A DNA stretch of 64,000 nucleotides from Xanthobacter sp. YC-JY1 (GTDB lineage Bacteria; Pseudomonadota; Alphaproteobacteria; Rhizobiales; Xanthobacteraceae). Numbering within the stretch: position 1 is the stretch's first letter; every line of letters starts with the position of its first letter. Positions 1 through 64,000 of the stretch are shown here, one piece after another. The stretch is taken from NCBI RefSeq assembly GCF_021730305.1, contig NZ_CP032674.1:1597001-1661000 (forward strand), given 5' to 3'. The position numbers and the translations under genes were made by a program. The notes beneath the pieces were generated by a model, which made no database searches, had not been told where the DNA came from, and was given only the letters and a program-made list of their open reading frames with translations.

Positions 1-1
1 C

Positions 2-595
2 ACCAACGCCTTCGTCGCCATGCGCCCGCCGGGCCATCATTGCGAGACGCGCAAGCCCATGGGCTTCTGCCTGATGAACCAGGTCGCCATCGCCGCGCGC
101 CATGCGCAGGCGAAGTACGGGCTCCAGCGCGTCGCCATCGTGGATTTCGACGTCCATCACGGCAACGGCACGCAGGAGATCTTCTGGGCCGACGACAGCG
201 TGCTCTACTGCTCCACCCACGAGATGCCGCTCTATCCCGGCACCGGGGCGCAGGGCGAGACGGGCGCGGTGAACACCATCGTCAACGCCCCGCTGCGCTC
301 GGGCGACGACGGTGCGGTGTTCAAGGAGGCGATGGAGACGCGCATCCTGCCGCGCATCACCTCGTTCGCGCCGGACCTGATCCTGATCTCGGCCGGCTTC
401 GACGCGCACGTGCGCGATCCGCTCGCATCGCTGCGTCTCGTGGACACCGATTTCGGCTGGATCACGCGCCGGCTGATGGAGATCGCCGACAAGAAGTGCG
501 AGGGCCGCGTGGTCTCGCTGCTTGAAGGCGGCTACGACCTGGAAGGCCTCGCCACCTCCGCCGCCGCCCACGTCACCGCGCTGATGCACGGCTGA
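2..595 (+). CDS. Histone deacetylase family protein, 5' end outside window
   Basis: Zinc-dependent deacetylase fold of the HDAC/acetylpolyamine amidohydrolase family, probably cytoplasmic. The reading frame is open from base 2, so the N-terminal third of a usual ~310-residue protein is missing; the first visible ATG is internal. Family motifs seen are RPPGHH near the start, [10 protein letters not shown] (metal and catalytic Asp/His) and SAGFDAH followed by DPL (second metal ligand). LEGGYDL near the end is the usual C-terminal motif. Substrate cannot be told from sequence; bacterial members act on acetylated polyamines, acetoin-related pathways or proteins. It converges on sciP and shares a hairpin terminator with it. 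Confidence 0.9.
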
Positions 596-670
596 GGCGG
601 GGCGAAGGCCGGGGAGCCCGGTTCGCGCGTTCGCCACAAAGCCCGCGCGGCGCTTGAGCGAAAACCACGC

Positions 671-714
671 AAAAACCCGCGCGGCGCCGGTCATGGACCG
701 GCGCCGTCGCTTTT
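671..714. terminator. Bidirectional hairpin terminator
   Basis: Perfect 10-bp inverted repeat (683–692 against 696–705) with a 3-base loop. An A5 run stands to its left and a T4 run to its right, so it can stop transcripts from both the HDAC-family gene and the convergent sciP gene. Confidence 0.8.
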
Positions 715-988
715 ACTGCCGGTAGTGCTGGATGCGCGTGGTGCGCAGGCCGGGCAGGCCGTGGCGGTCGATGGAGGCCTGCCACGAGAGGAATTCGTCC
801 ACGGTGAGGGTGTAGCGCTTGCAGGCTTCCTCAAGGGAGAGGAGCCCGCCGCGTACGGCTGCCACCACCTCCGCCTTGCGGCGGATGACCCAGCGCCGCG
901 TATCCGGCGGCGGCAGGTCGGCGATGGTGAGGGGTCCCCCGTCCGGCCCGATCACATATTTGACCCTCGGCCGATAGGCATCGGTCAT
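713..988 (-). CDS. sciP: SciP-type CtrA inhibitor (DUF1153)
   Basis: A 91-residue DUF1153 protein. In Caulobacter the family member SciP is a small helix-turn-helix protein that binds CtrA and blocks its activation of target promoters. The whole length fits the family: RPRVKYVIGPDG, then LPPPDTRRWVIRRKAEVV, then a helical segment ending GLRTTRIQ. The start at 988 (MTDAY…) is chosen because the family begins there; an in-frame ATG seven codons upstream exists. The upstream region carries a CtrA-like box and a GANTC site (1237–1241), in line with cell-cycle control, though neither is proven. Confidence 0.92.
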   Translation of the reverse strand: MTDAYRPRVKYVIGPDGGPLTIADLPPPDTRRWVIRRKAEVVAAVRGGLLSLEEACKRYTLTVDEFLSWQASIDRHGLPGLRTTRIQHYRQ

Positions 989-1084
989 GTCTACGCACCT
1001 GTTACTCAAACCAACTCCGATGAAGATGGCAGGTGCCGATGAAGACTTTGCTAAAGCATGGAAATAAAAGGATTTTTACTTGTC

Positions 1085-1100
1085 TTAATGGGGCCTGAAC
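1085..1100 (+). promoter_or_regulatory. CtrA-like box upstream of sciP
   Basis: Reads TTAA, seven bases, then TGAAC, which is one mismatch from the CtrA consensus TTAA-N7-TTAAC. It lies 97 bp upstream of the sciP start. A weaker second copy (TTAA-N7-CGAA) lies at about 1259–1273. Assignment rests on pattern only. Confidence 0.4.
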
Positions 1101-1410
1101 AGGACCTTCCCGAAGCGTAAACACAAGGCTCAGCTTTCGCATTTTGCGAAGCGGGCAAGTTTTCGGCTCATGGTGTTGAAAAGAAAGGCGGCTCGGGCTT
1201 GGCCGCAGGGCGGCGCCGGGGCGGGGAGACGCCGACGATTCAGCACTTGTTCAGCTGTCTTAATGGATCACGAAGTAATGATTGGGCGCCTGCGGGGGGC
1301 GTGCGTGCGCTGCAATATGGGTTTTGTTGGCCCGGCGTCGCGGGGGGTGGCCTTTCCCTCACCGCCCTCACGTCCCGGCTTGTAAGGGGCATCACCTTCC
1401 CTTCACCGCC

Positions 1411-1518
1411 GTCATGCCCGGGCTTGTCCCGGGCAACCACGTCGGGCCGACGGGACGATGGACGCAGATGTGTTCCCGACCGATCCACGTGGATGGCCGG
1501 GACAAGCCCGGCCATGAC
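1411..1518. repeat. Palindromic intergenic repeat, GTCAT…ATGAC type (copy 1)
   Basis: About 108 bp bounded by GTCATGCCCGGGCTTGTCC and its near-complement ending GGCCATGAC. Three more members of the family occur at 8746, 20786 and 24315. It fills most of the gene-free stretch 989–1572; apart from this repeat and the possible CtrA sites nothing coding is seen there. Confidence 0.75.
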
Positions 1519-1572
1519 GGTGGTTTGGGGCGGGGAGGGTGGCGCAGGGCGGGATAGGCCGCCCTGTCGGTC

Positions 1573-2028
1573 CTAGGCCTGCGACGCGGCCTGCCGGCCG
1601 CTCACATAAGCGCGCCAGCCGCCCAGTGCGGTGATTTCCTCGGCCTGGGCCACGGCATGGGCCTCGCACAGGAAGCCCGGCACTTCCGAGCCGTCCTCCA
1701 GCCGGAGCTTGCCCACCCCCAGCGGGGCGGGGATGGCGGCGACGAAGCGGCCGAAGGCGGCCGGCTCCAGCGCCCACACCTCCACCTCCAGCCCCGGCCC
1801 GGAAAAGCCGGGGGCGCGCACCACGCCGGGCTTGCGCGGCGTGGTGTCGGGCAGGACGAAGAGGCGATAGTCCGGCGCGGTGCGGCAGCTCTTCACCAGC
1901 ACGCCGCCGGCGCCGGTGAGCTCGCCGTTGAGGGGCATTCCCGTGAGGTGCGCGCCCACCACGGCGATGGGCACGGCATCCGGCGGGAGAGAGGCGCGAG
2001 CGCCGCTGAGCGGGGTCTCGTTGGTCAT
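1573..2028 (-). CDS. Stand-alone allophanate hydrolase C-terminal domain
   Basis: A 151-residue protein matching the C-terminal (gamma-glutamyl-cyclotransferase-like) domain of allophanate hydrolase/AtzF. Seen: AVVGAHLTGMPLNGEL at the N-terminus, RLFVLPDTTPRKPG in the middle and VPGFLCEAHAV near the end. In fused allophanate hydrolases this domain decarboxylates the product of the amidase domain. The amidase domain is absent here and no amidase gene occurs in the window, so the amidase must lie elsewhere. Last gene of the guanidine operon, 8 bp after the carboxylase. Start chosen at the ATG giving the full domain; a longer frame running upstream is a shadow. Confidence 0.8.
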   Translation of the reverse strand: MTNETPLSGARASLPPDAVPIAVVGAHLTGMPLNGELTGAGGVLVKSCRTAPDYRLFVLPDTTPRKPGVVRAPGFSGPGLEVEVWALEPAAFGRFVAAIPAPLGVGKLRLEDGSEVPGFLCEAHAVAQAEEITALGGWRAYVSGRQAASQA

Positions 2029-2036
2029 CTTTGTCC

Positions 2037-5000
2037 TCACACGGTTTCGAGCACGCAGACCACATCGCCCGAGCGGACGGTGCGGCCCGGCGCGGCGCGG
2101 ATCTCGCGGACGCGGCCGGCGGCGTGGGCGGTGATGGAAATCTCCATCTTCATGCTCTCGATGATGGCGATGGTGTCGCCTGCGGCGACCACCGCCTCCT
2201 CCTCCACCAGCACCTTCCAGACATTGCCGGGGACGTTCGCCGCGACGCCGAAGCATCCCTCTGGCATCTCGCCCTCGCTGAAGGGGCCGGCGCCGTCCTC
2301 GACGACGAAGCTGTCCAGCCCCTCCGCCTTCCAGCGCGCGCGCTCCGCCTCGAAGGCGGCCTGCTGGCGGGCCTTGCCGGCGGTGATGGCGCCGGAATTG
2401 GCGGCAAGGTTCGCCGCATAGTCCGCATAGGAGAAGCGGCTGTCCTCGATGCGCACGGGATAGGCCCCGTGCGGGAAGGCGGCGCGCGCCTCCATCAGCT
2501 CCTGGTGGGACACCGGGAAGAAGCGGATCTCGTCGAAGAAGCGCAGCAGCCAGGGCGTGTCGCGGAAGGCGGGGGTCCGCCTCCACGTGTTCCACATCTG
2601 GATGGTGCGGCCGAACAGCTGGTAGCCGCCCGGCCCCTCCATGCCATAGATGCACATATAGGCGCCGCCGATGCCCACGGCGTTTTCCGGCGTCCAGGTG
2701 CGGGCCGGGTTGTACTTGGTGGTGACGAGGCGGTGGCGCGGATCGATGGGGGTGGCCACAGGCGCGCCGAGATAGACATCGCCCAGACCGAGCACCTGAT
2801 AGCTGGCGCCGAAGATGATGTCCTTCACCGCCTGCTCGTCTTCGAGCCCGTTGATGCGGCGGATGAACTCGATGTTGTCGGGACACCACGGCGCATTGGG
2901 CCGCACCAGCTCCTGATACTTGCGCATGGCGAGTTCCGCCTGCGGGTCGTTCCAGGAGAGGGGCAGGTGGACGATGCGGCTCGGCACCACCACGTCCTCG
3001 GCCGCCGGCAGGCCCTTCTCGATCTCCGCGAGGGCATCGAGCAGCTTGGTGCGCGGCAGGCTCGCCCCGTCATAGTGGATCTGCAGGGAGCGGATGCCGG
3101 GGGTGAGGTCGATGAGGCCCGGGAGCTTCGCGGCCTGAACCGCCTCGGCCATCAGATGCGCGCGCAGGCGCAGGGCGACGTCGAGATGCATGTCGCCGAA
3201 CTCGACCAGCAGATTGTCGTCGCCCTGCCGGCGATAGACCACGCGCACCGGCCCGTCCTCATGGATGGCGAGGATGGGGGAGGAGGTCTCCTCCGGCGCG
3301 CCGATGATGGCGGGGCCGGCGATGGGGTCTTCCGGCCGGGGCAAGGGCACGAAGCGCACGCGGTCGCCGGGCTTCAGCTGGCCCATCTTCCACTGCTCGT
3401 CGCGGGCGATGACCGCTGGGCAGACGAAGCCGCCGAGCGAAGGGCCGTCCGGGCCGAGGATGATGGGCATGTCGCCGGTGAAGTCGATGGCACCAATGGC
3501 ATAGGCGTTGTCGTGCAGGTTGGAGGGGTGCAGCCCCGCCTCTCCGCCGTCCGTGCGCGCCCAGCGGGGCGTCGGCCCCATCAGGCGCACGCCGGTGCGG
3601 GCGCTGTTGAAATGCACTTCGTAGGTGGCCGAGAACAGGTCGGCGATGTCGTCCGGCTGGAAGAAGTCGGGCGCGCCGTGGGGGCCGTAGAGCACGCCGA
3701 TCTGCCAGTCGCGGGTGAGCGGGGCAGGGGCGGGCACTTGCGTCGCCGGGCCGGTCGGACGCGTGGATGCGGGGGCAAGGTGCAGCGCATCGCCGGCCTT
3801 CAGCGTGCCGGTGGCATGGCCGCCAAACTGGCCCAGCGCGAAGGTCGCCCGCGAGCCCAGCACCACCGGCGCCTGGAAGGCTCCTGCCACCGCCAGATAG
3901 GCCCGCTGGCCGGCACCCTCGATGGTGCCGATGGCGAGCATCTGGCCCGCCTTCACCGGGAAGGCGGCATCATGCGGCACCGGAGCGCCATCGAGCTTGG
4001 CCGGCATGTGGGCGCCGGAGAGGGCGACCGTGGCGTCATCGTGGAAACGCAGAGTGGGGCCGTTGACGGTCATCTCCAGCGCGCAGGCGGTCTCTTGATT
4101 GCCCACGAGGGCATTGGCGCGGCGGAAGGAATGTTCGTCCATGGGGCCGGACGGCGGCACGCCCACGTGCCACAGGTTCAGCCGCCCCGGCAGCTCCTGA
4201 AGGCTGGACTGGGCGCCGGGGACGACAACTTCCACGCTGGTGGGCCGGAAGGCGAAGTCCTTCAGCGCGGTGGTCGCCACCTTGCCGGAGGCGAGGAGGT
4301 CGGACGCGGCGATGGCGGAGAGATACTGAAGGTTCGTCTCGATGCCGCAGATGGAGGTTTCCGACAGCGCCTTCTGCAAGGCGGCGATGGCGCCGGGGCG
4401 GTCATCCGCCTTGACGATCACCTTGGCGAGCATGGGATCGTAATAGGGCGTCACCTCCGTGCCGGTCTCGATCCAGCCGTCGATGCGCGCCCAGTCCGGG
4501 AACTTCACCTCCGTCAGCAGACCGGCGGAGGGCTGGAAATTGGCGTGGGGGATTTCCGCATAGACGCGCACCTCCATGGCCGCGCCCTTGGGGGAGAGCG
4601 GGCCGGCGGAGGCGATGGGGTCTTCGCCCGCCGCCTGGCGGATCATCCATTCCACGAGGTCGATGCCGAACACCGCCTCGGTGACGGGGTGCTCCACCTG
4701 CAGGCGGGTGTTTACTTCAAGAAAATAGAACTCCTGCCGCGCCGGGTCGTAGATGAACTCCACCGTGCCGGCGCTCTCGTAACGGACGCTTTCGCCGAGC
4801 TGGACGGCAGCGGCGTGGAGGCGGGCGCGTACCGCGTCTGAGAGAAGGGGGGCGGGGGTCTCCTCCACCACCTTCTGGTTCCGCCGCTGAAGCGAGCAGT
4901 CGCGCTCGCCCAGCGCCACCACGCGGCCCTTGCCGTCACCGAAGATCTGCACTTCCACATGGCGCGCCTCGGAGACGAAGCGCTCCAGATAGACGCGGGC

Positions 5001-5579
5001 ATCGCCGAAGGAGGCGCGGGCCGTGCGCTGGACGCGCTCGAACACGTCCTTCAGCTCGTCCGGTGTGTGGCACAGCTGCATGCCGATGCCGCCGCCGCCG
5101 GCGGTGGATTTCAGCATCACCGGATAGGTGATGGCCTCGGCCGCCGCCAACGCCTCCTCGGCGCTGTCGAGCAGGTCGGTGCCCGGCAGCAGGGGCACGC
5201 CTGACGCCTTGGCCAGCTCGCGCGCGGTGTGCTTGAGGCCGAAGGCTTCCAGATGCTTCGGCTTCGGCCCGATGAAGGCGATGCCTTCCTCCGCGAGGCG
5301 GCGGGCGAAGCGCACATTCTCGGACAGGAAGCCGTACCCGGGATGCACGGCCTCAGCCCCCGTGGCCTTGCAGGCGGCGATGACGGCATCGACATTGAGA
5401 TAGCTCTCGGCGGCCGGGGCCGGCCCGAGGCGCACGGCCTCGTCCGCCTCCAGCACGCCGCGGGTGAAGCGGTCGGCGTCCGAGTGGACGGCCACGGAGC
5501 TGATGCCCATGGCCCGCGCGGTGCGGATCACCCGCCGCGCGATCTCGCCGCGATTGGCGATGAGGATTTTCGAGAACAT
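2037..5579 (-). CDS. Biotin-dependent guanidine/urea carboxylase
   Basis: A 1180-residue carboxylase of the urea amidolyase type: ATP plus bicarbonate carboxylate biotin, then the amide-nitrogen substrate. Domain order: biotin carboxylase/ATP-grasp (1–~450; starts FSKILIANRGEIA, glycine-rich loop STAGGGGIGM, EVNTRLQVEHPV), KipA-like AHS2 (~480–780), KipI-like AHS1 (~800–1050), and a C-terminal biotinyl domain with ESMKME, the biotin lysine at about residue 1144. The ATG at 5579 is one base past the stop of the upstream DUF1989 gene. Homologues were long called urea carboxylases. Those next to two DUF1989 genes and under guanidine-I riboswitches are now known to carboxylate guanidine, and both marks are present here, so guanidine is preferred. 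Confidence 0.93.
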   Translation of the reverse strand: MFSKILIANRGEIARRVIRTARAMGISSVAVHSDADRFTRGVLEADEAVRLGPAPAAESYLNVDAVIAACKATGAEAVHPGYGFLSENVRFARRLAEEGIAFIGPKPKHLEAFGLKHTARELAKASGVPLLPGTDLLDSAEEALAAAEAITYPVMLKSTAGGGGIGMQLCHTPDELKDVFERVQRTARASFGDARVYLERFVSEARHVEVQIFGDGKGRVVALGERDCSLQRRNQKVVEETPAPLLSDAVRARLHAAAVQLGESVRYESAGTVEFIYDPARQEFYFLEVNTRLQVEHPVTEAVFGIDLVEWMIRQAAGEDPIASAGPLSPKGAAMEVRVYAEIPHANFQPSAGLLTEVKFPDWARIDGWIETGTEVTPYYDPMLAKVIVKADDRPGAIAALQKALSETSICGIETNLQYLSAIAASDLLASGKVATTALKDFAFRPTSVEVVVPGAQSSLQELPGRLNLWHVGVPPSGPMDEHSFRRANALVGNQETACALEMTVNGPTLRFHDDATVALSGAHMPAKLDGAPVPHDAAFPVKAGQMLAIGTIEGAGQRAYLAVAGAFQAPVVLGSRATFALGQFGGHATGTLKAGDALHLAPASTRPTGPATQVPAPAPLTRDWQIGVLYGPHGAPDFFQPDDIADLFSATYEVHFNSARTGVRLMGPTPRWARTDGGEAGLHPSNLHDNAYAIGAIDFTGDMPIILGPDGPSLGGFVCPAVIARDEQWKMGQLKPGDRVRFVPLPRPEDPIAGPAIIGAPEETSSPILAIHEDGPVRVVYRRQGDDNLLVEFGDMHLDVALRLRAHLMAEAVQAAKLPGLIDLTPGIRSLQIHYDGASLPRTKLLDALAEIEKGLPAAEDVVVPSRIVHLPLSWNDPQAELAMRKYQELVRPNAPWCPDNIEFIRRINGLEDEQAVKDIIFGASYQVLGLGDVYLGAPVATPIDPRHRLVTTKYNPARTWTPENAVGIGGAYMCIYGMEGPGGYQLFGRTIQMWNTWRRTPAFRDTPWLLRFFDEIRFFPVSHQELMEARAAFPHGAYPVRIEDSRFSYADYAANLAANSGAITAGKARQQAAFEAERARWKAEGLDSFVVEDGAGPFSEGEMPEGCFGVAANVPGNVWKVLVEEEAVVAAGDTIAIIESMKMEISITAHAAGRVREIRAAPGRTVRSGDVVCVLETV

Positions 5580-5580
5580 C

Positions 5581-6228
5581 TCAATCCTCCGCGCCGAACA
5601 CGAGCACCTGGATGGGCGTCGGGTTGAACCCGTTGCAGGGATTGTTGATCTGCGGGCAGTTGGAGATGACGAGGAGCACATCCATCTCCGCGCGCAGCTC
5701 CACATAGTCGCCGGGGCCGGAAATGCCGTCCACGATGGCGAGTTCGCCCGTGGGCTCCACCGGCACGTTCATGAAGAAGTTGATGTTGGGCACGATGTCC
5801 CGCTTCGTCATGCCGTGCTTCGACACCTCGATGACGAAATTCTCGCGGCAGGCGTGCAGATACTTCACCTGATGGCCGAAGCGCACCGTGTTCGCCTCGC
5901 ACGAGCAGGCGCCCGCCGAGGTGTCGTGCCGGCCGCAGGTGTCGGCCGTCACGGTCAGCATCACATTGCCTTCGCTGGAGATCAGCTTCGTGCCGGTGGA
6001 CACATAGGCCGAGCCTTGCACGCGCAGCGTATCCTGCGAGGAATAGCGCTCGGAAAAGTCATCGGCCTTGTAGAACAGCGTATCCACCGCCTGCTGGCCT
6101 TCCAGATCGACGATGCGCACGCTCTCGCCGGCCTTCACGAGGCAGGAGAAGGGGGCGTTGGCGGGGACGAAGTAGTCGCGCAGGGCAGAAGACGCATCGC
6201 GGACGGGAGAAGCAAAGAACCTGGTCAT
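5581..6228 (-). CDS. DUF1989 protein, carboxyguanidine deiminase subunit (shorter, UAAP1-like)
   Basis: A 215-residue DUF1989 protein formerly named urea-carboxylase-associated protein. In guanidine users a pair of such proteins (CgdA/CgdB) forms carboxyguanidine deiminase, turning carboxyguanidine into allophanate. Seen: VKAGESVRIVDLEGQQAVD near the N-terminus, a Cys-rich stretch DTCGRHDTSAGACSCEAN, NINFFMNVPV, and a closing DYVELRAEMDVLLVISNCP. Cys and His residues in these motifs are candidate metal or catalytic ligands (inference). Start at 6228 (MTRFF) fits the family; an extra 22 codons upstream look non-coding. Which of the two genes is CgdA and which is CgdB was not decided. Confidence 0.85.
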   Translation of the reverse strand: MTRFFASPVRDASSALRDYFVPANAPFSCLVKAGESVRIVDLEGQQAVDTLFYKADDFSERYSSQDTLRVQGSAYVSTGTKLISSEGNVMLTVTADTCGRHDTSAGACSCEANTVRFGHQVKYLHACRENFVIEVSKHGMTKRDIVPNINFFMNVPVEPTGELAIVDGISGPGDYVELRAEMDVLLVISNCPQINNPCNGFNPTPIQVLVFGAED

Positions 6229-6239
6229 GTCGTCCTCCC

Positions 6240-7049
6240 TCAGCGCGCGTTGTTCTCGAAGCCGCGGACGGCCTCGATGGTGGCGGTGCGGCACAGGTCG
6301 TCCGCGCCGGGAGCGGGCGCCTTAAAGCGGATGGCTTCCACCGGGGGCGGGGCATAGTCCGGCGCCGGGTCCACGGGATGCGGGCAATTGGAGAGGGCGA
6401 CGATGAGGTCCATCTCCGCCCGCAGGTCCACGAAATCACCCTGCTGGCGGGCGCCGTCGATCCAGCGGAAGTTGCCGTCCGCGTCGGTGCGCACGGGGGC
6501 GAAGAAGGTGAGAGCGGGCGGAATGTCCCGCTTGTCGAGGCCGAGCTTCAGCGCCTCCAGGATGAAGTTGTCGCGCGTGTTGCGCAGCACGGTCTCGCCA
6601 TAGCGGGCGCGGTTGGAGGCGGGGGTGGAGCCGCCGACCAGGGCATCGTGCATGCCGGTGGTGTCCTCGATGAGGGAGAACATCACCCGGCCCATGTCGG
6701 AGAACAGCACGCGGCCCTTTCCGAGGGCGGAGGTCCACTGCACCTTCACCGTGTCGGCGTAGTTCAGCCGCTCGGAGGCGTCGGAGGCCGACCAGGCGAT
6801 CATGGAGACCGCCGCCGGGCCGTGCGCCAGATGGATGCGCAGGGCCTCGCCCGCCTTGAGCGGCGTGGACCAGTACCAGCCGCCGGGAATGGTCTCGGCA
6901 TGGATCGCCGCGCCCTCGGGCAACAACGTGCCGCGCGGCGTCGGGCCGGGCAGGGCCTTGGGCGCATGCTGCTGGCCGGCCGCCTTCAATTCCTCGTAGC
7001 GGCGCTTGTTCTCTTCGATGAACTTCTGGGTTTCGACGCTGACGGTCAT
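6240..7049 (-). CDS. DUF1989 protein, carboxyguanidine deiminase subunit (longer, UAAP2-like)
   Basis: A 269-residue paralogue of the next gene and probably its partner in the deiminase. It has an N-terminal helical extension (KFIEENKRRYEELKAAG), then TIPGGWYWSTPLKAGEALRI, DTTGMHDALVGG, LTFFAPV and DFVDLRAEMDLIVALSNCP. The last motif is almost the same as in the shorter protein, which supports common descent and heteromer formation. The Cys-rich segment of the shorter paralogue is absent. It lies 10 bp after the ABC ATPase gene and 11 bp before its partner, clearly in one operon. Confidence 0.85.
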   Translation of the reverse strand: MTVSVETQKFIEENKRRYEELKAAGQQHAPKALPGPTPRGTLLPEGAAIHAETIPGGWYWSTPLKAGEALRIHLAHGPAAVSMIAWSASDASERLNYADTVKVQWTSALGKGRVLFSDMGRVMFSLIEDTTGMHDALVGGSTPASNRARYGETVLRNTRDNFILEALKLGLDKRDIPPALTFFAPVRTDADGNFRWIDGARQQGDFVDLRAEMDLIVALSNCPHPVDPAPDYAPPPVEAIRFKAPAPGADDLCRTATIEAVRGFENNAR

Positions 7050-7059
7050 GGCTGTCTCC

Positions 7060-7884
7060 TCAAGCCGTCTTCAGCGCCGGGTCGTCCCGGCCGGTGCCCG
7101 AGGGAATGGCCGGGTCGTCCCGGCCGGGGGCGGTGGATTTCAGCTTCAGCTGACCCGCAATGCGCTTGGGCCAGACCTCGATGTCCTTGGCGATGGTGGC
7201 GCCGTAGCGGGCCTTTTCCTCCGGCCGGTTGCGGCGGCGCTCGAAGGCGATGATACGAGTGGCGAGGGTGAAGGCCTCCTTGAGGTCGTGGGTCACCATC
7301 ACCACGGTCATCTCGCAGGTGTTCCACAGCTTCAGCATGAGCTGGTGGATGTCGGCGCGGATGCCGGGATCCAGCGCGCCGAACGGCTCGTCCAGCAGCA
7401 GGATCTTGGGCTTGCGCATGATGGCCTGCGCCAGCGCGAGGCGCTGCTGCATGCCGCCGGAGAGGGCGGCGGGATACTTGTCCTCCGCGCCCTTGAGGCC
7501 GACCTCCTCGATGAGGGCGCGGGCCTCGTCCTGCGCCTGCCGGCGGCGGGCGCCGAACAGCCGGCCGGTCAGGGGCGCTTCCGCCATCTCGGCGGAGAGC
7601 AGCACGTTGCCGAGCACGGTGAGATGTGGGAACACCGAATAGCGCTGGAAGACGACGCCCCGGTCGGCGCCCGGCTCGCGGGCGATGGGCTGGCCCTCGA
7701 TCAGCACCTCGCCCCGCGTCGCGGTCTCCTCCGAGAGCAGGATGCGCAGGAAGGTGGTCTTGCCGCAGCCGGAGGGGCCGACAAGGGCGATGAAGGAGCG
7801 CGGCGCGAATTCGAGGCTGATGTCCTCGAGCACGATCTGCTCGCCATATTCCTTCCAGAGATGGCGTACGGAAATGGCGGTCAT
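7060..7884 (-). CDS. ABC transporter ATPase, guanidine uptake
   Basis: A 274-residue nucleotide-binding subunit of the nitrate/sulfonate/taurine importer class. Walker A GPSGCGKTT, signature LSGGMQQRLALAQA and Walker B ILLLDEPFGALD followed by the switch His in MVTHDLKEA are all intact, so it should hydrolyse ATP. The C-terminal ~50 residues (PEEKARYGATIAKDIEVWPKR onwards) are an extension and end in a repeated GRDDPA motif (PGRDDPAIPSGTGRDDPA). Its ATG overlaps the permease stop by four bases, so the two are translationally coupled. Confidence 0.93.
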   Translation of the reverse strand: MTAISVRHLWKEYGEQIVLEDISLEFAPRSFIALVGPSGCGKTTFLRILLSEETATRGEVLIEGQPIAREPGADRGVVFQRYSVFPHLTVLGNVLLSAEMAEAPLTGRLFGARRRQAQDEARALIEEVGLKGAEDKYPAALSGGMQQRLALAQAIMRKPKILLLDEPFGALDPGIRADIHQLMLKLWNTCEMTVVMVTHDLKEAFTLATRIIAFERRRNRPEEKARYGATIAKDIEVWPKRIAGQLKLKSTAPGRDDPAIPSGTGRDDPALKTA

Positions 7885-8693
7885 TTCGCGCCTCCGAACC
7901 AGGGGAAGAGGGCGCGGCGGGCGCGGGCGAGGCCGAAATCCATGGCCACCGCGATGAGCGTGATCCAGGCCACGTAGGGCAGGATCACATCCATGGCGAG
8001 ATAGCGCCGCACCAGGAAGATGCGATAGCCGAGGCCTGAGTCCGAGGCGATGGCTTCCGCCGCGATGAGGAAGAGGAAGGCCGGGCCGAGGGAGAGGCGC
8101 AGGCCGTCCATCAGGCGGGGCAATATCTGCGGCAGCACCACGCGCACCATCATCTGCCAGGTAGAGGCGCCCAGCGTCTGCGCCTTGATCATCTGCTCGC
8201 GCGGCAGCTCCTCCACCCGCATGGCGAGGTCGCGCACCAGATAGGGCGTGATGCCGATGGTGATGAGGGCGATCTTGGATTCCTCGCCCAGCCCCATGAC
8301 GATGAACAGGATGGGCAGGAGAGCCAGCGGCGGCACCATCGACACCATGGCGACGAACGGCGCCAGCAGCGCCCGCACGATGGGCAGCATGCCCACGAGC
8401 ACGCCGATGACGAGGGCGACGATCGTGGCGATGGCCAGCGCCGAGAGCAGCCGCTCCATGCTGGCAAGGGTATCGGTCCACAGCAGATAGTCGCCAGTGC
8501 GCGCATCGGCGGTGAAGGCCATCTTCACGATGGCATTGCCGAGGGAGGGCAGGCTCGGCAGCAGCTTGTCGTCCGGGTTCTCCGCAAGGCGCTCCGCCGA
8601 GCCGAGGATGTAGGCGAGAACGACCAAGGCGAACGGGAGGACGGCAAGGAACAGCGCCGTTCCCCGATCCGGCCTGACATTGATGAGGCGCAT
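7881..8693 (-). CDS. ABC transporter permease, guanidine uptake
   Basis: A 270-residue inner-membrane permease of the binding-protein-dependent family. About six hydrophobic segments are visible, the first at residues ~13–30 (LFLAVLPFALVVLAYIL). The cytoplasmic loop EELPREQMIKAQTLGAS is the EAA-like motif that docks on the ATPase. Start chosen at 8693 (MRLINVRPDRG); the longer reading frame upstream runs through palindromic repeats and is not real. A 328-bp repeat-filled gap separates it from the binding-protein gene, although both are probably in one transcript. Confidence 0.92.
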   Translation of the reverse strand: MRLINVRPDRGTALFLAVLPFALVVLAYILGSAERLAENPDDKLLPSLPSLGNAIVKMAFTADARTGDYLLWTDTLASMERLLSALAIATIVALVIGVLVGMLPIVRALLAPFVAMVSMVPPLALLPILFIVMGLGEESKIALITIGITPYLVRDLAMRVEELPREQMIKAQTLGASTWQMMVRVVLPQILPRLMDGLRLSLGPAFLFLIAAEAIASDSGLGYRIFLVRRYLAMDVILPYVAWITLIAVAMDFGLARARRALFPWFGGAK

Positions 8694-8745
8694 CAGCGCT
8701 GCTCCTGAAGGGTGCGTTTTCGAATTGCGGATCAGCCCGTCCGCC

Positions 8746-8854
8746 GTCATGCCCCGGCTCGTCCGAGGCATCCACTTGTCCGCTTGGAGGGTTCGGGCGT
8801 GTCGGAGAGCCGACTCGCTGGGCCGTGGATCCCCCGGACAAGCCGGGGGATGAC
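8746..8854. repeat. Palindromic intergenic repeat, GTCAT…ATGAC type (copy 2)
   Basis: 109 bp beginning GTCATGCCCCGGCTCGTCC and ending CGGGGGATGAC, with arms that can pair over about 30 bases. It sits inside the guanidine operon between the permease and binding-protein genes. Confidence 0.8.
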
Positions 8855-8881
8855 AGCTCGTCGAGTTGCCCCCCGGCGGGC

Positions 8882-9001
8882 TCCCTCTCCCCTTGCGGGA
8901 GAGGGCTGGGGTGAGGGGTGTGGTGTCCCTCGTCCGGGCGCCGGGGTGGGGCGGTGAAAGCCCCCTCACCCCCGGCCCCTCTCCCGCAAGGGGAGAGGGG
9001 A
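8882..9001. repeat. Paired GGGAGAGGG palindromes (opposed copies)
   Basis: Two copies of a hairpin built on CCCTCTCCC-GCAA-GGGGAGAGGG with a GGGGTGAGGGG tail, in opposite orientation about 60 bp apart. Similar pairs occur at 17549 and 24468. Together with the adjacent repeat this fills the 328-bp gap between operon genes, where it could act as an mRNA-stabilising or attenuating structure (inference). Confidence 0.75.
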
Positions 9002-9021
9002 GGAGGGAAGGCGCTACCCCC

Positions 9022-10125
9022 TCAGAGCTTCCCGTCGGCGACCATCGCCATCCAGGTGTCGGTGAAGCGCAGCTTCACGTTCTTGGCGTCGCCCAGCACC
9101 TTGCCGCCGGGCAGCTCGATGCCGATGGCGTCGGCGGACTTGGCGCCGGAGCCGAGCAGCTCCTTCTCGAACAGGAACTTGCGCACGCGGTCCATGGTGG
9201 TGCCCACATCCGGCGAGCGGACGAAGGCCACCGCCTCGGGCGCCTTGGCGAAAAGGCGGGTGGCGGCGAGTTGGCTGTCGAAGCCGGCGAGGTCGGTGCC
9301 GGAGGCCTTGCCCATGGCCTCCCGCGCCGCCTTGCCTTCCGGCGTGTCGGCGGTGAAGAGGGTGGTCGTGTCGTACCAGATGCCCACCAGCGCCTTGGCG
9401 AAGTCCGGGTTGTCCTTCAGCACGGCGGTGTTGGCGACGAGGAGGTCCATGATCTCGCCGGGGATCTTGGAGGAATCGAACACCGCATGGGCGTTCTTGT
9501 CGGTCAGGATTTCCGACACCAGCGGGTTCCAGGTGACCACCGCGGTGACCGCCTTGGTCTTGTAGGCGGCGACCATGTCGGCGTCCGAGGTGTTCACCAC
9601 CTTCACGTCGCGCTCCTTGAGCTTGATGCTCTCGAGCGCGCGGGCGAGCAGATAGTGGGAGACCGAGAATTCGACGAGGTTGACCTTCTGGCCCTTGATG
9701 GCGGCGAGGTCCTTCTTGCCCTTCAGGATCACGGCGTCATTGCCGTTGGAGAAGTCGCCGACGATGACGGCGGTGGTGTCCACGCCGCCGGCGGCGGGCA
9801 CGGAGAGGGCATCCATGTTGGTCACGGTGAGCGCGTCGAAGGCACCGGCCGTGTACTGGTTGATGCTCTCCACATAATCGTTGAACTGCACCACATCGAT
9901 CTTGATGCCGTACTTGTCGGCCCACTTCTTCACGATGCCGGTGTCGTTGGCGTAGCCCCAGGGCATCCAGCCCACATAGATCGACCAGGCGACCTTGAAT
10001 TCCTTCTTGGGCGCGGCTTCGGCCGGGCCGGCGCCGAGCGCGAGGCCGGCGACGGCGGCAAGGCCCAGCGCGCCAGCGAGCGCGGATTTCAGACGATGAA
10101 GTTTGGACGAAACCGGAGTGCGCAT
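9022..10125 (-). CDS. Periplasmic binding protein of the guanidine (urea-carboxylase-linked) ABC importer
   Basis: A 367-residue secreted binding protein of the NitT/TauT-like family that occurs next to urea/guanidine carboxylases. A signal peptide covers roughly residues 1–37 (KSALAGALGLAAVAGLALG, cleavage near AEAA). The mature part begins KKEFKVAWSIYVGWMPWGY, typical of the family. First gene of the operon; a guanidine-I riboswitch lies about 70 bp upstream of its ATG, so its synthesis should rise with guanidine. Guanidine as ligand is inferred from this context. Confidence 0.92.
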   Translation of the reverse strand: MRTPVSSKLHRLKSALAGALGLAAVAGLALGAGPAEAAPKKEFKVAWSIYVGWMPWGYANDTGIVKKWADKYGIKIDVVQFNDYVESINQYTAGAFDALTVTNMDALSVPAAGGVDTTAVIVGDFSNGNDAVILKGKKDLAAIKGQKVNLVEFSVSHYLLARALESIKLKERDVKVVNTSDADMVAAYKTKAVTAVVTWNPLVSEILTDKNAHAVFDSSKIPGEIMDLLVANTAVLKDNPDFAKALVGIWYDTTTLFTADTPEGKAAREAMGKASGTDLAGFDSQLAATRLFAKAPEAVAFVRSPDVGTTMDRVRKFLFEKELLGSGAKSADAIGIELPGGKVLGDAKNVKLRFTDTWMAMVADGKL

Positions 10126-10152
10126 TCAAATTCCCCTTCGCTTCGACGATTG

Positions 10153-10182
10153 GGAATTGGCGAGACCAGTGCCGCCAATTCC
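10153..10182 (-). promoter_or_regulatory. Hairpin between riboswitch and first gene (candidate expression platform)
   Basis: Perfect 9-bp inverted repeat (10153–10161 with 10174–10182) and a 12-base loop, read on the minus strand after the riboswitch. The loop contains GGTCTC, complementary to GAGACC at the 3' edge of the aptamer, so the two can compete. No T-run follows, which argues against a simple intrinsic terminator. Confidence 0.45.
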
Positions 10183-10192
10183 TTGGCCACTG

Positions 10193-10305
10193 AGGTCTCC
10201 CGGGCTTTTATCCCGCCGTGCACCCGCGCCGGATGTCTCCCGTCGCGGTGGCAGCTCTCGGACCAGCGCATCTCTTGGATGCCGGAACCCTAGCCACCAA
10301 CTCGA
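10193..10305 (-). promoter_or_regulatory. Guanidine-I (ykkC) riboswitch
   Basis: On the minus strand the leader contains the conserved blocks of the ykkC RNA in order: CTAGGGTTCCG, a small hairpin (GCATC/GATGC), CTGGTCCGAGAG, a longer stem (CACCGCG/CGCGGGTG), then ACGGCGGGATAAAAGCCC and GGGAGA. The RNA binds guanidinium and in most known cases turns genes on. Its place before an importer, two DUF1989 genes and a carboxylase fits the known guanidine-catabolic gene set. Exact ends of the outer stem are approximate. Confidence 0.93.
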
Positions 10306-10512
10306 CATCTCTAGAAGCAACCGGCGTGCCAACCCATGGCGCGTTTGTTTTCAACGCCTTGCCGGAACCGCCCGGCACACGCCTGCGCCTCGGCTGGGCA
10401 TGTGGAGCCGCAATTTTGTGCAGATGTGCCGGTTCTGATGCGCATTGCATACACGCGCAGGCTCGCCATCCGCCGCGCGCCGCGCCATGCTCCGGGTGAG
10501 GGAGGCGGGGCG

Positions 10513-11676
10513 ATGATCGACCGGCGCACGATCCTGAAGGGGGCCCTTGCGGCAGGCGTTCTTTCCCGCCCGGCCTTCGCCGCGGGCTATCCGCGCGTGC
10601 CGTTCGAGGCGCTCCAGCAGATGACGGATCAGGAGGTGGCGCGGGCCCGCGCGCAGCATGGGGCGCGGCTCGCGGTGGTGCTCGGCGTGGTCAATCCGCG
10701 CGGCAACGGCCAGCTCTTCCTCGCCGCTGCGCCGGACCTCACCCATCCCGGTGGGCGGCCCATGACGCTGGATGGCGGAACGCCGTTCGCCATCGGCTCC
10801 ATCTCCAAGGTGTTCACCGCCTGCCTCCATTATCAGGCGCACGGGCCGTTCAAGGGCAATCTCGGCGACTGGCTCGCCCCCCGTGCGCTCTCGCCGGGCC
10901 TTGCGCGCATTCCGCTCGCCGATATCGCGCGCTACCAGTCCGGCATGGCGCAGGACAATCAGGGCGGGGTGCATCCGCCCGGCGTGATAGTGAGCTTCGG
11001 GACGATGTTCCCCTATCTCGCGACGCTTCGGCCGCCCTCGCCGCCGGGCAGCTGCTATTCCTATTCCAACCTCAGCTGGTCGCTGCTGGCGCTGGCCGGA
11101 TCGGGGGCGGGGCAGGGCAGCATGGTGGAGGGCGCCGAGCGCTACGACCGCGCGCTGAAGGCTTTCGGCGCCGGCATGGGCATGTCCGCCACCGGCATCT
11201 TCCGCTCGGCGATGAAGCCCCGCCTGCCCGCCGCCTACCGGCGCAACTGGCAGCCTTTGCCACCGGCCGCGGACTACGCGCCGACCCGCCTCACCGGCGT
11301 CGGCGCGGGCGGCATCGTCTCCACCGGCTCCGACATGCTGGCCTTCCTCACCGCCAGCATGGGCCATGGCGCGGCCGGCATGGAGAGCCCGGCCCTCGCC
11401 TATCAGCAGGGCAACATCTTCTCCTCCCCCCGCTGCGGCGGCGGGAGGGCGCCGCGCACGGCCTATGGCTGGATCATGCATGACGTGGCCGATGCCTCCG
11501 GCCCTCTCGCCCTCGTCACCAAGGACGGGGCGGTGGCGGGCTTCACGGCGTGGATGGGCTTCCTCGCCTGGCAGGGCACGGGCGCGCCTTCGCCCTTCGG
11601 CGTGTTCGCGCTCGTCAACGGGCCGGGCGCCGCCGGCCTTGGGCTCCGGGCCATGCGGCGCATCCTTGTCGCGTGA
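10513..11676 (+). CDS. Tat-exported serine hydrolase, beta-lactamase/PBP-like
   Basis: A 387-residue protein of the beta-lactamase-related serine hydrolase family (class C/ D-Ala-D-Ala carboxypeptidase fold). Start at 10513 gives a twin-arginine signal (IDRRTILKGALAAG) with cleavage near AFA. The SxxK nucleophile motif is SISK (residues 96–99), YSYSNLS supplies the Y-x-N motif, and KDG near residue 338 may stand for the KTG/HTG box. It could be an esterase, a carboxypeptidase or a beta-lactamase; sequence does not decide. Divergent from the guanidine operon, and its upstream region overlaps the riboswitch promoter area. Confidence 0.85.
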   Translation: MIDRRTILKGALAAGVLSRPAFAAGYPRVPFEALQQMTDQEVARARAQHGARLAVVLGVVNPRGNGQLFLAAAPDLTHPGGRPMTLDGGTPFAIGSISKVFTACLHYQAHGPFKGNLGDWLAPRALSPGLARIPLADIARYQSGMAQDNQGGVHPPGVIVSFGTMFPYLATLRPPSPPGSCYSYSNLSWSLLALAGSGAGQGSMVEGAERYDRALKAFGAGMGMSATGIFRSAMKPRLPAAYRRNWQPLPPAADYAPTRLTGVGAGGIVSTGSDMLAFLTASMGHGAAGMESPALAYQQGNIFSSPRCGGGRAPRTAYGWIMHDVADASGPLALVTKDGAVAGFTAWMGFLAWQGTGAPSPFGVFALVNGPGAAGLGLRAMRRILVA

Positions 11677-11734
11677 GCCCTCGCTAATTCCGTCCGCGTC
11701 AGGTAATCGCCATCCGGCAACGGGAGACGGACGA

Positions 11735-12760
11735 ATGCGGGGTTTGGTGGGGCTGGCGGCGGCGGTGGTCGTGTTCGCGGCGCTCTACGTGACGGGGGCG
11801 CTGCTGGCGCCGGTGGCCTTCGCGCTGCTGGTCATCGCCGTGGTGCATCCGCTCCTCGCGCGGCTGGAGGCGAAGCTGCCGAAGATGATCGCCGTGCTCG
11901 GCACCCTCGTCATCACGCTGGCGGTGGTGGGGGCGGTGTCCTCGGTGGTGGTGTGGGGCTTCAGCCACGTGGCCGCCTGGGTGTTCCAGAACGCCTCCCG
12001 TTTCCAGCGCCTCTATGGCGAGGCGGCGATCTGGCTGGAGGGCCATGGCTTCGTCCTCGCCGGCCTGTGGGCCGAGCATTTCGACGTGCGCTGGCTGCTG
12101 CGCCTGTTCCAGGATCTGTCCGGCCGCCTGCAGGGCATGGCGAGCTTCCTCGTCTTCACCTTCATCTACGTGCTGCTGGGACTGCTGGAAGTGGAGGCGA
12201 TGAAGAGCCAGGTCATGCGGCTGTCCCGCTCCGGCCGCGCGCCCTTCCTCGCCCCGGCGCTCGCCGACATCGCCCGCAAGATGCAGACCTATATGGCGGT
12301 GCGCACGCTGATGAGCATCGCCACCGGCGCGGTGGTGTGGGCCTTCACGCTCACCGCCGGGCTGGAACTGGCCCTCGCCTGGGGCGCCATCGCTTTCGCG
12401 CTGAACTACATCCCCTTCATTGGCCCGTTCGTGGCGACGCTGCTGCCCACCCTCTTCGCCCTCGCCCAGTTCGAGAGCTGGGAGATGGCGGTGTTCGTGT
12501 TCGTGTGCCTCAACGTCATCCAGTTCCTGTCGGGCAGCTATCTGGAGCCGCGCCTCGCCGGCAAGGCGCTGGCGGTGTCGCCGGTGCTGGTGCTGTTCGC
12601 GGTGTTCTTCTTCGCCTTCCTGTGGGGCATTGCGGGCGCCTTCATCGGCGTGCCCATCCTCATCGCCGGCCTCACCTTGTGCGCCCACCACCCCGACACG
12701 CGGTTCGTGGCGGAGCTGTTCTCCGGCCGGGTGGCGACCGAGGAGGCGGGGCAGGCGTGA
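11735..12760 (+). CDS. AI-2E family membrane transporter
   Basis: A 341-residue protein of the AI-2E (TqsA/PerM/YdiK) family, inner membrane, with about seven to eight hydrophobic segments. The C-terminal signature FALNYIPFIGPFVATLLPTL followed by a helix with SGSYLEPRLAGKALAVSPV is diagnostic. Family members move signal molecules or ions; the substrate here is unknown. GGGAGACGG lies just upstream of the ATG at 11735. It follows the serine hydrolase after 58 bp and may share its transcript. Confidence 0.9.
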   Translation: MRGLVGLAAAVVVFAALYVTGALLAPVAFALLVIAVVHPLLARLEAKLPKMIAVLGTLVITLAVVGAVSSVVVWGFSHVAAWVFQNASRFQRLYGEAAIWLEGHGFVLAGLWAEHFDVRWLLRLFQDLSGRLQGMASFLVFTFIYVLLGLLEVEAMKSQVMRLSRSGRAPFLAPALADIARKMQTYMAVRTLMSIATGAVVWAFTLTAGLELALAWGAIAFALNYIPFIGPFVATLLPTLFALAQFESWEMAVFVFVCLNVIQFLSGSYLEPRLAGKALAVSPVLVLFAVFFFAFLWGIAGAFIGVPILIAGLTLCAHHPDTRFVAELFSGRVATEEAGQA

Positions 12761-12784
12761 GCTGATGCCCGTGAGCTGCCGCGA

Positions 12785-12801
12785 TCGGGCGCTTTGCGCC
12801 C
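12785..12801. other. Short hairpin between convergent genes
   Basis: CGGGCGC-TTT-GCGCCCG, a 7-bp stem with a 3-base loop between the AI-2E gene and the phosphatase gene. No T-run, so terminator function is uncertain. Confidence 0.4.
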
Positions 12802-12826
12802 GGGGCGCGCGGGCTGCGTCAGGGGG

Positions 12827-13288
12827 CTAGGGCTGCCGGAACCGGGCGCGGATGCGGCGCTCCAGTTCGTCGCGCACCTCCCGGTAGGCGTCGAGGCGCT
12901 GCTCGCGGTTGCCGCCTTCGCCGGTGGGGTCGGGGGTGGGCCAGTATTCCACCTTGAGGGCGTTGGTGCGGGTCAGCTCCAGCGCGCGGTGGTGGGCATC
13001 GGGCGACAGCGAGATGGCGAGGTCGAAGTTTAGCCCCTCGTATTCCTCCAGATCCTCGACGCTCTGCGGCCGGTGCTTCTTCACGTCGAGGCCGATCTCC
13101 TCCATCACCGCGGTGACGAAGGGGTCGGGATCACCGGCGATCACGCCGGCCGAACCCACATAGATGGACTTGCCGAACAAATGCCGGGCCAGCGCGGACG
13201 CCATCACCGAGCGCACCACGTTCTGTCCGCACATGAAAAGAACCGATTGCGGCCGCGCTGAGCGCTGTGGCGCCGCAGGGGGCTCCAT
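12827..13288 (-). CDS. Low-molecular-weight phosphotyrosine phosphatase family protein
   Basis: A 153-residue cytoplasmic phosphatase-fold protein. The phosphate-binding loop is CGQNVVRS (Cys20, Arg26), i.e. C-x5-R-S, a variant of the usual CxGNxCRS loop. PDPTG near residue 118 may supply the general-acid Asp. It follows the UPF0262 gene by 6 bp in the hisD cluster, an arrangement common in alphaproteobacteria. Arsenate reductases share this fold, but the loop and context fit a phosphatase better. The substrate is unknown. Confidence 0.85.
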   Translation of the reverse strand: MEPPAAPQRSARPQSVLFMCGQNVVRSVMASALARHLFGKSIYVGSAGVIAGDPDPFVTAVMEEIGLDVKKHRPQSVEDLEEYEGLNFDLAISLSPDAHHRALELTRTNALKVEYWPTPDPTGEGGNREQRLDAYREVRDELERRIRARFRQP

Positions 13289-13294
13289 CGCCGG

Positions 13295-13792
13295 TCAGCC
13301 TTTCCAGTGCAGGGCGCAGATGAGCGTGAACAGGCGCCGGGCGGTGTCGAAATCCACCACCACCTTGCCGTTGAGGCGCTCCTGCAAAAGCGTCGATCCC
13401 TCGTTGTGGAGGCCGCGCCGACCCATGTCGATGGCCTCGATCTGGCTCGGCGAGGCGGTGCGGATGGCGTTGTAATAGCTCTCGCAGATCAGGAAATAGT
13501 CCTTCACCACCTTGCGGAAGGGGGTGAGCGAGAGATGGTGCTGCACCACCTGGTCGCCGCTCTCGCGCTTGATGTCCAGCACGAGGCGGTTGTCCGCCAG
13601 CGAGATGAAGAGCTGGTAGGGCCCCTCGCCCGGATCGTTGCAGGGCAGGAAGCTGTTGTCCTCGATCAGGTCCCAGATCGCGGTGGCCCGCTCGTGCTCG
13701 ATATCCGGGCTGCCGGCATGGCCGATGGAGGCGTCGTCAAGGGTCACGGCGCTGAGCCGGGCCGAGGGCTTTGTCTCCGGCTTGTCGCTCAT
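13295..13792 (-). CDS. UPF0262 family protein
   Basis: A 165-residue protein of the UPF0262 family, restricted mainly to alphaproteobacteria; no biochemical function is known. Conserved stretches visible are [25 protein letters not shown] and [13 protein letters not shown]. It has no signal peptide or membrane segment. It lies 13 bp after hisD and 6 bp before the phosphatase gene, the usual place of this family. Start taken at 13792 (MSDKPETK); upstream codons in the same frame overlap hisD and look non-coding. Confidence 0.9.
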
Positions 13793-13805
13793 CGCTATTT
13801 CCCCG

Positions 13806-15098
13806 TCATCTGTTGGTGCGGATGGAGACGGACCGCCCGTGCGCATCGAGCCGCTCCACGGCGGCGAGACGCACGGCGGCCGGTCCGAGCTTTTCCAGCG
13901 CGTCGGCATCGAGCTTGAGGATGGACGTACGCTTCATGAAATCGAGCACGCCGAGGCCGGAGGAAAAGCGGGCCGAGCGCGCGGTGGGGAGCACATGGTT
14001 GGTGCCGCCCACATAGTCGCCGATGGCCTCCGGCGTCCAGGCGCCGATGAAGATGGCGCCCGCGTGCCGCACCTTCGCGGCCAGCGCGTCGGCATCGGCC
14101 GCATGGATTTCCAGATGCTCGGGGGCGATGCGATCCACCAGCGGGATGGCGTCGGCGAGATGGTCCACCAGGATGATGGCGCCATGGTCGCGCCAGGAGG
14201 CGGAGGCGATCTCGGCGCGGGGCAGGGTGGCGAGCATGCCCTCCACCGCTTTCTCCACCGCGCCCGCCAGCTCGGGCGAGGAGGTGATGAGGATGGACTG
14301 GGCGGCGGTGTCGTGCTCCGCCTGGGCGAGGAGGTCGGCGGCGATGAAGTCCGCGCTCGCATCGCCGTCGGCGAGGATCAGCACCTCGGAGGGGCCGGCC
14401 ACCATGTCGATGCCGACCTTGCCGAACACCTGCCGCTTGGCCGCCGCGACGAAGGCGTTGCCGGGGCCGACGATCTTGTCCACCGGGCGGATGGTTTCCG
14501 TGCCATAGGCCAAAGCGGCCACTGCCTGCGCCCCGCCCACGCGATAGACCTCATGCACGCCGGCGAGCCGCGCGGCGGCGAGCACCAGCGGCGCGATCAC
14601 GCCGTCCGGCGCCGGCACCACCATGACGATGCGCGGCACGCCCGCCACCTGGGCGGGCACGGCATTCATCAGCACGGAGGAGGGATAGGCCGCCGTGCCG
14701 CCGGGCACGTAGAGGCCCACGGCGTCCACGCTGGTCCAGCGGTGGCCGAGGGTGACGCCGGCGGCGTCCACATAGGTCTCGTCCGACGGCTTCTGGCGGG
14801 CGTGGTGCGATTCGATGCGGGCCTTGGCGAAATCGAGCGCCGCGCGCGTCTCCTCCGGGATGGAGGCCAGCGCCGCGTCCAGCTCGGCATCGCTCACCTT
14901 GATGCCGAGGGCGTCCAGATCCACCCGGTCGAAGGTGCGGGAGAGGTCCACCAGCGCGCGGTCGCCGCGGGCGCGGACGTCGGCGATGATGGTGGACACC
15001 TTGTCCTGCACGTCCACGGACGCCTCGCGCTTGGAGCCGAGGAAATCGATGAAGCGCTCGGGAAAGTCGGGCTGGCTGATGGTGAGGCGGATCGGCAT
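13806..15098 (-). CDS. hisD: Histidinol dehydrogenase
   Basis: A 430-residue enzyme for the last two steps of histidine synthesis (histidinol to histidine with two NAD). Full family length. Seen: [64 protein letters not shown] and [10 protein letters not shown], with the metal and catalytic residues Gln/His and the later NHVLPT region all present. It heads the hisD–UPF0262–phosphatase group; the rest of the his pathway is not in the window. Confidence 0.97.
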
Positions 15099-15195
15099 GC
15101 CGCCTTGCTAGAGCAGGTTCGCGCGCGAGGGAAGCCCCAAGCGGTGCGGCGGCCTTTGCCGCGCAACCGCCCGCAGCCCGCGCCGGCCCGGAATG

Positions 15196-16770
15196 TCAGG
15201 CGCCGGAGGGGCTGGCGGTGGCGAACGCCTCCTGCGGCCAGAGCGGGCGGGCGAACAGATAGCCCTGCCCGAGATCGCAGCGCTGGCTGAGCAGGAAATC
15301 GGCCTCCTCCCGCGTCTCCACCCCCTCCGCGACGGTGGTCAGCTCCAGCGTCCGGCCGAGGTTGAGCATGGAGGAGATGATCTTGCAGCTCTGCGCCTCT
15401 GTGGCGATGAGCCGCGTGAACGAGCGGTCGATCTTGATCTTGTCGATGGGCAGCTCGTTCAGGTGGCGCAGGCTGGAGAAGCCGGTGCCGAAATCGTCGA
15501 GGGAGACGTGCACACCAGCCTCCTTGAGCACCGCCAGCGTGCCGCGCGCCGTCTCGAAATCCAGCAGCAGGCCAGTCTCGGTGATTTCCAGCTCGATCTG
15601 TCCCGGCGGAATGTTCATCTGCGCCAGGAGGTCGAGGATGCGCTGCGGCAGCTGCGGGTCCACGAGCTGAACCGGGGAGAGGTTCACCGCCACCCTCAGC
15701 GGCATATGCCAGGTGGCGAGGTCCTCGCCCACCCGGCGCAGCATGGCGGTGAAGAGGGCGTCGATGAGGCCTTCGTCTTCCGCGATGGGAATAAACTCGG
15801 CGGGGCCAAGGATGCCGCGCTTCGGATGCCGCCAGCGCGCCAGCGCCTCGAAACCCACCGTCTCGCCCGTCGCTAGACGCACCACCGGCTGGTATTGGGC
15901 CACGATCTCGCCGGCCTCGAGCGCGTGCCTGAACTCGGATTCCAGGCTCCGGCGCTCGCGCCCGCGCGCGTCGAGGTCGGAATCGTAGAGCGCGTAGCAA
16001 TCCTTGCCCACGGCCTTGGCCTGCCGCAGGGCCTTTTCCGCCGATTGCAGGAGCACGGTCGCCGACGATCCGTCTCGCGGATATTTGCTGATGCCGATGC
16101 TGGCGGTGATGTTGATCCGGAGGCCATTGCAGTCGAACGGCTCGCGCAGCCGCGACAGGATGCGGCTCGCCAGACGGAACAGTTCCTCTGTCTCGTCAGC
16201 CCCCATGGGGAAGAGGACGGCGAATTCGCCGCTGCCGAGCCGGGCGACCATGCCGCCGCGGTGCGGCACCGAGATGAGGCGCCCCGCCAGCTGGCGCAGG
16301 AGATCGTCGCCAGCGCCATGGCCGTGGGCCTCGTTGACCGAACGCAGCAGGTCCACATCGACCACGAGGAGGGCGAGGCGCTTGCTCTTGTTTGAGGTCT
16401 CCTTCAGCTCGCGGCTGAATTCCGACTGAAACTGTAGGCGGTTGGCGATGCCGGTCAGGCTGTCGAAGGCGGAGGCGTCGTCCACCAGCTTCTGGGTCTC
16501 GCGCTGCTGGATGATGAGCTTGCGCAGCTGGCCCTCGCGGACGATCAGGATCGCGATGAGCGCGCCAGTCGCAACGATCCACGCGGCGAACAGTTCGTGG
16601 AGATGCCAGGCTTCATGCGCCTCGCCGACGAAAAAGACGGAGTGGATGAGATGGGTCTGCTGGAGGGCAAGAAATACTACGATTGCCGTTACTATTATAC
16701 TTCCGAAAATCAGAATCCAACGCCGCGGCAATGTCGAAGCCGACGCTGTATTTAAAGGACGAAACAACAT
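15196..16770 (-). CDS. Membrane GGDEF–EAL protein, likely a c-di-GMP phosphodiesterase
   Basis: A 524-residue protein with two N-terminal membrane helices (~18–36 and ~62–78), a GGDEF domain (~100–265) and an EAL domain (~275–515). The GGDEF signature is degenerate: GSGEF at 179–183, so diguanylate cyclase activity is unlikely. The EAL domain looks intact: EAL at 308–310, then NLSPVQL, ELEITET, DDFGTGFSS and TVAEGVET. Expected to break c-di-GMP, perhaps with the GGDEF part as a GTP sensor. It lies between DUF2948 and hisD, a place where those two genes are often direct neighbours. Start at 16770 keeps the first helix at the N-terminus. DNA before the first helix is AT-rich. Confidence 0.9.
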   Translation of the reverse strand: MLFRPLNTASASTLPRRWILIFGSIIVTAIVVFLALQQTHLIHSVFFVGEAHEAWHLHELFAAWIVATGALIAILIVREGQLRKLIIQQRETQKLVDDASAFDSLTGIANRLQFQSEFSRELKETSNKSKRLALLVVDVDLLRSVNEAHGHGAGDDLLRQLAGRLISVPHRGGMVARLGSGEFAVLFPMGADETEELFRLASRILSRLREPFDCNGLRINITASIGISKYPRDGSSATVLLQSAEKALRQAKAVGKDCYALYDSDLDARGRERRSLESEFRHALEAGEIVAQYQPVVRLATGETVGFEALARWRHPKRGILGPAEFIPIAEDEGLIDALFTAMLRRVGEDLATWHMPLRVAVNLSPVQLVDPQLPQRILDLLAQMNIPPGQIELEITETGLLLDFETARGTLAVLKEAGVHVSLDDFGTGFSSLRHLNELPIDKIKIDRSFTRLIATEAQSCKIISSMLNLGRTLELTTVAEGVETREEADFLLSQRCDLGQGYLFARPLWPQEAFATASPSGA

Positions 16771-16916
16771 AGCGGCGCGAACTGCGATCCTCTGCCGGCG
16801 GGTCTCCGGCCATCTAAGCTGATTTTGCGACCTTATTACGTCCGGTTGCAAGGATCGGATCTGCCCGGCCGTGCGGACGTGTCCCCAACGGGCGTATCAG
16901 CCTGCGATACAACGCG

Positions 16917-16945
16917 GAAAGGCCGCCGCAAAGTGGCGGCCTCTT
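16917..16945 (-). terminator. Hairpin terminator after the DUF2948 gene
   Basis: GGCCGCC/GGCGGCC, a 7-bp stem with a 7-base loop, followed on the minus strand by TTT. It lies 31 bp past the DUF2948 stop, before the GGDEF–EAL gene, suggesting that the latter has its own promoter. Confidence 0.6.
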
Positions 16946-16975
16946 GTGGTCTCGATCCTGGTTAATGGCCGGCGT

Positions 16976-17449
16976 TCAGCTCTGTCCGGCGCTCCCGCCG
17001 ACGCCGGCGGGGGGCGCGGCAACTTCCGGATGCTTGGGGGCGTGGGTGCAGCCCCAGGCGGGGCCGAGATCACGCAGGCCCGCCTCGATGCACTCGACTT
17101 CGAGCCGCACCTCGGCACCGCCGGAGAAGGTGAGGTAGACGAAGCCGGAAGGCAGGTCGCCGGGCATGAAGGTGACGGCGAGCAGGTTGAGCACGCCGGT
17201 GCGCTGCCCCTCCTCCATGCCGCGGCACTTCACGTCGCGCACCCGCTCGAAATGCAGGCCGGTGCGGCGGCGGACCGTCTCGTTGGCGACGACCTTCTGG
17301 TCCCAGTCAAAGCGGTTCAGCACCAGGGCGAAGCGCTGCAGCCGGGGCAGGAAGCCCATGTCCACCGTCTTCACCACCGCATCCTGCAGATGGGCGGAAA
17401 AAATGGCGAGGTCTTCCTCGTCGAGGGCGATGAGCTTCAGGTTTTCCAT
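16976..17449 (-). CDS. DUF2948 family protein
   Basis: A 157-residue protein matching DUF2948, a family of unknown function found in alphaproteobacteria near hisD. Seen: MENLKLIALDEEDLAIFSAHLQDAV at the start (first 20 residues are the best conserved), ALVLNRFDWD, VLNLLAVTF and GGAEVRLEVECIEA. The last 20 residues (PPAGVGGSAGQS) are low complexity. No signal peptide or membrane span. Start at 17449 fits the family; the upstream extension of the frame runs into repeats. Confidence 0.85.
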   Translation of the reverse strand: MENLKLIALDEEDLAIFSAHLQDAVVKTVDMGFLPRLQRFALVLNRFDWDQKVVANETVRRRTGLHFERVRDVKCRGMEEGQRTGVLNLLAVTFMPGDLPSGFVYLTFSGGAEVRLEVECIEAGLRDLGPAWGCTHAPKHPEVAAPPAGVGGSAGQS

Positions 17450-17548
17450 GGCGATGCAGCCTCTTGGGGGCGTGAACCGCAGATAGCGACGCGACCCGCC
17501 TGCCGCAAGGGGTTGAGGGGATGAAGGTGGTCTCGCAGCGGTCCTTCC

Positions 17549-17668
17549 TCCCCTCTCCCCTCGCGGGAGAGGGGCCGGGGGTGAGGGGGCTGGCGTCGCA
17601 ATCCCAACCTCCGGGCAAAGGGCGAAACACCCCTCACCCCAGCCCTCTCCCGCAAGGGGAGAGGGGGC
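17549..17668. repeat. Paired GGGAGAGGG palindromes (opposed copies)
   Basis: Two opposed copies of the CCCTCTCCC-GC(A/G)A-GGGGAGAGGG hairpin about 60 bp apart, in the 353-bp gap between the divergent DUF2948 and hydrolase genes. The same family lies at 8882 and 24468. Nothing coding is seen in the gap. Confidence 0.75.
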
Positions 17669-17802
17669 GCGGCCGGCGCCTTCCCGGGTCCCGGCCGCAT
17701 CCCGGCGACGCTCAATCGGGGGGCGCACGGGCGGTCGCGTCGGCGTGCTTTGCCGGCAAGGCTGAGCCCTGTAGGTTCGCCCCGAGCGAAGGGGGACGGG
17801 GA

Positions 17803-19284
17803 ATGGGGGCGGTCGGGTTCATGTGGCGGGGCACGAAGCGCACGGCGAAAATCGTGGCGCTGCTGATCTTCGCCGTGGTCGCCACCATCTTCGTGGTGCG
17901 GGCGGTGGATTCCCAGCGCGGCCCGCCGCTGGACCGCTGGCACACCTACCATCCCCCGGAGCTGAGCCGCAGCGCCCTCGCGACCGCCAACCTTGCCGCC
18001 TACATGGCCGCCGAGGACAAGGCCTTCGCCGGCGTGAAGGCCAACGTGACCGACAAGGTGGACCCGGAGGACCGCGTCCGCTTCAATCGCTATTTCGCGT
18101 CGAGCCCCATCTATCCGCCCGGCTTCGCGCAGGATTTCAACCGCACCTACGTGCTCCAGCCCAAGGGCGAGCCAGCGGGGGCGGCGGTGTTCCTGCACGG
18201 GCTCACCGATTCGCCCTACAGCCATCGCCATCTGGCGCAGCTCTATGCGGACCATGGCTTCATCGCCATCGTGCTGCGCCTGCCCGGCCACGGCACGGTG
18301 CCGGGATCGCTGACGCAGATCGGGCACGAGGAGTGGATCGCCGCGACCGCCCTCGCCATGCGCGAGGCCCGCAGGCGCGTGGGGCCGGACAAGCCGGTGC
18401 ATATCGTCGGCTATTCCAATGGTGGCGCGCTGGCGCTGATGCACGCACTCGATGCGCTGGATGATCCCAGCCTCGTGGCGCCGTCGCGCATCGTGCTCAT
18501 GTCGCCCATGGTGGGGGTGACGGAGTTCGCCCGCTTCGCCGGCCTCGCGGGCCTGCCGGCCATCTTCCCGGCCTTCGCCAAGGCGGCGTGGCTGAACATC
18601 ACGCCTGAGTTCAACCCCTTCAAGTACAATTCCTTTCCGGTGCACGCCGCGCGTGAGTCCTTCCAGCTGACCCAGGTGCTTCAGGCCAACATCGAGCGCC
18701 ATTCCCGCGCCGGCCGCCTCACCGGGCTGGCGCCGGTGCTCACCTTCCAGTCGGTGCTGGACCACACGGTGAGCGCGCGGGCGGTGATCGAGCAGTTGCA
18801 CGCCCGTCTCGACGACAATGGCAGCGAGCTGGTGCTCATCGACATCAACCGCTCCGGTCAGTTCGAGGACCTTTTGAACCGCCGCTCCGACACCGCCATC
18901 TCGTCCCTGCTGCCGGCGGCGCCGCGCCGCTTCCGCACCGCCGTCATCGGCAACTCGACGCCGGGCTCGTCCGCCACCGTGGTGCGCGAGACGCCGGCCG
19001 GCGCGACGCAAGAGACGGTGCGGCCGCTCACCGCCGTCTATCCGGAGGATGTGTATTCCCTCTCCCACGTGGCGGTGCCATTCCCCCTGTCGGACGGGCT
19101 CTACGGGCTCGAGCCCGACCCGGCGGAAAAGTTCGGCATCCGCCTCGGCGACATCGCGGCGCGCGGGGAATATGGCGCGCTGGTGGTGGACGTGGACATG
19201 CTGGTGCGCATGTCCTCCAATCCTTTCTTCCCCTATCTGGAAGAGCGCGTCGCCGCCGGCCTGCCCCCCGCGCGGGCGCCTTAG
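17803..19284 (+). CDS. Membrane-anchored alpha/beta hydrolase
   Basis: A 493-residue protein with one N-terminal membrane helix (residues ~16–34) and an alpha/beta hydrolase domain facing the periplasm (topology inferred). LHGLTDSPYS is the oxyanion region; GYSNGG carries the nucleophile Ser205. The second half is long for a simple esterase and contains LDHTVSARAVIEQL and a DVYSLSHVAVPFP stretch with the likely catalytic His. Lipase, lysophospholipase or peptidase activity are all possible. Start at 17803, with GGGGGAC upstream; an ATG at 17821 is an alternative. Confidence 0.85.
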   Translation: MGAVGFMWRGTKRTAKIVALLIFAVVATIFVVRAVDSQRGPPLDRWHTYHPPELSRSALATANLAAYMAAEDKAFAGVKANVTDKVDPEDRVRFNRYFASSPIYPPGFAQDFNRTYVLQPKGEPAGAAVFLHGLTDSPYSHRHLAQLYADHGFIAIVLRLPGHGTVPGSLTQIGHEEWIAATALAMREARRRVGPDKPVHIVGYSNGGALALMHALDALDDPSLVAPSRIVLMSPMVGVTEFARFAGLAGLPAIFPAFAKAAWLNITPEFNPFKYNSFPVHAARESFQLTQVLQANIERHSRAGRLTGLAPVLTFQSVLDHTVSARAVIEQLHARLDDNGSELVLIDINRSGQFEDLLNRRSDTAISSLLPAAPRRFRTAVIGNSTPGSSATVVRETPAGATQETVRPLTAVYPEDVYSLSHVAVPFPLSDGLYGLEPDPAEKFGIRLGDIAARGEYGALVVDVDMLVRMSSNPFFPYLEERVAAGLPPARAP

Positions 19285-19344
19285 CGGGCGGCGCGCCTTA
19301 CATCCCGGCTTGTCTGCCGCGCGCGGCTCTGCAAGGGTGCCGCC

Positions 19345-19387
19345 ACGTCAGACGAACGACGTCAGACGAACGACGTCAGAACGAACG
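19345..19387 (+). repeat. Short tandem repeat, three units of 14–15 bp
   Basis: ACGTCAGACGAACG repeated twice exactly and a third time with one extra base, ending 18 bp before the ATG of the binding-protein gene. It lies in the leader, so changes in copy number could affect translation (inference). Confidence 0.85.
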
Positions 19388-19405
19388 ATTGGGGACTTCA
19401 CCGCC

Positions 19406-20578
19406 ATGGGTTTCAAGGGACTTCTCGCCTCGACCGCGCTCCTCGGCACCCTCGCACTGTCCGGCGCGGCCGCCGCCGATCCGGTGAAGGTGGGGCTGGT
19501 CTCGACCCTCTCCGGCCCCTCCGCCGTGCTCGGCCAGCACATGCGCGACGGCTTCCTGCTGGCGGTCAAGGAGCTGGGGGGCAAGCTCGGCGGGCAGCAG
19601 ACCGAGGTGATCGTCGTCGATGACGAGCTGAAGCCCGACATCGCCGTGCAGAAGGTGAAGGGCCTGCTTGAGCGCGACAAGGTGGACTTCGTCGCTGGCG
19701 TGGTCTTCTCCAACGTGATGGGCGCGGTGGCCAAGCCCGTGACGGCGAATGAGACCTTCCTCATCTCCGGCAATGCCGGCCCTTCCACCATCGCCGGCGC
19801 CGGCTGCAGCCCCTTCTTCTTCTCCGCTTCCTACCAGAACGACCAGAACCACGAGGTTCTCGGCAAGTATGCGCAGGACAAGGGCTTCAAGAAGGTGGTG
19901 CTGATCGCCCCCAACTATCAGGCGGGCAAGGATTCGCTGGCCGGCTTCAAGCGCTATTACAAGGGCGAGGTGGCGGACGAGATCTACACCCAGCTCGGCC
20001 AGCTGGATTTCTCCGCCGAGCTCGCCAAGATCGCCGCCGCCAAGCCCGATGCGGTGTTCACCTTCATGCCCGGCGGCATGGGCGTGAACCTCGTGAAGCA
20101 GTACCGGCAGGCGGGCCTTGCCGACACCACGCCCTTCCTCTCCGCCTTCACGGTGGACGAGACGACCCTGCCGGCCACCGGCGAGGCGGCGCTGGGCTTC
20201 TTCTCCGGCGCGGCCTGGGCGCCGGACCTCGACACCCCCGCCAACAAGGCCTTCGTCGCCGCCTTCGAGAAGGAATACGGCTATATCCCCGCGCTCTACG
20301 CCGCGCAGGGCTATGACGCGGCCAAGCTCATCGACAGCGCGCTGAAGGCCACGGGCGGCAAGACCGCCGACAAGGCCGCCGTGCGCGCGGCGCTGAAGAA
20401 GGCGGACTTTTCGAGCGTGCGCGGCAACTTCAAGTTCAACACCAACCAGTTCCCCATCCAGGACTTCTACCTGGTGAAGGTGGGCAAGCGCCCGGATGGC
20501 AAGGTGGAGACCATGGTGCAGGAGAAGGTCTTCTCCAACTATGGCGACGCCTATGCGGAAAAGTGCGACATGAAGTGA
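19406..20578 (+). CDS. Liv-type ABC transporter binding protein
   Basis: A 390-residue periplasmic binding protein of the branched-chain amino acid (LivK) family. A signal peptide covers about residues 1–23 (cleavage AAA-ADP). The mature start VKVGLVSTLSGPSAVLGQHMRDGF is typical, followed by VIVVDDELKPDIAVQKVKGL. Heads a transporter set with livHMGF downstream, but 374 bp of repeat DNA separates it from livH. Homologues also carry aromatic compounds or amides, so the ligand is not certain. Confidence 0.92.
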   Translation: MGFKGLLASTALLGTLALSGAAAADPVKVGLVSTLSGPSAVLGQHMRDGFLLAVKELGGKLGGQQTEVIVVDDELKPDIAVQKVKGLLERDKVDFVAGVVFSNVMGAVAKPVTANETFLISGNAGPSTIAGAGCSPFFFSASYQNDQNHEVLGKYAQDKGFKKVVLIAPNYQAGKDSLAGFKRYYKGEVADEIYTQLGQLDFSAELAKIAAAKPDAVFTFMPGGMGVNLVKQYRQAGLADTTPFLSAFTVDETTLPATGEAALGFFSGAAWAPDLDTPANKAFVAAFEKEYGYIPALYAAQGYDAAKLIDSALKATGGKTADKAAVRAALKKADFSSVRGNFKFNTNQFPIQDFYLVKVGKRPDGKVETMVQEKVFSNYGDAYAEKCDMK

Positions 20579-20603
20579 GGCCCAGGCCTCACTTCATGTC
20601 GCA

Positions 20604-20763
20604 CCCCGGACGCATGCAGCGACAGCGGAATGCGAGCCGGGGTCCTGTGCAACGCTCCGCCGAAGGCGTCCCGACCGGAGGCCGCCGGGGCTTTCGCCAG
20701 CTTCGTCGACGTCTCTTCTAGACCCCGGATCGGCGCTCCACCTGCGGTGTCGCTTGTCCGGGG
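20604..20763 (-). repeat. 160-bp element with 8-bp terminal inverted repeats (diverged copy)
   Basis: Bounded by CCCCGGAC and GTCCGGGG. Its interior, read on the minus strand, aligns end to end with the 161-bp elements at 30203 and 30715: shared blocks include CCCCGGCTCGCATTCCGCT near one end and GGAGCGCCGATCCGGGGT near the other. The middle has diverged. It lies between the binding-protein gene and livH. Confidence 0.8.
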
Positions 20764-20785
20764 AGCAGCCTCCTGTTTAATAGCC

Positions 20786-20894
20786 GTCATGCCCCGGCTC
20801 GTCCGGGGCATCCACCCCACTGCTTTTTTGCTGCCGGCGATTAAGTCACTCGCCCGGCCGTGCCGTGGATCCCCCGGACACGCCGGGGGATGAC
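20786..20894. repeat. Palindromic intergenic repeat, GTCAT…ATGAC type (copy 3)
   Basis: 109 bp starting GTCATGCCCCGGCTCGTCC and ending CCGGGGGATGAC, with long self-complementary arms. It ends 58 bp before livH and follows the 160-bp element directly, so the whole 374-bp gap before livH is repeat DNA. Confidence 0.8.
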
Positions 20895-20952
20895 GGTCCT
20901 GAAGCGGTGGCGCATCCTCCTTGAGCCGTCCCGGTCCAGCCTCGCCCCGCTC

Positions 20953-21873
20953 ATGACCCTCACCCTCTTCCTCGTCCAGATGCTCAACGGGCTCCAGCTC
21001 GGCATCCTGCTGTTCCTGGTGGCGGCGGGGCTGACGCTGGTGTTCGGGGTGATGGATGTCATCAATCTCGCCCACGGCGTGCAATACATGCTGGGCGCCT
21101 ATCTGATGGTGACGGCCACCGCGCTGACCGGCAGCTTCTGGCTGGGCCTGCCGCTGGCCCTTGCCGCCGCGCTGGTGCTGGGCCTGCTGTTGGAACGCCT
21201 CGTCATCCGCCAGCTTTATGGGCGGGACCATCTCGATCAGGTGCTGGCCACCTTCGGCATCATCCTGTTCGTGAGCGAAGCGGTGCGCATGGTCTGGGGC
21301 TCGGCGCCCCTCGCCATCCCCATGCCGCAGGCGCTGTCGGGCTCGGTGCGGCTGATGGACGGGCTGAACTATCCCGTCTACCGCCTCGTCCTCATCGGCG
21401 CCGGGCTGGGCGTGGCGGGGCTGCTCTATGTGCTGGTCACCCGCACCCGGGCGGGGATGCTGCTGCGCGCGGGGGCCACCAACGCGCCCATGGTGTCGGC
21501 GCTGGGGGTGGACATCACCGCTTTGTTCGCCCGCATCTTCGCCTTCGGCGCCATGCTGGCGGCCTTCGCCGGGGCCATGGCGGGGCCGATCCTTTCCGTG
21601 GAGCCGGGGATGGGGGACAATCTCCTCATCCTCGCCTTCGTGGTCATCGTCATCGGCGGCATCGGCTCCATGCGCGGGGCGTTCGTGGCGGCGCTGCTGG
21701 TGGGGCTCATCGACACGCTCGGCCGTTCCTTCCTGACCGACATCCTGAAGCTCGTCATGTCCGCCTCCGCCGCCAGCGCGGCCGGGCCGGCGCTCGCCTC
21801 CATGAGCGTCTATGTGCTGATGGCGGCCATCCTCTTCTTCCGCCCGCGCGGCCTGTTCCCGGCGCCGGCATGA
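20953..21873 (+). CDS. livH: Liv-type ABC transporter permease 1
   Basis: A 306-residue inner-membrane permease of the LivH family. Hydrophobic segments run through the protein; LTLVFGVMDVINLAHGVQYMLGAY (first span region) and GGIGSMRGAFVAALLVGLIDT near the C-terminus are family hallmarks. Start at 20953 (MTLTLFLVQMLNGL) matches the family; an earlier in-frame ATG at 20890 lies inside the repeat. Its TGA overlaps the livM ATG by three bases, so the pair is coupled. Confidence 0.94.
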   Translation: MTLTLFLVQMLNGLQLGILLFLVAAGLTLVFGVMDVINLAHGVQYMLGAYLMVTATALTGSFWLGLPLALAAALVLGLLLERLVIRQLYGRDHLDQVLATFGIILFVSEAVRMVWGSAPLAIPMPQALSGSVRLMDGLNYPVYRLVLIGAGLGVAGLLYVLVTRTRAGMLLRAGATNAPMVSALGVDITALFARIFAFGAMLAAFAGAMAGPILSVEPGMGDNLLILAFVVIVIGGIGSMRGAFVAALLVGLIDTLGRSFLTDILKLVMSASAASAAGPALASMSVYVLMAAILFFRPRGLFPAPA

Positions 21874-22779
21874 ACAGGCTCATCCTCGCCTTCGTGCTGT
21901 TCGCGGCCCTCGCCGCCGTGCCGGCCTTCGCCGACACCGCGATGCTGACGCTGGTGGCGCGAGCCATGATCTTCGCGCTGGCCGCCACCAGCCTCGGCTT
22001 CATCCTGGGGCAAGGCGGGCTCGTTTCCTTCGGCCATGCGGCCACCATGGGCATCGGCGCCTATGCGGTGGGCATATTGATGGAGGAGGGGGTGCGCGAC
22101 GCCCTCGTCGCCTTCCCCGTGGCCATGGCGGCGGCCGGCCTGTTCGCGCTCGTGACGGGGGCGATCTCGCTGCGCACGCGCGGCGTCTATTTCATCATGA
22201 TTACGCTGGCCTTCGGGCAGATGGCCTTCTTCGTCACCCAGAGCCTGTCGGCCTATGGCGGCGACGATGGCCTGACCCTCGCCGCCCGCTCCACCGTTGC
22301 GGGGGCGCGCTGGCTGAAGGACCCGAAGACCTTCCATTATGTGGTGCTGGGCCTCCTCGCGTTCACCGTGCTCGTCTCGACGGTGCTGGCGCGCGCGCCC
22401 TTCGGCCGGGTGCTGGCGGCAGGACGGGACAATGAGCGGCGGCTGCGCGCGCTGGGGGTGGACCCCTATGCCTATCGCCTCGTCGCCTATGTCATCGCCG
22501 GTGCCTTCGCCGGTCTCGCCGGCGCGCTCTATGCCAACCTCACCGAGTTCGTGAGCCCGGCCTATCTTTCCTGGCACCGCTCGGCGGAATTCATCGTGAT
22601 GGTAGTGGCGGGCGGGCCGGCGACGGCGCTGGGCCCCGTGCTCGGCGCGCTGGGCGTGGTGCTGCTGGAGGATGGGCTCGCCCACCTCACCGAACACTGG
22701 CGCATCATCTTCGGCCCGCTGCTGGTGCTGCTGGTGCTGGCGCGCGGTGGCATCGCGACCCTGCTCGTGGGGCGGCGCG

Positions 22780-22787
<8 letters not shown>
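21870..22787 (+). CDS. livM: Liv-type ABC transporter permease 2
   Basis: A 305-residue inner-membrane permease of the LivM family, partner of the LivH-like protein. Typical features: LGFILGQGGLVSFGHAATMG early, LRTRGVYFIMITLAFGQM, and a cytoplasmic loop NERRLRALGVDPYAYRLVAYV that contacts the ATPases. The first ~22 residues are hydrophobic and end AFA, as a first membrane helix or signal-like segment. It overlaps livG by 8 bp. Confidence 0.94.
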
Positions 22788-24239
<1,452 letters not shown>

Positions 24240-24314
24240 GGGGCGGCGGCGACGCAATCGCTTTCCCGGATAAGCGACGGCGCGGCAGGGGCGCCAGGCT
24301 TGTCCTGTGCGCGC

Positions 24315-24420
24315 GTCATCGCCCGGCTTGTCCGGGCGATCCACCCCTCCGCTGGCGCGCTGTCCGAAAGTCCGACCTGGCCCTCCCGTGGATCGCCCGG
24401 CCAAGCCGGGCGATCCACGG
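24315..24420. repeat. Palindromic intergenic repeat, GTCAT type (copy 4)
   Basis: Starts GTCATCGCCCGGCTTGTCC and ends in GCCGGGCGATCCACGG; the closing ATGAC seen in other copies is missing. Arms remain self-complementary. Confidence 0.7.
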
Positions 24421-24437
24421 AATGGCAGGGCTCCCGG

Positions 24438-24716
24438 CCTCGCAGATCGCGCCAAGCGGTGCCGTTCCCCCTCACCCCAACCCTCTCCCGCGAGGGGAGA
24501 GGGAGGCAAACGGCGACGGGGCGCGGGGATATCAGGCTGTCGTTCCGCGCACCGACGGGGACGCATCCCGTCGCCATCTTGCGCCGCCATAACTCCCCTC
24601 TCCCCTTGCGGGAGAGGGGCTGGGGGTGAGGGGGCAGGCCGGGCTCCGGCCTCCGCAGTCCGCGCCAAGCGGTGCCAGAACCCCTCACCCCGGCCCTCTC
24701 CCGCAAGGGGAGAGGG
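24438..24716. repeat. Cluster of three GGGAGAGGG palindromes with a direct repeat
   Basis: Three copies of the CCCTCTCCC-GC(A/G)A-GGGGAGAGGG hairpin (24468–24506, 24594–24633, 24680–24716), the middle one inverted. The first and third are preceded by the same block CGCGCCAAGCGGTGCC, so a roughly 60-bp unit is repeated directly. With the copy-4 repeat it fills the gap 24240–24729 between the convergent livF and pfpI-like genes; no gene is seen. Confidence 0.75.
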
Positions 24717-24729
24717 AGAGCCCCCCCCC

Positions 24730-25293
24730 CTACGCCGCGCGGCGCTGGTGCTTTCCTTCGCGCACTTCCTCGATGATCTTGCGGCTGAAGCCCTCCAGAT
24801 CACCGGGGTTGCGGGAGGTGATGACGCCGGCGTCGGTGACGACGGAGGCATCCTCCCAGCGGGCGCCGGCATTCTCCACGTCCGTGCGGATGGACTTGTA
24901 GGAGGTCATGCGCTTGCCCTTGGCGATGCCGGCCTCCACCAGCAGCCACGGGGCGTGGCAGATGGCGGCGACCGTCTTGCCGGCATCGTAGAAGGACCTG
25001 ATGAGGGCGATGGCGGCGGGCTCCACCCGCAGCAGATCCGGGTTGATCTGGCCGCCGGGCAGGACGATGGCGTCGTAGTCGCTCTCGCGGGCCTCGGAGA
25101 GGGTCTTGTCCACCTTCACCGCGCGGCCCCAGTCCTTCTTGTCCCAGCCCTTGATCTCGCCGGCCTCGGGCGAGACCACATGCACCTGCGCGCCCGCTTC
25201 CTTCAGCCGGTCGCGGGGCACTTCCAGCTCGGACTGCTCGAAGCCGTTGGTGGAGAGGATGAGAATGCGCTTGCCGTCCAGTGGACCGGGCAT
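24730..25293 (-). CDS. DJ-1/PfpI family protein (YhbO-like)
   Basis: A 187-residue cytoplasmic protein of the PfpI/DJ-1 class. The nucleophile elbow is ICHAPWLL (Cys112 followed by His), with IVLPGG before it and an early Glu (GFEQSE) that would complete the site. Relatives act as glyoxalases, protein or nucleotide deglycases, or general stress proteins. Start chosen at 25293 because GGAGG lies 5 bases upstream; the ATG four codons earlier is itself part of that ribosome binding site. Confidence 0.88.
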   Translation of the reverse strand: MPGPLDGKRILILSTNGFEQSELEVPRDRLKEAGAQVHVVSPEAGEIKGWDKKDWGRAVKVDKTLSEARESDYDAIVLPGGQINPDLLRVEPAAIALIRSFYDAGKTVAAICHAPWLLVEAGIAKGKRMTSYKSIRTDVENAGARWEDASVVTDAGVITSRNPGDLEGFSRKIIEEVREGKHQRRAA

Positions 25294-25298
25294 GTGTG

Positions 25299-25303
25299 CC
25301 TCC
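25299..25303 (-). promoter_or_regulatory. Ribosome binding site deciding the pfpI-like start
   Basis: GGAGG on the minus strand, five bases from the ATG at 25293. It overlaps an in-frame ATG (25305) that would otherwise be chosen, and so rules that start out. Confidence 0.7.
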
Positions 25304-25426
25304 ATCGTTGTGGATATGGAGGTCAATCGCGAGAGGCAGGGGATGTTCCGAGCCAAGTGCGCTGCGAGCGTATTGCAACCTTAGGCTTTGTCGCTAGATT
25401 GAATGGCCAAGCTTGGAGGGTAGCCC

Positions 25427-25840
25427 GTGAAACTGAACGAAAGCGCAGTTGCTAAGCTTGTTGAAAACAACAATGGCGGAAAAGTCGAAGAAGTATATGG
25501 CCCAGCGCCGATTGGATCTTCAGCGGCTTGGGAGGTGTGGGCTTATGTTTCAGAAAAAGGACAATTTTATACGCGTTTTGTGATCGAGAAGAGTGGCTCG
25601 GATCCTCTGTATTTCTCAGATTTTCAGCAAGTATGTACGCAGCTAAATGACGATATAAACGAATACCACATTAGAAAATGGACGTTTTACGTCGCAGCGT
25701 TTTCTTTTGTGGTTGTGCTTTTAGCTATGCTTTACATCACTTTAACTCGAGCTGACGCTCAAATAATTACAGCAATTTTAGGTGTTTTGGCTAGCGGTGC
25801 CGCTTTCTTCTTCGGACGCCGCGTTGAAGCCCAAAAATAA
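25427..25840 (+). CDS. Orphan small membrane protein of AT-rich composition
   Basis: A 137-residue protein I do not recognise. Residues 1–83 are polar and soluble-looking; two hydrophobic helices follow (~87–107, TFYVAAFSFVVVLLAMLY, and ~112–130), with a short charged hairpin between and a basic end (GRRVEAQK). Its DNA is visibly richer in A and T than all neighbours, and codons such as AAA, ATA and TTA are common, so it is probably a recent acquisition. It stands alone between the divergent pfpI-like gene and the convergent rpoD gene, with its own spacer and a shared terminator. Confidence 0.75.
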   Translation: MKLNESAVAKLVENNNGGKVEEVYGPAPIGSSAAWEVWAYVSEKGQFYTRFVIEKSGSDPLYFSDFQQVCTQLNDDINEYHIRKWTFYVAAFSFVVVLLAMLYITLTRADAQIITAILGVLASGAAFFFGRRVEAQK

Positions 25841-25841
25841 A

Positions 25842-25868
25842 CGGCTCCGCCATAAAATGGCGGAGCCG
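25842..25868. terminator. Bidirectional hairpin terminator between orphan gene and rpoD
   Basis: Perfect 10-bp inverted repeat (25842–25851 with 25859–25868) and a 7-base AT loop. It lies between two convergent stop codons only 35 bases apart. T-runs are weak on both sides. Confidence 0.6.
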
Positions 25869-25875
25869 CTTCATG

Positions 25876-27876
<2,001 letters not shown>

Positions 27877-28131
27877 CGACTTCTCCTGCTGATCCCGCCG
27901 ATTTCCAACAGCAGAACGGCGGCGCGGCTCCTCAGCCTCGCCACCTTTTGCCCTTGAACCCGGGAGCGGCTTTTTTGACGCCATCCCGTTAAACCAGCCT
28001 GAACGCGCTTCCAACCCCTATGGTCGTCGGCGGCAGGCTGCCTTCCGTCCCGTGGGCCGCGGGTCCGGCATTTCCCGCTGTGCGGGCCATGCCAGACGCT
28101 CTTGGCCAAATTGTGCCGCTCTGGCTTCCGA

Positions 28132-30063
28132 TCAAAGCGATCGAACCGCCGAACGGCCTGAGGAGGCACCGAACCCTTCCACCAGCGCCTCGGTGCCGTC
28201 GATCGCCGAAAGGCGCTCTCGGACATCCCTGAGCCAGGCGAAATTGGCTTCGCTCGGGTCTTCCCCCAGCGTGCGCTCGGCTTCCTTCAGCTCTCTAGAT
28301 AGCGCGTGAGCCTTGCGATGCAAGGCCGTGCGCTGATGCCACCAGAGCCGGACATCGGTCTCTGCGGTATCTGAATAGGCCGGCCAGTCATGCCGGGGGT
28401 TGGCGAGGGCCTTCACCCGGCGGGTCAGGGCGTCGAGATCGGAGCGGTCCAGATGGGCGGCGAGGGCCTCTCCATCGAGCCCCTCCAGATGCGCCTCGAT
28501 GAGCGCGCGGCGCAGCCGGTCGGCCTCCGGATTGGCAAAGGGCAGGCTGGAGACCTCCTCGCCCGCCTCGTCCAGCAGGAAGGGGTGGTTGATGAGGCAG
28601 AACAACAGCAGCGCCTCGTTGCGCGGCAGGGCGGCCATGGGCCCGCGCACCAGCGCGCTCCTTGCAATCTCCTGTCCGCGCGGGGCCAACGGCGGGGCCG
28701 AGGGCTTGCCCGGAAACTTGCCGCCGCGTCCCCGTCCGGGTGTGAATCCGGGTGACCAGCTCTCCCGGCGGCCGGACGGCCGGGCCCGCTCGGCGGGCGC
28801 CATCAGCGCGTTGAAGCGGCCCATGAGATCGGCCCGATAGTGCTTGCGCACCGTCTCGTCGCCGATGGCGTTCACCACCTCGTTGAGCCGGCCTTCCAGC
28901 GCCGCGCGACGCTCGGGTGTTTCGAGCGACGCATTTTCGCTCTCGCGCGCCCAAAGTTCCGCTGCGAGCGGCCGGGCCTGTGCCAGAACCTGCTCCATGG
29001 CCTCCCGCCCGGAGCGGCGAATCAGGTCGTCGGGGTCCTGACCTTCCGGCAGGGCGGCGAAGGAGAGGCTGCGGCCGGCCTTCAGGTGCGGCAGAGCGAG
29101 GTCGATGGCGCGATGGGCCGCCCGGCGGCCCGCCTTGTCGCCGTCGAACAGCAGCAGCGGCTCTTCCGACATGCGCCAGAGCAATTGCAGCTGCTCTTCG
29201 GTGAGAGCGGTGCCGAGCGGTGCCACCGCACCGCCAAAGCCCGCCTCCACCATGGCGATGACGTCCACATAGCCTTCCACCGCGATGACGCGGGCGCCGG
29301 TCTGGGCGGCGGTGCGGGCGGAAAAGCCGTTATAAAGCAGGGAGCCCTTGTGAAAGAGCGGGGTCTCCGGGGAATTGAGGTATTTCGCCGGAACATCCTT
29401 CTCCAGCGCCCGGCCGCCGAAGGCCACGACGCGGCCCTTCAGATCGGTGATGGGGAACATCACCCGGTCGCGGAAGCGGTCGTAGGGGACGGGGATGTCC
29501 TCGCCGGCGATCAGCAGGCCCGCTTCCACCATGTCGGCGACGGAAACCCCCTCCTTGCCCAGCGCCTCCTTCAGGTTGAAGCGCTCGCCCGCCGCATAGC
29601 CGAGGCCGAATCGCTTCTGCGTGGCGGGGCCGATCTCCCGGTCGGCGAGATAGCCGCGCGCCTTCGCGCCGAGGCGGGATTGCAGGGTGGCTTCGAAATG
29701 CTTCGCCGCCAGCGCCATCACCTCATAGAGCGTGCGCCGCCGCTGCTCCTTGGCCGCCGCCTCCGGCGTCTCCTGCGGCAGGGACAGCCCGGCCATGGCG
29801 GCCAGCCGCTCCACCGCCTCGCCGAAGGAGGCGCCCTCCGTCTCCATCAGGAAGTCGAACACGTCGCCGTGCTTGCCGGAGGAGAAGCAGTGGTAGAAGC
29901 CCTTCTGATCGTTGACGAAGAAAGAGGCCGTCTTCTCCGCATTGAAGGGCGAGAGCCCGGCGAACTCGCGCCCCTGCTTCTTGAGCTTCACCCGACGGCC
30001 GACCACCTCCGACACCGGAAGCCGGGCGCGGATCTCGTCGAGAAAGGCGGGCGAAAAGCGCAT
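28132..30063 (-). CDS. dnaG: DNA primase with degenerate zinc site
   Basis: A 643-residue primase that makes RNA primers at the replication fork. N-terminal zinc-ribbon domain (1–~100), Toprim core (VIAVEGYVDVIAM and LLLFDGDKAGRRAA, with the catalytic acidic residues), and a C-terminal helicase-binding part. The zinc-ligand pattern is broken: positions that should be Cys, His, Cys, Cys read Ser38, Asn41, Cys59, Ser62, so zinc binding is unlikely. I recall similar changes in other alphaproteobacteria, so this may be a lineage trait. Start at 30063 fits the family (MRFSPAFLDEIRARLP). Neighbour rpoD is downstream; the usual upstream partner, the GatB/YqeY gene, is 2.5 kb away. Confidence 0.95.
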   Translation of the reverse strand: MRFSPAFLDEIRARLPVSEVVGRRVKLKKQGREFAGLSPFNAEKTASFFVNDQKGFYHCFSSGKHGDVFDFLMETEGASFGEAVERLAAMAGLSLPQETPEAAAKEQRRRTLYEVMALAAKHFEATLQSRLGAKARGYLADREIGPATQKRFGLGYAAGERFNLKEALGKEGVSVADMVEAGLLIAGEDIPVPYDRFRDRVMFPITDLKGRVVAFGGRALEKDVPAKYLNSPETPLFHKGSLLYNGFSARTAAQTGARVIAVEGYVDVIAMVEAGFGGAVAPLGTALTEEQLQLLWRMSEEPLLLFDGDKAGRRAAHRAIDLALPHLKAGRSLSFAALPEGQDPDDLIRRSGREAMEQVLAQARPLAAELWARESENASLETPERRAALEGRLNEVVNAIGDETVRKHYRADLMGRFNALMAPAERARPSGRRESWSPGFTPGRGRGGKFPGKPSAPPLAPRGQEIARSALVRGPMAALPRNEALLLFCLINHPFLLDEAGEEVSSLPFANPEADRLRRALIEAHLEGLDGEALAAHLDRSDLDALTRRVKALANPRHDWPAYSDTAETDVRLWWHQRTALHRKAHALSRELKEAERTLGEDPSEANFAWLRDVRERLSAIDGTEALVEGFGASSGRSAVRSL

Positions 30064-30202
30064 GGGCAGGCGGAGCCGGCAATCTGTGAGGGGCGCGCGA
30101 CGTCGGTCACCCAAAGTCAGGCGCCCGGAGAGCAGCCCTTCAGTCTAGCCGGGATGGCGGGCGGGGGGAACGGGGGCTACAGGCAACGAAGCCGCCTTCG
30201 TT

Positions 30203-30363
30203 CCCCGGACAAGCGACGGCGGAGCCGGAGCGCTGATCCGGGGTCCAGCGCAAGACTCCCGCGCAGCGGGCAAAGCCTGAGAGCGTTGGGGTTTAGCAGC
30301 GCCTTCGGCGGCTTTTTGCGCTGGGCCCCGGCTCGCATTCCGCTTTGCTACATGCGTCCGGGG
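30203..30363 (+). repeat. 161-bp element with 8-bp terminal inverted repeats, upstream copy
   Basis: Bounded by CCCCGGAC and GTCCGGGG and rich in internal self-complementarity (for example GCGCTG…CAGCGC). It belongs to a 177-bp block (30199–30375) that recurs at 30711–30887 with only two differences. The GIY-YIG gene lies between the copies. Together with 30064–30198 and 30364–30416, where nothing else is seen, it fills the gap between dnaG and that gene. Confidence 0.9.
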
Positions 30364-30416
30364 CGCGAGGGCGGTAGGGGCGTCCCGCGCTTCCACGGCT
30401 ATGCTAGCCTGCAGCC

Positions 30417-30704
30417 ATGCAGGGCTTTGCCGTCTACATCCTTGCAAGTGGTCGCAACGGGACGCTCTACGTGGGTGTCACGAACGATCTGGCCCGGCGC
30501 CTGTTCGAGCATCGCTCCGGCGCCGTCCCCGGCTTCACCCGCAAATATGCCGTCCATCTCCTCGTGCATGTGGACCTGTTCGACGACCTGGATGCCGCCC
30601 GCGCCCACGAACGGCGCCTGAAGAAGTGGCATCGGGACTGGAAACTCGCCCTCATCGAGGGGGATAACCCCGAGTGGCGTGATCTGGCCGAAGACTGGCT
30701 TTGA
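30417..30704 (+). CDS. GIY-YIG nuclease-family protein
   Basis: A 95-residue single-domain GIY-YIG protein of the short bacterial type (UPF0213/YhbQ-like). The paired motifs are VYIL (residues 6–9) and LYVG (17–20), followed by the conserved Arg in TNDLARRLFEH and the metal-binding Glu in AHERRLKKW (about residue 65). These residues suit a metal-dependent nuclease, though activity of such short proteins is mostly unproven. It begins 41 bp after one 177-bp repeat and ends 6 bp before the other, so the gene and its repeats look like one unit. Opposite strand to dnaG and rpoD. Confidence 0.88.
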   Translation: MQGFAVYILASGRNGTLYVGVTNDLARRLFEHRSGAVPGFTRKYAVHLLVHVDLFDDLDAARAHERRLKKWHRDWKLALIEGDNPEWRDLAEDWL

Positions 30705-30714
30705 CGATCGCGTT

Positions 30715-30875
30715 CCCCGGACAAGCGACGGCGGAGCCGGAGCGCTGATCCGGGGTCCAGCGCAAGACTCCCGCGCAGCGGGCAAAGCCTGAGAGCGTTG
30801 GGGTTTAGCAGCGCCTCCGGCGGCTTTTTGCGCTGGGCCCCGGCTCGCATTCCGCTTTGCTACATGCGTCCGGGG
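30715..30875 (+). repeat. 161-bp element with 8-bp terminal inverted repeats, downstream copy
   Basis: Second copy, same orientation as the one at 30203; only two differences over the 177-bp block (a T/C change and a C/T change). The near identity points to a recent duplication or gene conversion. Confidence 0.9.
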
Positions 30876-30930
30876 CGTGAGGGCGGTTCGGTGTCGGGCA
30901 GCGGCGTGCGCAATACCCCCGCAATCCCAC

Positions 30931-30939
30931 TTATCCACA
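30931..30939 (+). promoter_or_regulatory. Perfect DnaA box
   Basis: TTATCCACA matches the DnaA consensus exactly. A looser relative (TGTCCACAA) follows about 30 bases on. It lies 112 bp upstream of the symporter gene start. A single perfect box does not make an origin and may be chance. Confidence 0.4.
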
Positions 30940-31050
30940 ACCTCCCGTCGTCTCCGAATTGTGTCCACAAAATGGCGTTCAGGGTGACGTTGGGGATAGA
31001 CCGCCTGCATGCCGCTGATAAGCTTCGCCATTCAGGGGGGGCTGGCTGAC

Positions 31051-32466
31051 ATGGATGCGGTGATCGATTTCCTCAACACCATCTTCTGGGGCTATGTCCT
31101 GATCTACGGGCTGCTCGCGGTGGGGGTGTATTTCACGCTGCGGCTCGGCTTCGTGCAGATCGTGCATTTCCCCGAGATGCTGCGCTCGGTGCTGCGCTCC
31201 AACGACACCGACAAGTCGGGCATCACGCCGTTCCAGGCCCTGTGCACCTCGCTCGCCTCCCGCGTCGGCACCGGCAACATCGCCGGCGTGGCGGTGGCGC
31301 TCACTTTGGGCGGGCCGGGGGCCATCTTCTGGATGTGGGTGGTGGCGGCGCTGGGCATGGCCACCGCCTTCGCCGAGAGCACGCTGGCCCAGCTCTACAA
31401 GGTGAAGGACGACGAAGGCCGCTATCGCGGCGGGCCGGCCTTCTACATCGCCCATGGCCTCAAGGCCTCGTGGGCGGGCGGGCTGTTCTCGGTCTGCCTC
31501 ATCATCTCATTCGGCCTCGTCTTCAACGCGGTGCAGGCCAATTCCATCGCCGACGCGGTGGAGGGCGCCTTCGGCGTACCCAAGCTCGGCACCGGGCTGG
31601 TGGTGGCGGTGCTGTCGGGCGTCATCATCTTCGGCGGCATCGCCGCCATCGCCCGCACCGCCGAATTCGTGGTGCCGTTCATGGCCCTCGCTTATGTGGG
31701 CCTCGCCTTCTACGCGCTGGCCACCCACATCTCGCTGGTGCCGAGTGTGCTTGGTCACATCGTCGGCAGCGCCTTCGGCGTGGGCGCGGCGGCGGGCGGG
31801 GTGGCCGGCTCGGTGGCGGCGGCCATGATGAACGGGGTGAAGCGCGGCCTGTTCTCCAACGAGGCGGGCATGGGCAGCGCCCCCAACATCGCCGCGGTGG
31901 CGACGCCCGATCCGCACCATCCGGTGAGCCAGGGATTCGTACAGTCGCTGGGGGTGTTCATCGACACCATCGTCATCTGCACCGCCACCGCGCTGCTGAT
32001 CCTGCTGTCGGAGGTGGTGCCCTCGGCGGAACTGACCGGCACCCAGCTCACCCAGGCGGCGCTGGAAGTGCATGTGGGGTGGCTCGGGCGCTATTTCGTG
32101 GCCATCGCCATCTTCTTCTTCGCCTTCACCTCCATCATCGGCAACTATTCCTATGCCGAGAATGCGCTGGTCTTCCTCGGCCACGGCCATGTCTCGGGCG
32201 TCATCGTGCTGCGCCTCGCGCTGCTGGCCATGGTGGTGTGGGGATCGCTGCAGAGCGTCGCCACCGTGTTCAACGCGGCGGACGCCTCCATGGGGCTGAT
32301 GGCCTCCATCAACCTCGTCGCCATCGTCCTGCTCTCGGGCACGGTCGTGCGGCTGACGAAGGACTACCTGGCGCAGCGCAAGGCGGGGACGGAGCCGGTG
32401 TTCGTCGCCGACGAGATGGCCGACCTGCCGCCCGGGGTCGACCGGCAGATCTGGAGCCGGAAGTAA
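31051..32466 (+). CDS. Alanine or glycine:cation symporter (AGCS family)
   Basis: A 471-residue inner-membrane sodium/amino-acid symporter. Characteristic stretches are SLASRVGTGNIAGVAVALTLGGPGA, GPAFYIAHGLK, KRGLFSNEAGMGSAPNIAA and IGNYSYAENAL; about eleven membrane spans are visible. It probably imports alanine, glycine or a related amino acid with Na+. Start at 31051 is chosen because a G-rich AGGGGGGG run lies upstream; an in-frame ATG 42 bases earlier is possible. It stands on the opposite strand between dnaG and the GatB/YqeY gene, splitting a group that is often contiguous. Confidence 0.92.
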   Translation: MDAVIDFLNTIFWGYVLIYGLLAVGVYFTLRLGFVQIVHFPEMLRSVLRSNDTDKSGITPFQALCTSLASRVGTGNIAGVAVALTLGGPGAIFWMWVVAALGMATAFAESTLAQLYKVKDDEGRYRGGPAFYIAHGLKASWAGGLFSVCLIISFGLVFNAVQANSIADAVEGAFGVPKLGTGLVVAVLSGVIIFGGIAAIARTAEFVVPFMALAYVGLAFYALATHISLVPSVLGHIVGSAFGVGAAAGGVAGSVAAAMMNGVKRGLFSNEAGMGSAPNIAAVATPDPHHPVSQGFVQSLGVFIDTIVICTATALLILLSEVVPSAELTGTQLTQAALEVHVGWLGRYFVAIAIFFFAFTSIIGNYSYAENALVFLGHGHVSGVIVLRLALLAMVVWGSLQSVATVFNAADASMGLMASINLVAIVLLSGTVVRLTKDYLAQRKAGTEPVFVADEMADLPPGVDRQIWSRK

Positions 32467-32495
32467 GGGGCGGGCCGCCCCGGAAATGAGAGATA

Positions 32496-32542
32496 GGGGT
32501 GGAATCAGGCTGACGTTCGCCGAACGTCACCGATTCCACCCC
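32496..32542. other. 47-bp compound hairpin between convergent genes
   Basis: Outer arms GGGGTGGAATC/GATTCCACCCC (11 bp) and inner arms TGACGTTCG/CGAACGTCA (9 bp). It separates the convergent symporter and GatB/YqeY genes. No T-run, so it may act as a processing or boundary structure instead of a classical terminator. Confidence 0.6.
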
Positions 32543-32579
32543 TGAACAGCACCCGAAAAGGGGGTGTGAACGGCCGCGA

Positions 32580-33068
32580 TCAGGCCGCCGTCAGCGCTTC
32601 CTTGACCCAGCCGGAGGCCTTGCCGAAATCCAGCGCGCCGGCATGGCGCTCCTTCAGCACGGCCATGGTGCGGCCCATGTCCTTGATGCCCTTGGCCTCG
32701 ATCTCGGCGATCACCGCGGCGATGGCGGCGCGCGTGTCTGCCTCGGAAAGCTGTTTTGGCAGAAAGGCCTGGATGTAGGTAATTTCCTCGCGCTCCTGCG
32801 CGGCGAGCTCGGGGCGTCCGCCCTCGTCATAGATCTTGGCGCTCTCTTCCCGCTGCTTCACCATCTTGGCGAGCAGGGCACGCAGCTCGTCGTCATTGAG
32901 CGGGTCCTTGCCATGTCCCCGCTGCTCGATATCCCGGTCCTTGAGCGCCGCATTGATGAGGCGGAGCGTCCCGGTTCTCTTTTTATCCTGGGCCTTTAGC
33001 GCCTCTTTGAGAGCCGCGTTGATGTCGTCGCGAAGCACGATCGTCTGTCCTGTGTTGAAGCGCGCCAT
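32580..33068 (-). CDS. GatB/YqeY domain protein
   Basis: A 162-residue protein of the YqeY family, which resembles the tail domain of the GatB amidotransferase subunit and may bind tRNA; its role is not known. Seen: LRDDINAALKEALKAQDKK, TLRLINAALKDRDI, LLAKMVKQREESA and a closing DFGKASGWVKEALT. The family usually starts at LRDDI, so a GTG at 33038 is a real alternative start; the ATG at 33068 is kept as the longest form. Divergent from carA with a 107-bp spacer. Confidence 0.88.
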   Translation of the reverse strand: MARFNTGQTIVLRDDINAALKEALKAQDKKRTGTLRLINAALKDRDIEQRGHGKDPLNDDELRALLAKMVKQREESAKIYDEGGRPELAAQEREEITYIQAFLPKQLSEADTRAAIAAVIAEIEAKGIKDMGRTMAVLKERHAGALDFGKASGWVKEALTAA

Positions 33069-33175
33069 CGAGGGCGGCGGGGCCCGGCGACCCGATGGTC
33101 AGCCTGGACCGAGGCGCACAAATTCCTGCGAGAGGCGCTGGAAACGCGGCGCGCGAGCCTCTATCTAGGCGATCC

Positions 33176-34381
33176 ATGACCAGCGAACAAGACCACGCCC
33201 CCAACGCCCCCGAGGGTTGGGCCGAGCCCCGGCCCACCGCCCTGCTCGTGCTCGCCGACGGAACGGTGCTCGAAGGCTTCGGCATCGGCGCCACCGGCCG
33301 CCTCGCCGGCGAGGTGTGCTTCAACACCGCCATCACCGGCTATGAGGAGATCCTCACCGATCCCTCCTATGCCGGGCAGATCATCACCTTCACCTTCCCG
33401 CACATCGGCAACGTGGGCACCAACGAGGAGGACATCGAGACGGTGTCCATGGCCTCGGCCTCCGGCGTGCGCGGGGTGGTGCTGCGCACCGCGGTGACGG
33501 ATCCGTCCAACTACCGCGCCACCCGCCATTTCGACGACTGGCTGAAGGCCCGCGGCATCCCCGGCATCACCGGCATCGATACCCGCGCGCTCACCGCCCT
33601 CATCCGTGAGGCGGGCATGCCCAATGCGGTCATCGCCCATGCCCCCGATGGCGTGTTCGACATCGAGGCGCTGAAGGCGGAAGCCCGGGCCTGGCCCGGT
33701 CTCGTCGGCATGGACCTCGTGCCCGGCGTCACCTCGATCCAGCGCTTCGACTGGGACGAGACCACCTGGGACCCGGAAACCGGCTACGGACGGCAGGAGG
33801 CGCCGCGCCATCATGTGGTCGCCATCGACTACGGCGTGAAGCGCAACATCCTGCGCCTGCTCGCCCGCGCCGGTTGCAAGGTCACCGTGGTGCCCGCCAC
33901 CACCTCCGCCGAGGACATCCTCGCGCTGCAGCCGGACGGCGTGTTCCTCTCCAACGGCCCCGGCGATCCAGCGGCGACGGGGGAATATGCGGTCCCGGTC
34001 ATCCAGAAGGTGATCGAGAAGGGGGTGCCCACCTTCGGCATCTGCCTCGGCCACCAGATGATCGGCCTCGCCGTCGGCGGCCGCACGGTGAAGATGCACC
34101 AGGGCCATCACGGCGCGAACCATCCGGTGAAGGACCTCACCACCGGCAAGGTGGAGATCACCTCCATGAACCACGGCTTCGCCGTGGACCGCGACAGCCT
34201 GCCGAAAAATGCGGTGGAGACCCATGTCTCCCTGTTCGACGGCTCCAACGCCGGCATCGCGCTGGCCGACAAGCCGGTCTTTTCGGTGCAGTACCACCCC
34301 GAGGCGAGCCCCGGCCCGCAGGACAGCCACTATCTGTTCGATCGCTTCGTCACGATGATCGAGAAGCACAAGGCGGCCTGA
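33176..34381 (+). CDS. carA: Carbamoyl-phosphate synthase small subunit
   Basis: A 401-residue glutaminase subunit that feeds ammonia to CarB for arginine and pyrimidine synthesis. N-terminal CPSase domain has GEVCFNTAITGYEEILTDPSY; the class I glutaminase domain has SNGPGDP, nucleophile Cys290 in FGICLGHQM and the His/Glu pair in QYHPEASPGP. A short ~20-residue N-terminal extension precedes the core. Start at 33176 (MTSEQDHAP); earlier in-frame codons overlap the divergent promoter. carB is not in the window: a strong terminator follows at once. Confidence 0.97.
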   Translation: MTSEQDHAPNAPEGWAEPRPTALLVLADGTVLEGFGIGATGRLAGEVCFNTAITGYEEILTDPSYAGQIITFTFPHIGNVGTNEEDIETVSMASASGVRGVVLRTAVTDPSNYRATRHFDDWLKARGIPGITGIDTRALTALIREAGMPNAVIAHAPDGVFDIEALKAEARAWPGLVGMDLVPGVTSIQRFDWDETTWDPETGYGRQEAPRHHVVAIDYGVKRNILRLLARAGCKVTVVPATTSAEDILALQPDGVFLSNGPGDPAATGEYAVPVIQKVIEKGVPTFGICLGHQMIGLAVGGRTVKMHQGHHGANHPVKDLTTGKVEITSMNHGFAVDRDSLPKNAVETHVSLFDGSNAGIALADKPVFSVQYHPEASPGPQDSHYLFDRFVTMIEKHKAA

Positions 34382-34393
34382 GCTGTCTTCGCT

Positions 34394-34443
34394 CGACAAA
34401 AGAAAAGGGCCGGTGCGCGAGCGCCGGCCCTTTTCTTTTGTCG
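34394..34443. terminator. Strong bidirectional terminator between carA and the GntR gene
   Basis: Perfect 20-bp inverted repeat (34394–34413 with 34424–34443) and a 10-base loop. The outer arm parts are A-rich on the left and T-rich on the right, giving T-runs in both directions. Confidence 0.92.
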
Positions 34444-34461
34444 GTTCGTGCGGCGCGCAGG

Positions 34462-35151
34462 CTAGTTCAGGAACTCGCCATGCTCCGCCACGTGCCGGGC
34501 GAGGCCGAGGGTATGCTCGCGGACGAGACGCTCGGCGAGGTCCGGATCGCGCTTCTCGATGGCCTCGACGATATGCGTGTGATCGACGATGGAGCGCTGG
34601 GCCCTGTGCGCCTGGCCGATGGTGACCTTGCGGACGCCGCGCATGTGGGGGAACAGGTTTTCCGTCGTCTCCGCGATCAGGGCGCAGCCGGACATGCGGA
34701 TGATGAGCTTGTGGAAGGCGAGATTCGCCTCCGAATATTCGGAAACGAACTCTTCCGGGTTGCGGTTGGCGAAGGCGCGGACGTTCTCGCGCAGCTGGCG
34801 GATCTCCGTCTCGGTGGCACGCTCGCAGGCGAGCCGCGCCGCCATGCTCTCCAGCGCCGCCCAGACGGTAATCATCTCGATGACTTCCTGCTTGGTCTTG
34901 CGCACCACGAAGATGCCCCGGCGGGGCACGGAGCGCACGAAGCCCTCCTGCTCAAGCAGCGTCATCGCCTCGCGGATGGGCGTGCGCGAAACGCCGAGCT
35001 TCTCTGAAAGCTGGCGCTCCTCGAGGCGAATCTCCTCGGGGTGGCTGTAGATGTCCATCTCCATGATGGCCGCCTTCAGCGCCTTGTAGGCCTTCATCCG
35101 GAAGCTCGATTCCGTCTCGATCGGCTTCACGTTGATATCCTGGTACGTCAT
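34462..35151 (-). CDS. GntR/FCD transcriptional regulator of the oxalate locus
   Basis: A 229-residue regulator of the FadR/VanR subfamily. N-terminal winged helix: LEERQLSEKLGVSRTPIREAMTLLEQEGFV (recognition helix at residues ~53–63). C-terminal FCD ligand domain (~95–220) with Asp/His residues typical of metal-linked carboxylate sensing (FHKLIIRMSG, HTHIVEAIEKRD). Placed beside formyl-CoA transferase and oxalate antiporters, it probably senses oxalate, formate or a CoA ester (inference). AGGGG precedes the ATG. A half-match of the proposed operator lies about 60 bp upstream of its start, so it may control itself. Confidence 0.92.
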   Translation of the reverse strand: MTYQDINVKPIETESSFRMKAYKALKAAIMEMDIYSHPEEIRLEERQLSEKLGVSRTPIREAMTLLEQEGFVRSVPRRGIFVVRKTKQEVIEMITVWAALESMAARLACERATETEIRQLRENVRAFANRNPEEFVSEYSEANLAFHKLIIRMSGCALIAETTENLFPHMRGVRKVTIGQAHRAQRSIVDHTHIVEAIEKRDPDLAERLVREHTLGLARHVAEHGEFLN

Positions 35152-35209
35152 CGCACCCCTTCGCCTTAGGCTTTCGGCAGTCAGTCGGGCCTGAAGTGAT
35201 TCCCGTCTT

Positions 35210-35222
35210 GCGCACCAAATAC
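35210..35222 (-). promoter_or_regulatory. Half-site of the GTAT-N5-ATAC operator before the GntR gene
   Basis: Minus strand reads GTATTTGGTGCGC: the left half matches the other sites, the right half does not. It lies 59 bp upstream of the GntR start codon. Weak on its own. Confidence 0.3.
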
Positions 35223-35328
35223 ATCATATCACATGCGAGGAAGAGTGCGTCGGCAAGCAATGCCGCAGGTGTCCCGAAAACTTGTGGCAATGCAGCATCT
35301 TCTGCGCAGGTGCGGGACGCTTCTTGCG

Positions 35329-35357
35329 TTGACAGGATGTATTTTGAATACCACGAT
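35329..35357 (+). promoter_or_regulatory. Candidate promoter with operator before the CBS gene
   Basis: TTGACA at 35329–35334 is a perfect -35 box; a poor -10 (CACGAT) falls 17 bases on. Between them is the perfect palindrome GTAT-TTTGA-ATAC (35339–35351). The 18-base stretch starting with the palindrome also occurs with one change upstream of the 84-residue gene at 41 kb. An operator between -35 and -10 would repress. Confidence 0.55.
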
Positions 35358-35453
35358 GATCCGAGGGAAGACGGGCGACAACAAGGCCCCACCCGCCCCG
35401 GCGAAGCTTTCGCCGTGGCAATGGGCGAGCATTCGCCAGGGGAGGACACGCCA

Positions 35454-35924
35454 ATGATTACCGTGGACGATATCCTGCGGGAAAAACGTGACACCCGCAT
35501 CATCACCCTGCGCATGCACGAGACGGTGGCCGACGCCGTGCTCGTGATGAAGCGGGAGAATATTTCCTCCGTCATCATCAAGGATGTCTGCCGCACCGAG
35601 GGAAACACGGTGGTGGGCGTCTTCTCCGAGCGCGACGTGACCCGCGCGGTGCTGGAGCACGGGGCCAACACGCCGAAGGTGGTGCTGGCCTCGCTCATGA
35701 AGCGGGACGTCATCTCCTGCACCCTCGAAGACACGATCGAGACCGTGCTGCGGCTGATGGTGGAGCATCAGGTGCGTCACCTGCCGGTCATGGAGAGCTA
35801 CGCACTCGTGGGCGTCATCAGCGCCACCGACCTGATGCGCCATTACCTTAAGGAATCCGAGGCCCATCCTGCACTTGAGGCCGTCTCCGGCGGCATCGAG
35901 GCGGGCCTCGCCGCCCTGCGCTGA
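35454..35924 (+). CDS. CBS-pair protein
   Basis: A 156-residue protein made of two CBS repeats (about residues 15–75 and 80–140), cytoplasmic. Seen: TVADAVLVMKRENISSVIIKD, VGVFSERDVTRAVLEHG, and MVEHQVRHLPVM followed by VGVISATDLMRHYLKE. Such stand-alone pairs bind adenine nucleotides or related ligands and adjust partner proteins. Start at 35454, with AGGGGAGG nearby upstream. The shared operator pattern suggests that it is part of the oxalate regulon; its partner is unknown. Confidence 0.88.
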   Translation: MITVDDILREKRDTRIITLRMHETVADAVLVMKRENISSVIIKDVCRTEGNTVVGVFSERDVTRAVLEHGANTPKVVLASLMKRDVISCTLEDTIETVLRLMVEHQVRHLPVMESYALVGVISATDLMRHYLKESEAHPALEAVSGGIEAGLAALR

Positions 35925-35940
35925 GGCGCGGGAACTTTTC

Positions 35941-35978
35941 GGGGCCGCCTGTATCCCGCTGCGGCCCCGAGGTTTTTT
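35941..35978 (+). terminator. Terminator after the CBS gene
   Basis: GGGGCCGC/GCGGCCCC, an 8-bp stem with a 12-base loop, followed four bases later by T6. It separates the CBS gene from frc, so frc needs its own promoter. Confidence 0.88.
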
Positions 35979-36033
35979 CCGACTTTCGTCTAAGAATGAC
36001 TCAAAACCCGTTTGCGAACGGCCGAACGCAGTG

Positions 36034-36062
36034 TTACAGTTCTGTATCTGGCATACGTAATT
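36034..36062 (+). promoter_or_regulatory. Candidate promoter with operator before frc
   Basis: GTAT-CTGGC-ATAC (36044–36056), a perfect match to the palindrome, placed 10 bases after the start of a -35-like TTACAG, the same geometry as at the CBS gene. The -10 (GTAATT) is weak. It lies 120 bp upstream of the frc ATG. Confidence 0.5.
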
Positions 36063-36175
36063 CAAAACTTGAAATGCCAGAGGGTGGGTTCCTCCGATCG
36101 TATCTCCGAGGGCGCATCCAAGCTGGCGCAGACCGGCACCAAAGGAACAGGGCAGGAAATTCCGGGAGTGGGTGC

Positions 36176-37405
36176 ATGGGCAAGGCGCTTGACGGCGTGC
36201 GCGTCCTGGACATGACGCACGTTCAGTCCGGCCCTTCGGCGACGCAACTTCTTGCGTGGCTGGGCGCGGATGTCATCAAGGTGGAAATGCCGCGGCGCGG
36301 GGACATCACCCGTTCGCAGCTCAGGGACAAGTCCAACGTGGACAGTCTCTATTTCACCATGCTCAACGCAAACAAGAAGAGCGTAACCCTCAACATCAAG
36401 ACCCCCGCCGGCCAGGAGGCATTGAACCGCCTCGTGGAAACCTGCGACGTGCTGGTCGAGAATTTCGGCCCCGGCGTGCTCGATCGCCAGGGCTTCGGCT
36501 ACGATCAGGTCCGCACCCGCAATCCGCGGCTGATCTATGCCTCCATCCGCGGTTTCGCCGAAGCCTCGGGTGTCGACGCCAAGGCCTACGAGACCATCGC
36601 CCAGGCCATGGGCGGCGCCATGAGCACGACCGGCTGGCGTTCCGGCCCGCCGACGGCCTCCAGCGCCCAGATCGGCGACACCGGCACCGGCATCCATTGC
36701 GTCGCCGGCATCCTTGCCGCGCTGTTCCAGCGCACGGTGACGGGCGAGGGCCAGAAGGTGGACGTGGCCATGCAGGACTGCGTGGTCAACCTGCTCCGGG
36801 TGAAGCTGCGCGACCAGCAGCGCCTCGATGCAGGCCCGCTCGCCGAATATCCCGGCGCGCCCACGGGCGAATGCGTGCCGCGGGCCGGCAACTGCTCCGG
36901 CGGCGGCCAGCCCGGTGCGGCGCTGCGGTGCGCGCCCGGCGGCGAGAACGATTATTGCTACGTCATCATCCAGCCTCAGGGCTGGGCGCCGCTGATGCGG
37001 CTCGTGGGCCGCAAGGACCTGATCGACGATCCCAAGTTCGCCTCCCACGAGGCCCGCGCCCAGCGGCTGGACCAGTGCTTCGAGATCATCGAGCGCTGGA
37101 CCGCCCGCCGCACCAAGTTCGAGGTGATGGAGGCGCTCAACGCCATCGACGTGCCCTGCGGGCCGGTGCTCTCCACCAAGGACATCATGGAAGACCGCGC
37201 GCTCTACGACCGCGGCTTCCTCGTGGAGGTGCCGCACCCCGAGCGCGGTACCTATGTGACGGTCGGCTCGCCCATCAGCCTGTCCGCCAATCACGTGCCG
37301 GTGGAGCGCGCGCCGCTCCTCGGCGAGCATACTGACGAGGTCCTCGCGAGCGTGGGCTTCTCGGCCGAAGAGATCGCCGGCATGCGTGCCGCCGGTGCCG
37401 TCTGA
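36176..37405 (+). CDS. frc: Formyl-CoA:oxalate CoA-transferase
   Basis: A 409-residue class III CoA-transferase that moves CoA from formyl-CoA to oxalate, the activation step of oxalate breakdown. It follows Oxalobacter/E. coli Frc closely: VLDMTHVQSGPSATQLLAW, NVDSLYFTMLNANKKS, catalytic Asp168 in QIGDTGTG, the flexible glycine loop GGGQ (242–245), and SPLLGEHTDE-like PLLGEHTDEVL near the end. The usual partner, oxalyl-CoA decarboxylase, is not in the window. It is followed after 112 bp by an oxlT-type gene, probably in one transcript. The ATG at 36176 is preceded by CGGGAGTGG; the open frame extends upstream through the operator and is not coding there. Confidence 0.95.
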   Translation: MGKALDGVRVLDMTHVQSGPSATQLLAWLGADVIKVEMPRRGDITRSQLRDKSNVDSLYFTMLNANKKSVTLNIKTPAGQEALNRLVETCDVLVENFGPGVLDRQGFGYDQVRTRNPRLIYASIRGFAEASGVDAKAYETIAQAMGGAMSTTGWRSGPPTASSAQIGDTGTGIHCVAGILAALFQRTVTGEGQKVDVAMQDCVVNLLRVKLRDQQRLDAGPLAEYPGAPTGECVPRAGNCSGGGQPGAALRCAPGGENDYCYVIIQPQGWAPLMRLVGRKDLIDDPKFASHEARAQRLDQCFEIIERWTARRTKFEVMEALNAIDVPCGPVLSTKDIMEDRALYDRGFLVEVPHPERGTYVTVGSPISLSANHVPVERAPLLGEHTDEVLASVGFSAEEIAGMRAAGAV

Positions 37406-37517
37406 CGGGGAGGGAACGACCCGTCCGAAAAACGAAACGCCGCGCCACGAGGGACAAAAAGAGGGTGGGGCGGTCAATCAGATCAAAAATATAAAAATGG
37501 TCTAAGGGGTAGGAATA

Positions 37518-38813
37518 ATGAGCGAAATGGCAGTAAAGGCGCCAGCGACAAATCGCTGGCTCCAGTTGGTCGCCGGCGTCGTCTGCATGGTGGCGGCAGC
37601 AAACATCCAGTATTCGTGGACGCTGTTCGTCCCCGAGATCGTTTCGACGCATGGCTGGACCCGCGCGTCCGTCCAGGTGGCCTTCACCGTGTTCGTCGTG
37701 GTGCAGACCTGGCTCACGCCCATCGAGGGCTACTTCATCGACAAATACGGCCCGCGCGCGATGGTGCTGGTCGGCGGCTTCTTCACCGGCCTCAGCTGGG
37801 TGATGAACTCCTACGCCGGTTCGCTGACCGCCCTCTATGTGGCTGCGGCTCTCGGTGGCATCGGCGTCGGCTGCGTCTACGCCACCTGCGTGAACGCCGC
37901 GCTGAAGTGGTTCCCGGATCGTCGCGGTCTCGCGGTCGGCATCACCGCCGCCGGCTACGGTTCCGGCACCGTGCTGACCATCCTGCCCATCGCCGCGATG
38001 ATCAAGTCGAGCGGCTATCAGGAGACCTTCTTCACCTTCGGCCTGGTTCAGGGCGCGGTGATCATGCTCGCCGCCGGTTTCCTGCGCGCGCCGTCCAAGA
38101 CCGAGGTGATCTTCTCCTCGACGGTGGCCCAGTCCCGCCGGGACTACACCCTCGGTGAAGCGCTGCGCACCCCGGTATTCTACGTGATGCTGACCATGTT
38201 CGTCCTCACCGTCTCCGGCGGCCTGATGGCGGTGGCGCAGCTGGGCGTGATCGCCGAGGACCTCGGCGTGAAGCACATCAACGTCGACCTGTACTTCTTC
38301 GCCATGGCCGCGCTGCCCTTCGCGCTGATGCTGGACCGCATCCTGAACGGCTTCTCGCGTCCCTTCTTCGGCTGGATCTCGGACCATATCGGCCGTGAGA
38401 AGACCATGTTCTTTGCCTTCGCCCTGGAAGGTATCGGCATCGTCGCCCTCGGCACGTTCGGAACCAATCCCTGGGCGTTCATCATCCTCTCCGGCGTCGT
38501 CTTCCTCGCCTGGGGTGAGGTCTACTCCCTGTTCTCGGCGACGGCCGCGGATACCTTCGGCTCCAAGCACATCGGCAAGATCTACGGCATGCTCTACACC
38601 GCCAAGGGCTTTGCCGCCCTTCTGGTGCCGCTTGCCAACCTGCTGATGGAGGCGACCGGGACCTGGACGACCGTGCTCTACACCGTCGCCGCCATGGACC
38701 TCACCGCCGCCTTCGCCGCGCTCTTCGTCCTGCGGCCCATGCTCGCCCGCCATCACCGGCTCAATGCCGAGGCGGCCGCGTCTGCCGCGGCCACGCGCCA
38801 GGCCACGGCCTGA
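37518..38813 (+). CDS. oxlT: Oxalate:formate antiporter (OxlT type), copy 1
   Basis: A 431-residue MFS transporter with twelve membrane spans. Matches OxlT: LQYGW-like NIQYSWTLFV in span 1, WFPDRRGLAVGITAAGYG, the span-8 arginine in LNGFSRPFFGW and the span-11 lysine in LYTAKG, the two residues that bind dicarboxylate oxalate in Oxalobacter OxlT. Expected to exchange external oxalate for internal formate. The leader is AT-rich with AAGGGG near the ATG. No copy of the palindromic operator lies directly upstream, so it likely depends on the frc promoter. Confidence 0.92.
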   Translation: MSEMAVKAPATNRWLQLVAGVVCMVAAANIQYSWTLFVPEIVSTHGWTRASVQVAFTVFVVVQTWLTPIEGYFIDKYGPRAMVLVGGFFTGLSWVMNSYAGSLTALYVAAALGGIGVGCVYATCVNAALKWFPDRRGLAVGITAAGYGSGTVLTILPIAAMIKSSGYQETFFTFGLVQGAVIMLAAGFLRAPSKTEVIFSSTVAQSRRDYTLGEALRTPVFYVMLTMFVLTVSGGLMAVAQLGVIAEDLGVKHINVDLYFFAMAALPFALMLDRILNGFSRPFFGWISDHIGREKTMFFAFALEGIGIVALGTFGTNPWAFIILSGVVFLAWGEVYSLFSATAADTFGSKHIGKIYGMLYTAKGFAALLVPLANLLMEATGTWTTVLYTVAAMDLTAAFAALFVLRPMLARHHRLNAEAAASAAATRQATA

Positions 38814-38984
38814 AGCTTGGATCCGGGCGGTGAAAGCTGCCCGGACTAACCTAGGTTACGCGCCGCCATGGCGGCACCGGTGTGCGGGAAAGGGGGAGGT
38901 CCCACCCGAATACGCCAGATTTCAATCCGCGCGGCCCGCTCGCGCGCCAACGAGTCCCTCCACCGCCATCTGGCGGTCCCTCAA

Positions 38985-39010
38985 GCCCCGGCTTCGGCCG
39001 GGGCTTTTTT
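38985..39010 (+). terminator. Terminator after oxlT copy 1
   Basis: GCCCCGGC-TTCG-GCCGGGGC, an 8-bp stem with a stable TTCG loop, then T6. It ends the frc–oxlT transcript. Confidence 0.92.
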
Positions 39011-39340
39011 CGTTTGAGGCTCAGGAAAGCAGGGCCGAGAGGGTGCCGGTGATCCGCGAACCCGGTCCGGGCCGAGCAGCGCGGCCTGGAATGACGGGGC
39101 TTGGTGCGCTCGTGATGGTGATGTAGAAGTGCGTAATGATTCGGTGTTTGTTTATGTATCTGAAGTAGACAAAAAGCTTATTTAGTTGGCGTGGTCTATG
39201 TGTGGTTTCCGACATCGGGAAGTGAGACTTGGGCTGTGCCCTCTCTTCACGGTCCGCATCTGGTCGGTGGCTGCCGAACCGGCCCTCGAAACCCCGAATT
39301 ACAGCGGAAAGTAACAGTTACATAGCCGTAACGGCATTCT
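39011..39340. other. Gene-free, partly AT-rich spacer
   Basis: No convincing gene between the oxlT terminator and the next leader. About 39120–39200 is clearly AT-rich against the surroundings. A perfect 11-base palindrome GTAACAGTTAC lies at 39311–39321, 20 bp before the operator-like site. The stretch 39058–39100 resembles a worn copy of the GTCAT-type palindromic repeat. Confidence 0.5.
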
Positions 39341-39353
39341 GTATACCAGATTC
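39341..39353 (-). promoter_or_regulatory. Operator-like site before oxlT copy 2
   Basis: Minus strand reads GAATCTGGTATAC, one base from the perfect GTAT-N5-ATAC pattern and 11 of 13 identical to the frc site. It lies 116 bp upstream of the oxlT-2 ATG. Confidence 0.5.
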
Positions 39354-39388
39354 TGTGTGCACCTTCCGCCTCGGTTCGCGAACGGGTC

Positions 39389-39434
39389 GATGAACGGCCC
39401 GAACAAGAATGGCGACCGTCACGGGCCGTTCATC
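39389..39434 (+). promoter_or_regulatory. Long inverted repeat in the oxlT copy 2 leader
   Basis: GATGAACGGCCCG pairs with CGGGCCGTTCATC (13 bp perfect) across a 20-base spacer, ending 35 bp before the ATG. It could be a leader hairpin or a second operator. Confidence 0.5.
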
Positions 39435-39468
39435 GCATTCGATGATCCCCAGTGAGAAAGGGAAGGAA

Positions 39469-40776
39469 ATGGCTCAGAACTCCGCAGCGCCTGTCGGCGG
39501 CCCGATTGGAGGGCGTTGGCTGCAACTGCTCATCGGCGTGGTCTGCATGTCGATGATCGCCAATCTTCAATATGGGTGGACGCTGTTCGTCGAGCCCATG
39601 AACGAAAAGCATCAGTGGGGCCGCGCCTCCATCCAGGTGGCCTTCACCATCTTCGTGCTGTTCGAGACCTGGCTGGTGCCGGTCGAGGGCTGGTTCGTGG
39701 ACAAGTTCGGCCCGCGGATCGTCGTGTTCATCGGCGGTATCCTGTGCGCCCTGTCCTGGTTCCTGAATTCGCGGGCCGATAGCCTCGCCATGCTCTATGT
39801 CTCGGCGGCCCTGGGCGGCACGGGTGCGGGCGCGGTCTATGGTACCTGCGTCGGCTCCGCGCTGAAGTGGTTCCCGGATCGCCGCGGTCTCGCCGCCGGC
39901 ATCACGGCCGCCGGTTTCGGCGCCGGCTCCGCCCTGACGATCGTGCCCATCGCGGCCATGATCAAGTCGCAGGGCTACGAGCACACCTTCCTGTTCTTCG
40001 GTCTGCTCCAGGGCGCCGTCGTGGTGGCCCTTTCGCTGCTGCTCCAGGCGCCGAAGGAAGGCCAGCTTCCCGTGGTCAAGGCGTCCGCAACCCAGAGTCG
40101 CCGCAATTACGGCCCGGGCGAGATGGTGAAGGCCCCGGTGTTCTGGGTCATGTACCTCATGTTCGTGCTGGTGGCGGCCGGTGGCCTGATGGCGACCGCG
40201 CAGCTCGGCTCCATCGCCAAGGACTTCAAGATCGCCGACGTGCCGGTCTCCATCCTCGGCCTGACCATGCCGGCGCTGACCTTCGCCCTGTCCATCGACC
40301 GCGTGCTGAACGGCCTCACCCGCCCCTTCTTCGGCTGGGTGTCGGACAATATCGGCCGTGAGAACACCATGTTCATCGCCTTCGGCCTCGAAGCGGTGGG
40401 CGTGCTTGCCCTGGCGCACTTCGGCTCCAACCCGGTGCTGTTCGTGCTGCTGACCGGCCTCGTGTTCTTCGCCTGGGGTGAGATCTACTCGCTCTTCCCC
40501 GCCACCTGCGGCGACACCTTCGGCGGCAAGTTCGCCACCACCAATGCCGGCCTTCTCTACACCGCCAAAGGAACGGCCTCGCTGGTGGTGCCGATGGCCT
40601 CGGTGGCTGTGGCCAGCCTCGGCAACTGGGACCTGGTGTTCATGATCACCGCCGCGGTCAACGCGATCGCCGCTCTCATGGCCATCTTCGTGCTGAAGCC
40701 GATGCGCACCCGCTTCGTCGCCGGCGCCGCTGCTCAGGCTGCTGCCGAGCCTGCGAGCGCGAAGGTCACTGGCTGA
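39469..40776 (+). CDS. oxlT: Oxalate:formate antiporter (OxlT type), copy 2
   Basis: A 435-residue MFS transporter, clear paralogue of the copy 1.9 kb upstream. Shared marks: LQYGWTLFVEPMNE in span 1, KWFPDRRGLAAGITAAGFGAG, arginine in LNGLTRPFFGW and lysine in LYTAKGTASL, so oxalate-binding residues are kept. Span 1 (NLQYGWTLF) is nearer to Oxalobacter OxlT than copy 1. It has its own leader with an operator-like site and a terminator, so it is controlled separately. GGAAGGAA precedes the ATG at 39469; the in-frame ATG at 39409 lies in the leader hairpin and is not used. Confidence 0.92.
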   Translation: MAQNSAAPVGGPIGGRWLQLLIGVVCMSMIANLQYGWTLFVEPMNEKHQWGRASIQVAFTIFVLFETWLVPVEGWFVDKFGPRIVVFIGGILCALSWFLNSRADSLAMLYVSAALGGTGAGAVYGTCVGSALKWFPDRRGLAAGITAAGFGAGSALTIVPIAAMIKSQGYEHTFLFFGLLQGAVVVALSLLLQAPKEGQLPVVKASATQSRRNYGPGEMVKAPVFWVMYLMFVLVAAGGLMATAQLGSIAKDFKIADVPVSILGLTMPALTFALSIDRVLNGLTRPFFGWVSDNIGRENTMFIAFGLEAVGVLALAHFGSNPVLFVLLTGLVFFAWGEIYSLFPATCGDTFGGKFATTNAGLLYTAKGTASLVVPMASVAVASLGNWDLVFMITAAVNAIAALMAIFVLKPMRTRFVAGAAAQAAAEPASAKVTG

Positions 40777-40821
40777 GGCTCTGCCTCAAACTTTCGGCCC
40801 ACCTACCCCGGGCCCAACTGA

Positions 40822-40850
40822 GGGAGCGGCTTGCCGCTCCCTTCTTTTTT
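40822..40850 (+). terminator. Terminator after oxlT copy 2
   Basis: GGGAGCGGC-TT-GCCGCTCCC, a 9-bp stem, followed by TTCTTTTTT. It lies 6 bp before the end of the convergent 84-residue gene. Confidence 0.9.
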
Positions 40851-40855
40851 GTTGG

Positions 40856-41110
40856 TCAGTTGCCGCGCGACACGGGCGCGGCGAAGGGGCCGGCATGGAC
40901 CATGACGAGGTTCGAGGCCGTGCCCTTCGTATCGGTCGAGGGGGTAACGCGGGCAAAGCGGGGCTCGGGCGTCTGCAGCAGGACATCCTCGATCGGAATG
41001 CCGGGGCCGCCGGCAACCGTCATGTACGGCTTCTGCGCCGTAAGGCCGTTGGCGGCGAAGGTGAGGACGATCCCGAAAAGGCCGAAGGCCGTAAGCTCAA
41101 GCGCGTTCAT
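40856..41110 (-). CDS. Unknown 84-residue membrane or exported protein of the oxalate locus
   Basis: I do not recognise this protein. The N-terminus is a hydrophobic helix (residues ~5–23, LTAFGLFGIVLTFAANGL) that could be a membrane anchor or an uncleaved signal. The rest (24–84) is Pro-, Thr- and Val-rich with no Cys. GGGAGAG lies ahead of the ATG. A perfect GTAT-N5-ATAC site sits 120 bp upstream, and 18 bases of it match the site before the CBS gene with one change, so the gene is probably real and co-regulated with oxalate genes. It might be a small partner of an OxlT protein (inference). Confidence 0.7.
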   Translation of the reverse strand: MNALELTAFGLFGIVLTFAANGLTAQKPYMTVAGGPGIPIEDVLLQTPEPRFARVTPSTDTKGTASNLVMVHAGPFAAPVSRGN

Positions 41111-41229
41111 AACTCTCTCCCGGCATGATGCCGAAGGGATGCGGCGCGTTTCGCCGGGCTCGATCCAAGTCGCCCGACGCATCCGCGTCCCGGTACAGTC
41201 ACCTTGTACCGCGCTTGTCCAATCTCGTG

Positions 41230-41242
41230 GTATACAAAATAC
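41230..41242 (-). promoter_or_regulatory. Operator-like site before the 84-residue gene
   Basis: Perfect palindrome GTAT-TTTGT-ATAC on the minus strand, followed by CACGA exactly as at the CBS promoter. It lies 120 bp upstream of the small gene's ATG and 98 bp past the end of pgi. Confidence 0.55.
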
Positions 41243-41339
41243 GCAGAGGCGGACCCGCAATGCTGCATAGCAGCATTGCCCCTCGCCGCCCGCAAGCGCG
41301 CACAAGCGCGCAGGCACGCCTCCTCTGGAATCAATCACT

Positions 41340-42986
41340 TCAGGCTTGGGCCAGCCCGCCGAGATAGGCCAGGAGGCCGGCTGTCGACCCGGATGCGCCG
41401 GGGGGGAGGGCGCCGCCCTGCACGGCGGGGAGGAACTGAGTCGCCAGCTCCTTCCCCAGCTCCACGCCCCACTGGTCGAAGGCGTTGATGCCCCACACGG
41501 CCGCCTCGACGAACACCCGATGCTCATAGAGCGCGATGATGCGGCCGAGGGAGAAGGGGTCGAGCTCCGCATAGGCGATGGTGATCGAGGGGCGGTCTCC
41601 GGGGAAGACGCGATGGGGGGCGATCGTGGCGACCTGCTCGGCTGAAAATCCCTTCTGGACGAGCTGGGCCGCGGCCTCCTCCAGGGTGCGGCCGCGCATC
41701 AGCGCTTCCGCCTGGGCGAGGCAGTTGGCCACCAGAAGGTTCTGGTGGTTCTTCAGGTTCGGCTCGTGGCCCTGCGCGGCAATGAGGAATTCCACCGGCA
41801 CGGTGTCGGTGCCCTGGTGGAGCAGCTGGAAGAAGGCGTGCTGGGCATTGGTGCCCGGCTCTCCCCAGACGATAGGCCCGGTACCGCGCGCGGCCGGCCG
41901 GCCGTCGCGCGTCACGCTCTTGCCGTTGCTCTCCATGTCGAGCTGCTGGAGATAGGCCGGCAGGCGCGCGAGGCGCTGGTCGTAGGGGATGATCGCGCGG
42001 CTGGGATAGCCGCAGACATTGCGGTGCCAGATCCCGACGAGACCCAGCAGCACCGGCATGTTCTGGTCCAGCGGCGCGGAGCGGAAATGCTCGTCCATGG
42101 CGGCGGCGCCGGCGAGGAACTCGCCGAAGCGGTCCGGCCCCACGGCGATCATCACCGGCAGGCCGATGGCCGACCACACCGAATAGCGGCCGCCCACCCA
42201 GTCCCAGAATCCGAAAGTCCGCTCGCGCGAGATGCCGAACGCCTCTACCCGATCAAGCGCCGTGGAGACCGCGGCGAAATGGTCACCCACAGCCGCCTCG
42301 CCCAGCGCATCCGCGATGAAGGCGCGGGCCGTTCCCGCATTGCACATGGTCTCGACGGTGGTGAAGGTCTTGGAGGCGACGATGAACAGCGTCGTCGCCG
42401 GATTAAGCCCCTTGATCGTATCGGTGATGTGGGCGCCATCCACGTTGGAGACGAAGTGGCAGCGCGGCCCGTCATGATAGGGCGCGAGAGCCCCGGTCAC
42501 CATGGCCGGGCCGAGATCCGAGCCGCCGATGCCGATATTCACCACGTCGGTGAAGGCGTTGCCGCGCGCACCGGCGATGCGCCCCTCGCGCACCGCATGG
42601 GCGAAGGCGGTGAGGTTGCGCAGGGTCTCGTCCACGCCGGTCTTCACGTCGATGCCGTCGACGGGAATGCTCTCGTCCGCGCGGTTGCGCAGCGCCGTGT
42701 GCAGCACCGCCCGGTCCTCGGTGAGATTGATGTGGTCGCCAGCGAACATGGCGTCCCGCAGCTGTTCCACGCCCGCGGCCCGGGCGAGATCCAGCAGCTG
42801 CGCCAGGGTCTCATCGGTGATCGCGGTCTTGGAGAAATCGAGCAGCAGGTCACCATAGCTGGTGGAGAAGCGCTCGAAGCGGTCGGAGGCGGCGAACAGG
42901 TCGGCGATGCGCCCGGTCCGGCCTTTCCAGGCGGCGTCGAGGGCGTCGAAGGCGGCGTCGGTCGCGCTCGGCTGGGCTTCAGTCAT
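41340..42986 (-). CDS. pgi: Glucose-6-phosphate isomerase
   Basis: A 548-residue enzyme for interconversion of glucose-6-phosphate and fructose-6-phosphate. Full E. coli-like length. Seen: [38 protein letters not shown], the signature [31 protein letters not shown] and the second signature [14 protein letters not shown] with the catalytic Lys near the C-terminus. Third gene of zwf–pgl–pgi, 16 bp after pgl; the trio joins the Entner–Doudoroff/pentose phosphate entry to gluconeogenesis. Confidence 0.97.
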
Positions 42987-43002
42987 GGCTCGGACCTCTT
43001 GT

Positions 43003-43713
43003 TCAGGGGCACCACATCACGTCGAGGGGCGCACGCGCCCTCAGGACGGAGCGGATGGGCAACTCTTCGACAGGGCCGCCAGCGCAGGCACGCTCCAGCA
43101 CCGCGCGCTTGGTCATGCCCTCGATGTGCAGCACCAGCGTGTCGGCCGAAACCAGCCGGGGCAGGGTGAAGGTGATGCGCGGCTCGCCCGCCGCATCCGC
43201 GCGTACGGCGGCGAGAATTTCGGGCGTCGCGGCATCGATGGCTGCGGCAAGCGTCTCGGCGCCGGGGAAGAAGGAGGCGGTATGCCCGTCGTCCCCCATG
43301 CCGAGCACCACGGCTGCGAAGGGGGAGGGAAGGGCGGCGACCCGCCCGACGGCCTCCGCAAGTCCGTCCTCCGGCGTCGCCGCGCCGGTATAGAGCGGCA
43401 CGAAGCGGGCTGCGGCCGCCGGCCCCTTCAGCAGGTGGTGTCGCACTAGAGCGGCGTTGGAGCGGTCCGATGTCTCCGGCACCCAGCGCTCGTCCACGAG
43501 CGTCACCGCCACCCGGGACCAGTCGATCGGAGCGCCGGAGAGGGTTTCGAAGAAGGCGAGCGGGGTGCGCCCGCCCGAGACGGCGAGGCTCGCCGTGCCA
43601 TCGCGGGCGATGCGGCGGCGCAGGGCCTCGGCCACATGGGCGGCCAGCGCCCGGGCGAGGCCGGCCGAATCGTCATAGACATTGAGGGCGATGGGTGTGG
43701 TCGGCGGGGTCAC
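43003..43713 (-). CDS. pgl: 6-phosphogluconolactonase
   Basis: A 236-residue lactonase of the DevB/SOL family that opens 6-phosphogluconolactone. Seen: [37 protein letters not shown] and [18 protein letters not shown], the last being the active-site motif. It starts with GTG (43713) unless a later codon is used; no in-frame ATG near the N-terminus fits the family better. It lies 8 bp after zwf and 16 bp before pgi. Confidence 0.95.
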
Positions 43714-43721
43714 GGGAGGCC

Positions 43722-45197
43722 TCAGGCGTCATCGGTCCAGGTGCGCCCGTCCCGTTCGATCAGGGCGATGGCGGCGGAAGGCCCCCATGTCCCGGCCGTG
43801 TAGGGCTTGGGCTGGTCACGCGAGGCCCGCCATGCGTCGAGGATGGGATCCACCCAGCGCCAGGCGGCTTCCACCTCGTCGCGACGCATGAACAAGGTCT
43901 GGTTGCCGCGCACCACGTCCATGATAAGCCGCTCGTAGGCGTCCGGGTTCCGCACGCCGAAGACGGAGGCGAAGCTCATGTCGAGCGGCACATGCTGCAG
44001 GCGCATGCCGCCGGGGCCGGGATCCTTGATCATCAGCCACAGCTTCACGCCCTCGTCCGGCTGCAGGCGGATGACGAGACGGTTCGGCATGATGGGGCCG
44101 GCATGGTCGTCGAACACCGAATGGGGGATGGGCCGGAACGCCACCACGATCTCGGACACGCGCGAGGCGAGGCGCTTGCCCGTGCGCAGGTAGAACGGCA
44201 CGCCGGACCAGCGCCAGTTGCCGATCTCCGCCTTGATGGCGACGAAGGTCTCGGTGCTGCTCTCGCCGGAGCCGAGCTCTTCCAGATAGCCGGGGACCGC
44301 CCCGCCGGCCGAGGCGCCGGCGCGATACTGGCCGCGCACCGTCATCTGCGCGAAATTGCTCTCGTTGATGGGCTCCAGCGCCTTGAGCACCTTCAGCTTC
44401 TCGTCGCGCACCGCGTCCGCGTCGAGCGAGACGGGCGGCTCCATGGCGACGAGGCAGAGGAGCTGGAGGATATGGTTCTGCACCATGTCGCGCAGCGCGC
44501 CGGCGGTGTCGTAATAGCCGGCGCGGCCGGCGGTGCCGATGCTCTCGGCCACGGTGATCTGCACATGGTCGATGTGCGCGTTGTTCCACACCGGCTCGAA
44601 CAAAGCGTTGGCGAACCTGAGCGCCATCAGGTTTTGCACCGTCTCCTTGCCGAGATAGTGGTCGATGCGGAACACCGCCTCCTCGCGGAAGACGCGCCCG
44701 ACCGCCGCATTCACCTTCTGGGCGGAGGCGAGGTCCTTGCCCACCGGCTTTTCCACCACCACGCGGGACAGGTCGGTGACCAGACCGAAGGCGCCGATGC
44801 GCGCGCAGATGGGATCGAACAGGTCCGGTCCCACGGCCAGATAGAAGACGCGGACGCGATCCTCTCCGATCTTCAGCGTGGCGGCGAGATCGGGCCAGCC
44901 CTCGTCGGAGAGGGCGTCCACCGCCACATAGGTCAGCCGGTTGAGGAAGCGGGCCAGCACCGCCTGATCCACATCCTCGACGCCATCCGCAACGCCGAGC
45001 GCATCGCGGGCGAAGGCGCGGAAGTCTTCGTCGGGCAGGGGGCGGCGGGAGGTGCCGATGATGCGCGCGTCGTCCGGCATCTGGCCGGCGAGGTCGCGCT
45101 CGAACAGCGCTGGAAGGAGTTTGCGACGGGCGAGATCGCCGGTGGCGCCGAAGACGACGATATCGAAGGGCTCGACAGTGACCACGCGCGCGACCAT
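43722..45197 (-). CDS. zwf: Glucose-6-phosphate 1-dehydrogenase
   Basis: A 491-residue NAD(P)-dependent dehydrogenase, same length as E. coli Zwf. Nucleotide-binding motif VVFGATGDLARRKLLPALF near the N-terminus; VVEKPVGKDL; active-site signature RIDHYLGKETVQN; and substrate-side YLRTGKRLA. First gene of the zwf–pgl–pgi set. Start at 45197 has GGGAGAAAGG ahead of it; an ATG at 45215 has no such site. Confidence 0.97.
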   Translation of the reverse strand: MVARVVTVEPFDIVVFGATGDLARRKLLPALFERDLAGQMPDDARIIGTSRRPLPDEDFRAFARDALGVADGVEDVDQAVLARFLNRLTYVAVDALSDEGWPDLAATLKIGEDRVRVFYLAVGPDLFDPICARIGAFGLVTDLSRVVVEKPVGKDLASAQKVNAAVGRVFREEAVFRIDHYLGKETVQNLMALRFANALFEPVWNNAHIDHVQITVAESIGTAGRAGYYDTAGALRDMVQNHILQLLCLVAMEPPVSLDADAVRDEKLKVLKALEPINESNFAQMTVRGQYRAGASAGGAVPGYLEELGSGESSTETFVAIKAEIGNWRWSGVPFYLRTGKRLASRVSEIVVAFRPIPHSVFDDHAGPIMPNRLVIRLQPDEGVKLWLMIKDPGPGGMRLQHVPLDMSFASVFGVRNPDAYERLIMDVVRGNQTLFMRRDEVEAAWRWVDPILDAWRASRDQPKPYTAGTWGPSAAIALIERDGRTWTDDA

Positions 45198-45433
45198 TCG
45201 GCCTTTCTCCCTCATCGGAGGCCTTGCGCCCCCTGCGCCGACCGGCCGACCCGCAGCCGGATCAAGGCCCGGCATGCCGGCGCAACTTCAGTCTAGAGCA
45301 GGCGTCGCTCGGATTGCACCGCAATCTGAGGGAACAACACTTTCTCTTCCCACGGCTTTGGAGACAGGCGCGCGACAGGCGGGAGCGCGGCGGCAAGCGG
45401 TCCACGAAAAAAGGTACTGCCGCCACAAAAGCA

Positions 45434-45459
45434 AATCCGCGCGACGGAGGTCGCGCGGA
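45434..45459 (-). terminator. Terminator after rpsU
   Basis: Perfect 11-bp stem (45434–45444 with 45449–45459) and a GGAG/CTCC loop, followed on the minus strand by TTTGCTTTTG. It lies 86 bp past the rpsU stop. The gap 45198–45544 holds this and the zwf promoter region; no gene is seen. Confidence 0.85.
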
Positions 45460-45544
45460 TGCAAAATCTTGAAACCGACTGAGGGGACGCTTTCGACGGT
45501 CAGCTCGAATGCCCGGCGTTGCGGACCTCAGCGACCTCAGCGTC

Positions 45545-45775
45545 TCAGCGGGTGGGGCGCGGCTTGGACGGGATCAGGCCTTCGCGCTGGGCGCGCTTAC
45601 GGGCCAGCTTGCGGGCGCGGCGGATGGCCTCGGCCTCCTCGCGGGCGCGCTTCTCGGACGGCTTCTCGTAGTGGCCACGCAGCTTCATCTCGCGGAAGAT
45701 CCCCTCGCGCTGCATCTTCTTCTTGAGCGCCTTGAGGGCCTGATCGACATTGTTATCGCGGACGAGAACTTGCAC
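45545..45775 (-). CDS. rpsU: Small-subunit ribosomal protein S21
   Basis: A 76-residue S21, slightly longer than the E. coli form. Starts [25 protein letters not shown], continues [23 protein letters not shown], and ends in a basic tail. It starts with GTG (45775), with GAGGTAA upstream. S21 helps mRNA pairing at initiation. Stands near purEK, as often seen in alphaproteobacteria, with an unknown small gene between. Confidence 0.95.
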
Positions 45776-46007
45776 GTGTTTACCTCTTCGAGCTGTTGCG
45801 CCGAGCCGGAGCCTTACCTGATCTGAAACGCCGGACCGCAGAAGATGGCGCGTGCGCCTGTCCTCGACCTGTCCGAAGGAAGCGCTCTCTTACCAGAAGA
45901 GGTGCAGCTTGTCCACACGCCTTGAAGCGGCGGAAAGGGGAGGCGGCGCCTTGCGCCGGCTCACTTTCCCGCGGGCCGGTTTGGCCTGGCGGGGGGAGCT
46001 CCAGGCC

Positions 46008-46349
46008 TCAGCAGCCAGGGGCCGGCAGGCCGGATTCGCTGCGGGCGGGCGACATGAAGATCGGGCCGCCCCGCTTCTGCGCCTCGCGGCACAGACCGTC
46101 CAGCTCGTTGCGGATGCTGGGGTCGGAAAAGCAGGTGGCGGCCTCGCGGATGCCCTGCATGAAGCGCAGCTCGATCTGGATCACCCGCCAGCTGCAATAG
46201 CGGCCGGACCGGGCCATGTGCCGGGCGAGGTCGCGCAGCCATTCGGAGAAGCGGTCCTTGATGCGATCGTCGGACAAAGACATCTGCCACCACAAATTCG
46301 GGTCATGGCTTCGGCGGTACAAGAAAACCGCCGCGGACAGCAGAGTCAT
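46008..46349 (-). CDS. Hypothetical 113-residue protein
   Basis: Not recognised. Predicted protein has a short hydrophobic N-terminus (MTLLSAAVFLY), then a mostly helical polar region rich in Arg and acidic residues (SDDRIKDRFSEWLRDLARHMARS; first 20 are the most amphipathic) with three Cys. An internal ATG at 46283 is another possible start. It lies in the 643-bp space between rpsU and purK on the same strand, where many relatives have a small DUF465 protein; this one does not look like DUF465. No clear ribosome binding site, so it may be spurious. Confidence 0.45.
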   Translation of the reverse strand: MTLLSAAVFLYRRSHDPNLWWQMSLSDDRIKDRFSEWLRDLARHMARSGRYCSWRVIQIELRFMQGIREAATCFSDPSIRNELDGLCREAQKRGGPIFMSPARSESGLPAPGC

Positions 46350-46418
46350 GCGTCAAATGCTGCGACGCGTCATCAGGGCGATTCGTCTCAGTCCCTAGCG
46401 GAAGAGCCGGCTCACAAG

Positions 46419-47531
46419 TCAGCAGCCTTCGCCATCCGGTATGTTGGCGCAGGCTTCGGGGTCGCGCGAAACCCGCACAACATGGCCCATCTTGCGGCCA
46501 GCGCGGGCTTCCTCCTTCCCGTAGAGGTGCAGGTGTGTGCCCGGCTCTGCGAGCAAAGCGTGCCAGTCATGCACGTCTGCGCCGATGAGGTTGGTCATCT
46601 GCGCCCGGCCGAGACGGGAGACCTCGCCGAGCGGCCAGCCGGCGATGGCCCGCACATGCTGCTCGAACTGGGAGGTGACGGCGCCGTCCTGGGTCCAGTG
46701 CCCGCTATTGTGCACGCGCGGGGCGATCTCGTTGACGATCACCCGCTCGTTCGAGCCCTGGCAGACCACGAACAGCTCAACCGCGAACACGCCCTCATAT
46801 TCGAGCGCATCGCCGATGTCCCGCGCGATGGCGCGTGCCTTCCGGGCCGCATCGGCGGTGAGGGTCGCGGGGACCGTGGAGGTGTGCAGGATGTGCTCGC
46901 GATGGACGTTCTCGGTCACGTCATAGGCGCAGAAGGCGCCGTCGCCGCGTCGCGCGGCCACCACGGACACCTCGCGCACGAAGCTCACGAAGCCTTCGAG
47001 GATGGCGCTCTGGCGCCCGAGGGCGTGCCACGCGGCGGTGAGGTCCTCGCCGGGGCGGATCATCACCTGCCCCTTGCCGTCATAGCCGAAGCGGCGGGTC
47101 TTCAGCACTGCGGGCAGGCCGAGCTGCGCGACCGCGGCTTCGAGATCGGCGAGGCTGTCCACCGGGGCGAAAGGCGCGGTCTCGATGCCGAGGTCGCGCA
47201 CGAAGCTCTTCTCGGCGAGCCGGTCCTGGGTGATGGCGAGCGCCTTGGCGCCGGGCCGCAGTGGCACCCGCGCGGCGAGGAACTCGGCGGTGGCCAGCGG
47301 CACGTTCTCGAACTCGTAGGTCACCACGTCGACGCCGGCGGCGAACGTCTCCAGCGCGTCGAAATCGTCATAGGCGGCGCAGACATGCGCGGCGCTCACA
47401 TGGAAGGCGGGGCTGTCCTTGTCGGGGCAGAGCACATGCGCCTTGAGGCCGAGTTCCGCGGCCGCAAGCGCGATCATGCGGCCGAGCTGGCCGCCGCCGA
47501 GGATGCCGATGACGCTGCCGGGACGAAGCAT
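46419..47531 (-). CDS. purK: N5-carboxyaminoimidazole ribonucleotide synthase
   Basis: A 370-residue ATP-grasp enzyme that, with ATP and bicarbonate, converts AIR to N5-CAIR in purine synthesis. N-terminal GILGGGQLGRMIALAAAELG; ATP-grasp motifs PAVLKTRRFGYDGKGQ, ELFVV and NEIAPRVHNSGHWTQDG, which is the PurK signature. The ATG is 2 bp before the purE stop's other end (adjacent genes without a gap), so purE and purK are coupled. Confidence 0.97.
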   Translation of the reverse strand: MLRPGSVIGILGGGQLGRMIALAAAELGLKAHVLCPDKDSPAFHVSAAHVCAAYDDFDALETFAAGVDVVTYEFENVPLATAEFLAARVPLRPGAKALAITQDRLAEKSFVRDLGIETAPFAPVDSLADLEAAVAQLGLPAVLKTRRFGYDGKGQVMIRPGEDLTAAWHALGRQSAILEGFVSFVREVSVVAARRGDGAFCAYDVTENVHREHILHTSTVPATLTADAARKARAIARDIGDALEYEGVFAVELFVVCQGSNERVIVNEIAPRVHNSGHWTQDGAVTSQFEQHVRAIAGWPLGEVSRLGRAQMTNLIGADVHDWHALLAEPGTHLHLYGKEEARAGRKMGHVVRVSRDPEACANIPDGEGC

Positions 47532-47533
47532 GG

Positions 47534-48016
47534 TCAGACGGGCCGTTCCGCCACCGCATCGGTGCGCGCGGCGCGCCAGGCGTCGAGCCGTTCGGCGAGG
47601 GCGGGATCGGAGATGGCCAGCACGGCAGCCGCTAGCAGGGCGGCGTTGGTGGCACCTGCGACGCCGATGGCCAGCGTGCCCACCGGGATTCCCGCCGGCA
47701 TCTGCACGATGGAATAGAGGCTGTCGAGGCCGGAGAGTGCCTTGGATTGCACCGGCACGCCGAACACCGGCAGGGGCGTCAGCGCCGCCACCATGCCCGG
47801 CAGATGGGCCGCGCCGCCGGCCCCGGCGATGATGACCTTGAAGCCGTCCGCCTTCGCGCTTTTGGCGAAGGCATACATGCGATCCGGCGTGCGATGGGCG
47901 GAGACGATGCGGCAGTCGTGCGCGATCCCGAGCGCATCCAGCGTCTCGGCCGCATGGCGCATGGTCTCCCAGTCGGACTGGCTGCCCATGATGACGGCAA
48001 CGTCAGCCGTGCTCAT
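47534..48016 (-). CDS. purE: N5-CAIR mutase
   Basis: A 160-residue class I PurE that turns N5-CAIR into CAIR. Seen: [28 protein letters not shown] (active-site His) and [22 protein letters not shown], with the second His. Class I is expected with a PurK partner, which follows at once. First gene of the pair; about 80 bp separate it from the end of lpxXL upstream. Confidence 0.97.
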
Positions 48017-48097
48017 CCCTCGTACCTTCGCGAAAACGGAAAGCGCGGGCTTTATAGGATTGGCAGGGGCGCGGCAAGGGGGAGGGGGTGGAAACCC

Positions 48098-49033
48098 TCA
48101 CCGCCACCGGCGGTGGAGCCAGAGCCATTGCTCGGGATATTCGCGCACCCAGCCCTCGATCACCGAGGTGACCGCCTGCATGGCGCCCACCACCTCGATC
48201 TTGCCCTCGCCGTCGCGGGGGAGGGGGATTTCCTCGGTGATCTCCACCCGGAAGCGGGCGCCGGGCAGGCGGATGACGCGCATGCCGTGCACCGGGCAAT
48301 CGAACTGGCGGGCGAGGCGGGCGAGCGTCGGGTTGGTGGCGCAGGGGCGGCCGAAGAACATCACCTCGGGCCCGCCGGTCCAGTATTGGTCGATGAGCAT
48401 GCCCAGATGCTGCCCCTCGGCGAGCATCCGCGCCATCTGGCGTCCCGCATCGCGGCCGGCGCGCACGAGGCCGGGCATGGTGCCGGAGCGCATCTCCTCG
48501 ATGAGTTCGGCGGCGCGCTTGTTGTTGGGCGCGCGATAGAGAACGCCGCCGGGCACGTCGAACTTGGCGCCGGCGATGGCGCACAATTCCCAATTGCCGG
48601 TATGGGCGGTGAAGAACAGCGCCGGGCGGCCGTCGTCGCGCAGGCGCTGGAAGATCTCCGCGCCCTTCACCTCGATCCGGCCTGCGTTCGGATGCGCGGG
48701 ATCATAGTCCCACAGGCGATCCTGCTGGGCGAACTCGGCGGCGAGGCGCCCCATATTGGCCCAGATGCCGCGGACGAGGGTGTTGATCTCCGCCGGGCTC
48801 TTCTCCGGGTAGGCGGCGGCGAGATTGCGCCGCGCCACCTTGCTGACCGCGAAGAAGGGCCCGAGCAGCTTGGCCCAGAAGGCCATGCCGCCGGCCGAGA
48901 GCCACAGCGGCCACAGGCGCAGCCACCACACGGAGAAGCGCACATAGCCCGCGACCAGCACCTCGACGGCGGGCGCGAGCGCCAGCTTCAGCCGGTGGAT
49001 GGCCTTGCGGACGGGGAGGGGGAGCCGGGCCAC
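48098..49033 (-). CDS. lpxXL: Lipid A acyltransferase for the very-long-chain fatty acid
   Basis: A 311-residue inner-membrane acyltransferase of the LpxL/HtrB family. The catalytic motif is HTGNWE (His and Glu), and a hydrophobic stretch near residues 35–60 anchors it. In Rhizobium LpxXL moves a 27-hydroxyoctacosanoyl group from AcpXL to lipid A; place at the end of the acpXL cluster supports the same role. It starts with GTG at 49033 (the first hydrophobic residues fit the family). The gene is 22 bp after adh2XL. Confidence 0.92.
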   Translation of the reverse strand: MARLPLPVRKAIHRLKLALAPAVEVLVAGYVRFSVWWLRLWPLWLSAGGMAFWAKLLGPFFAVSKVARRNLAAAYPEKSPAEINTLVRGIWANMGRLAAEFAQQDRLWDYDPAHPNAGRIEVKGAEIFQRLRDDGRPALFFTAHTGNWELCAIAGAKFDVPGGVLYRAPNNKRAAELIEEMRSGTMPGLVRAGRDAGRQMARMLAEGQHLGMLIDQYWTGGPEVMFFGRPCATNPTLARLARQFDCPVHGMRVIRLPGARFRVEITEEIPLPRDGEGKIEVVGAMQAVTSVIEGWVREYPEQWLWLHRRWR

Positions 49034-49055
49034 GATTGTGTGCGCCGCCCCCGCC

Positions 49056-50078
49056 TCAGAACTTCACCACGATCTTGCCGAACACCTTGCGGCTTTCCAG
49101 CCGCTCCAGGCCCTCGTTGAAGTTCTCGAGGGGCACCACGGTGTCGATGACGGGCTTGACGCCACGGCCCATCTTCTCGAGCCCGTCGGCCACGTTGCGG
49201 ATGGTGGCGCCGAACGAGCCGAAGATCTTGTACTGGCGCTGGAACAGCTGCATCAGGTTCATCTGCACCGAGACGCCCGAGGTGGAGCCGCAGGTGACGA
49301 GGCGCGCGCCGGGCTTCATGGAGAGCAGCGAGGCGTTCCAAGTGTCGGCGCCCACATGCTCGAACACCACGTCCACGCCCACCTTCTTGGTGATCTTGCG
49401 GACCTCGTGCTCGAAACGGTCCTTGCGATAGTTGATGACGTGGTCGGCGCCCAGCGCCTTCGCCTTGTCCATCTTCTCGTCATCGCCCACGGTGGTGATG
49501 ACGGTGGCGCCCACATCCTTGGCGAGGCGGATGGCGGCGGAGCCGATGCCCGAGCCGCCGGCATGGACGAGCACGGTCTCGCCCTTTTCCAGCTTCGCAT
49601 TGTCGAACAGCATGTGCTCGACGGTGGAGAAGGTGATGCCGGCGCAGGCCGCTTCCTCGAAGGAGACGCCATCGGGGGCGGGGATCACCAGCCGCTCGGG
49701 CATGTTCAGCACGTCGCGGGCGAAGCCGTCGATGTGAAAGCCGAGCACGCCGCCCACGTTCTGGCAGAGATTGTCGCGGCTCTTCAGGCAGTTGGCGCAG
49801 TGGCCGCAGGTCATGGCGCCATACATGGCGACCGTCTGGCCGACCTTGAGCCCGCGCACGTCGGCGCCCAGCGCCACGATCTCGCCGGCAGCCTCGGCGC
49901 CGACCACGAGCGGCATCTTGCGCTTGGCGAAGGCCATGCCGCGCCAGCCCCAAACGTCGATATGGTTGAGCGCCAGCGCCTTCACCCGGATCTGCACCTC
50001 TCCGGCGCCCGGGGCTTCCGCCTCGGGGAGATCGACGAGTTCGAGCTTGCGGTCGGAGACGAGCTGGAGGCCACGCAT
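49056..50078 (-). CDS. adh2XL: Zinc-type alcohol dehydrogenase/reductase of the VLCFA cluster
   Basis: A 340-residue medium-chain dehydrogenase. GroES-like N-terminal domain with VVGAEAAGEIVALG and a four-Cys structural zinc loop (CGHCANCLKSRDNLC), and a nucleotide-binding domain with VHAGGSGIGSAAIRLAK. Homologues in rhizobial acpXL clusters are thought to take part in building the C28 acyl chain, perhaps as an enoyl reductase (inference). It lies 21 bp after the short-chain reductase gene and 22 bp before lpxXL. Confidence 0.9.
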   Translation of the reverse strand: MRGLQLVSDRKLELVDLPEAEAPGAGEVQIRVKALALNHIDVWGWRGMAFAKRKMPLVVGAEAAGEIVALGADVRGLKVGQTVAMYGAMTCGHCANCLKSRDNLCQNVGGVLGFHIDGFARDVLNMPERLVIPAPDGVSFEEAACAGITFSTVEHMLFDNAKLEKGETVLVHAGGSGIGSAAIRLAKDVGATVITTVGDDEKMDKAKALGADHVINYRKDRFEHEVRKITKKVGVDVVFEHVGADTWNASLLSMKPGARLVTCGSTSGVSVQMNLMQLFQRQYKIFGSFGATIRNVADGLEKMGRGVKPVIDTVVPLENFNEGLERLESRKVFGKIVVKF

Positions 50079-50099
50079 TGTTGTTCTCTGAATATGATG

Positions 50100-50852
50100 T
50101 CAGCGGTGGGCGGCGAGCGAGGCGGAGAGCCCGCCATCCACCGGCAGAACGGCGCCGGTCATATAGCCCGCGCCGGGGGAGAAGAGGAAGGCCACCACCT
50201 GCGCCACGTCGTCGGGCGTGGCGAAGCGGCCGGCGGGGATCTGCGCCTCCATCTTCGCCCGATAGTCCGCGAACTTCTCCAGCATGGCGGTATCGATGAA
50301 GCCGGGGGCGACATAGTTCACCGTCACGCCGCGCCGGGCGGTCTCGATGGCGAGGCCGCGCACATGGGCGAGCAGAGCGGCCTTGGAGGCGGCGTAGGCG
50401 GCATTGCCCTGGTTCGCCTGCAGCGCCGCCACCGAGCCGATGGCGACGATGCGGCCGGCCCGGGCGCGGGTCATCGGCCGCACCAGCGCGCGGGTGAGAC
50501 GGACGAAGGCGAAGTGGTTCACCTGCATCACCGCCTCGGCCTTGTCCTGGTCGATCATGGCGGCGAGCGTGTCGTAGGAGGCGCCGGCATTGTGGCAGAA
50601 GCCGAAGAATGTCTCCCCGGCTTCCAGCTCCTCGGCAAATGCCTCCACCGCCGCGCGGTCGGCGAGGTCGAGGGGCCGGGCGGAGACGACGGCGTCCGGC
50701 GCCGTGGCGCGGATGTCGGCGATCAGCGCCTCCGCCTCGGCAACGGCCGAGCGGTAGGTGAAGACGACGGGATAGCTGGCCCCAGCGAGACGCCGCACGA
50801 TGGCAGCGCCAAGCCCGCGGCCGCCGCCGGTGACGAGGATGGGGGCGGTCAT
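50100..50852 (-). CDS. Short-chain reductase (FabG-like) inserted in the VLCFA cluster
   Basis: A 250-residue SDR. Cofactor motif TGGGRGLGAAIVRRL; CHNAG instead of the usual NNAG; catalytic Ser in IGSVAAL and Tyr/Lys in YAASKAAL; late signature PGFIDT and DGGLS. It resembles 3-oxoacyl-ACP reductases, so it may supply the ketoreduction step for the very long chain. Rhizobial acpXL clusters that I know do not have a reductase at this place. It lies 31 bp after fabF1XL, in the same direction. Confidence 0.88.
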   Translation of the reverse strand: MTAPILVTGGGRGLGAAIVRRLAGASYPVVFTYRSAVAEAEALIADIRATAPDAVVSARPLDLADRAAVEAFAEELEAGETFFGFCHNAGASYDTLAAMIDQDKAEAVMQVNHFAFVRLTRALVRPMTRARAGRIVAIGSVAALQANQGNAAYAASKAALLAHVRGLAIETARRGVTVNYVAPGFIDTAMLEKFADYRAKMEAQIPAGRFATPDDVAQVVAFLFSPGAGYMTGAVLPVDGGLSASLAAHR

Positions 50853-50883
50853 CGGCTGAGGCCAGTCCCGGTGCGCGATCCGC

Positions 50884-52167
50884 TCACGCCGGCTCTGCCG
50901 CCAGCACGAGGCAGACGTTCTGGCCGCCGAAGCCGAACGAGTTGGAGATCACCCGCCGCACCTGGGCGTCGCGGGCGACGTTCGGCACCACGTCCAGCGG
51001 AATGGCCGGATCGGGGATGTTGTAGTTGATGGTCGGCGGGATGCGGCCATTCTGGATGGTCAGCAGCGACACCGCCGCCTCGATGGCGCCGGCCGCCGTC
51101 AGCGTGTGGCCGATCATGGACTTGTTGGAGGAGATCGGCGTCTGCGCCAGCTTCTCCTCGCTGAACACGCCCTTGAGGCCCACATATTCCATGCGGTCGT
51201 TCTCGGGCGTCGAGGTGCCGTGGGCGTTGATGTAGTCCACGTCGTCCGGCGTCACGCCGGCATCGGCGAGGGCATTCTTCATGCAGCCGACGATGGGGCG
51301 GCCGTCGGGGCTGGAGCGGGTGCGGTGGAAGTTGTCCGCCATCTCGCCGCAGCCTTCCAGCACGCCGAGGATCTTCGCGCCGCGGGCGACCGCATGGGCG
51401 TAGCTCTCCAGCACCAACGCGGCGGCGCCTTCGGCCATGACGAAGCCGTCACGGTTCTTGGCGAAGGGGCGGGCGGCCTCCTCCGGCTTGTCGTTGGCCG
51501 TGGTGAGGGCGGAGAGCAGCGAGAAGCGGATCAGCGCCTCGGGATGCACCGAGCCGTCCGTGCCCAGCGACAGCGCCACCTCGGTCTCACCGCGACGGAT
51601 GGCCTCGACGCCGAGCTGGATGGCGGTCGCGCCGGAGGCGCAGGCGGTGGACAGGGAAATGGGCTGGCCCTGGGTGCCGAACTTGTCGGCCAGGCGATCC
51701 GCCACCGAGCCGAACAGGAAGCGCTCGTGCCACGGCCGGAACTTGCCGGAGGCGGCGGCGCCGAGGAGGTCGTGATAGACGATGGGGTAATGACCCACCG
51801 CCTCGGCGAGCTGCTGGCGCTCGGGCCATTCCAGCTCCACGGGCGGAACGGCGGCGAACAGCGGGCCGGGGAACTCGCCGGGGGTGCCGATGCCGGATTC
51901 GGCGATGGCTTCCTCGGCGGCGAGGGTCGCCAGCTTCTCGGAGAGGTTGGGGGCAGCCACGCGGCCGTCGAACAGGAAGTCCACCGTGCCGGCGATGGTG
52001 GTGCGCATGCCCTCGATGGGGAAGCGCGTGATGGTGTGGATGCCGGATTCACCCGCGGTGAGGCGGCGCCAATTGTCTTCCTTGCCCTGGCCGAGGGAGG
52101 TGACGACGCCGATACCCGTCACCACCACGATGGGGCGGCCGAACTTGTCGAGATGCGCCTGCGTCAT
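50884..52167 (-). CDS. fabF1XL: 3-oxoacyl-ACP synthase II-like, catalytic partner
   Basis: A 427-residue ketosynthase of the FabF type. Full catalytic triad visible: Cys176 in STACASGATA, His in NAHGTSTPEND and His in MIGHTLTAAGA. The C-terminus FGFGGQNVCLVLA is typical. Expected to carry out condensations that lengthen the AcpXL-bound chain, probably as a pair with the upstream, degenerate fabF2XL product. About 190 bp separate it from fabF2XL. Confidence 0.93.
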   Translation of the reverse strand: MTQAHLDKFGRPIVVVTGIGVVTSLGQGKEDNWRRLTAGESGIHTITRFPIEGMRTTIAGTVDFLFDGRVAAPNLSEKLATLAAEEAIAESGIGTPGEFPGPLFAAVPPVELEWPERQQLAEAVGHYPIVYHDLLGAAASGKFRPWHERFLFGSVADRLADKFGTQGQPISLSTACASGATAIQLGVEAIRRGETEVALSLGTDGSVHPEALIRFSLLSALTTANDKPEEAARPFAKNRDGFVMAEGAAALVLESYAHAVARGAKILGVLEGCGEMADNFHRTRSSPDGRPIVGCMKNALADAGVTPDDVDYINAHGTSTPENDRMEYVGLKGVFSEEKLAQTPISSNKSMIGHTLTAAGAIEAAVSLLTIQNGRIPPTINYNIPDPAIPLDVVPNVARDAQVRRVISNSFGFGGQNVCLVLAAEPA

Positions 52168-52359
52168 GATCGCGGCTCCTGTCGTTGAAGCGCGCCCGCC
52201 CCGGCGCTGCTCGAAGGGCGCGCCGGGACCCGCGCTGTGGGAGGGCCCGGCACTCGCGCCGGAAAATACGCCGAAGCCGGCGCAAAGGACAATCGTCCTG
52301 CCGCCTTGTCCGCACGCCTAGAGGGGCGCCAAAGGGCGCACCAGAAGGGAGGTGTGGCC

Positions 52360-53553
52360 TCAGGCCTTCTCCACCAGTCCGGCGCCTTCGCCCCGCCAGT
52401 GGCCCACCTGGGTCACGATCGCGCGGGAGATGCCGTCCGCCGCCTTTTCAAGCGGGTCGCCAGCGAGCGGCGGGAACAGGGTGCCCTTGGACACCGCCAG
52501 CGCCGCGAGGGCGAGGGCGGCGATGAACTGGGCCTCGAAGCCATGGCCGATGCGGTTGGCGACGGCGCGCACGGGCAGGCCGCTCGCGGTCAGCGCCTCG
52601 GCTTCGGCCTGGGTCGCATCGCGGGCGCCGGTGACGCCGGAGATGACGGCGGTGCCCGGCGCGGTGCCGGCCTTGTCGAGAAGCGCCTTCACCTTGGCGG
52701 GCACGGCCCCGGCCACGGCGCGCTTGGCGCGCTCCGACCAGACGCCCGACAGCTTGGCGATGGGCGTCGCGCCGCGGGCCTTGGCATGCTCAGGCGATTC
52801 CAGCACCAGGAACGCGCCCATGGAGCCGGAGGCGATGCCGGGAGCGGTGAAGGCCGGGCTGAACGCGCCCTTCATGCAGAAGGCGTCGAGATCGTTGAGG
52901 AGCAGCGTGTCCTCGCGCTCGGCATTGTAGGCGCCGCCCACGAGTCCGATCTCGCTCTGACCCGCCGCGATGCGCGCATAGGCGATGCGCGCGGCGTCAA
53001 CGCCCGAGCTTTCCTCGCCCATGAAGGTGCGCGAGGAGCCGGTGACGCCGTGGACGATGGAGATGTTGCCGGCGAGCAGATTCGAGAGCTGGGCCAGCGA
53101 GAGGGTCGGCCGCAGGTCCGACAGCAGGCGCTCGTTCAGGAGCCGGCCGGCATCGTTGGAGGCGGAAAGATCGTTCAGGATCGCCGCATCCACCTGGAAG
53201 TCGCGCTCGCCGCCGCCGGCCGCGACCACCATGTCGGTGTTCGACAGGATCTCGGCGTTCTTGGCGATGCCCGCGGCGTCCAGCGCAAGGCCGGCCGCAT
53301 AGGTGCCGATGCGCTGCCAGGGCTCCATCTGCCGCTGGTCGCCCTTCTTCGGGATCTGGCTGTCGAAATTCACCTTCACCAGCGGATGAACCACATAGGG
53401 AGCGAAGGTGGTGTTGTCCGTCACCGGGGGCGAGCCGGCGGTGAGCGCCTGCCAGTGGGCATCGAGCCCCTCCCCAAGGGAGGAGACGAGGCCGATGCCG
53501 GTAATCCAGACGTCGCGCTGGTTCCGGCTCCGGCCTTCAGTCACGTCAGGCAT
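52360..53553 (-). CDS. fabF2XL: 3-oxoacyl-ACP synthase homologue without the catalytic Cys
   Basis: A 397-residue ketosynthase-fold protein. It starts RDVWITGIGLVSSLGEGLDAHW like FabF, but the nucleophile region reads GSSRTFMGEESSGVDAA, with no Cys, and the first His motif (AHGT) is missing; only RIGHGFEAQF keeps a His. It therefore looks like a non-condensing partner, comparable to chain-length factors of type II polyketide synthases. Start at 53553 (MPDVTEG) overlaps the fabZXL stop by 8 bp. Confidence 0.9.
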   Translation of the reverse strand: MPDVTEGRSRNQRDVWITGIGLVSSLGEGLDAHWQALTAGSPPVTDNTTFAPYVVHPLVKVNFDSQIPKKGDQRQMEPWQRIGTYAAGLALDAAGIAKNAEILSNTDMVVAAGGGERDFQVDAAILNDLSASNDAGRLLNERLLSDLRPTLSLAQLSNLLAGNISIVHGVTGSSRTFMGEESSGVDAARIAYARIAAGQSEIGLVGGAYNAEREDTLLLNDLDAFCMKGAFSPAFTAPGIASGSMGAFLVLESPEHAKARGATPIAKLSGVWSERAKRAVAGAVPAKVKALLDKAGTAPGTAVISGVTGARDATQAEAEALTASGLPVRAVANRIGHGFEAQFIAALALAALAVSKGTLFPPLAGDPLEKAADGISRAIVTQVGHWRGEGAGLVEKA

Positions 53554-54019
53554 CGGCAAAATCCGCAAGGGGGAAGGAGACGTACTCGGCAACCTTCATC
53601 ACCACCGGCTTCATCTTGCCTTCGGGCCAGGGCAGCACGCGGAAGGTGAGTTCGGCGCTGCAGATGGGCTTGCCCTCGAGGGTGGCGTTCGTCTTGGCGA
53701 CGACGAAGCCCGAACCCTCGTGCAGGATTTCCGAGTAGAGATCGAGATTCTGCCCGGGCAGCACGAAGGTGCGCAGCTTCGCTTCCTTCACGGTGGCGAG
53801 GAAGGGCATCTTCTCGAAGCGGTTGCGCGCCAGGACCAGCCAGCCGGTGGTCTGGGCCATGGCCTCGATGAGCAGCACGCCGGGCATGATGGGATAGCCG
53901 GGGAAGTGCCCCTCGAAGATGGAGCTTTCCTCGGGCACCATACCCTGGCAGTGGATCTTCTGGAGCGACGGGTCGATGGCGACGACCCGGTCGATCATCT
54001 TGAAGACTTCAGGACGCAT
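53546..54019 (-). CDS. fabZXL: 3-hydroxyacyl-ACP dehydratase of the VLCFA cluster
   Basis: A 157-residue hotdog-fold dehydratase. The catalytic helix motif EGHFPGYPIMPGVLLIEAMAQ (first 20 residues include the active His) fits FabZ/FabA. Expected to dehydrate AcpXL-bound 3-hydroxyacyl chains during elongation. It lies 9 bp after acpXL and overlaps fabF2XL by 8 bp, so the three are translationally linked. Confidence 0.93.
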   Translation of the reverse strand: MRPEVFKMIDRVVAIDPSLQKIHCQGMVPEESSIFEGHFPGYPIMPGVLLIEAMAQTTGWLVLARNRFEKMPFLATVKEAKLRTFVLPGQNLDLYSEILHEGSGFVVAKTNATLEGKPICSAELTFRVLPWPEGKMKPVVMKVAEYVSFPLADFADA

Positions 54020-54028
54020 CTATCGGCC

Positions 54029-54310
54029 TCAGGCCGCCTTCGCAGCGACCAACTCGTCGATGCGGGCGCAGAGGTTCTTGAGCACGAAATACTGCTCGGT
54101 CGTGGCCTTGCCGTCGTTCACTTCCTGCGTCCACTGCTCCAGCGGAAGCTTGATGCCGAACGCCTTGTCGATGGCGAACGCGATGTCGAGGAAGTCGAGG
54201 CTGTCGATGCCCAGATCGTCGATGGCGTGGCTGTCCGGCGTGATGGTGTCGCGCGGAATGTCGCAGGTTTCCGCGATGATGTTGGCCACCGTGTCGAACG
54301 TCGAAGACAT
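54029..54310 (-). CDS. acpXL: Acyl carrier protein AcpXL
   Basis: A 93-residue acyl carrier protein specialised for very-long-chain hydroxy fatty acids. The phosphopantetheine site is Ser37 in [21 protein letters not shown] instead of DSLD(T/S)VE is typical of AcpXL, and so is [14 protein letters not shown] downstream. First gene of the fabZXL–fabF2XL–fabF1XL–reductase–adh2XL–lpxXL series. Start at 54310 (MSSTFD); upstream in-frame codons are not conserved. Confidence 0.94.
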
Positions 54311-54746
54311 GGACTGACGCCTCTCGTATGCTCGGCCCTTGCGGTCGCGGCCCGCCCGCGTGGCGCGCAGGCATGGTGCAAGGCACCGACCGGGGCCGAG
54401 GGATGGCCGCATGGCCCCTTCGGAATGAGTTGTCGGCCCCTATAGCGAAGGCTGCAAGAGGTTTCAATGGCCGACGCCGAACGGTCCGCGCGAGAGGCTT
54501 CTCCCGCGGCGGCGCCGTGCGTTGCCGCTGCTTCGCACGCCAGCCGCCCGGAGGCAAGGGGGCATGCGTCGGGGCATGGCTCCCGCCGCGCTCAAGCAGA
54601 GGCGGGAGAGCCGGCCCGGAACAGGCGTTTGACGCCCCGGCGGCGTGCGGTCGCCGGTGAGCTGGGGCCGGCACAAGCGGCCATCAGTCGGGCCATTCCG
54701 TTGGGGAATGGCCCGACGATTCGGCCTCTGCTGGCGTGGGCCTCCC
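54311..54746. other. Gene-free spacer with a hairpin
   Basis: 436 bp between acpXL and the metallopeptidase, both on the minus strand. It contains a perfect 13-bp inverted repeat with a 5-base loop (54687–54699 with 54705–54717), about 30 bp past the peptidase stop and without a T-run. The rest should hold the acpXL promoter; no box is clear. Confidence 0.6.
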
Positions 54747-55649
54747 TCAGATCGCGCCGGAGAAGGTATTGCACTGCTGCATGGAGCCGGTCTTCAGCCC
54801 GCGGGTGAACCAGTTCACCCGCTGCTGCGACGTGCCATGGGTAAAGCTGTCCGGCACCGCGAAGCCCTGGGAGCGCTTCTGCAGCGTGTCGTCGCCGATG
54901 GCGCTGGCGGCGTTGAGGGCCTGCTCCACGTCGCCTGGCTCCAGAATGCGGAAGCGGGCATTGGCGTGGTAGGCCCATACGCCGGCGAGGCAGTCGGCCA
55001 TCAGCTCGACACGGACGGAGAGGTTGTTCGCCTCGGCCCGGGACGAGGCGCGGGCCTGGGCCTGCTGCACCTTGGGCAGGATGCCGATGAGGTTTTCCAC
55101 ATGGTGGCCGACCTCGTGGGCGATCACATAGGCCTGCGCGAAATCGCCGCCCGCCTTGAAGCGGTTCTTCATCTCCTGGAAGAAGGTGAGGTCGAGATAG
55201 ACCTTCTGGTCCAGCGGGCAATAGAACGGCCCCATGGCCGACTGGGCGCCGCCGCAGGCCGAGCGCGTGGAGCCGGAGAACAGCACCAGCTTCGGATCCT
55301 GGTAGGTCTTGCCGTCGGCGCGGAACAGCTCGGTCCACACATCCTCGGTCTGGGCGAGGACCGCCGCCGCGAAGCGCCCGAGCTGGTCGTTGGGCGGTGC
55401 CGTCGGCCGGCCGCGCTGGGGCGCGGGGGCGGCCTGCTGGGTCGAGCCGCCGCCGCCGTTGATGGCCTCCAGCCCGCCGATCAGCACCGCCGGATTGATG
55501 CCCAGCGCCCAGCCGATCAGGCCGACAATGATGATGGTGCCGATGCCGAGGCCGCCACGGCCGCCGGGCATCTGGAACCCGCCGCCCCCGCCGCCATCGC
55601 CGCGCCGGTCCTCCACGTTGTCGCTGGAGCGGAAATCCTCCCACCGCAT
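54747..55649 (-). CDS. Neutral zinc metallopeptidase (YpfJ family)
   Basis: A 300-residue membrane-anchored peptidase. A Gly-rich N-terminus (residues ~17–36) precedes one membrane helix (~37–52), a low-complexity linker (~64–88) and the catalytic domain. Zinc motif HEVGHH at 178–183, followed by ELMADCLAGVWA with the third ligand region. Four Cys (CGGAQ…YCPLD, ADC, QQC) could form bonds in the periplasm. Substrate is unknown. Start at 55649 has GGAGAAG upstream. Confidence 0.9.
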   Translation of the reverse strand: MRWEDFRSSDNVEDRRGDGGGGGGFQMPGGRGGLGIGTIIIVGLIGWALGINPAVLIGGLEAINGGGGSTQQAAPAPQRGRPTAPPNDQLGRFAAAVLAQTEDVWTELFRADGKTYQDPKLVLFSGSTRSACGGAQSAMGPFYCPLDQKVYLDLTFFQEMKNRFKAGGDFAQAYVIAHEVGHHVENLIGILPKVQQAQARASSRAEANNLSVRVELMADCLAGVWAYHANARFRILEPGDVEQALNAASAIGDDTLQKRSQGFAVPDSFTHGTSQQRVNWFTRGLKTGSMQQCNTFSGAI

Positions 55650-55825
55650 GCTCTTCTCCCGCAGACGCCAATGCCGGCAGCTTGCACCCTTGAACTTGAA
55701 CATGGGCTGACACGGCACAAGGAGCAATCCCCGGCTCCCGTGCCGGTTCCATGCTATCAACGACGGCGTGGCCGAATCGCTCGGCCCGCCTGTCGCCGGG
55801 GCCGCATCGGGCGAACGCCGGACCG

Positions 55826-56596
55826 ATGCCGCCGCGCCGAGAGCCGAACCCCAGCCGCACCTCGATCGAGCCGCAGCCCGCTGCGCGCCCGCGCGGCCGG
55901 CCGCCCAAGGTCAAGGTGCCCAAGGTCGCAGTGCCCGTCGCGGATGCGTGGATCGGTCTCGATTTCACGCGGGAGCGCGGCCTTTACGCCCAGGGGCATG
56001 CGCCCATCGCCGGTGCGGACGAGGTGGGGCGCGGGCCGCTGGCCGGGCCGGTGGTCGCGGCCGCCGTCGTGCTCGATCCGGAACGGGTGCCGCAGGGCCT
56101 CGATGATTCCAAGCGGCTGACGCGCGCCAGGCGCGAGGCGCTTTATCTCGAAATCTGCGCCACGGCCGAGGTGGCGGTGGCCATGGCGCCGCCCGAGCGC
56201 ATCGACCGCGACAATATCCGGCAGGCGACCCTCTGGGCGTTGGCCCAGGCGGTGCGCGGATTGCCGTGCCGCCCGGCCTTCCTGCTGGTGGATGGCAACG
56301 ACCCGCCCAAGGTGCCCTGCGCGGTCGAGGCGGTCATCGGCGGCGACCGGCTGATCGCCTCCATCGCCGCTGCGTCCATCGTCGCCAAGGTGGTGCGCGA
56401 CCGGCTGATGGCTTCTCTCGGCGCGGCCTTTCCCGCCTATGGTTTCGAGCGGCACATGGGCTATGCGACGGCGGAGCACAGCACCGCGCTCGTCACCCAC
56501 GGCCCCTGCCTGCACCACCGCCGCTCCTTCGCGCCGGTGCGCGAGCAGCAGCTCGGCCTGTTCGGCGGTGGGCCGGTCTCGGACGCCGCGGAATAG
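55826..56596 (+). CDS. rnhB: Ribonuclease HII
   Basis: A 256-residue enzyme that removes RNA from RNA/DNA hybrids. Catalytic DE pair (Asp65, Glu66) in [17 protein letters not shown], later Asp in LLVDGND and [16 protein letters not shown], a family signature. About 40 residues of basic, Pro-rich sequence ([13 protein letters not shown]) precede the core. An in-frame ATG at 55751 would add 25 residues; neither start has a strong ribosome binding site. Divergent from the metallopeptidase gene. Confidence 0.94.
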
Positions 56597-56852
56597 CTCT
56601 CAACGAGAGATTGGAAGCAGTCGAGAAGCTGGCGCAAGCCGGCGCCGCGCCACGCGTTTGAGCGGTCCGCTCGAATTGGCCCAATCCAAATCTGGCGCAA
56701 GATTGATGCGTGCCGATTGATCCGCCGCCGCCGGCTCCTGCACACCCGTGCGGGAAGCGCGGCCGTGGCCGGCGATGCACATGTGCCGGTGCCGCTCTTC
56801 CCCGTTCCGCCGGCGTGTCATGCGCGGCGGTTCCCTCTTGGTGGAGAAGGCG

Positions 56853-57344
56853 ATGGTCAGTGAAAAGCTGGAAGCAAAGCTGAACGAGCTGTTGAACGGC
56901 GAGATGGAGGCCCATCACGTCTACACCCAGGCCGCCGCCTGGGCGTCCGCCCACAAGTTCGAGGGCGTGACCAAGTTCCTTCTCGGCCATGCCAAGGAGG
57001 AGATGGGGCACATGCTGAAGTTCTTCGAGTTCCTCGACGATCTCGGCGCCCAAATCGCGCTGCATGGCCACCAGCGGCCGGTGATCTCCGCGGGCAACGT
57101 CCGCGAGCTGTTCCTGCGCATTCAGGAAGAGGAGCGCAAGGTGACGGCCCACATCGTCGAGGCCATCACCCTCGCCCGCGCCGAGAACAGCTTCGAGACC
57201 GATTCCTTCCTCGAGTGGTTCTCCCGCGAGCAGCACGAGGAAGAGAAGCTCTGCCGGAAAATCCTCGACCGGATCGACCTGATCGGGGAGGGACCCCACA
57301 CCGCCTATTTCATCGACAAGGAACTGGGCAGCCTCGCCGCCTGA
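56853..57344 (+). CDS. Ferritin
   Basis: A 163-residue four-helix-bundle iron-storage protein of the bacterial Ftn class. Ferroxidase ligands visible: Glu in NGEMEAHHVYTQ, E-x2-H in HAKEEMGHMLKF, Glu in EEERKV and E-x2-E in SREQHEEEKL. No Met heme ligand pattern of bacterioferritin was identified. Start at 56853 with GGAGAAGG upstream; earlier in-frame codons do not look coding. 256 bp of gene-free DNA precede it, where no iron box could be made out. Confidence 0.92.
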   Translation: MVSEKLEAKLNELLNGEMEAHHVYTQAAAWASAHKFEGVTKFLLGHAKEEMGHMLKFFEFLDDLGAQIALHGHQRPVISAGNVRELFLRIQEEERKVTAHIVEAITLARAENSFETDSFLEWFSREQHEEEKLCRKILDRIDLIGEGPHTAYFIDKELGSLAA

Positions 57345-57412
57345 GCCAAGGCCTGAGGCGGGGGCTATGAGGCGGGGGCCGGGGCCGGGGTCGTCCGGCC
57401 GTGGCCCTGGCT

Positions 57413-58423
57413 TCAGTGGTAGCCTTCGCCTTCCCGCACTTTGCCGCGGAAGATCCAGTAGACGAAGACGATGTAGCCCAGCACCACCGGCAGCAGGAAG
57501 ATGACGCCGAACAGCATCAGGATCTGGCTGGGCGGGGCCGCCGCCGTCTGCCACACGGTCAGGCTAGGCGGGACCAGATAGGGGAAGGTGGAGATCGCGA
57601 GGCCGAGGAAGCCGAGCACGAACAGCCCGATGGTGCCGAAGAAGGGCAGCATCTCCCGCCCCGTCTTCAGCCAGTGCCAGACCAGATAGGTGAGCACGGC
57701 GGTGATGATGGGCACCGGCGCCAGGAAGAAGATGTTGGGCCGGGAGAACCAGCGCGTGGCGATGCGATCGAACGCCAGCGGCGTCCACAGGCTCACCAGC
57801 CCCATCAGCACGACGACGGCGAGAAGCAGCGGTATGGCGTGGCTGCGCGCCCGGTCTGCAATGACGCCCTCGGTCTTCACCAGCAGCCAGGTGGCGCCGA
57901 GCAGGGCATAGCCCACCACGACGCCGACGCCGCACAGCAGGGCGAAGGGGGTCGCCCAGTCGAGCGGGCCGCCGGCGAAGGCGCCGTCCTTCACCGTGAT
58001 GCCCTGCACCAGCCCGCCCAGGATGATGCCCTGGAAGAAGGCCGCCACCAGCGAGCCGGCGGAGAAGGCGAAGTTCCAGAGCCGCCGGCTGGACGCCGCG
58101 ACCCATCTGAATTCGAAGGCGACGCCGCGGAACACCAGGGCCAGCAGCATGATGATGACCGGGAGATAGAGCGCCGGCATCACCACGGCATAGGCCTTGG
58201 GGAAGGCCACCCACAGGCCGCCGCCGCCGAGGATGAGCCAGGTCTCGTTGCCGTCCCAGAAGGGGGCGACGGTGTTCATCATGACATCGCGTTCCTTCTC
58301 CTCCTTGGCGAAGGGGAAGAGGATGCCGATGCCGAGGTCGAAGCCGTCGAGCACCACATACATGATGACCGCGACGCCGATGATGAGGCCCCAGATGACG
58401 GGGAGATACCATTCCATGGTCAT
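57413..58423 (-). CDS. cydB: Cytochrome bd-type quinol oxidase subunit II (CIO type)
   Basis: A 336-residue integral membrane protein, CydB/CioB. Seen: YVVLDGFDLGIGILFPF, VAPFWDGNETWLILGGGGLWVAFP and an end in YWIFRGKVREGEGYH. About eight membrane spans. Works with subunit I to reduce oxygen with ubiquinol without proton pumping. The gene follows subunit I by 21 bp. No small CydX-like gene and no cydDC transporter genes are in the window. Confidence 0.95.
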   Translation of the reverse strand: MTMEWYLPVIWGLIIGVAVIMYVVLDGFDLGIGILFPFAKEEKERDVMMNTVAPFWDGNETWLILGGGGLWVAFPKAYAVVMPALYLPVIIMLLALVFRGVAFEFRWVAASSRRLWNFAFSAGSLVAAFFQGIILGGLVQGITVKDGAFAGGPLDWATPFALLCGVGVVVGYALLGATWLLVKTEGVIADRARSHAIPLLLAVVVLMGLVSLWTPLAFDRIATRWFSRPNIFFLAPVPIITAVLTYLVWHWLKTGREMLPFFGTIGLFVLGFLGLAISTFPYLVPPSLTVWQTAAAPPSQILMLFGVIFLLPVVLGYIVFVYWIFRGKVREGEGYH

Positions 58424-58444
58424 GTCCTCCTGCGCGTCGGCGGG

Positions 58445-59839
58445 TCAGGTTCCGGGGGTCATCTGGCCTTCGCCATGGGCGGCGGCGATGGGGCGGGTGG
58501 GAAGTTCGCGGGCGGGTGGCTGGATCAGGGTCTGGTCGGGACCCCGCACGATCAGCCGGTTCATGAAGTGGATTCCGGTGGCGAAGATCACCGCGTAGAT
58601 GATGACGAACAGCGTCAGCGACAGCCCCACCGTCCAGCCGGCAAGGGGCGACATGGCATCCTCGGTTCGCAGCAGCCCCTCCACCACCCAGGGCTGGCGG
58701 CCCTGCTCGGTGACGATCCAGCCGGAGAGGATGGCGATGAAGCCCAGCGGCCACGCCCAGGAGGTGACGACAAGGTACCAGCGCGTCGTGGTCTCACGGC
58801 CCTTGAAGATCAGCCAGGCGCCGATCCAGCCCAGAAGGATCATGACGACGCCCACGCCCACCATGGCACGGAAGCCGAAGAAGGGGCCGAACACCGGCGG
58901 GCGATCCTGCGGCGGGAAGTCCTTGAGGCCCGGAAAGAGGCCGTCGAGGCTGTGGGTGATCATCAGCGAGGCGCCGTGCGGGATCGAGATCTCGAACAGG
59001 TTCTTCTCGGCCTTCTCGTCCGGCCAGGCGAACAGCACCAGCGGCGCGGGCTTGGTGCTGTCCCAGTGCGCCTCCACGGCGGCGATCTTGGCCGGCTGGT
59101 AGTGCGCGGTATTGAGGCCGTGGCTGTCGCCGACAAAGGCCTGGATGGGACCGACGATGGCGAGCATGCCGATGCCCATCACCATCATCACCTTGGATTC
59201 GTCCTTGAACTTGCCGGCGAGCAGATAGCGCGCGCCCACCGAGAGCACCACCAGCGAGGTGGTGAGGTAGGCGGCGAGCAGCATGTGCGGCAGGCGCCAG
59301 TGGAAGCTCGGGTTGAAGATGATCTCGAGCCAGTCGAGCGGATAGCCGACGCCGTTGCGGATCTCGTAGCCGGCCGGCGTCTGCATCCAGCTGTTGGCGG
59401 CGAGGATCCAGAAGGCCGACATGAAGGTGCCGAACGCCACCACGCAGCAGGACAGAACGTGCAGCCACGGCGGCACCCGGTTCCAGCCGAACAACATGAT
59501 GCCGAGGAAGGTCGCCTCCAGGAAGAAGGCGGTGAGCACCTCGAAGCCGATGAGCGGCGCGATCACCGAGCCGACGAACTCGGCATAGCGGCTCCAGTTG
59601 GTGCCGAACTGGTAGGACAGGACGATGCCGGACACCACGCCCATGGCGAAGGAGACGGCGAAGATCTTGGTCCAGAAGCGCGCGAGGCGATGGAACACAT
59701 CCTTGCCGGTCTTCAGCCAGATCAGCTCCAGAGTCGCGATGAAGGCGGACAGGCCGATGGTGAAGGCGGGAAATATGACGTGGAAGGAGACCGTGAAGGC
59801 AAACTGCATCCGCGCGAGGGTGACGGGATCGAAATCCAT
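58445..59839 (-). CDS. cydA: Cytochrome bd-type quinol oxidase subunit I (CIO type)
   Basis: A 464-residue heme-bearing subunit. Axial-ligand regions: ARMQFAFTVSFHVIFPAFTIG (His for the high-spin heme side), GFEVLTAFFLEATFLGIMLFGW and HWRLPHMLLAAYLTTSLVV with His/Met. The Q-loop lacks the long insertion of E. coli CydA, which points to the CIO subfamily often linked to cyanide insensitivity. GRQPWVVEGLLRTEDAMSP is the usual C-terminal signature. Start at 59839 (MDFDPVTLARMQFAF). Confidence 0.95.
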   Translation of the reverse strand: MDFDPVTLARMQFAFTVSFHVIFPAFTIGLSAFIATLELIWLKTGKDVFHRLARFWTKIFAVSFAMGVVSGIVLSYQFGTNWSRYAEFVGSVIAPLIGFEVLTAFFLEATFLGIMLFGWNRVPPWLHVLSCCVVAFGTFMSAFWILAANSWMQTPAGYEIRNGVGYPLDWLEIIFNPSFHWRLPHMLLAAYLTTSLVVLSVGARYLLAGKFKDESKVMMVMGIGMLAIVGPIQAFVGDSHGLNTAHYQPAKIAAVEAHWDSTKPAPLVLFAWPDEKAEKNLFEISIPHGASLMITHSLDGLFPGLKDFPPQDRPPVFGPFFGFRAMVGVGVVMILLGWIGAWLIFKGRETTTRWYLVVTSWAWPLGFIAILSGWIVTEQGRQPWVVEGLLRTEDAMSPLAGWTVGLSLTLFVIIYAVIFATGIHFMNRLIVRGPDQTLIQPPARELPTRPIAAAHGEGQMTPGT

Positions 59840-60014
59840 GGCGTCCGCTCCTGGCAATCCCGGCAGGGCTGCGCGCCATCCCGCCGCGGATGGGTGCGAT
59901 GCAACCTGCAGGATGCAGGTCGGACCATAGACGGGGGGACCGGCGGCGTCGATACGCAGGCGCGTGAAACGCCCCTCCGGTCCGCTGCCCGGATGCCGCA
60001 CCCTGCGCGTAACG

Positions 60015-61523
60015 CTAGCTGCGGCGGCGCAGGACGCAGAGGAGTGCGGCAATGAGCGCCATGATGGCGACGAGGACGATGCCCCATTCCACCGCGTTCA
60101 CCAGCGCGGGACCCGACACATCCCTCATCCGGTCGGTCATCCCTCCGGCCTGCTTGAGGCCCAGCGACAGGGTGGACGTCGCGCCCGCGACGCCGAGGCT
60201 GGTGCCCAGCACGCGCATGAGGTTCAGCAGGGATCCGGCCTGCGTCGCCAGCTCCGGGGGCGCGGCCTTGAGTGTGTCGTGGTTGTTGGGGGCGATGAAC
60301 AGGCCGAGGCCGGCGCCGAACAGCAGGAAGGCGACGAAGCTCATCAGCCGGCTTGCTGCGGGATCGCCGACGCCGAGGCCGAGCACCAGAAGGCCGAGGA
60401 GGCACACGCCCATGCCGCTGGCACCCAGAATGCGGATGCCGAGGCGATCGGCGAGGGCGCCGCTGAACGGCGCCACCAGCCCGAGAATCACCGGAATGAT
60501 GGCAAGGCGCAGGCCCGCCGCCCACGCCTGCTCGCCATAGCCGTGCTCCAGCAGGAACGACATGAGAAAGAACATGGCGTAGAGCATGGCGTAGCCGAGC
60601 ACCACGGCGCCGGCCCCCAGCGCGAAGCCGGGATTGGCGAACAGCTTCAGGTCCACCAGCGGAAACGCCGCGCGCCGCTCCTGCCGCACAAGCAGCCAGA
60701 TGAGCCCGGCCGAGAGGATGACGCTGCCGATCGTCTCGGGGGAGGTGAGGCCCCAACCAGCGGCGTGGTTCAGCGCGCGCACCAGGATGACCAGAGCCGG
60801 TGCGAGCAGCAGGGCGCCCAGCCAGTCGAACCGTGCCTCGGGTCGCGCGCCGCGCGTGCGGGGCAGGGCGATCCAGCCGGCGATGGCGGCGAGAATGCCG
60901 AACGGCACCGTCAGCCAGAAGATCCACGGCCAGCCCAGCGCACCGAGCACGATGCCGCCCACCGCCGGCCCCGCGCTCATGCCGATGGCCTGCGCCGCGG
61001 CGAACACGCCCAGCGCTCGCCCGCGCTTTTCTTCCGGCACGGCGGCGATGAGGATGGCGATGCTGTTGGCGCCGAGCAGCGCACCGCCGATCCCCTGCAC
61101 CACCCGCGCCGCCACCAGCGACGGCAGGTCCGGCGCCAGCGCGCACAAGGCACTCGCTGCGACGAAGACGAGATAGCCGAGGAGATAGAGCGTCTTGCGG
61201 CCATACATCTGGCACAGGCGCCCGAAGATCGGCAGGAAGGACGCGAAGGCGACGAGATAGCCGAGCGACACCCAGCTCACCGCATGCAGCCCGGCATCGA
61301 ACGTGGTGGCGAGCGTCGGGAGGGCGAGCTGGACGATGGTCGCGTCGAGCTGGCCGACGAAGGCGCCGATGCAGACGAGGCTGACGACGATCCAGGAATG
61401 CCACGGCAGGGCCTCAAGCGCCGCGAGCGGGGCCGGTTCGTGCGTGAGGCGGGCGAGGCGCGCCCTCAATGGGCTGCGCGCGGACCCGTCCGCTGCGGCG
61501 CTGCCTGGAAGTCCCTGCTCCAT
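60015..61523 (-). CDS. MFS multidrug-type exporter (DHA2/EmrB-like)
   Basis: A 502-residue, 14-span major facilitator. An N-terminal polar stretch of ~40 residues is followed by span 1 with LDATIVQLALPTLATTF (motif D1), then GRLCQMYGRKTLYLLGYL (motif A) and ARVVQGIGGALLGANSIAIL (motif B/C region). Drug:proton antiport is likely but the substrates are unknown. Located upstream of the bd oxidase genes on the same strand with a 175-bp gap, and divergent from a short-chain dehydrogenase gene. Confidence 0.9.
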   Translation of the reverse strand: MEQGLPGSAAADGSARSPLRARLARLTHEPAPLAALEALPWHSWIVVSLVCIGAFVGQLDATIVQLALPTLATTFDAGLHAVSWVSLGYLVAFASFLPIFGRLCQMYGRKTLYLLGYLVFVAASALCALAPDLPSLVAARVVQGIGGALLGANSIAILIAAVPEEKRGRALGVFAAAQAIGMSAGPAVGGIVLGALGWPWIFWLTVPFGILAAIAGWIALPRTRGARPEARFDWLGALLLAPALVILVRALNHAAGWGLTSPETIGSVILSAGLIWLLVRQERRAAFPLVDLKLFANPGFALGAGAVVLGYAMLYAMFFLMSFLLEHGYGEQAWAAGLRLAIIPVILGLVAPFSGALADRLGIRILGASGMGVCLLGLLVLGLGVGDPAASRLMSFVAFLLFGAGLGLFIAPNNHDTLKAAPPELATQAGSLLNLMRVLGTSLGVAGATSTLSLGLKQAGGMTDRMRDVSGPALVNAVEWGIVLVAIMALIAALLCVLRRRS

Positions 61524-61682
61524 CGTTCCATCGTCGCTGTGTACGGCCGTGTTCTAGTCGATGGCGGCTGGTCTTGTCATGCGGGCACGGTGCTGCCGCG
61601 CAAGGCTGGAGATCGGCCGGGCGATCTTCTATCACCGCCTTGGTCGGCCGCTGCGGCGGCGGGACGCAAGCGAGGACGGACG

Positions 61683-62438
61683 ATGGCGCAAAGGCTCGAT
61701 CTGACGGGGCAGGTGGCGGTGGTGACGGGCGCGGCAAGCGGCATCGGCCTTGCTGCCGCGACCGCCATGGCGGAGGTCGGCGCCCGCGTGATCCTCGCCG
61801 ATCGCGACGGGGCGGCCGCCGCGCGCGCCGCCGCCGGCATCCCCGGCGCCGAGGCGCTCGCCCTCGACGTCACCGACGAAGAGGCGGTCTCCGCCGCGTT
61901 CGGGCAGGTGGTGGCCGGCCATGGCGGCCTCGACATCCTCGTGAACAATGCCGGCCTCTCCATCCGCAAGGGGCTGACGGAGCTGGACCTCGCCGACTGG
62001 GAGAAGGTGTTCGCCGTGAACGTCACCGGCGGCTTCCTCTGCGCGCGCGCTGCGGTGCCGTCCATGACGGCGCGGGGCGGCGGTGCCATCGTGAACGTCT
62101 CGTCCATCATGGGGCTGAGCGGTGGCGGGCCCTATCCCAACCCGGCCTATCAGGCGAGCAAGGGGGCGGTGGTGAATTTCACCCGCGCGCTGGCCATCGA
62201 GTTGGCGCCGGTGAAGATCCGCGTCAATGCGGTTGCGCCCACCTGGGTGCGCACGCCCTTCATCGATCCGCTGATGCGCGATCCGGACAGGCTCGCCGCC
62301 ATCGAGAAGCTGATGCCGCTCGGCCGCATCGCCGAGCCGGAGGAGGTGGCGGACGCCATCCTGTTCCTCGCGAGCCCCATGGCGGCGATGGTGACCGGCC
62401 ATGTGCTGGCGGTGGACGGCGGCTTCCTCGCCCAGTGA
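61683..62438 (+). CDS. Short-chain dehydrogenase/reductase
   Basis: A 251-residue classical SDR. TGAASGIGLAAATAMAEVGA binds NAD(P), with Asp (ILADRDG) after strand 2 favouring NAD(H). NNAG, catalytic Ser in NVSSIMG and YQASKGAVVNFT with Tyr/Lys are intact, and the C-terminus ends DGGFLAQ. Close to sugar- or 2,3-diol-type dehydrogenases, but no substrate can be given. GAGGAC lies ahead of the ATG at 61683. Divergent from the MFS pump gene with a 159-bp spacer. Confidence 0.9.
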   Translation: MAQRLDLTGQVAVVTGAASGIGLAAATAMAEVGARVILADRDGAAAARAAAGIPGAEALALDVTDEEAVSAAFGQVVAGHGGLDILVNNAGLSIRKGLTELDLADWEKVFAVNVTGGFLCARAAVPSMTARGGGAIVNVSSIMGLSGGGPYPNPAYQASKGAVVNFTRALAIELAPVKIRVNAVAPTWVRTPFIDPLMRDPDRLAAIEKLMPLGRIAEPEEVADAILFLASPMAAMVTGHVLAVDGGFLAQ

Positions 62439-62481
62439 GACGCCCGGCGCAATGGACGGGAAGGCGGTCCGCCCCCGGCCT

Positions 62482-63456
62482 CTACGCTGCGGCGGCCTGA
62501 GCCAGCGGTCCCGTTCCCTCCATTGTGCCGTCCGCGCGCACGAAAAGCGCCGCGAGGCCGAGGCGGCGGGCGAGGGCCGGTCCCTCGCTGGCCCCGCGCA
62601 CCAGCAGAGCGGTCGCCCAGGCGTCCGCCGCCATGCAGGTCTCGCCGAGCACGGTGACGGCGCACAGGTCGTTTTCCAGCGGCGCACCCCGCGCCGGGTC
62701 CATGGTGTGGGAGAGGACGCGACCGGCCACTTCCACCCGATGGCGATAATTTCCCGAGGTGGCGACGGCGGCGCCGGAGAGTTCCAGCACGCCGAGAATG
62801 TCCCGCTCGCCGGCGGATGGCCGCTCATGCGCCACCGTCCACGGCCGGCCGTCCGGCTTCAGGCCTTCGGCGCGCATCTCGCCGTCGATGCCCACCAGCC
62901 AGGAGGAGAGGCCGGCCCCGCGCATCTCGCGGGCCAGCTCATCCACGCCGAAGCCCTTGGCGATGCCGGCCAGATCGAGCCGGAGCGGCGCCAGCCGGCG
63001 GGCGCGGCAGCCGGCCGGATCGAGCTGCAAGGTCTTGGGCGGCTCGAACGAGGGCCGGCCGGCAAGCCCCGCGATGCGTCCGCCATCGGGTCCCGGCGAC
63101 GCGCCGAAGCCCCATGCCCTCACCAGATCGCCCACCCCGATGTCGAACGCCCCGCCCGAGAGGCGGCCGATCTCGAGCGCGGTCGAGAGGACGTGCATCA
63201 GCTCGCGGGGGATGGGCATCCACGCCCCGATGGGCGCGGCGTTCAGCCGTTCCAGATCGGAATCGGGCCGGAAGGTCGACATCTGCTGTTCCACCTTCTC
63301 CACCGCGGCCTGGAGGCGGCGGGTGAGCGCCGCTTCCTCCACATCGTCGGCGGCAAAGAAGGTGGCGGACCAGCGGGCGCCCATGGCCGGTCCGCTCAGG
63401 GCGTGGCGCCGGAGCGCCGTCGCATCCCGACCCGCATCAATAGACATCTTCGACAT
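62482..63456 (-). CDS. apbE: FAD:protein FMN transferase
   Basis: A 324-residue ApbE-family enzyme that attaches FMN to Thr/Ser of target flavoproteins. Seen: MGARWSATFF near the N-terminus, LSGGAFDIGVGDLVRAWGFG, RLDLAGIAKGFGVDEL, and SHTMDPARGAP, the metal-binding and active-site regions. No signal peptide is evident, so it may act inside the cell or rely on another start. It overlaps the upstream flavoprotein gene by 20 bp, suggesting joint function. Confidence 0.93.
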   Translation of the reverse strand: MSKMSIDAGRDATALRRHALSGPAMGARWSATFFAADDVEEAALTRRLQAAVEKVEQQMSTFRPDSDLERLNAAPIGAWMPIPRELMHVLSTALEIGRLSGGAFDIGVGDLVRAWGFGASPGPDGGRIAGLAGRPSFEPPKTLQLDPAGCRARRLAPLRLDLAGIAKGFGVDELAREMRGAGLSSWLVGIDGEMRAEGLKPDGRPWTVAHERPSAGERDILGVLELSGAAVATSGNYRHRVEVAGRVLSHTMDPARGAPLENDLCAVTVLGETCMAADAWATALLVRGASEGPALARRLGLAALFVRADGTMEGTGPLAQAAAA

Positions 63457-64000
63457 AGCGTCCGCTCGATTTGAGGGTGGGAAGGTCGAGGCCCAGCGGG
63501 CGCACCACCGGCTCCAGCGCGCGGGTCACGGCCTCGGCCATGTCCCGGCCGCCGCAGACGAGGATCTGCGCGCCCTGCTTCACCAGTTCCCGCAGGCGCG
63601 GGGCATCGGCGGCAATGCGGTCCTGCACATAGGCGCTCTCGTCCGCATCCCGCGAGAAGGCAGTGCGCAGCGTGGTCAGCCGCCGCTCGGCGAGGTGCTG
63701 GGCCAGCTCGTGCTCATAGAGGAAGTCGGAGGCCGCGCTCCGCCCGCCCCAATAGAGATGCACCGGCCGGCCCGCCGCATTGGCCCGCACGAAGCCGGCC
63801 AGCGGCCCGATGCCGGCCCCCGCGCCGATGAGGATGAGCGGGCCGCGTCCCTTGGCCGGACGGAAGGTGGGATTCTCGCGGATGAAGGCATCGATGCCCT
63901 CGCCGGGCCGCAGCCCGTGCAGGAAGGTGGAGCACAGGCCGCCTTCGCGCAGCCGCACGCAGATTTCCAGCACGTCGTCGCGGGTGGAGGAGGCCAGCGA
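63437..64000 (-). CDS. Flavoprotein reductase, C-terminal part; 5' end outside window
   Basis: The visible 187 residues are the FAD/NAD(P)-binding C-terminal part of a ferredoxin-NADP reductase-like flavoprotein (sulfite reductase/cytochrome P450 reductase type). Seen: GGLCSTFLHGLRPGEGI, LILIGAGAGIGPLAGFVR (nucleotide-binding loop), YWGGRS, ILVCGGRDMAEAV and a closing GRYVEDVY. The frame is open to the window edge, so the rest lies beyond base 64000. Coupling to apbE suggests a membrane electron-transfer protein that carries or passes electrons to covalent FMN (inference). Confidence 0.85.
   Translation of the reverse strand, partial: SLASSTRDDVLEICVRLREGGLCSTFLHGLRPGEGIDAFIRENPTFRPAKGRGPLILIGAGAGIGPLAGFVRANAAGRPVHLYWGGRSAASDFLYEHELAQHLAERRLTTLRTAFSRDADESAYVQDRIAADAPRLRELVKQGAQILVCGGRDMAEAVTRALEPVVRPLGLDLPTLKSSGRYVEDVY

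Follow-up and report, generated by a model that had tools for sequence, protein, structure and literature searches.

Pairing of a small GIY-YIG nuclease gene with palindromic REP repeats in Xanthobacter and beyond

Why does a small nuclease gene lie between two near-identical, structured repeats? The question arises in Xanthobacter sp. YC-JY1, in a stretch of 64,000 nucleotides (contig NZ_CP032674.1, positions 1,597,001 to 1,661,000 of the forward strand) that we call the window. An initial annotation, made from sequence alone, had described a 177-bp block on each side of a GIY-YIG gene, had likened the arrangement to REP repeats and their RAYT transposases with the nuclease in the transposase's place, and had proposed that the nuclease spreads or maintains its own repeats.

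The window locus and its nuclease

The description of the blocks held on sequence comparison. The two have the same orientation, differ only at positions 30305 (T/C) and 30366 (C/T), and lose their identity sharply at either edge (Table 1). CCCCGGAC begins at 30203 and 30715 and GTCCGGGG at 30356 and 30868; therefore each 161-bp core has 8-bp terminal inverted repeats, exactly where the initial annotation had placed them, and the element shows this feature of transposons and MITEs. The third, diverged copy that it had reported is real as well, and we add that it is reverse-complemented. The many internal complementary pairs it had mentioned can be refined: judging by eye, the 177-bp block is best taken as a spacer with a REP-like hairpin on each side, the two hairpins being inverted relative to each other, as in a REPIN-like pair. 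The outer hairpin has a CGTT tag, a 7-bp stem (CCCCGGA/TCCGGGG), a 27-nt loop and a TCCA tail, and its counterpart in genomes G041 and G084 is a single hairpin, one per gene side, inverted. When folded as a single DNA strand, the left element scored better than shuffled versions of it (z = -2.86; 1 of 200 shuffles was equally good).

Table 1. Features of the window locus (window coordinates)
Feature	Start	End	Strand	Basis and remarks
Left 177-bp REPIN-like element	30199	30375	+	161-bp core 30203-30363, 8-bp terminal inverted repeats; sequence comparison, genome matches, folding
Outer REP-like hairpin, left element	30199	30247	+	Read by eye; counterpart single hairpins in G041, G084
Inner inverted REP-like hairpin, left element	30322	30367	-	Read by eye; half-element map
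Single-domain GIY-YIG nuclease gene	30417	30704	+	95 codons; PF01541; Y7, Y18, R28, E65 present
Right 177-bp REPIN-like element	30711	30887	+	161-bp core 30715-30875; 2 differences from left; genome matches
Diverged solo element copy	20604	20763	-	74% identity; inside stretch aligning through in relative G101
Segment not common to the two closest genus relatives	30178	30915		Flanks match on both sides (dnaG side, AGCS side)

CGTC-tagged REPs offer a natural comparison. A 2013 survey found them in five phyla and in all alphaproteobacterial orders (PMC3733652), apparently without a dedicated transposase, and no associated enzyme was found (Di Nocera 2013, PMC3733652). Such a REP has an unpaired CGTC (or TGTC/CCTC) tag, an 8- to 9-bp stem, a 4- to 5-nt loop and a CCA tail. 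The window repeat departs from this consensus, above all in its CGTT tag and long loop; another CGTC-REP trait, inverted (HH) multicopy dimers, is present. A 162-bp query with the window element gave 40 matches at E ≤ 0.001 in the 5.39-Mb genome, an approximate number, with 40 of 68 candidates scored and some matches being partial or adjoining pieces. The window gene is flanked by two direct REPINs, not by one split inverted pair.

Simple duplication had been left possible by the initial annotation. An isolated tandem duplication is rejected on the 40 matches and on the recurrence of the pairing in relatives. Spread by plasmid is also rejected: the plasmid collection contains nothing that matches the DNA of the locus, and the protein matches 34 records there, all below 60% identity.

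The 95-residue product matches a sole Pfam family, PF01541, over residues 5-76 (E = 6e-13), and an NCBIfam search assigned it to no family. Its AlphaFold model is a compact single domain (mean pLDDT 91.6). The nearest fold is UPF0213 structure 1zg2 (E = 4e-4), followed by Slx1 structures (E = 2.6e-3 and weaker, TM-score about 0.5-0.6), and profile searches matched 1zg2 and 1ywl. Neither the Pfam search nor the structure model revealed a separate sequence-specific DNA-binding domain (NUMOD). Across 138 homologues the near-invariant residues are Y7 (136/138), Y18 (138/138), R28 (138/138), H32, E65 (137/138) and N84. We take Y7, Y18, R28 and E65 to be the catalytic Tyr, Tyr, Arg and Glu, and activity is inferred from them. 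Seven of the 138 homologue open reading frames (ORFs) contain an internal stop. According to the titles of the matched structures, Slx1 acts on branched DNA; an extruded REPIN would be branched DNA and hence, we infer, a possible Slx1-like substrate. A phage homing endonuclease is rejected, with no match among 50,697 phage records.

The genome carries a second GIY-YIG gene, 56% identical to the window gene, with a REP pair at its 3' side only. This pair belongs to a different, CGTC-tagged family; a query with the second gene's flank gave 70 matches, about 42 distinct places by eye, many of them matched on both strands. The genome holds at least two repeat families, with a GIY-YIG gene adjoining a copy of each.

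The window contains other repeats and structured elements. A CGTC-type REP pair at 8740-8854 (genome 1605740-1605854) is of the second gene's repeat family, and further CGTC-type pairs were seen by eye at about 20788-20905 and at 24311-24420. Another dispersed inverted-pair repeat, CCCTCTCCCCTTGCGGGAGAGGG...CTCTCCCGCAAGGGGAGAGGG, lies at 8880-9002, 17547-17681 and 24595-24725, and its presence differs relative to genomes G101 and G073. The segment 24327-25876, with what we take to be a DJ-1/PfpI-like gene, is absent from G101, and a copy of the 161-bp element lies near the junction there. No Rfam RNA was found at the GIY-YIG locus; the window's matches lie elsewhere and are a guanidine-I and a guanidine-II riboswitch, at 10195-10304 (-) and 7077-7126 (-), about 3 kb apart.

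Most related GIY-YIG genes lie between inverted repeats

Homologues are present in 84 of 100 family genomes, with up to 12 per genome. We examined 60 stretches from family genomes, together with 80 loci in named records that span many phyla. The latter were picked by protein alone, and because a large number of them are metagenome bins, the taxonomy given for them is no more than indicative. At least one locus occurs in both sets (L085 and L176 have equal coordinates) and was collapsed in the cluster count. In a motif-free test, the 200 bp upstream of each gene were compared with the reverse complement of the 200 bp downstream, with the ORFs of the same loci as controls. Leaving out 7 of 145 GIY-YIG matches with flanks under 200 bp gave 138 genes.

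At a score of 14 or more, 92/138 GIY-YIG genes were positive, compared with 12/1,223 control ORFs; the counts were 66/138 and 1/1,223 at 20 or more, and 52/138 and 0/1,223 at 25 or more. Both sources contributed at the lowest threshold (family, 45/62 vs 6/624 controls; named records, 47/76 vs 6/599). When loci with similar flanks were collapsed, 60 of 83 clusters remained positive, compared with 5 of 326 isolated control ORFs, those alone between intergenic gaps. Flanks taken 1.0-1.2 kb away from the GIY-YIG genes were never positive (0/129), and flanks mismatched between loci were positive in 8%. The repeat arms, mostly CGTC-type REPs by eye (for example GTCATTCCCGCGAAAGCGGGAATCCAG), lie close to the 92 genes, at median distances of 22 bp upstream from the start and 11 bp downstream from the stop. 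The pairing of GIY-YIG genes with REPs is real and far wider than the window locus. The initial annotation held that its proposal would be refuted if the element showed no association with GIY-YIG genes in relatives, and the opposite was found: the association is very strong.

A separate hairpin detector gave the orientation of the repeats. Canonical GTC-tagged hairpins with the tag outward occur at 5.1 per kb in the first 100 bp and at 0.12-0.13 per kb at 1-8 kb; outward and inward hairpins number 142 and 45 in the first 100 bp and approach parity beyond 1 kb. Canonical outward REPs lie within 250 bp on both sides of 60/138 genes, as against 4/326 isolated controls, and on at least one side of 100/138, as against 42/326. 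The repeat typical of relatives, from 83 distinct short-loop hairpins read, has a GTC tag, an 8- to 9-bp stem mostly starting AT, a short loop and a CCA tail, and 107/138 genes have a GTC-tagged hairpin within 250 bp. Since these hairpins were selected for pairing, we make no covariation claim from their alignments, which are single-length; a mixed-length version was dropped for inconsistent pair registers. No clear inverted pair surrounds 46/138 genes, and 31/138 lack a canonical GTC hairpin within 250 bp, some of them bearing variant tags as the window does.

Could REPs simply be tolerated around small dispensable genes and accumulate there, or could the window be a local duplication? REPs are mainly intergenic (PMC3733652), and the two window blocks are near-identical, as after a recent duplication. 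However, isolated control ORFs of 150 aa or less show an inverted pair in only 1/70 cases and outward canonical REPs on both sides in 0/70. The excess in the motif-free test (92/138 vs 12/1,223), the control 1 kb away and the within-genome permutation described below also contradict this hitch-hiking explanation, which we regard as all but excluded.

The pairing recurs beyond relatives, in named records from several phyla. Among the 34 plasmid-collection records with a protein match, several apparently chromosomes by their size, we read the flanks of 10 and saw repeats on both sides of the gene by eye in 8. In Neisseria gonorrhoeae the gene lies between repeats ATTCCCGC...GCGGGAAT, which we take to be the dRS3 core. 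Repeats on both sides were also seen in A. lipoferum 4B, S. meliloti, N. aromaticivorans, Sphingobium and A. caviae; PMC3733652 counts Neisseria, A. lipoferum, S. meliloti and N. aromaticivorans as CGTC-positive. The Planktothrix gene has repeats of GTCATTCTGAGTGAAACGAAGAATCTC type on both sides, and the Spirosoma gene has repeats of GTCATCCC type, its downstream copy being unlike the upstream one. In Photobacterium and R. tumorigenes, no repeats were seen by eye close to the gene on both sides. The Planktothrix gene (L248, 3001-3285) sits between an MmeI-type enzyme gene and the DISARM gene drmA, and the repeats around it may be a further cognate repeat class.

Nuclease and repeat type, copy number and presence at defined sites

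Similar nucleases have similar repeats at unrelated loci. Among gene pairs without similar flanks, a repeat is shared (score of 20 or more) in 72% of 47 pairs at a protein identity of 0.7-0.8 and in 2-6% at 0.4-0.6. To remove genome relatedness, we shuffled repeat labels among paralogues within genomes and compared non-syntenic cross-genome pairs (66 genes, 33 genomes, 16 of them with two or more genes, 2,025 pairs). The Spearman correlation between protein and repeat similarity was 0.299; the permutations averaged 0.078 with a maximum of 0.178, and 0 of 2,000 reached the observed value. At a protein identity of at least 0.65, the repeat was shared in 68% of 53 pairs, compared with a permutation mean of 24%. 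Translated comparison of 6-kb flanks found no similarity in 18 of 20 high-identity pairs; the remaining two were the syntenic G109/G106 pair and one pair with a cross-side match in six segments. The window protein itself is 93% and 87% identical to proteins of G109 and G106, which stand at other loci with the same repeat type. This covariation between non-syntenic loci indicates that nuclease and cognate repeat type change locus together. Within genomes, the repeats of gene pairs are dissimilar in 59/73.

The arrangement of the repeats varies. In G041 and G084, the two halves of a single inverted pair enclose the gene; in G106 (L235, about 8714-9337) four window-type element matches stand in tandem directly 3' of the nuclease gene, and in G109 element pieces are found mainly after the gene.

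We then considered copy number. Genus genomes that carry a gene of 76% or higher identity to the window gene have 40, 64, 46 and 8 window-type matches (median 43), compared with 44, 38, 24, 11, 5, 3, 1, 0, 0 and 0 (median 4) in the 10 genus genomes without such a gene (one-sided p = 0.02). The counts are rough, and the 76% line was drawn after inspection of the data. Across the 100 family genomes, the numbers of GIY-YIG genes and CGTC REPs correlate (rho = 0.65), as they do with one genome per genus (n = 47, rho = 0.62), and the median number of CGTC-REP matches is 28 where the gene is absent (16 genomes) and 104 where it is present (84 genomes). Counts from each of the two covariance models level off near 75 per genome, so only rank tests were used. 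Some genomes are rich in repeats without a detectable gene, namely G101 and G103, with 44 and 38 window-type matches, and G039, G021 and G018, with 76, 73 and 71 R1 matches. They speak against a strict dependence of the repeats on the gene, although gene loss, assembly gaps or more distant nucleases might explain them. A RAYT as the mobiliser is rejected for this genus: PF01797 (HUH/Y1 RAYT-type) transposases were found in 0 of 14 window-genus genomes, and a control search was positive in 5 of 14 known genomes.

At the window, the genes flanking the locus, named from sequence, are taken to be dnaG and an AGCS transporter gene. The two closest genus relatives (91-93%) match the window to 30175/30177 and resume at 30916, and their dnaG-AGCS sites hold other CGTC REPs and no GIY-YIG gene. 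A long AGCS match was found in 10 genus relatives; in all of them the AGCS gene lacks a neighboring GIY-YIG gene, and in 6 the dnaG-AGCS junction was seen. Relatives thus lack the unit at the corresponding site; no clean empty site showing a target duplication was found at the window, the two closest relatives carrying other REPs there.

Another such site is found in A. lipoferum 4B, where a 507-bp REPIN-gene-REPIN unit lies in the 617-bp intergenic region between sufB and sufC. The same region in five relatives is 32-129 bp long, with no gene and, by eye, no REP; these relatives lack the whole unit, not the gene alone. The intergenic regions of these five Azospirillum relatives are too diverged to define a target-site duplication. 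The REP of the A. lipoferum unit is wholly unlike the window repeat, and therefore the window architecture recurs with another repeat.

The main rival explanation is homing: a selfish free-standing GIY-YIG gene would use REPs or REPINs spread by another factor as landing sites, and its insertion would split a REPIN and leave one REP per side. GIY-YIG domains do drive homing elsewhere (PMC1564403), the gene is inside a split pair in G041 and G084, cognate matching would also follow from target recognition, and a separate spreader would account for genomes that have the repeats without the gene. Against homing, the A. lipoferum gene together with two full REPINs occupies a site that is REP-free by eye in five relatives, the protein has one Pfam domain covering residues 5-76 of 95 and no accessory DNA-binding domain, no RAYT that could spread the repeats in its place was detected in the genus, genomes with more of the genes have more repeats, and the 50,697 phage records hold no match. 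On balance we consider homing unlikely.

Decay states were read by eye at one intergenic site in the genus of G024, whose repeat type resembles that of the named Bradyrhizobium loci L105, L106 and L112. We searched 146 genomes and read 30 loci, two of them (L275, L281) without a readable upstream side. The site holds whole units, 12 of which align through; genes that carry a stop or are truncated (L265, L269); a REP-remnant-REP arrangement (L270); and solo REPs (L271, L272, L274 and L277, the last of which retains the gene's last codons). As read in L270, internal deletion of a unit can yield a REP pair without a working gene, a REPIN-like derivative.

A second rival is maintenance, in which the nuclease, as a host or addiction factor, would trim or resolve REP cruciforms, and selection would hold it near the repeats without its spreading them. 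The fold matches do include Slx1 branched-DNA nucleases, and a benefit of REPINs to the host has been proposed (PMC8049555). However, a resolvase acting in trans does not have to lie between two copies of its own repeat type or to move to other loci along with them. The presence of up to 12 homologues in a genome, the dissimilar repeats of most within-genome pairs (59/73) and broken copies, that is, the internal stops (7/138) and truncated copies at the Bradyrhizobium-like site, also argue against this explanation, and we find it very unlikely.

A proposed mobile unit and its relation to known systems

We favor instead the reading of the locus as a minimal mobile unit: a small gene of the Slx1 GIY-YIG type with its cognate palindromic repeats on either side, whose REP hairpins orient the tag outward and the CCA tail toward the gene. 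The nuclease would recognize the hairpin or cruciform of its cognate REP type in single-stranded or extruded DNA and would nick or cut it; repair or replication may then place copies at new intergenic sites, either of the whole REP-gene-REP unit or of REP pairs without the gene (REPINs). Gene-bearing units would be autonomous, and the genome-wide REPINs would be their non-autonomous derivatives, as MITEs are of transposons. That the Slx1-like nuclease is the missing partner of the repeats, and the repeats its non-autonomous derivatives, is in our judgment likely (probability about 0.64). The association, the orientation, the matching of protein and repeat type, the presence or absence of units at defined sites and the decay states are shown. 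Binding and cutting by the nuclease, and copying by such activity, are inferred, with no biochemistry and no observed transposition. Other points that weigh against this reading are the repeat-rich genomes without a detectable gene, the 46/138 genes lacking a clear inverted pair, the one-sided REP pair of the second gene, the direct REPINs and off-consensus repeat of the window, and the want of a clean empty site or a defined target-site duplication. The claims of the initial annotation fare accordingly by part: the analogy with REP/RAYT is supported by the association, its recurrence in named records from several phyla, the absence at the same site and the lack of a detected RAYT in 14 genus genomes; that the nuclease spreads or maintains its repeats is still inference, without data on binding, cutting or spreading.

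A bolder reading is that many bacterial phyla harbor a new class of mobile element, in which a stand-alone Slx1-like GIY-YIG nuclease spreads CGTC REPs and REPINs by hairpin cutting; the evidence tips only modestly in its favor. Mobile-element classes are defined by their enzyme, and a GIY-YIG-driven DNA repeat system would therefore be a new class, convergent with REP/RAYT. To our knowledge, no earlier system of this kind has been described in bacteria. If true, it would settle which factor moves CGTC REPs, a question left from 2013, including Neisseria dRS3 and the large alphaproteobacterial families, and would suggest a function for small proteins annotated only "GIY-YIG nuclease family protein." A cognate nuclease gene between CGTC REPs makes the question of their mover directly testable. 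We found no report tying GIY-YIG to REP or dRS3 repeats in the open-access literature searched: the main text of PMC12306157 mentions no nuclease or transposase, and the relevant parts of PMC5082802 and PMC4046053 contain no such link. Preprints and most subscription journals were outside this scope, and an earlier report is not excluded. Even under the homing or maintenance rivals, the pairing remains unreported in that literature.

Among known systems, GIY-YIG homing endonucleases of the I-TevI type share the catalytic domain superfamily and possibly a selfish lifestyle; the window protein differs in having no extra DNA-binding domain, no phage match and flanks of multicopy repeats. UPF0213 and other prokaryotic proteins of the Slx1 cluster resemble it in a single GIY-YIG domain and in profile and fold matches. 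Small prokaryotic GIY-YIG proteins have been placed near Slx1, with suggested roles in repair or restriction-modification, and a GIY-YIG domain recently inserted in an HsdR gene has been described (PMC1564403), but the relevant parts of that paper make no link to repeats. As for the CGTC-tagged REP superfamily, which includes Neisseria dRS3, the flanking repeats of many relatives are exactly such REPs, whereas the window element has its CGTT tag and 27-nt loop. A close parallel is the REPtron, REPs or REPINs with a RAYT, the TnpA-REP tyrosine transposase (PMC8049555, PMC8266576). In both, a small nuclease gene is bordered by cognate palindromes, REPIN-like inverted pairs are dispersed genome-wide, and repeats cluster by the gene, as in the tandem matches of G106 and near tnpA-REP (PMC8266576). 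The two differ in their enzyme, GIY-YIG here and HUH/Y1 there, and in their tags, CGTC-type in relatives and CGTT at the window as opposed to GTAG. Finally, GIY-YIG genes are often multicopy at changing sites, whereas RAYTs are described as single-copy and vertically inherited (PMC8049555).
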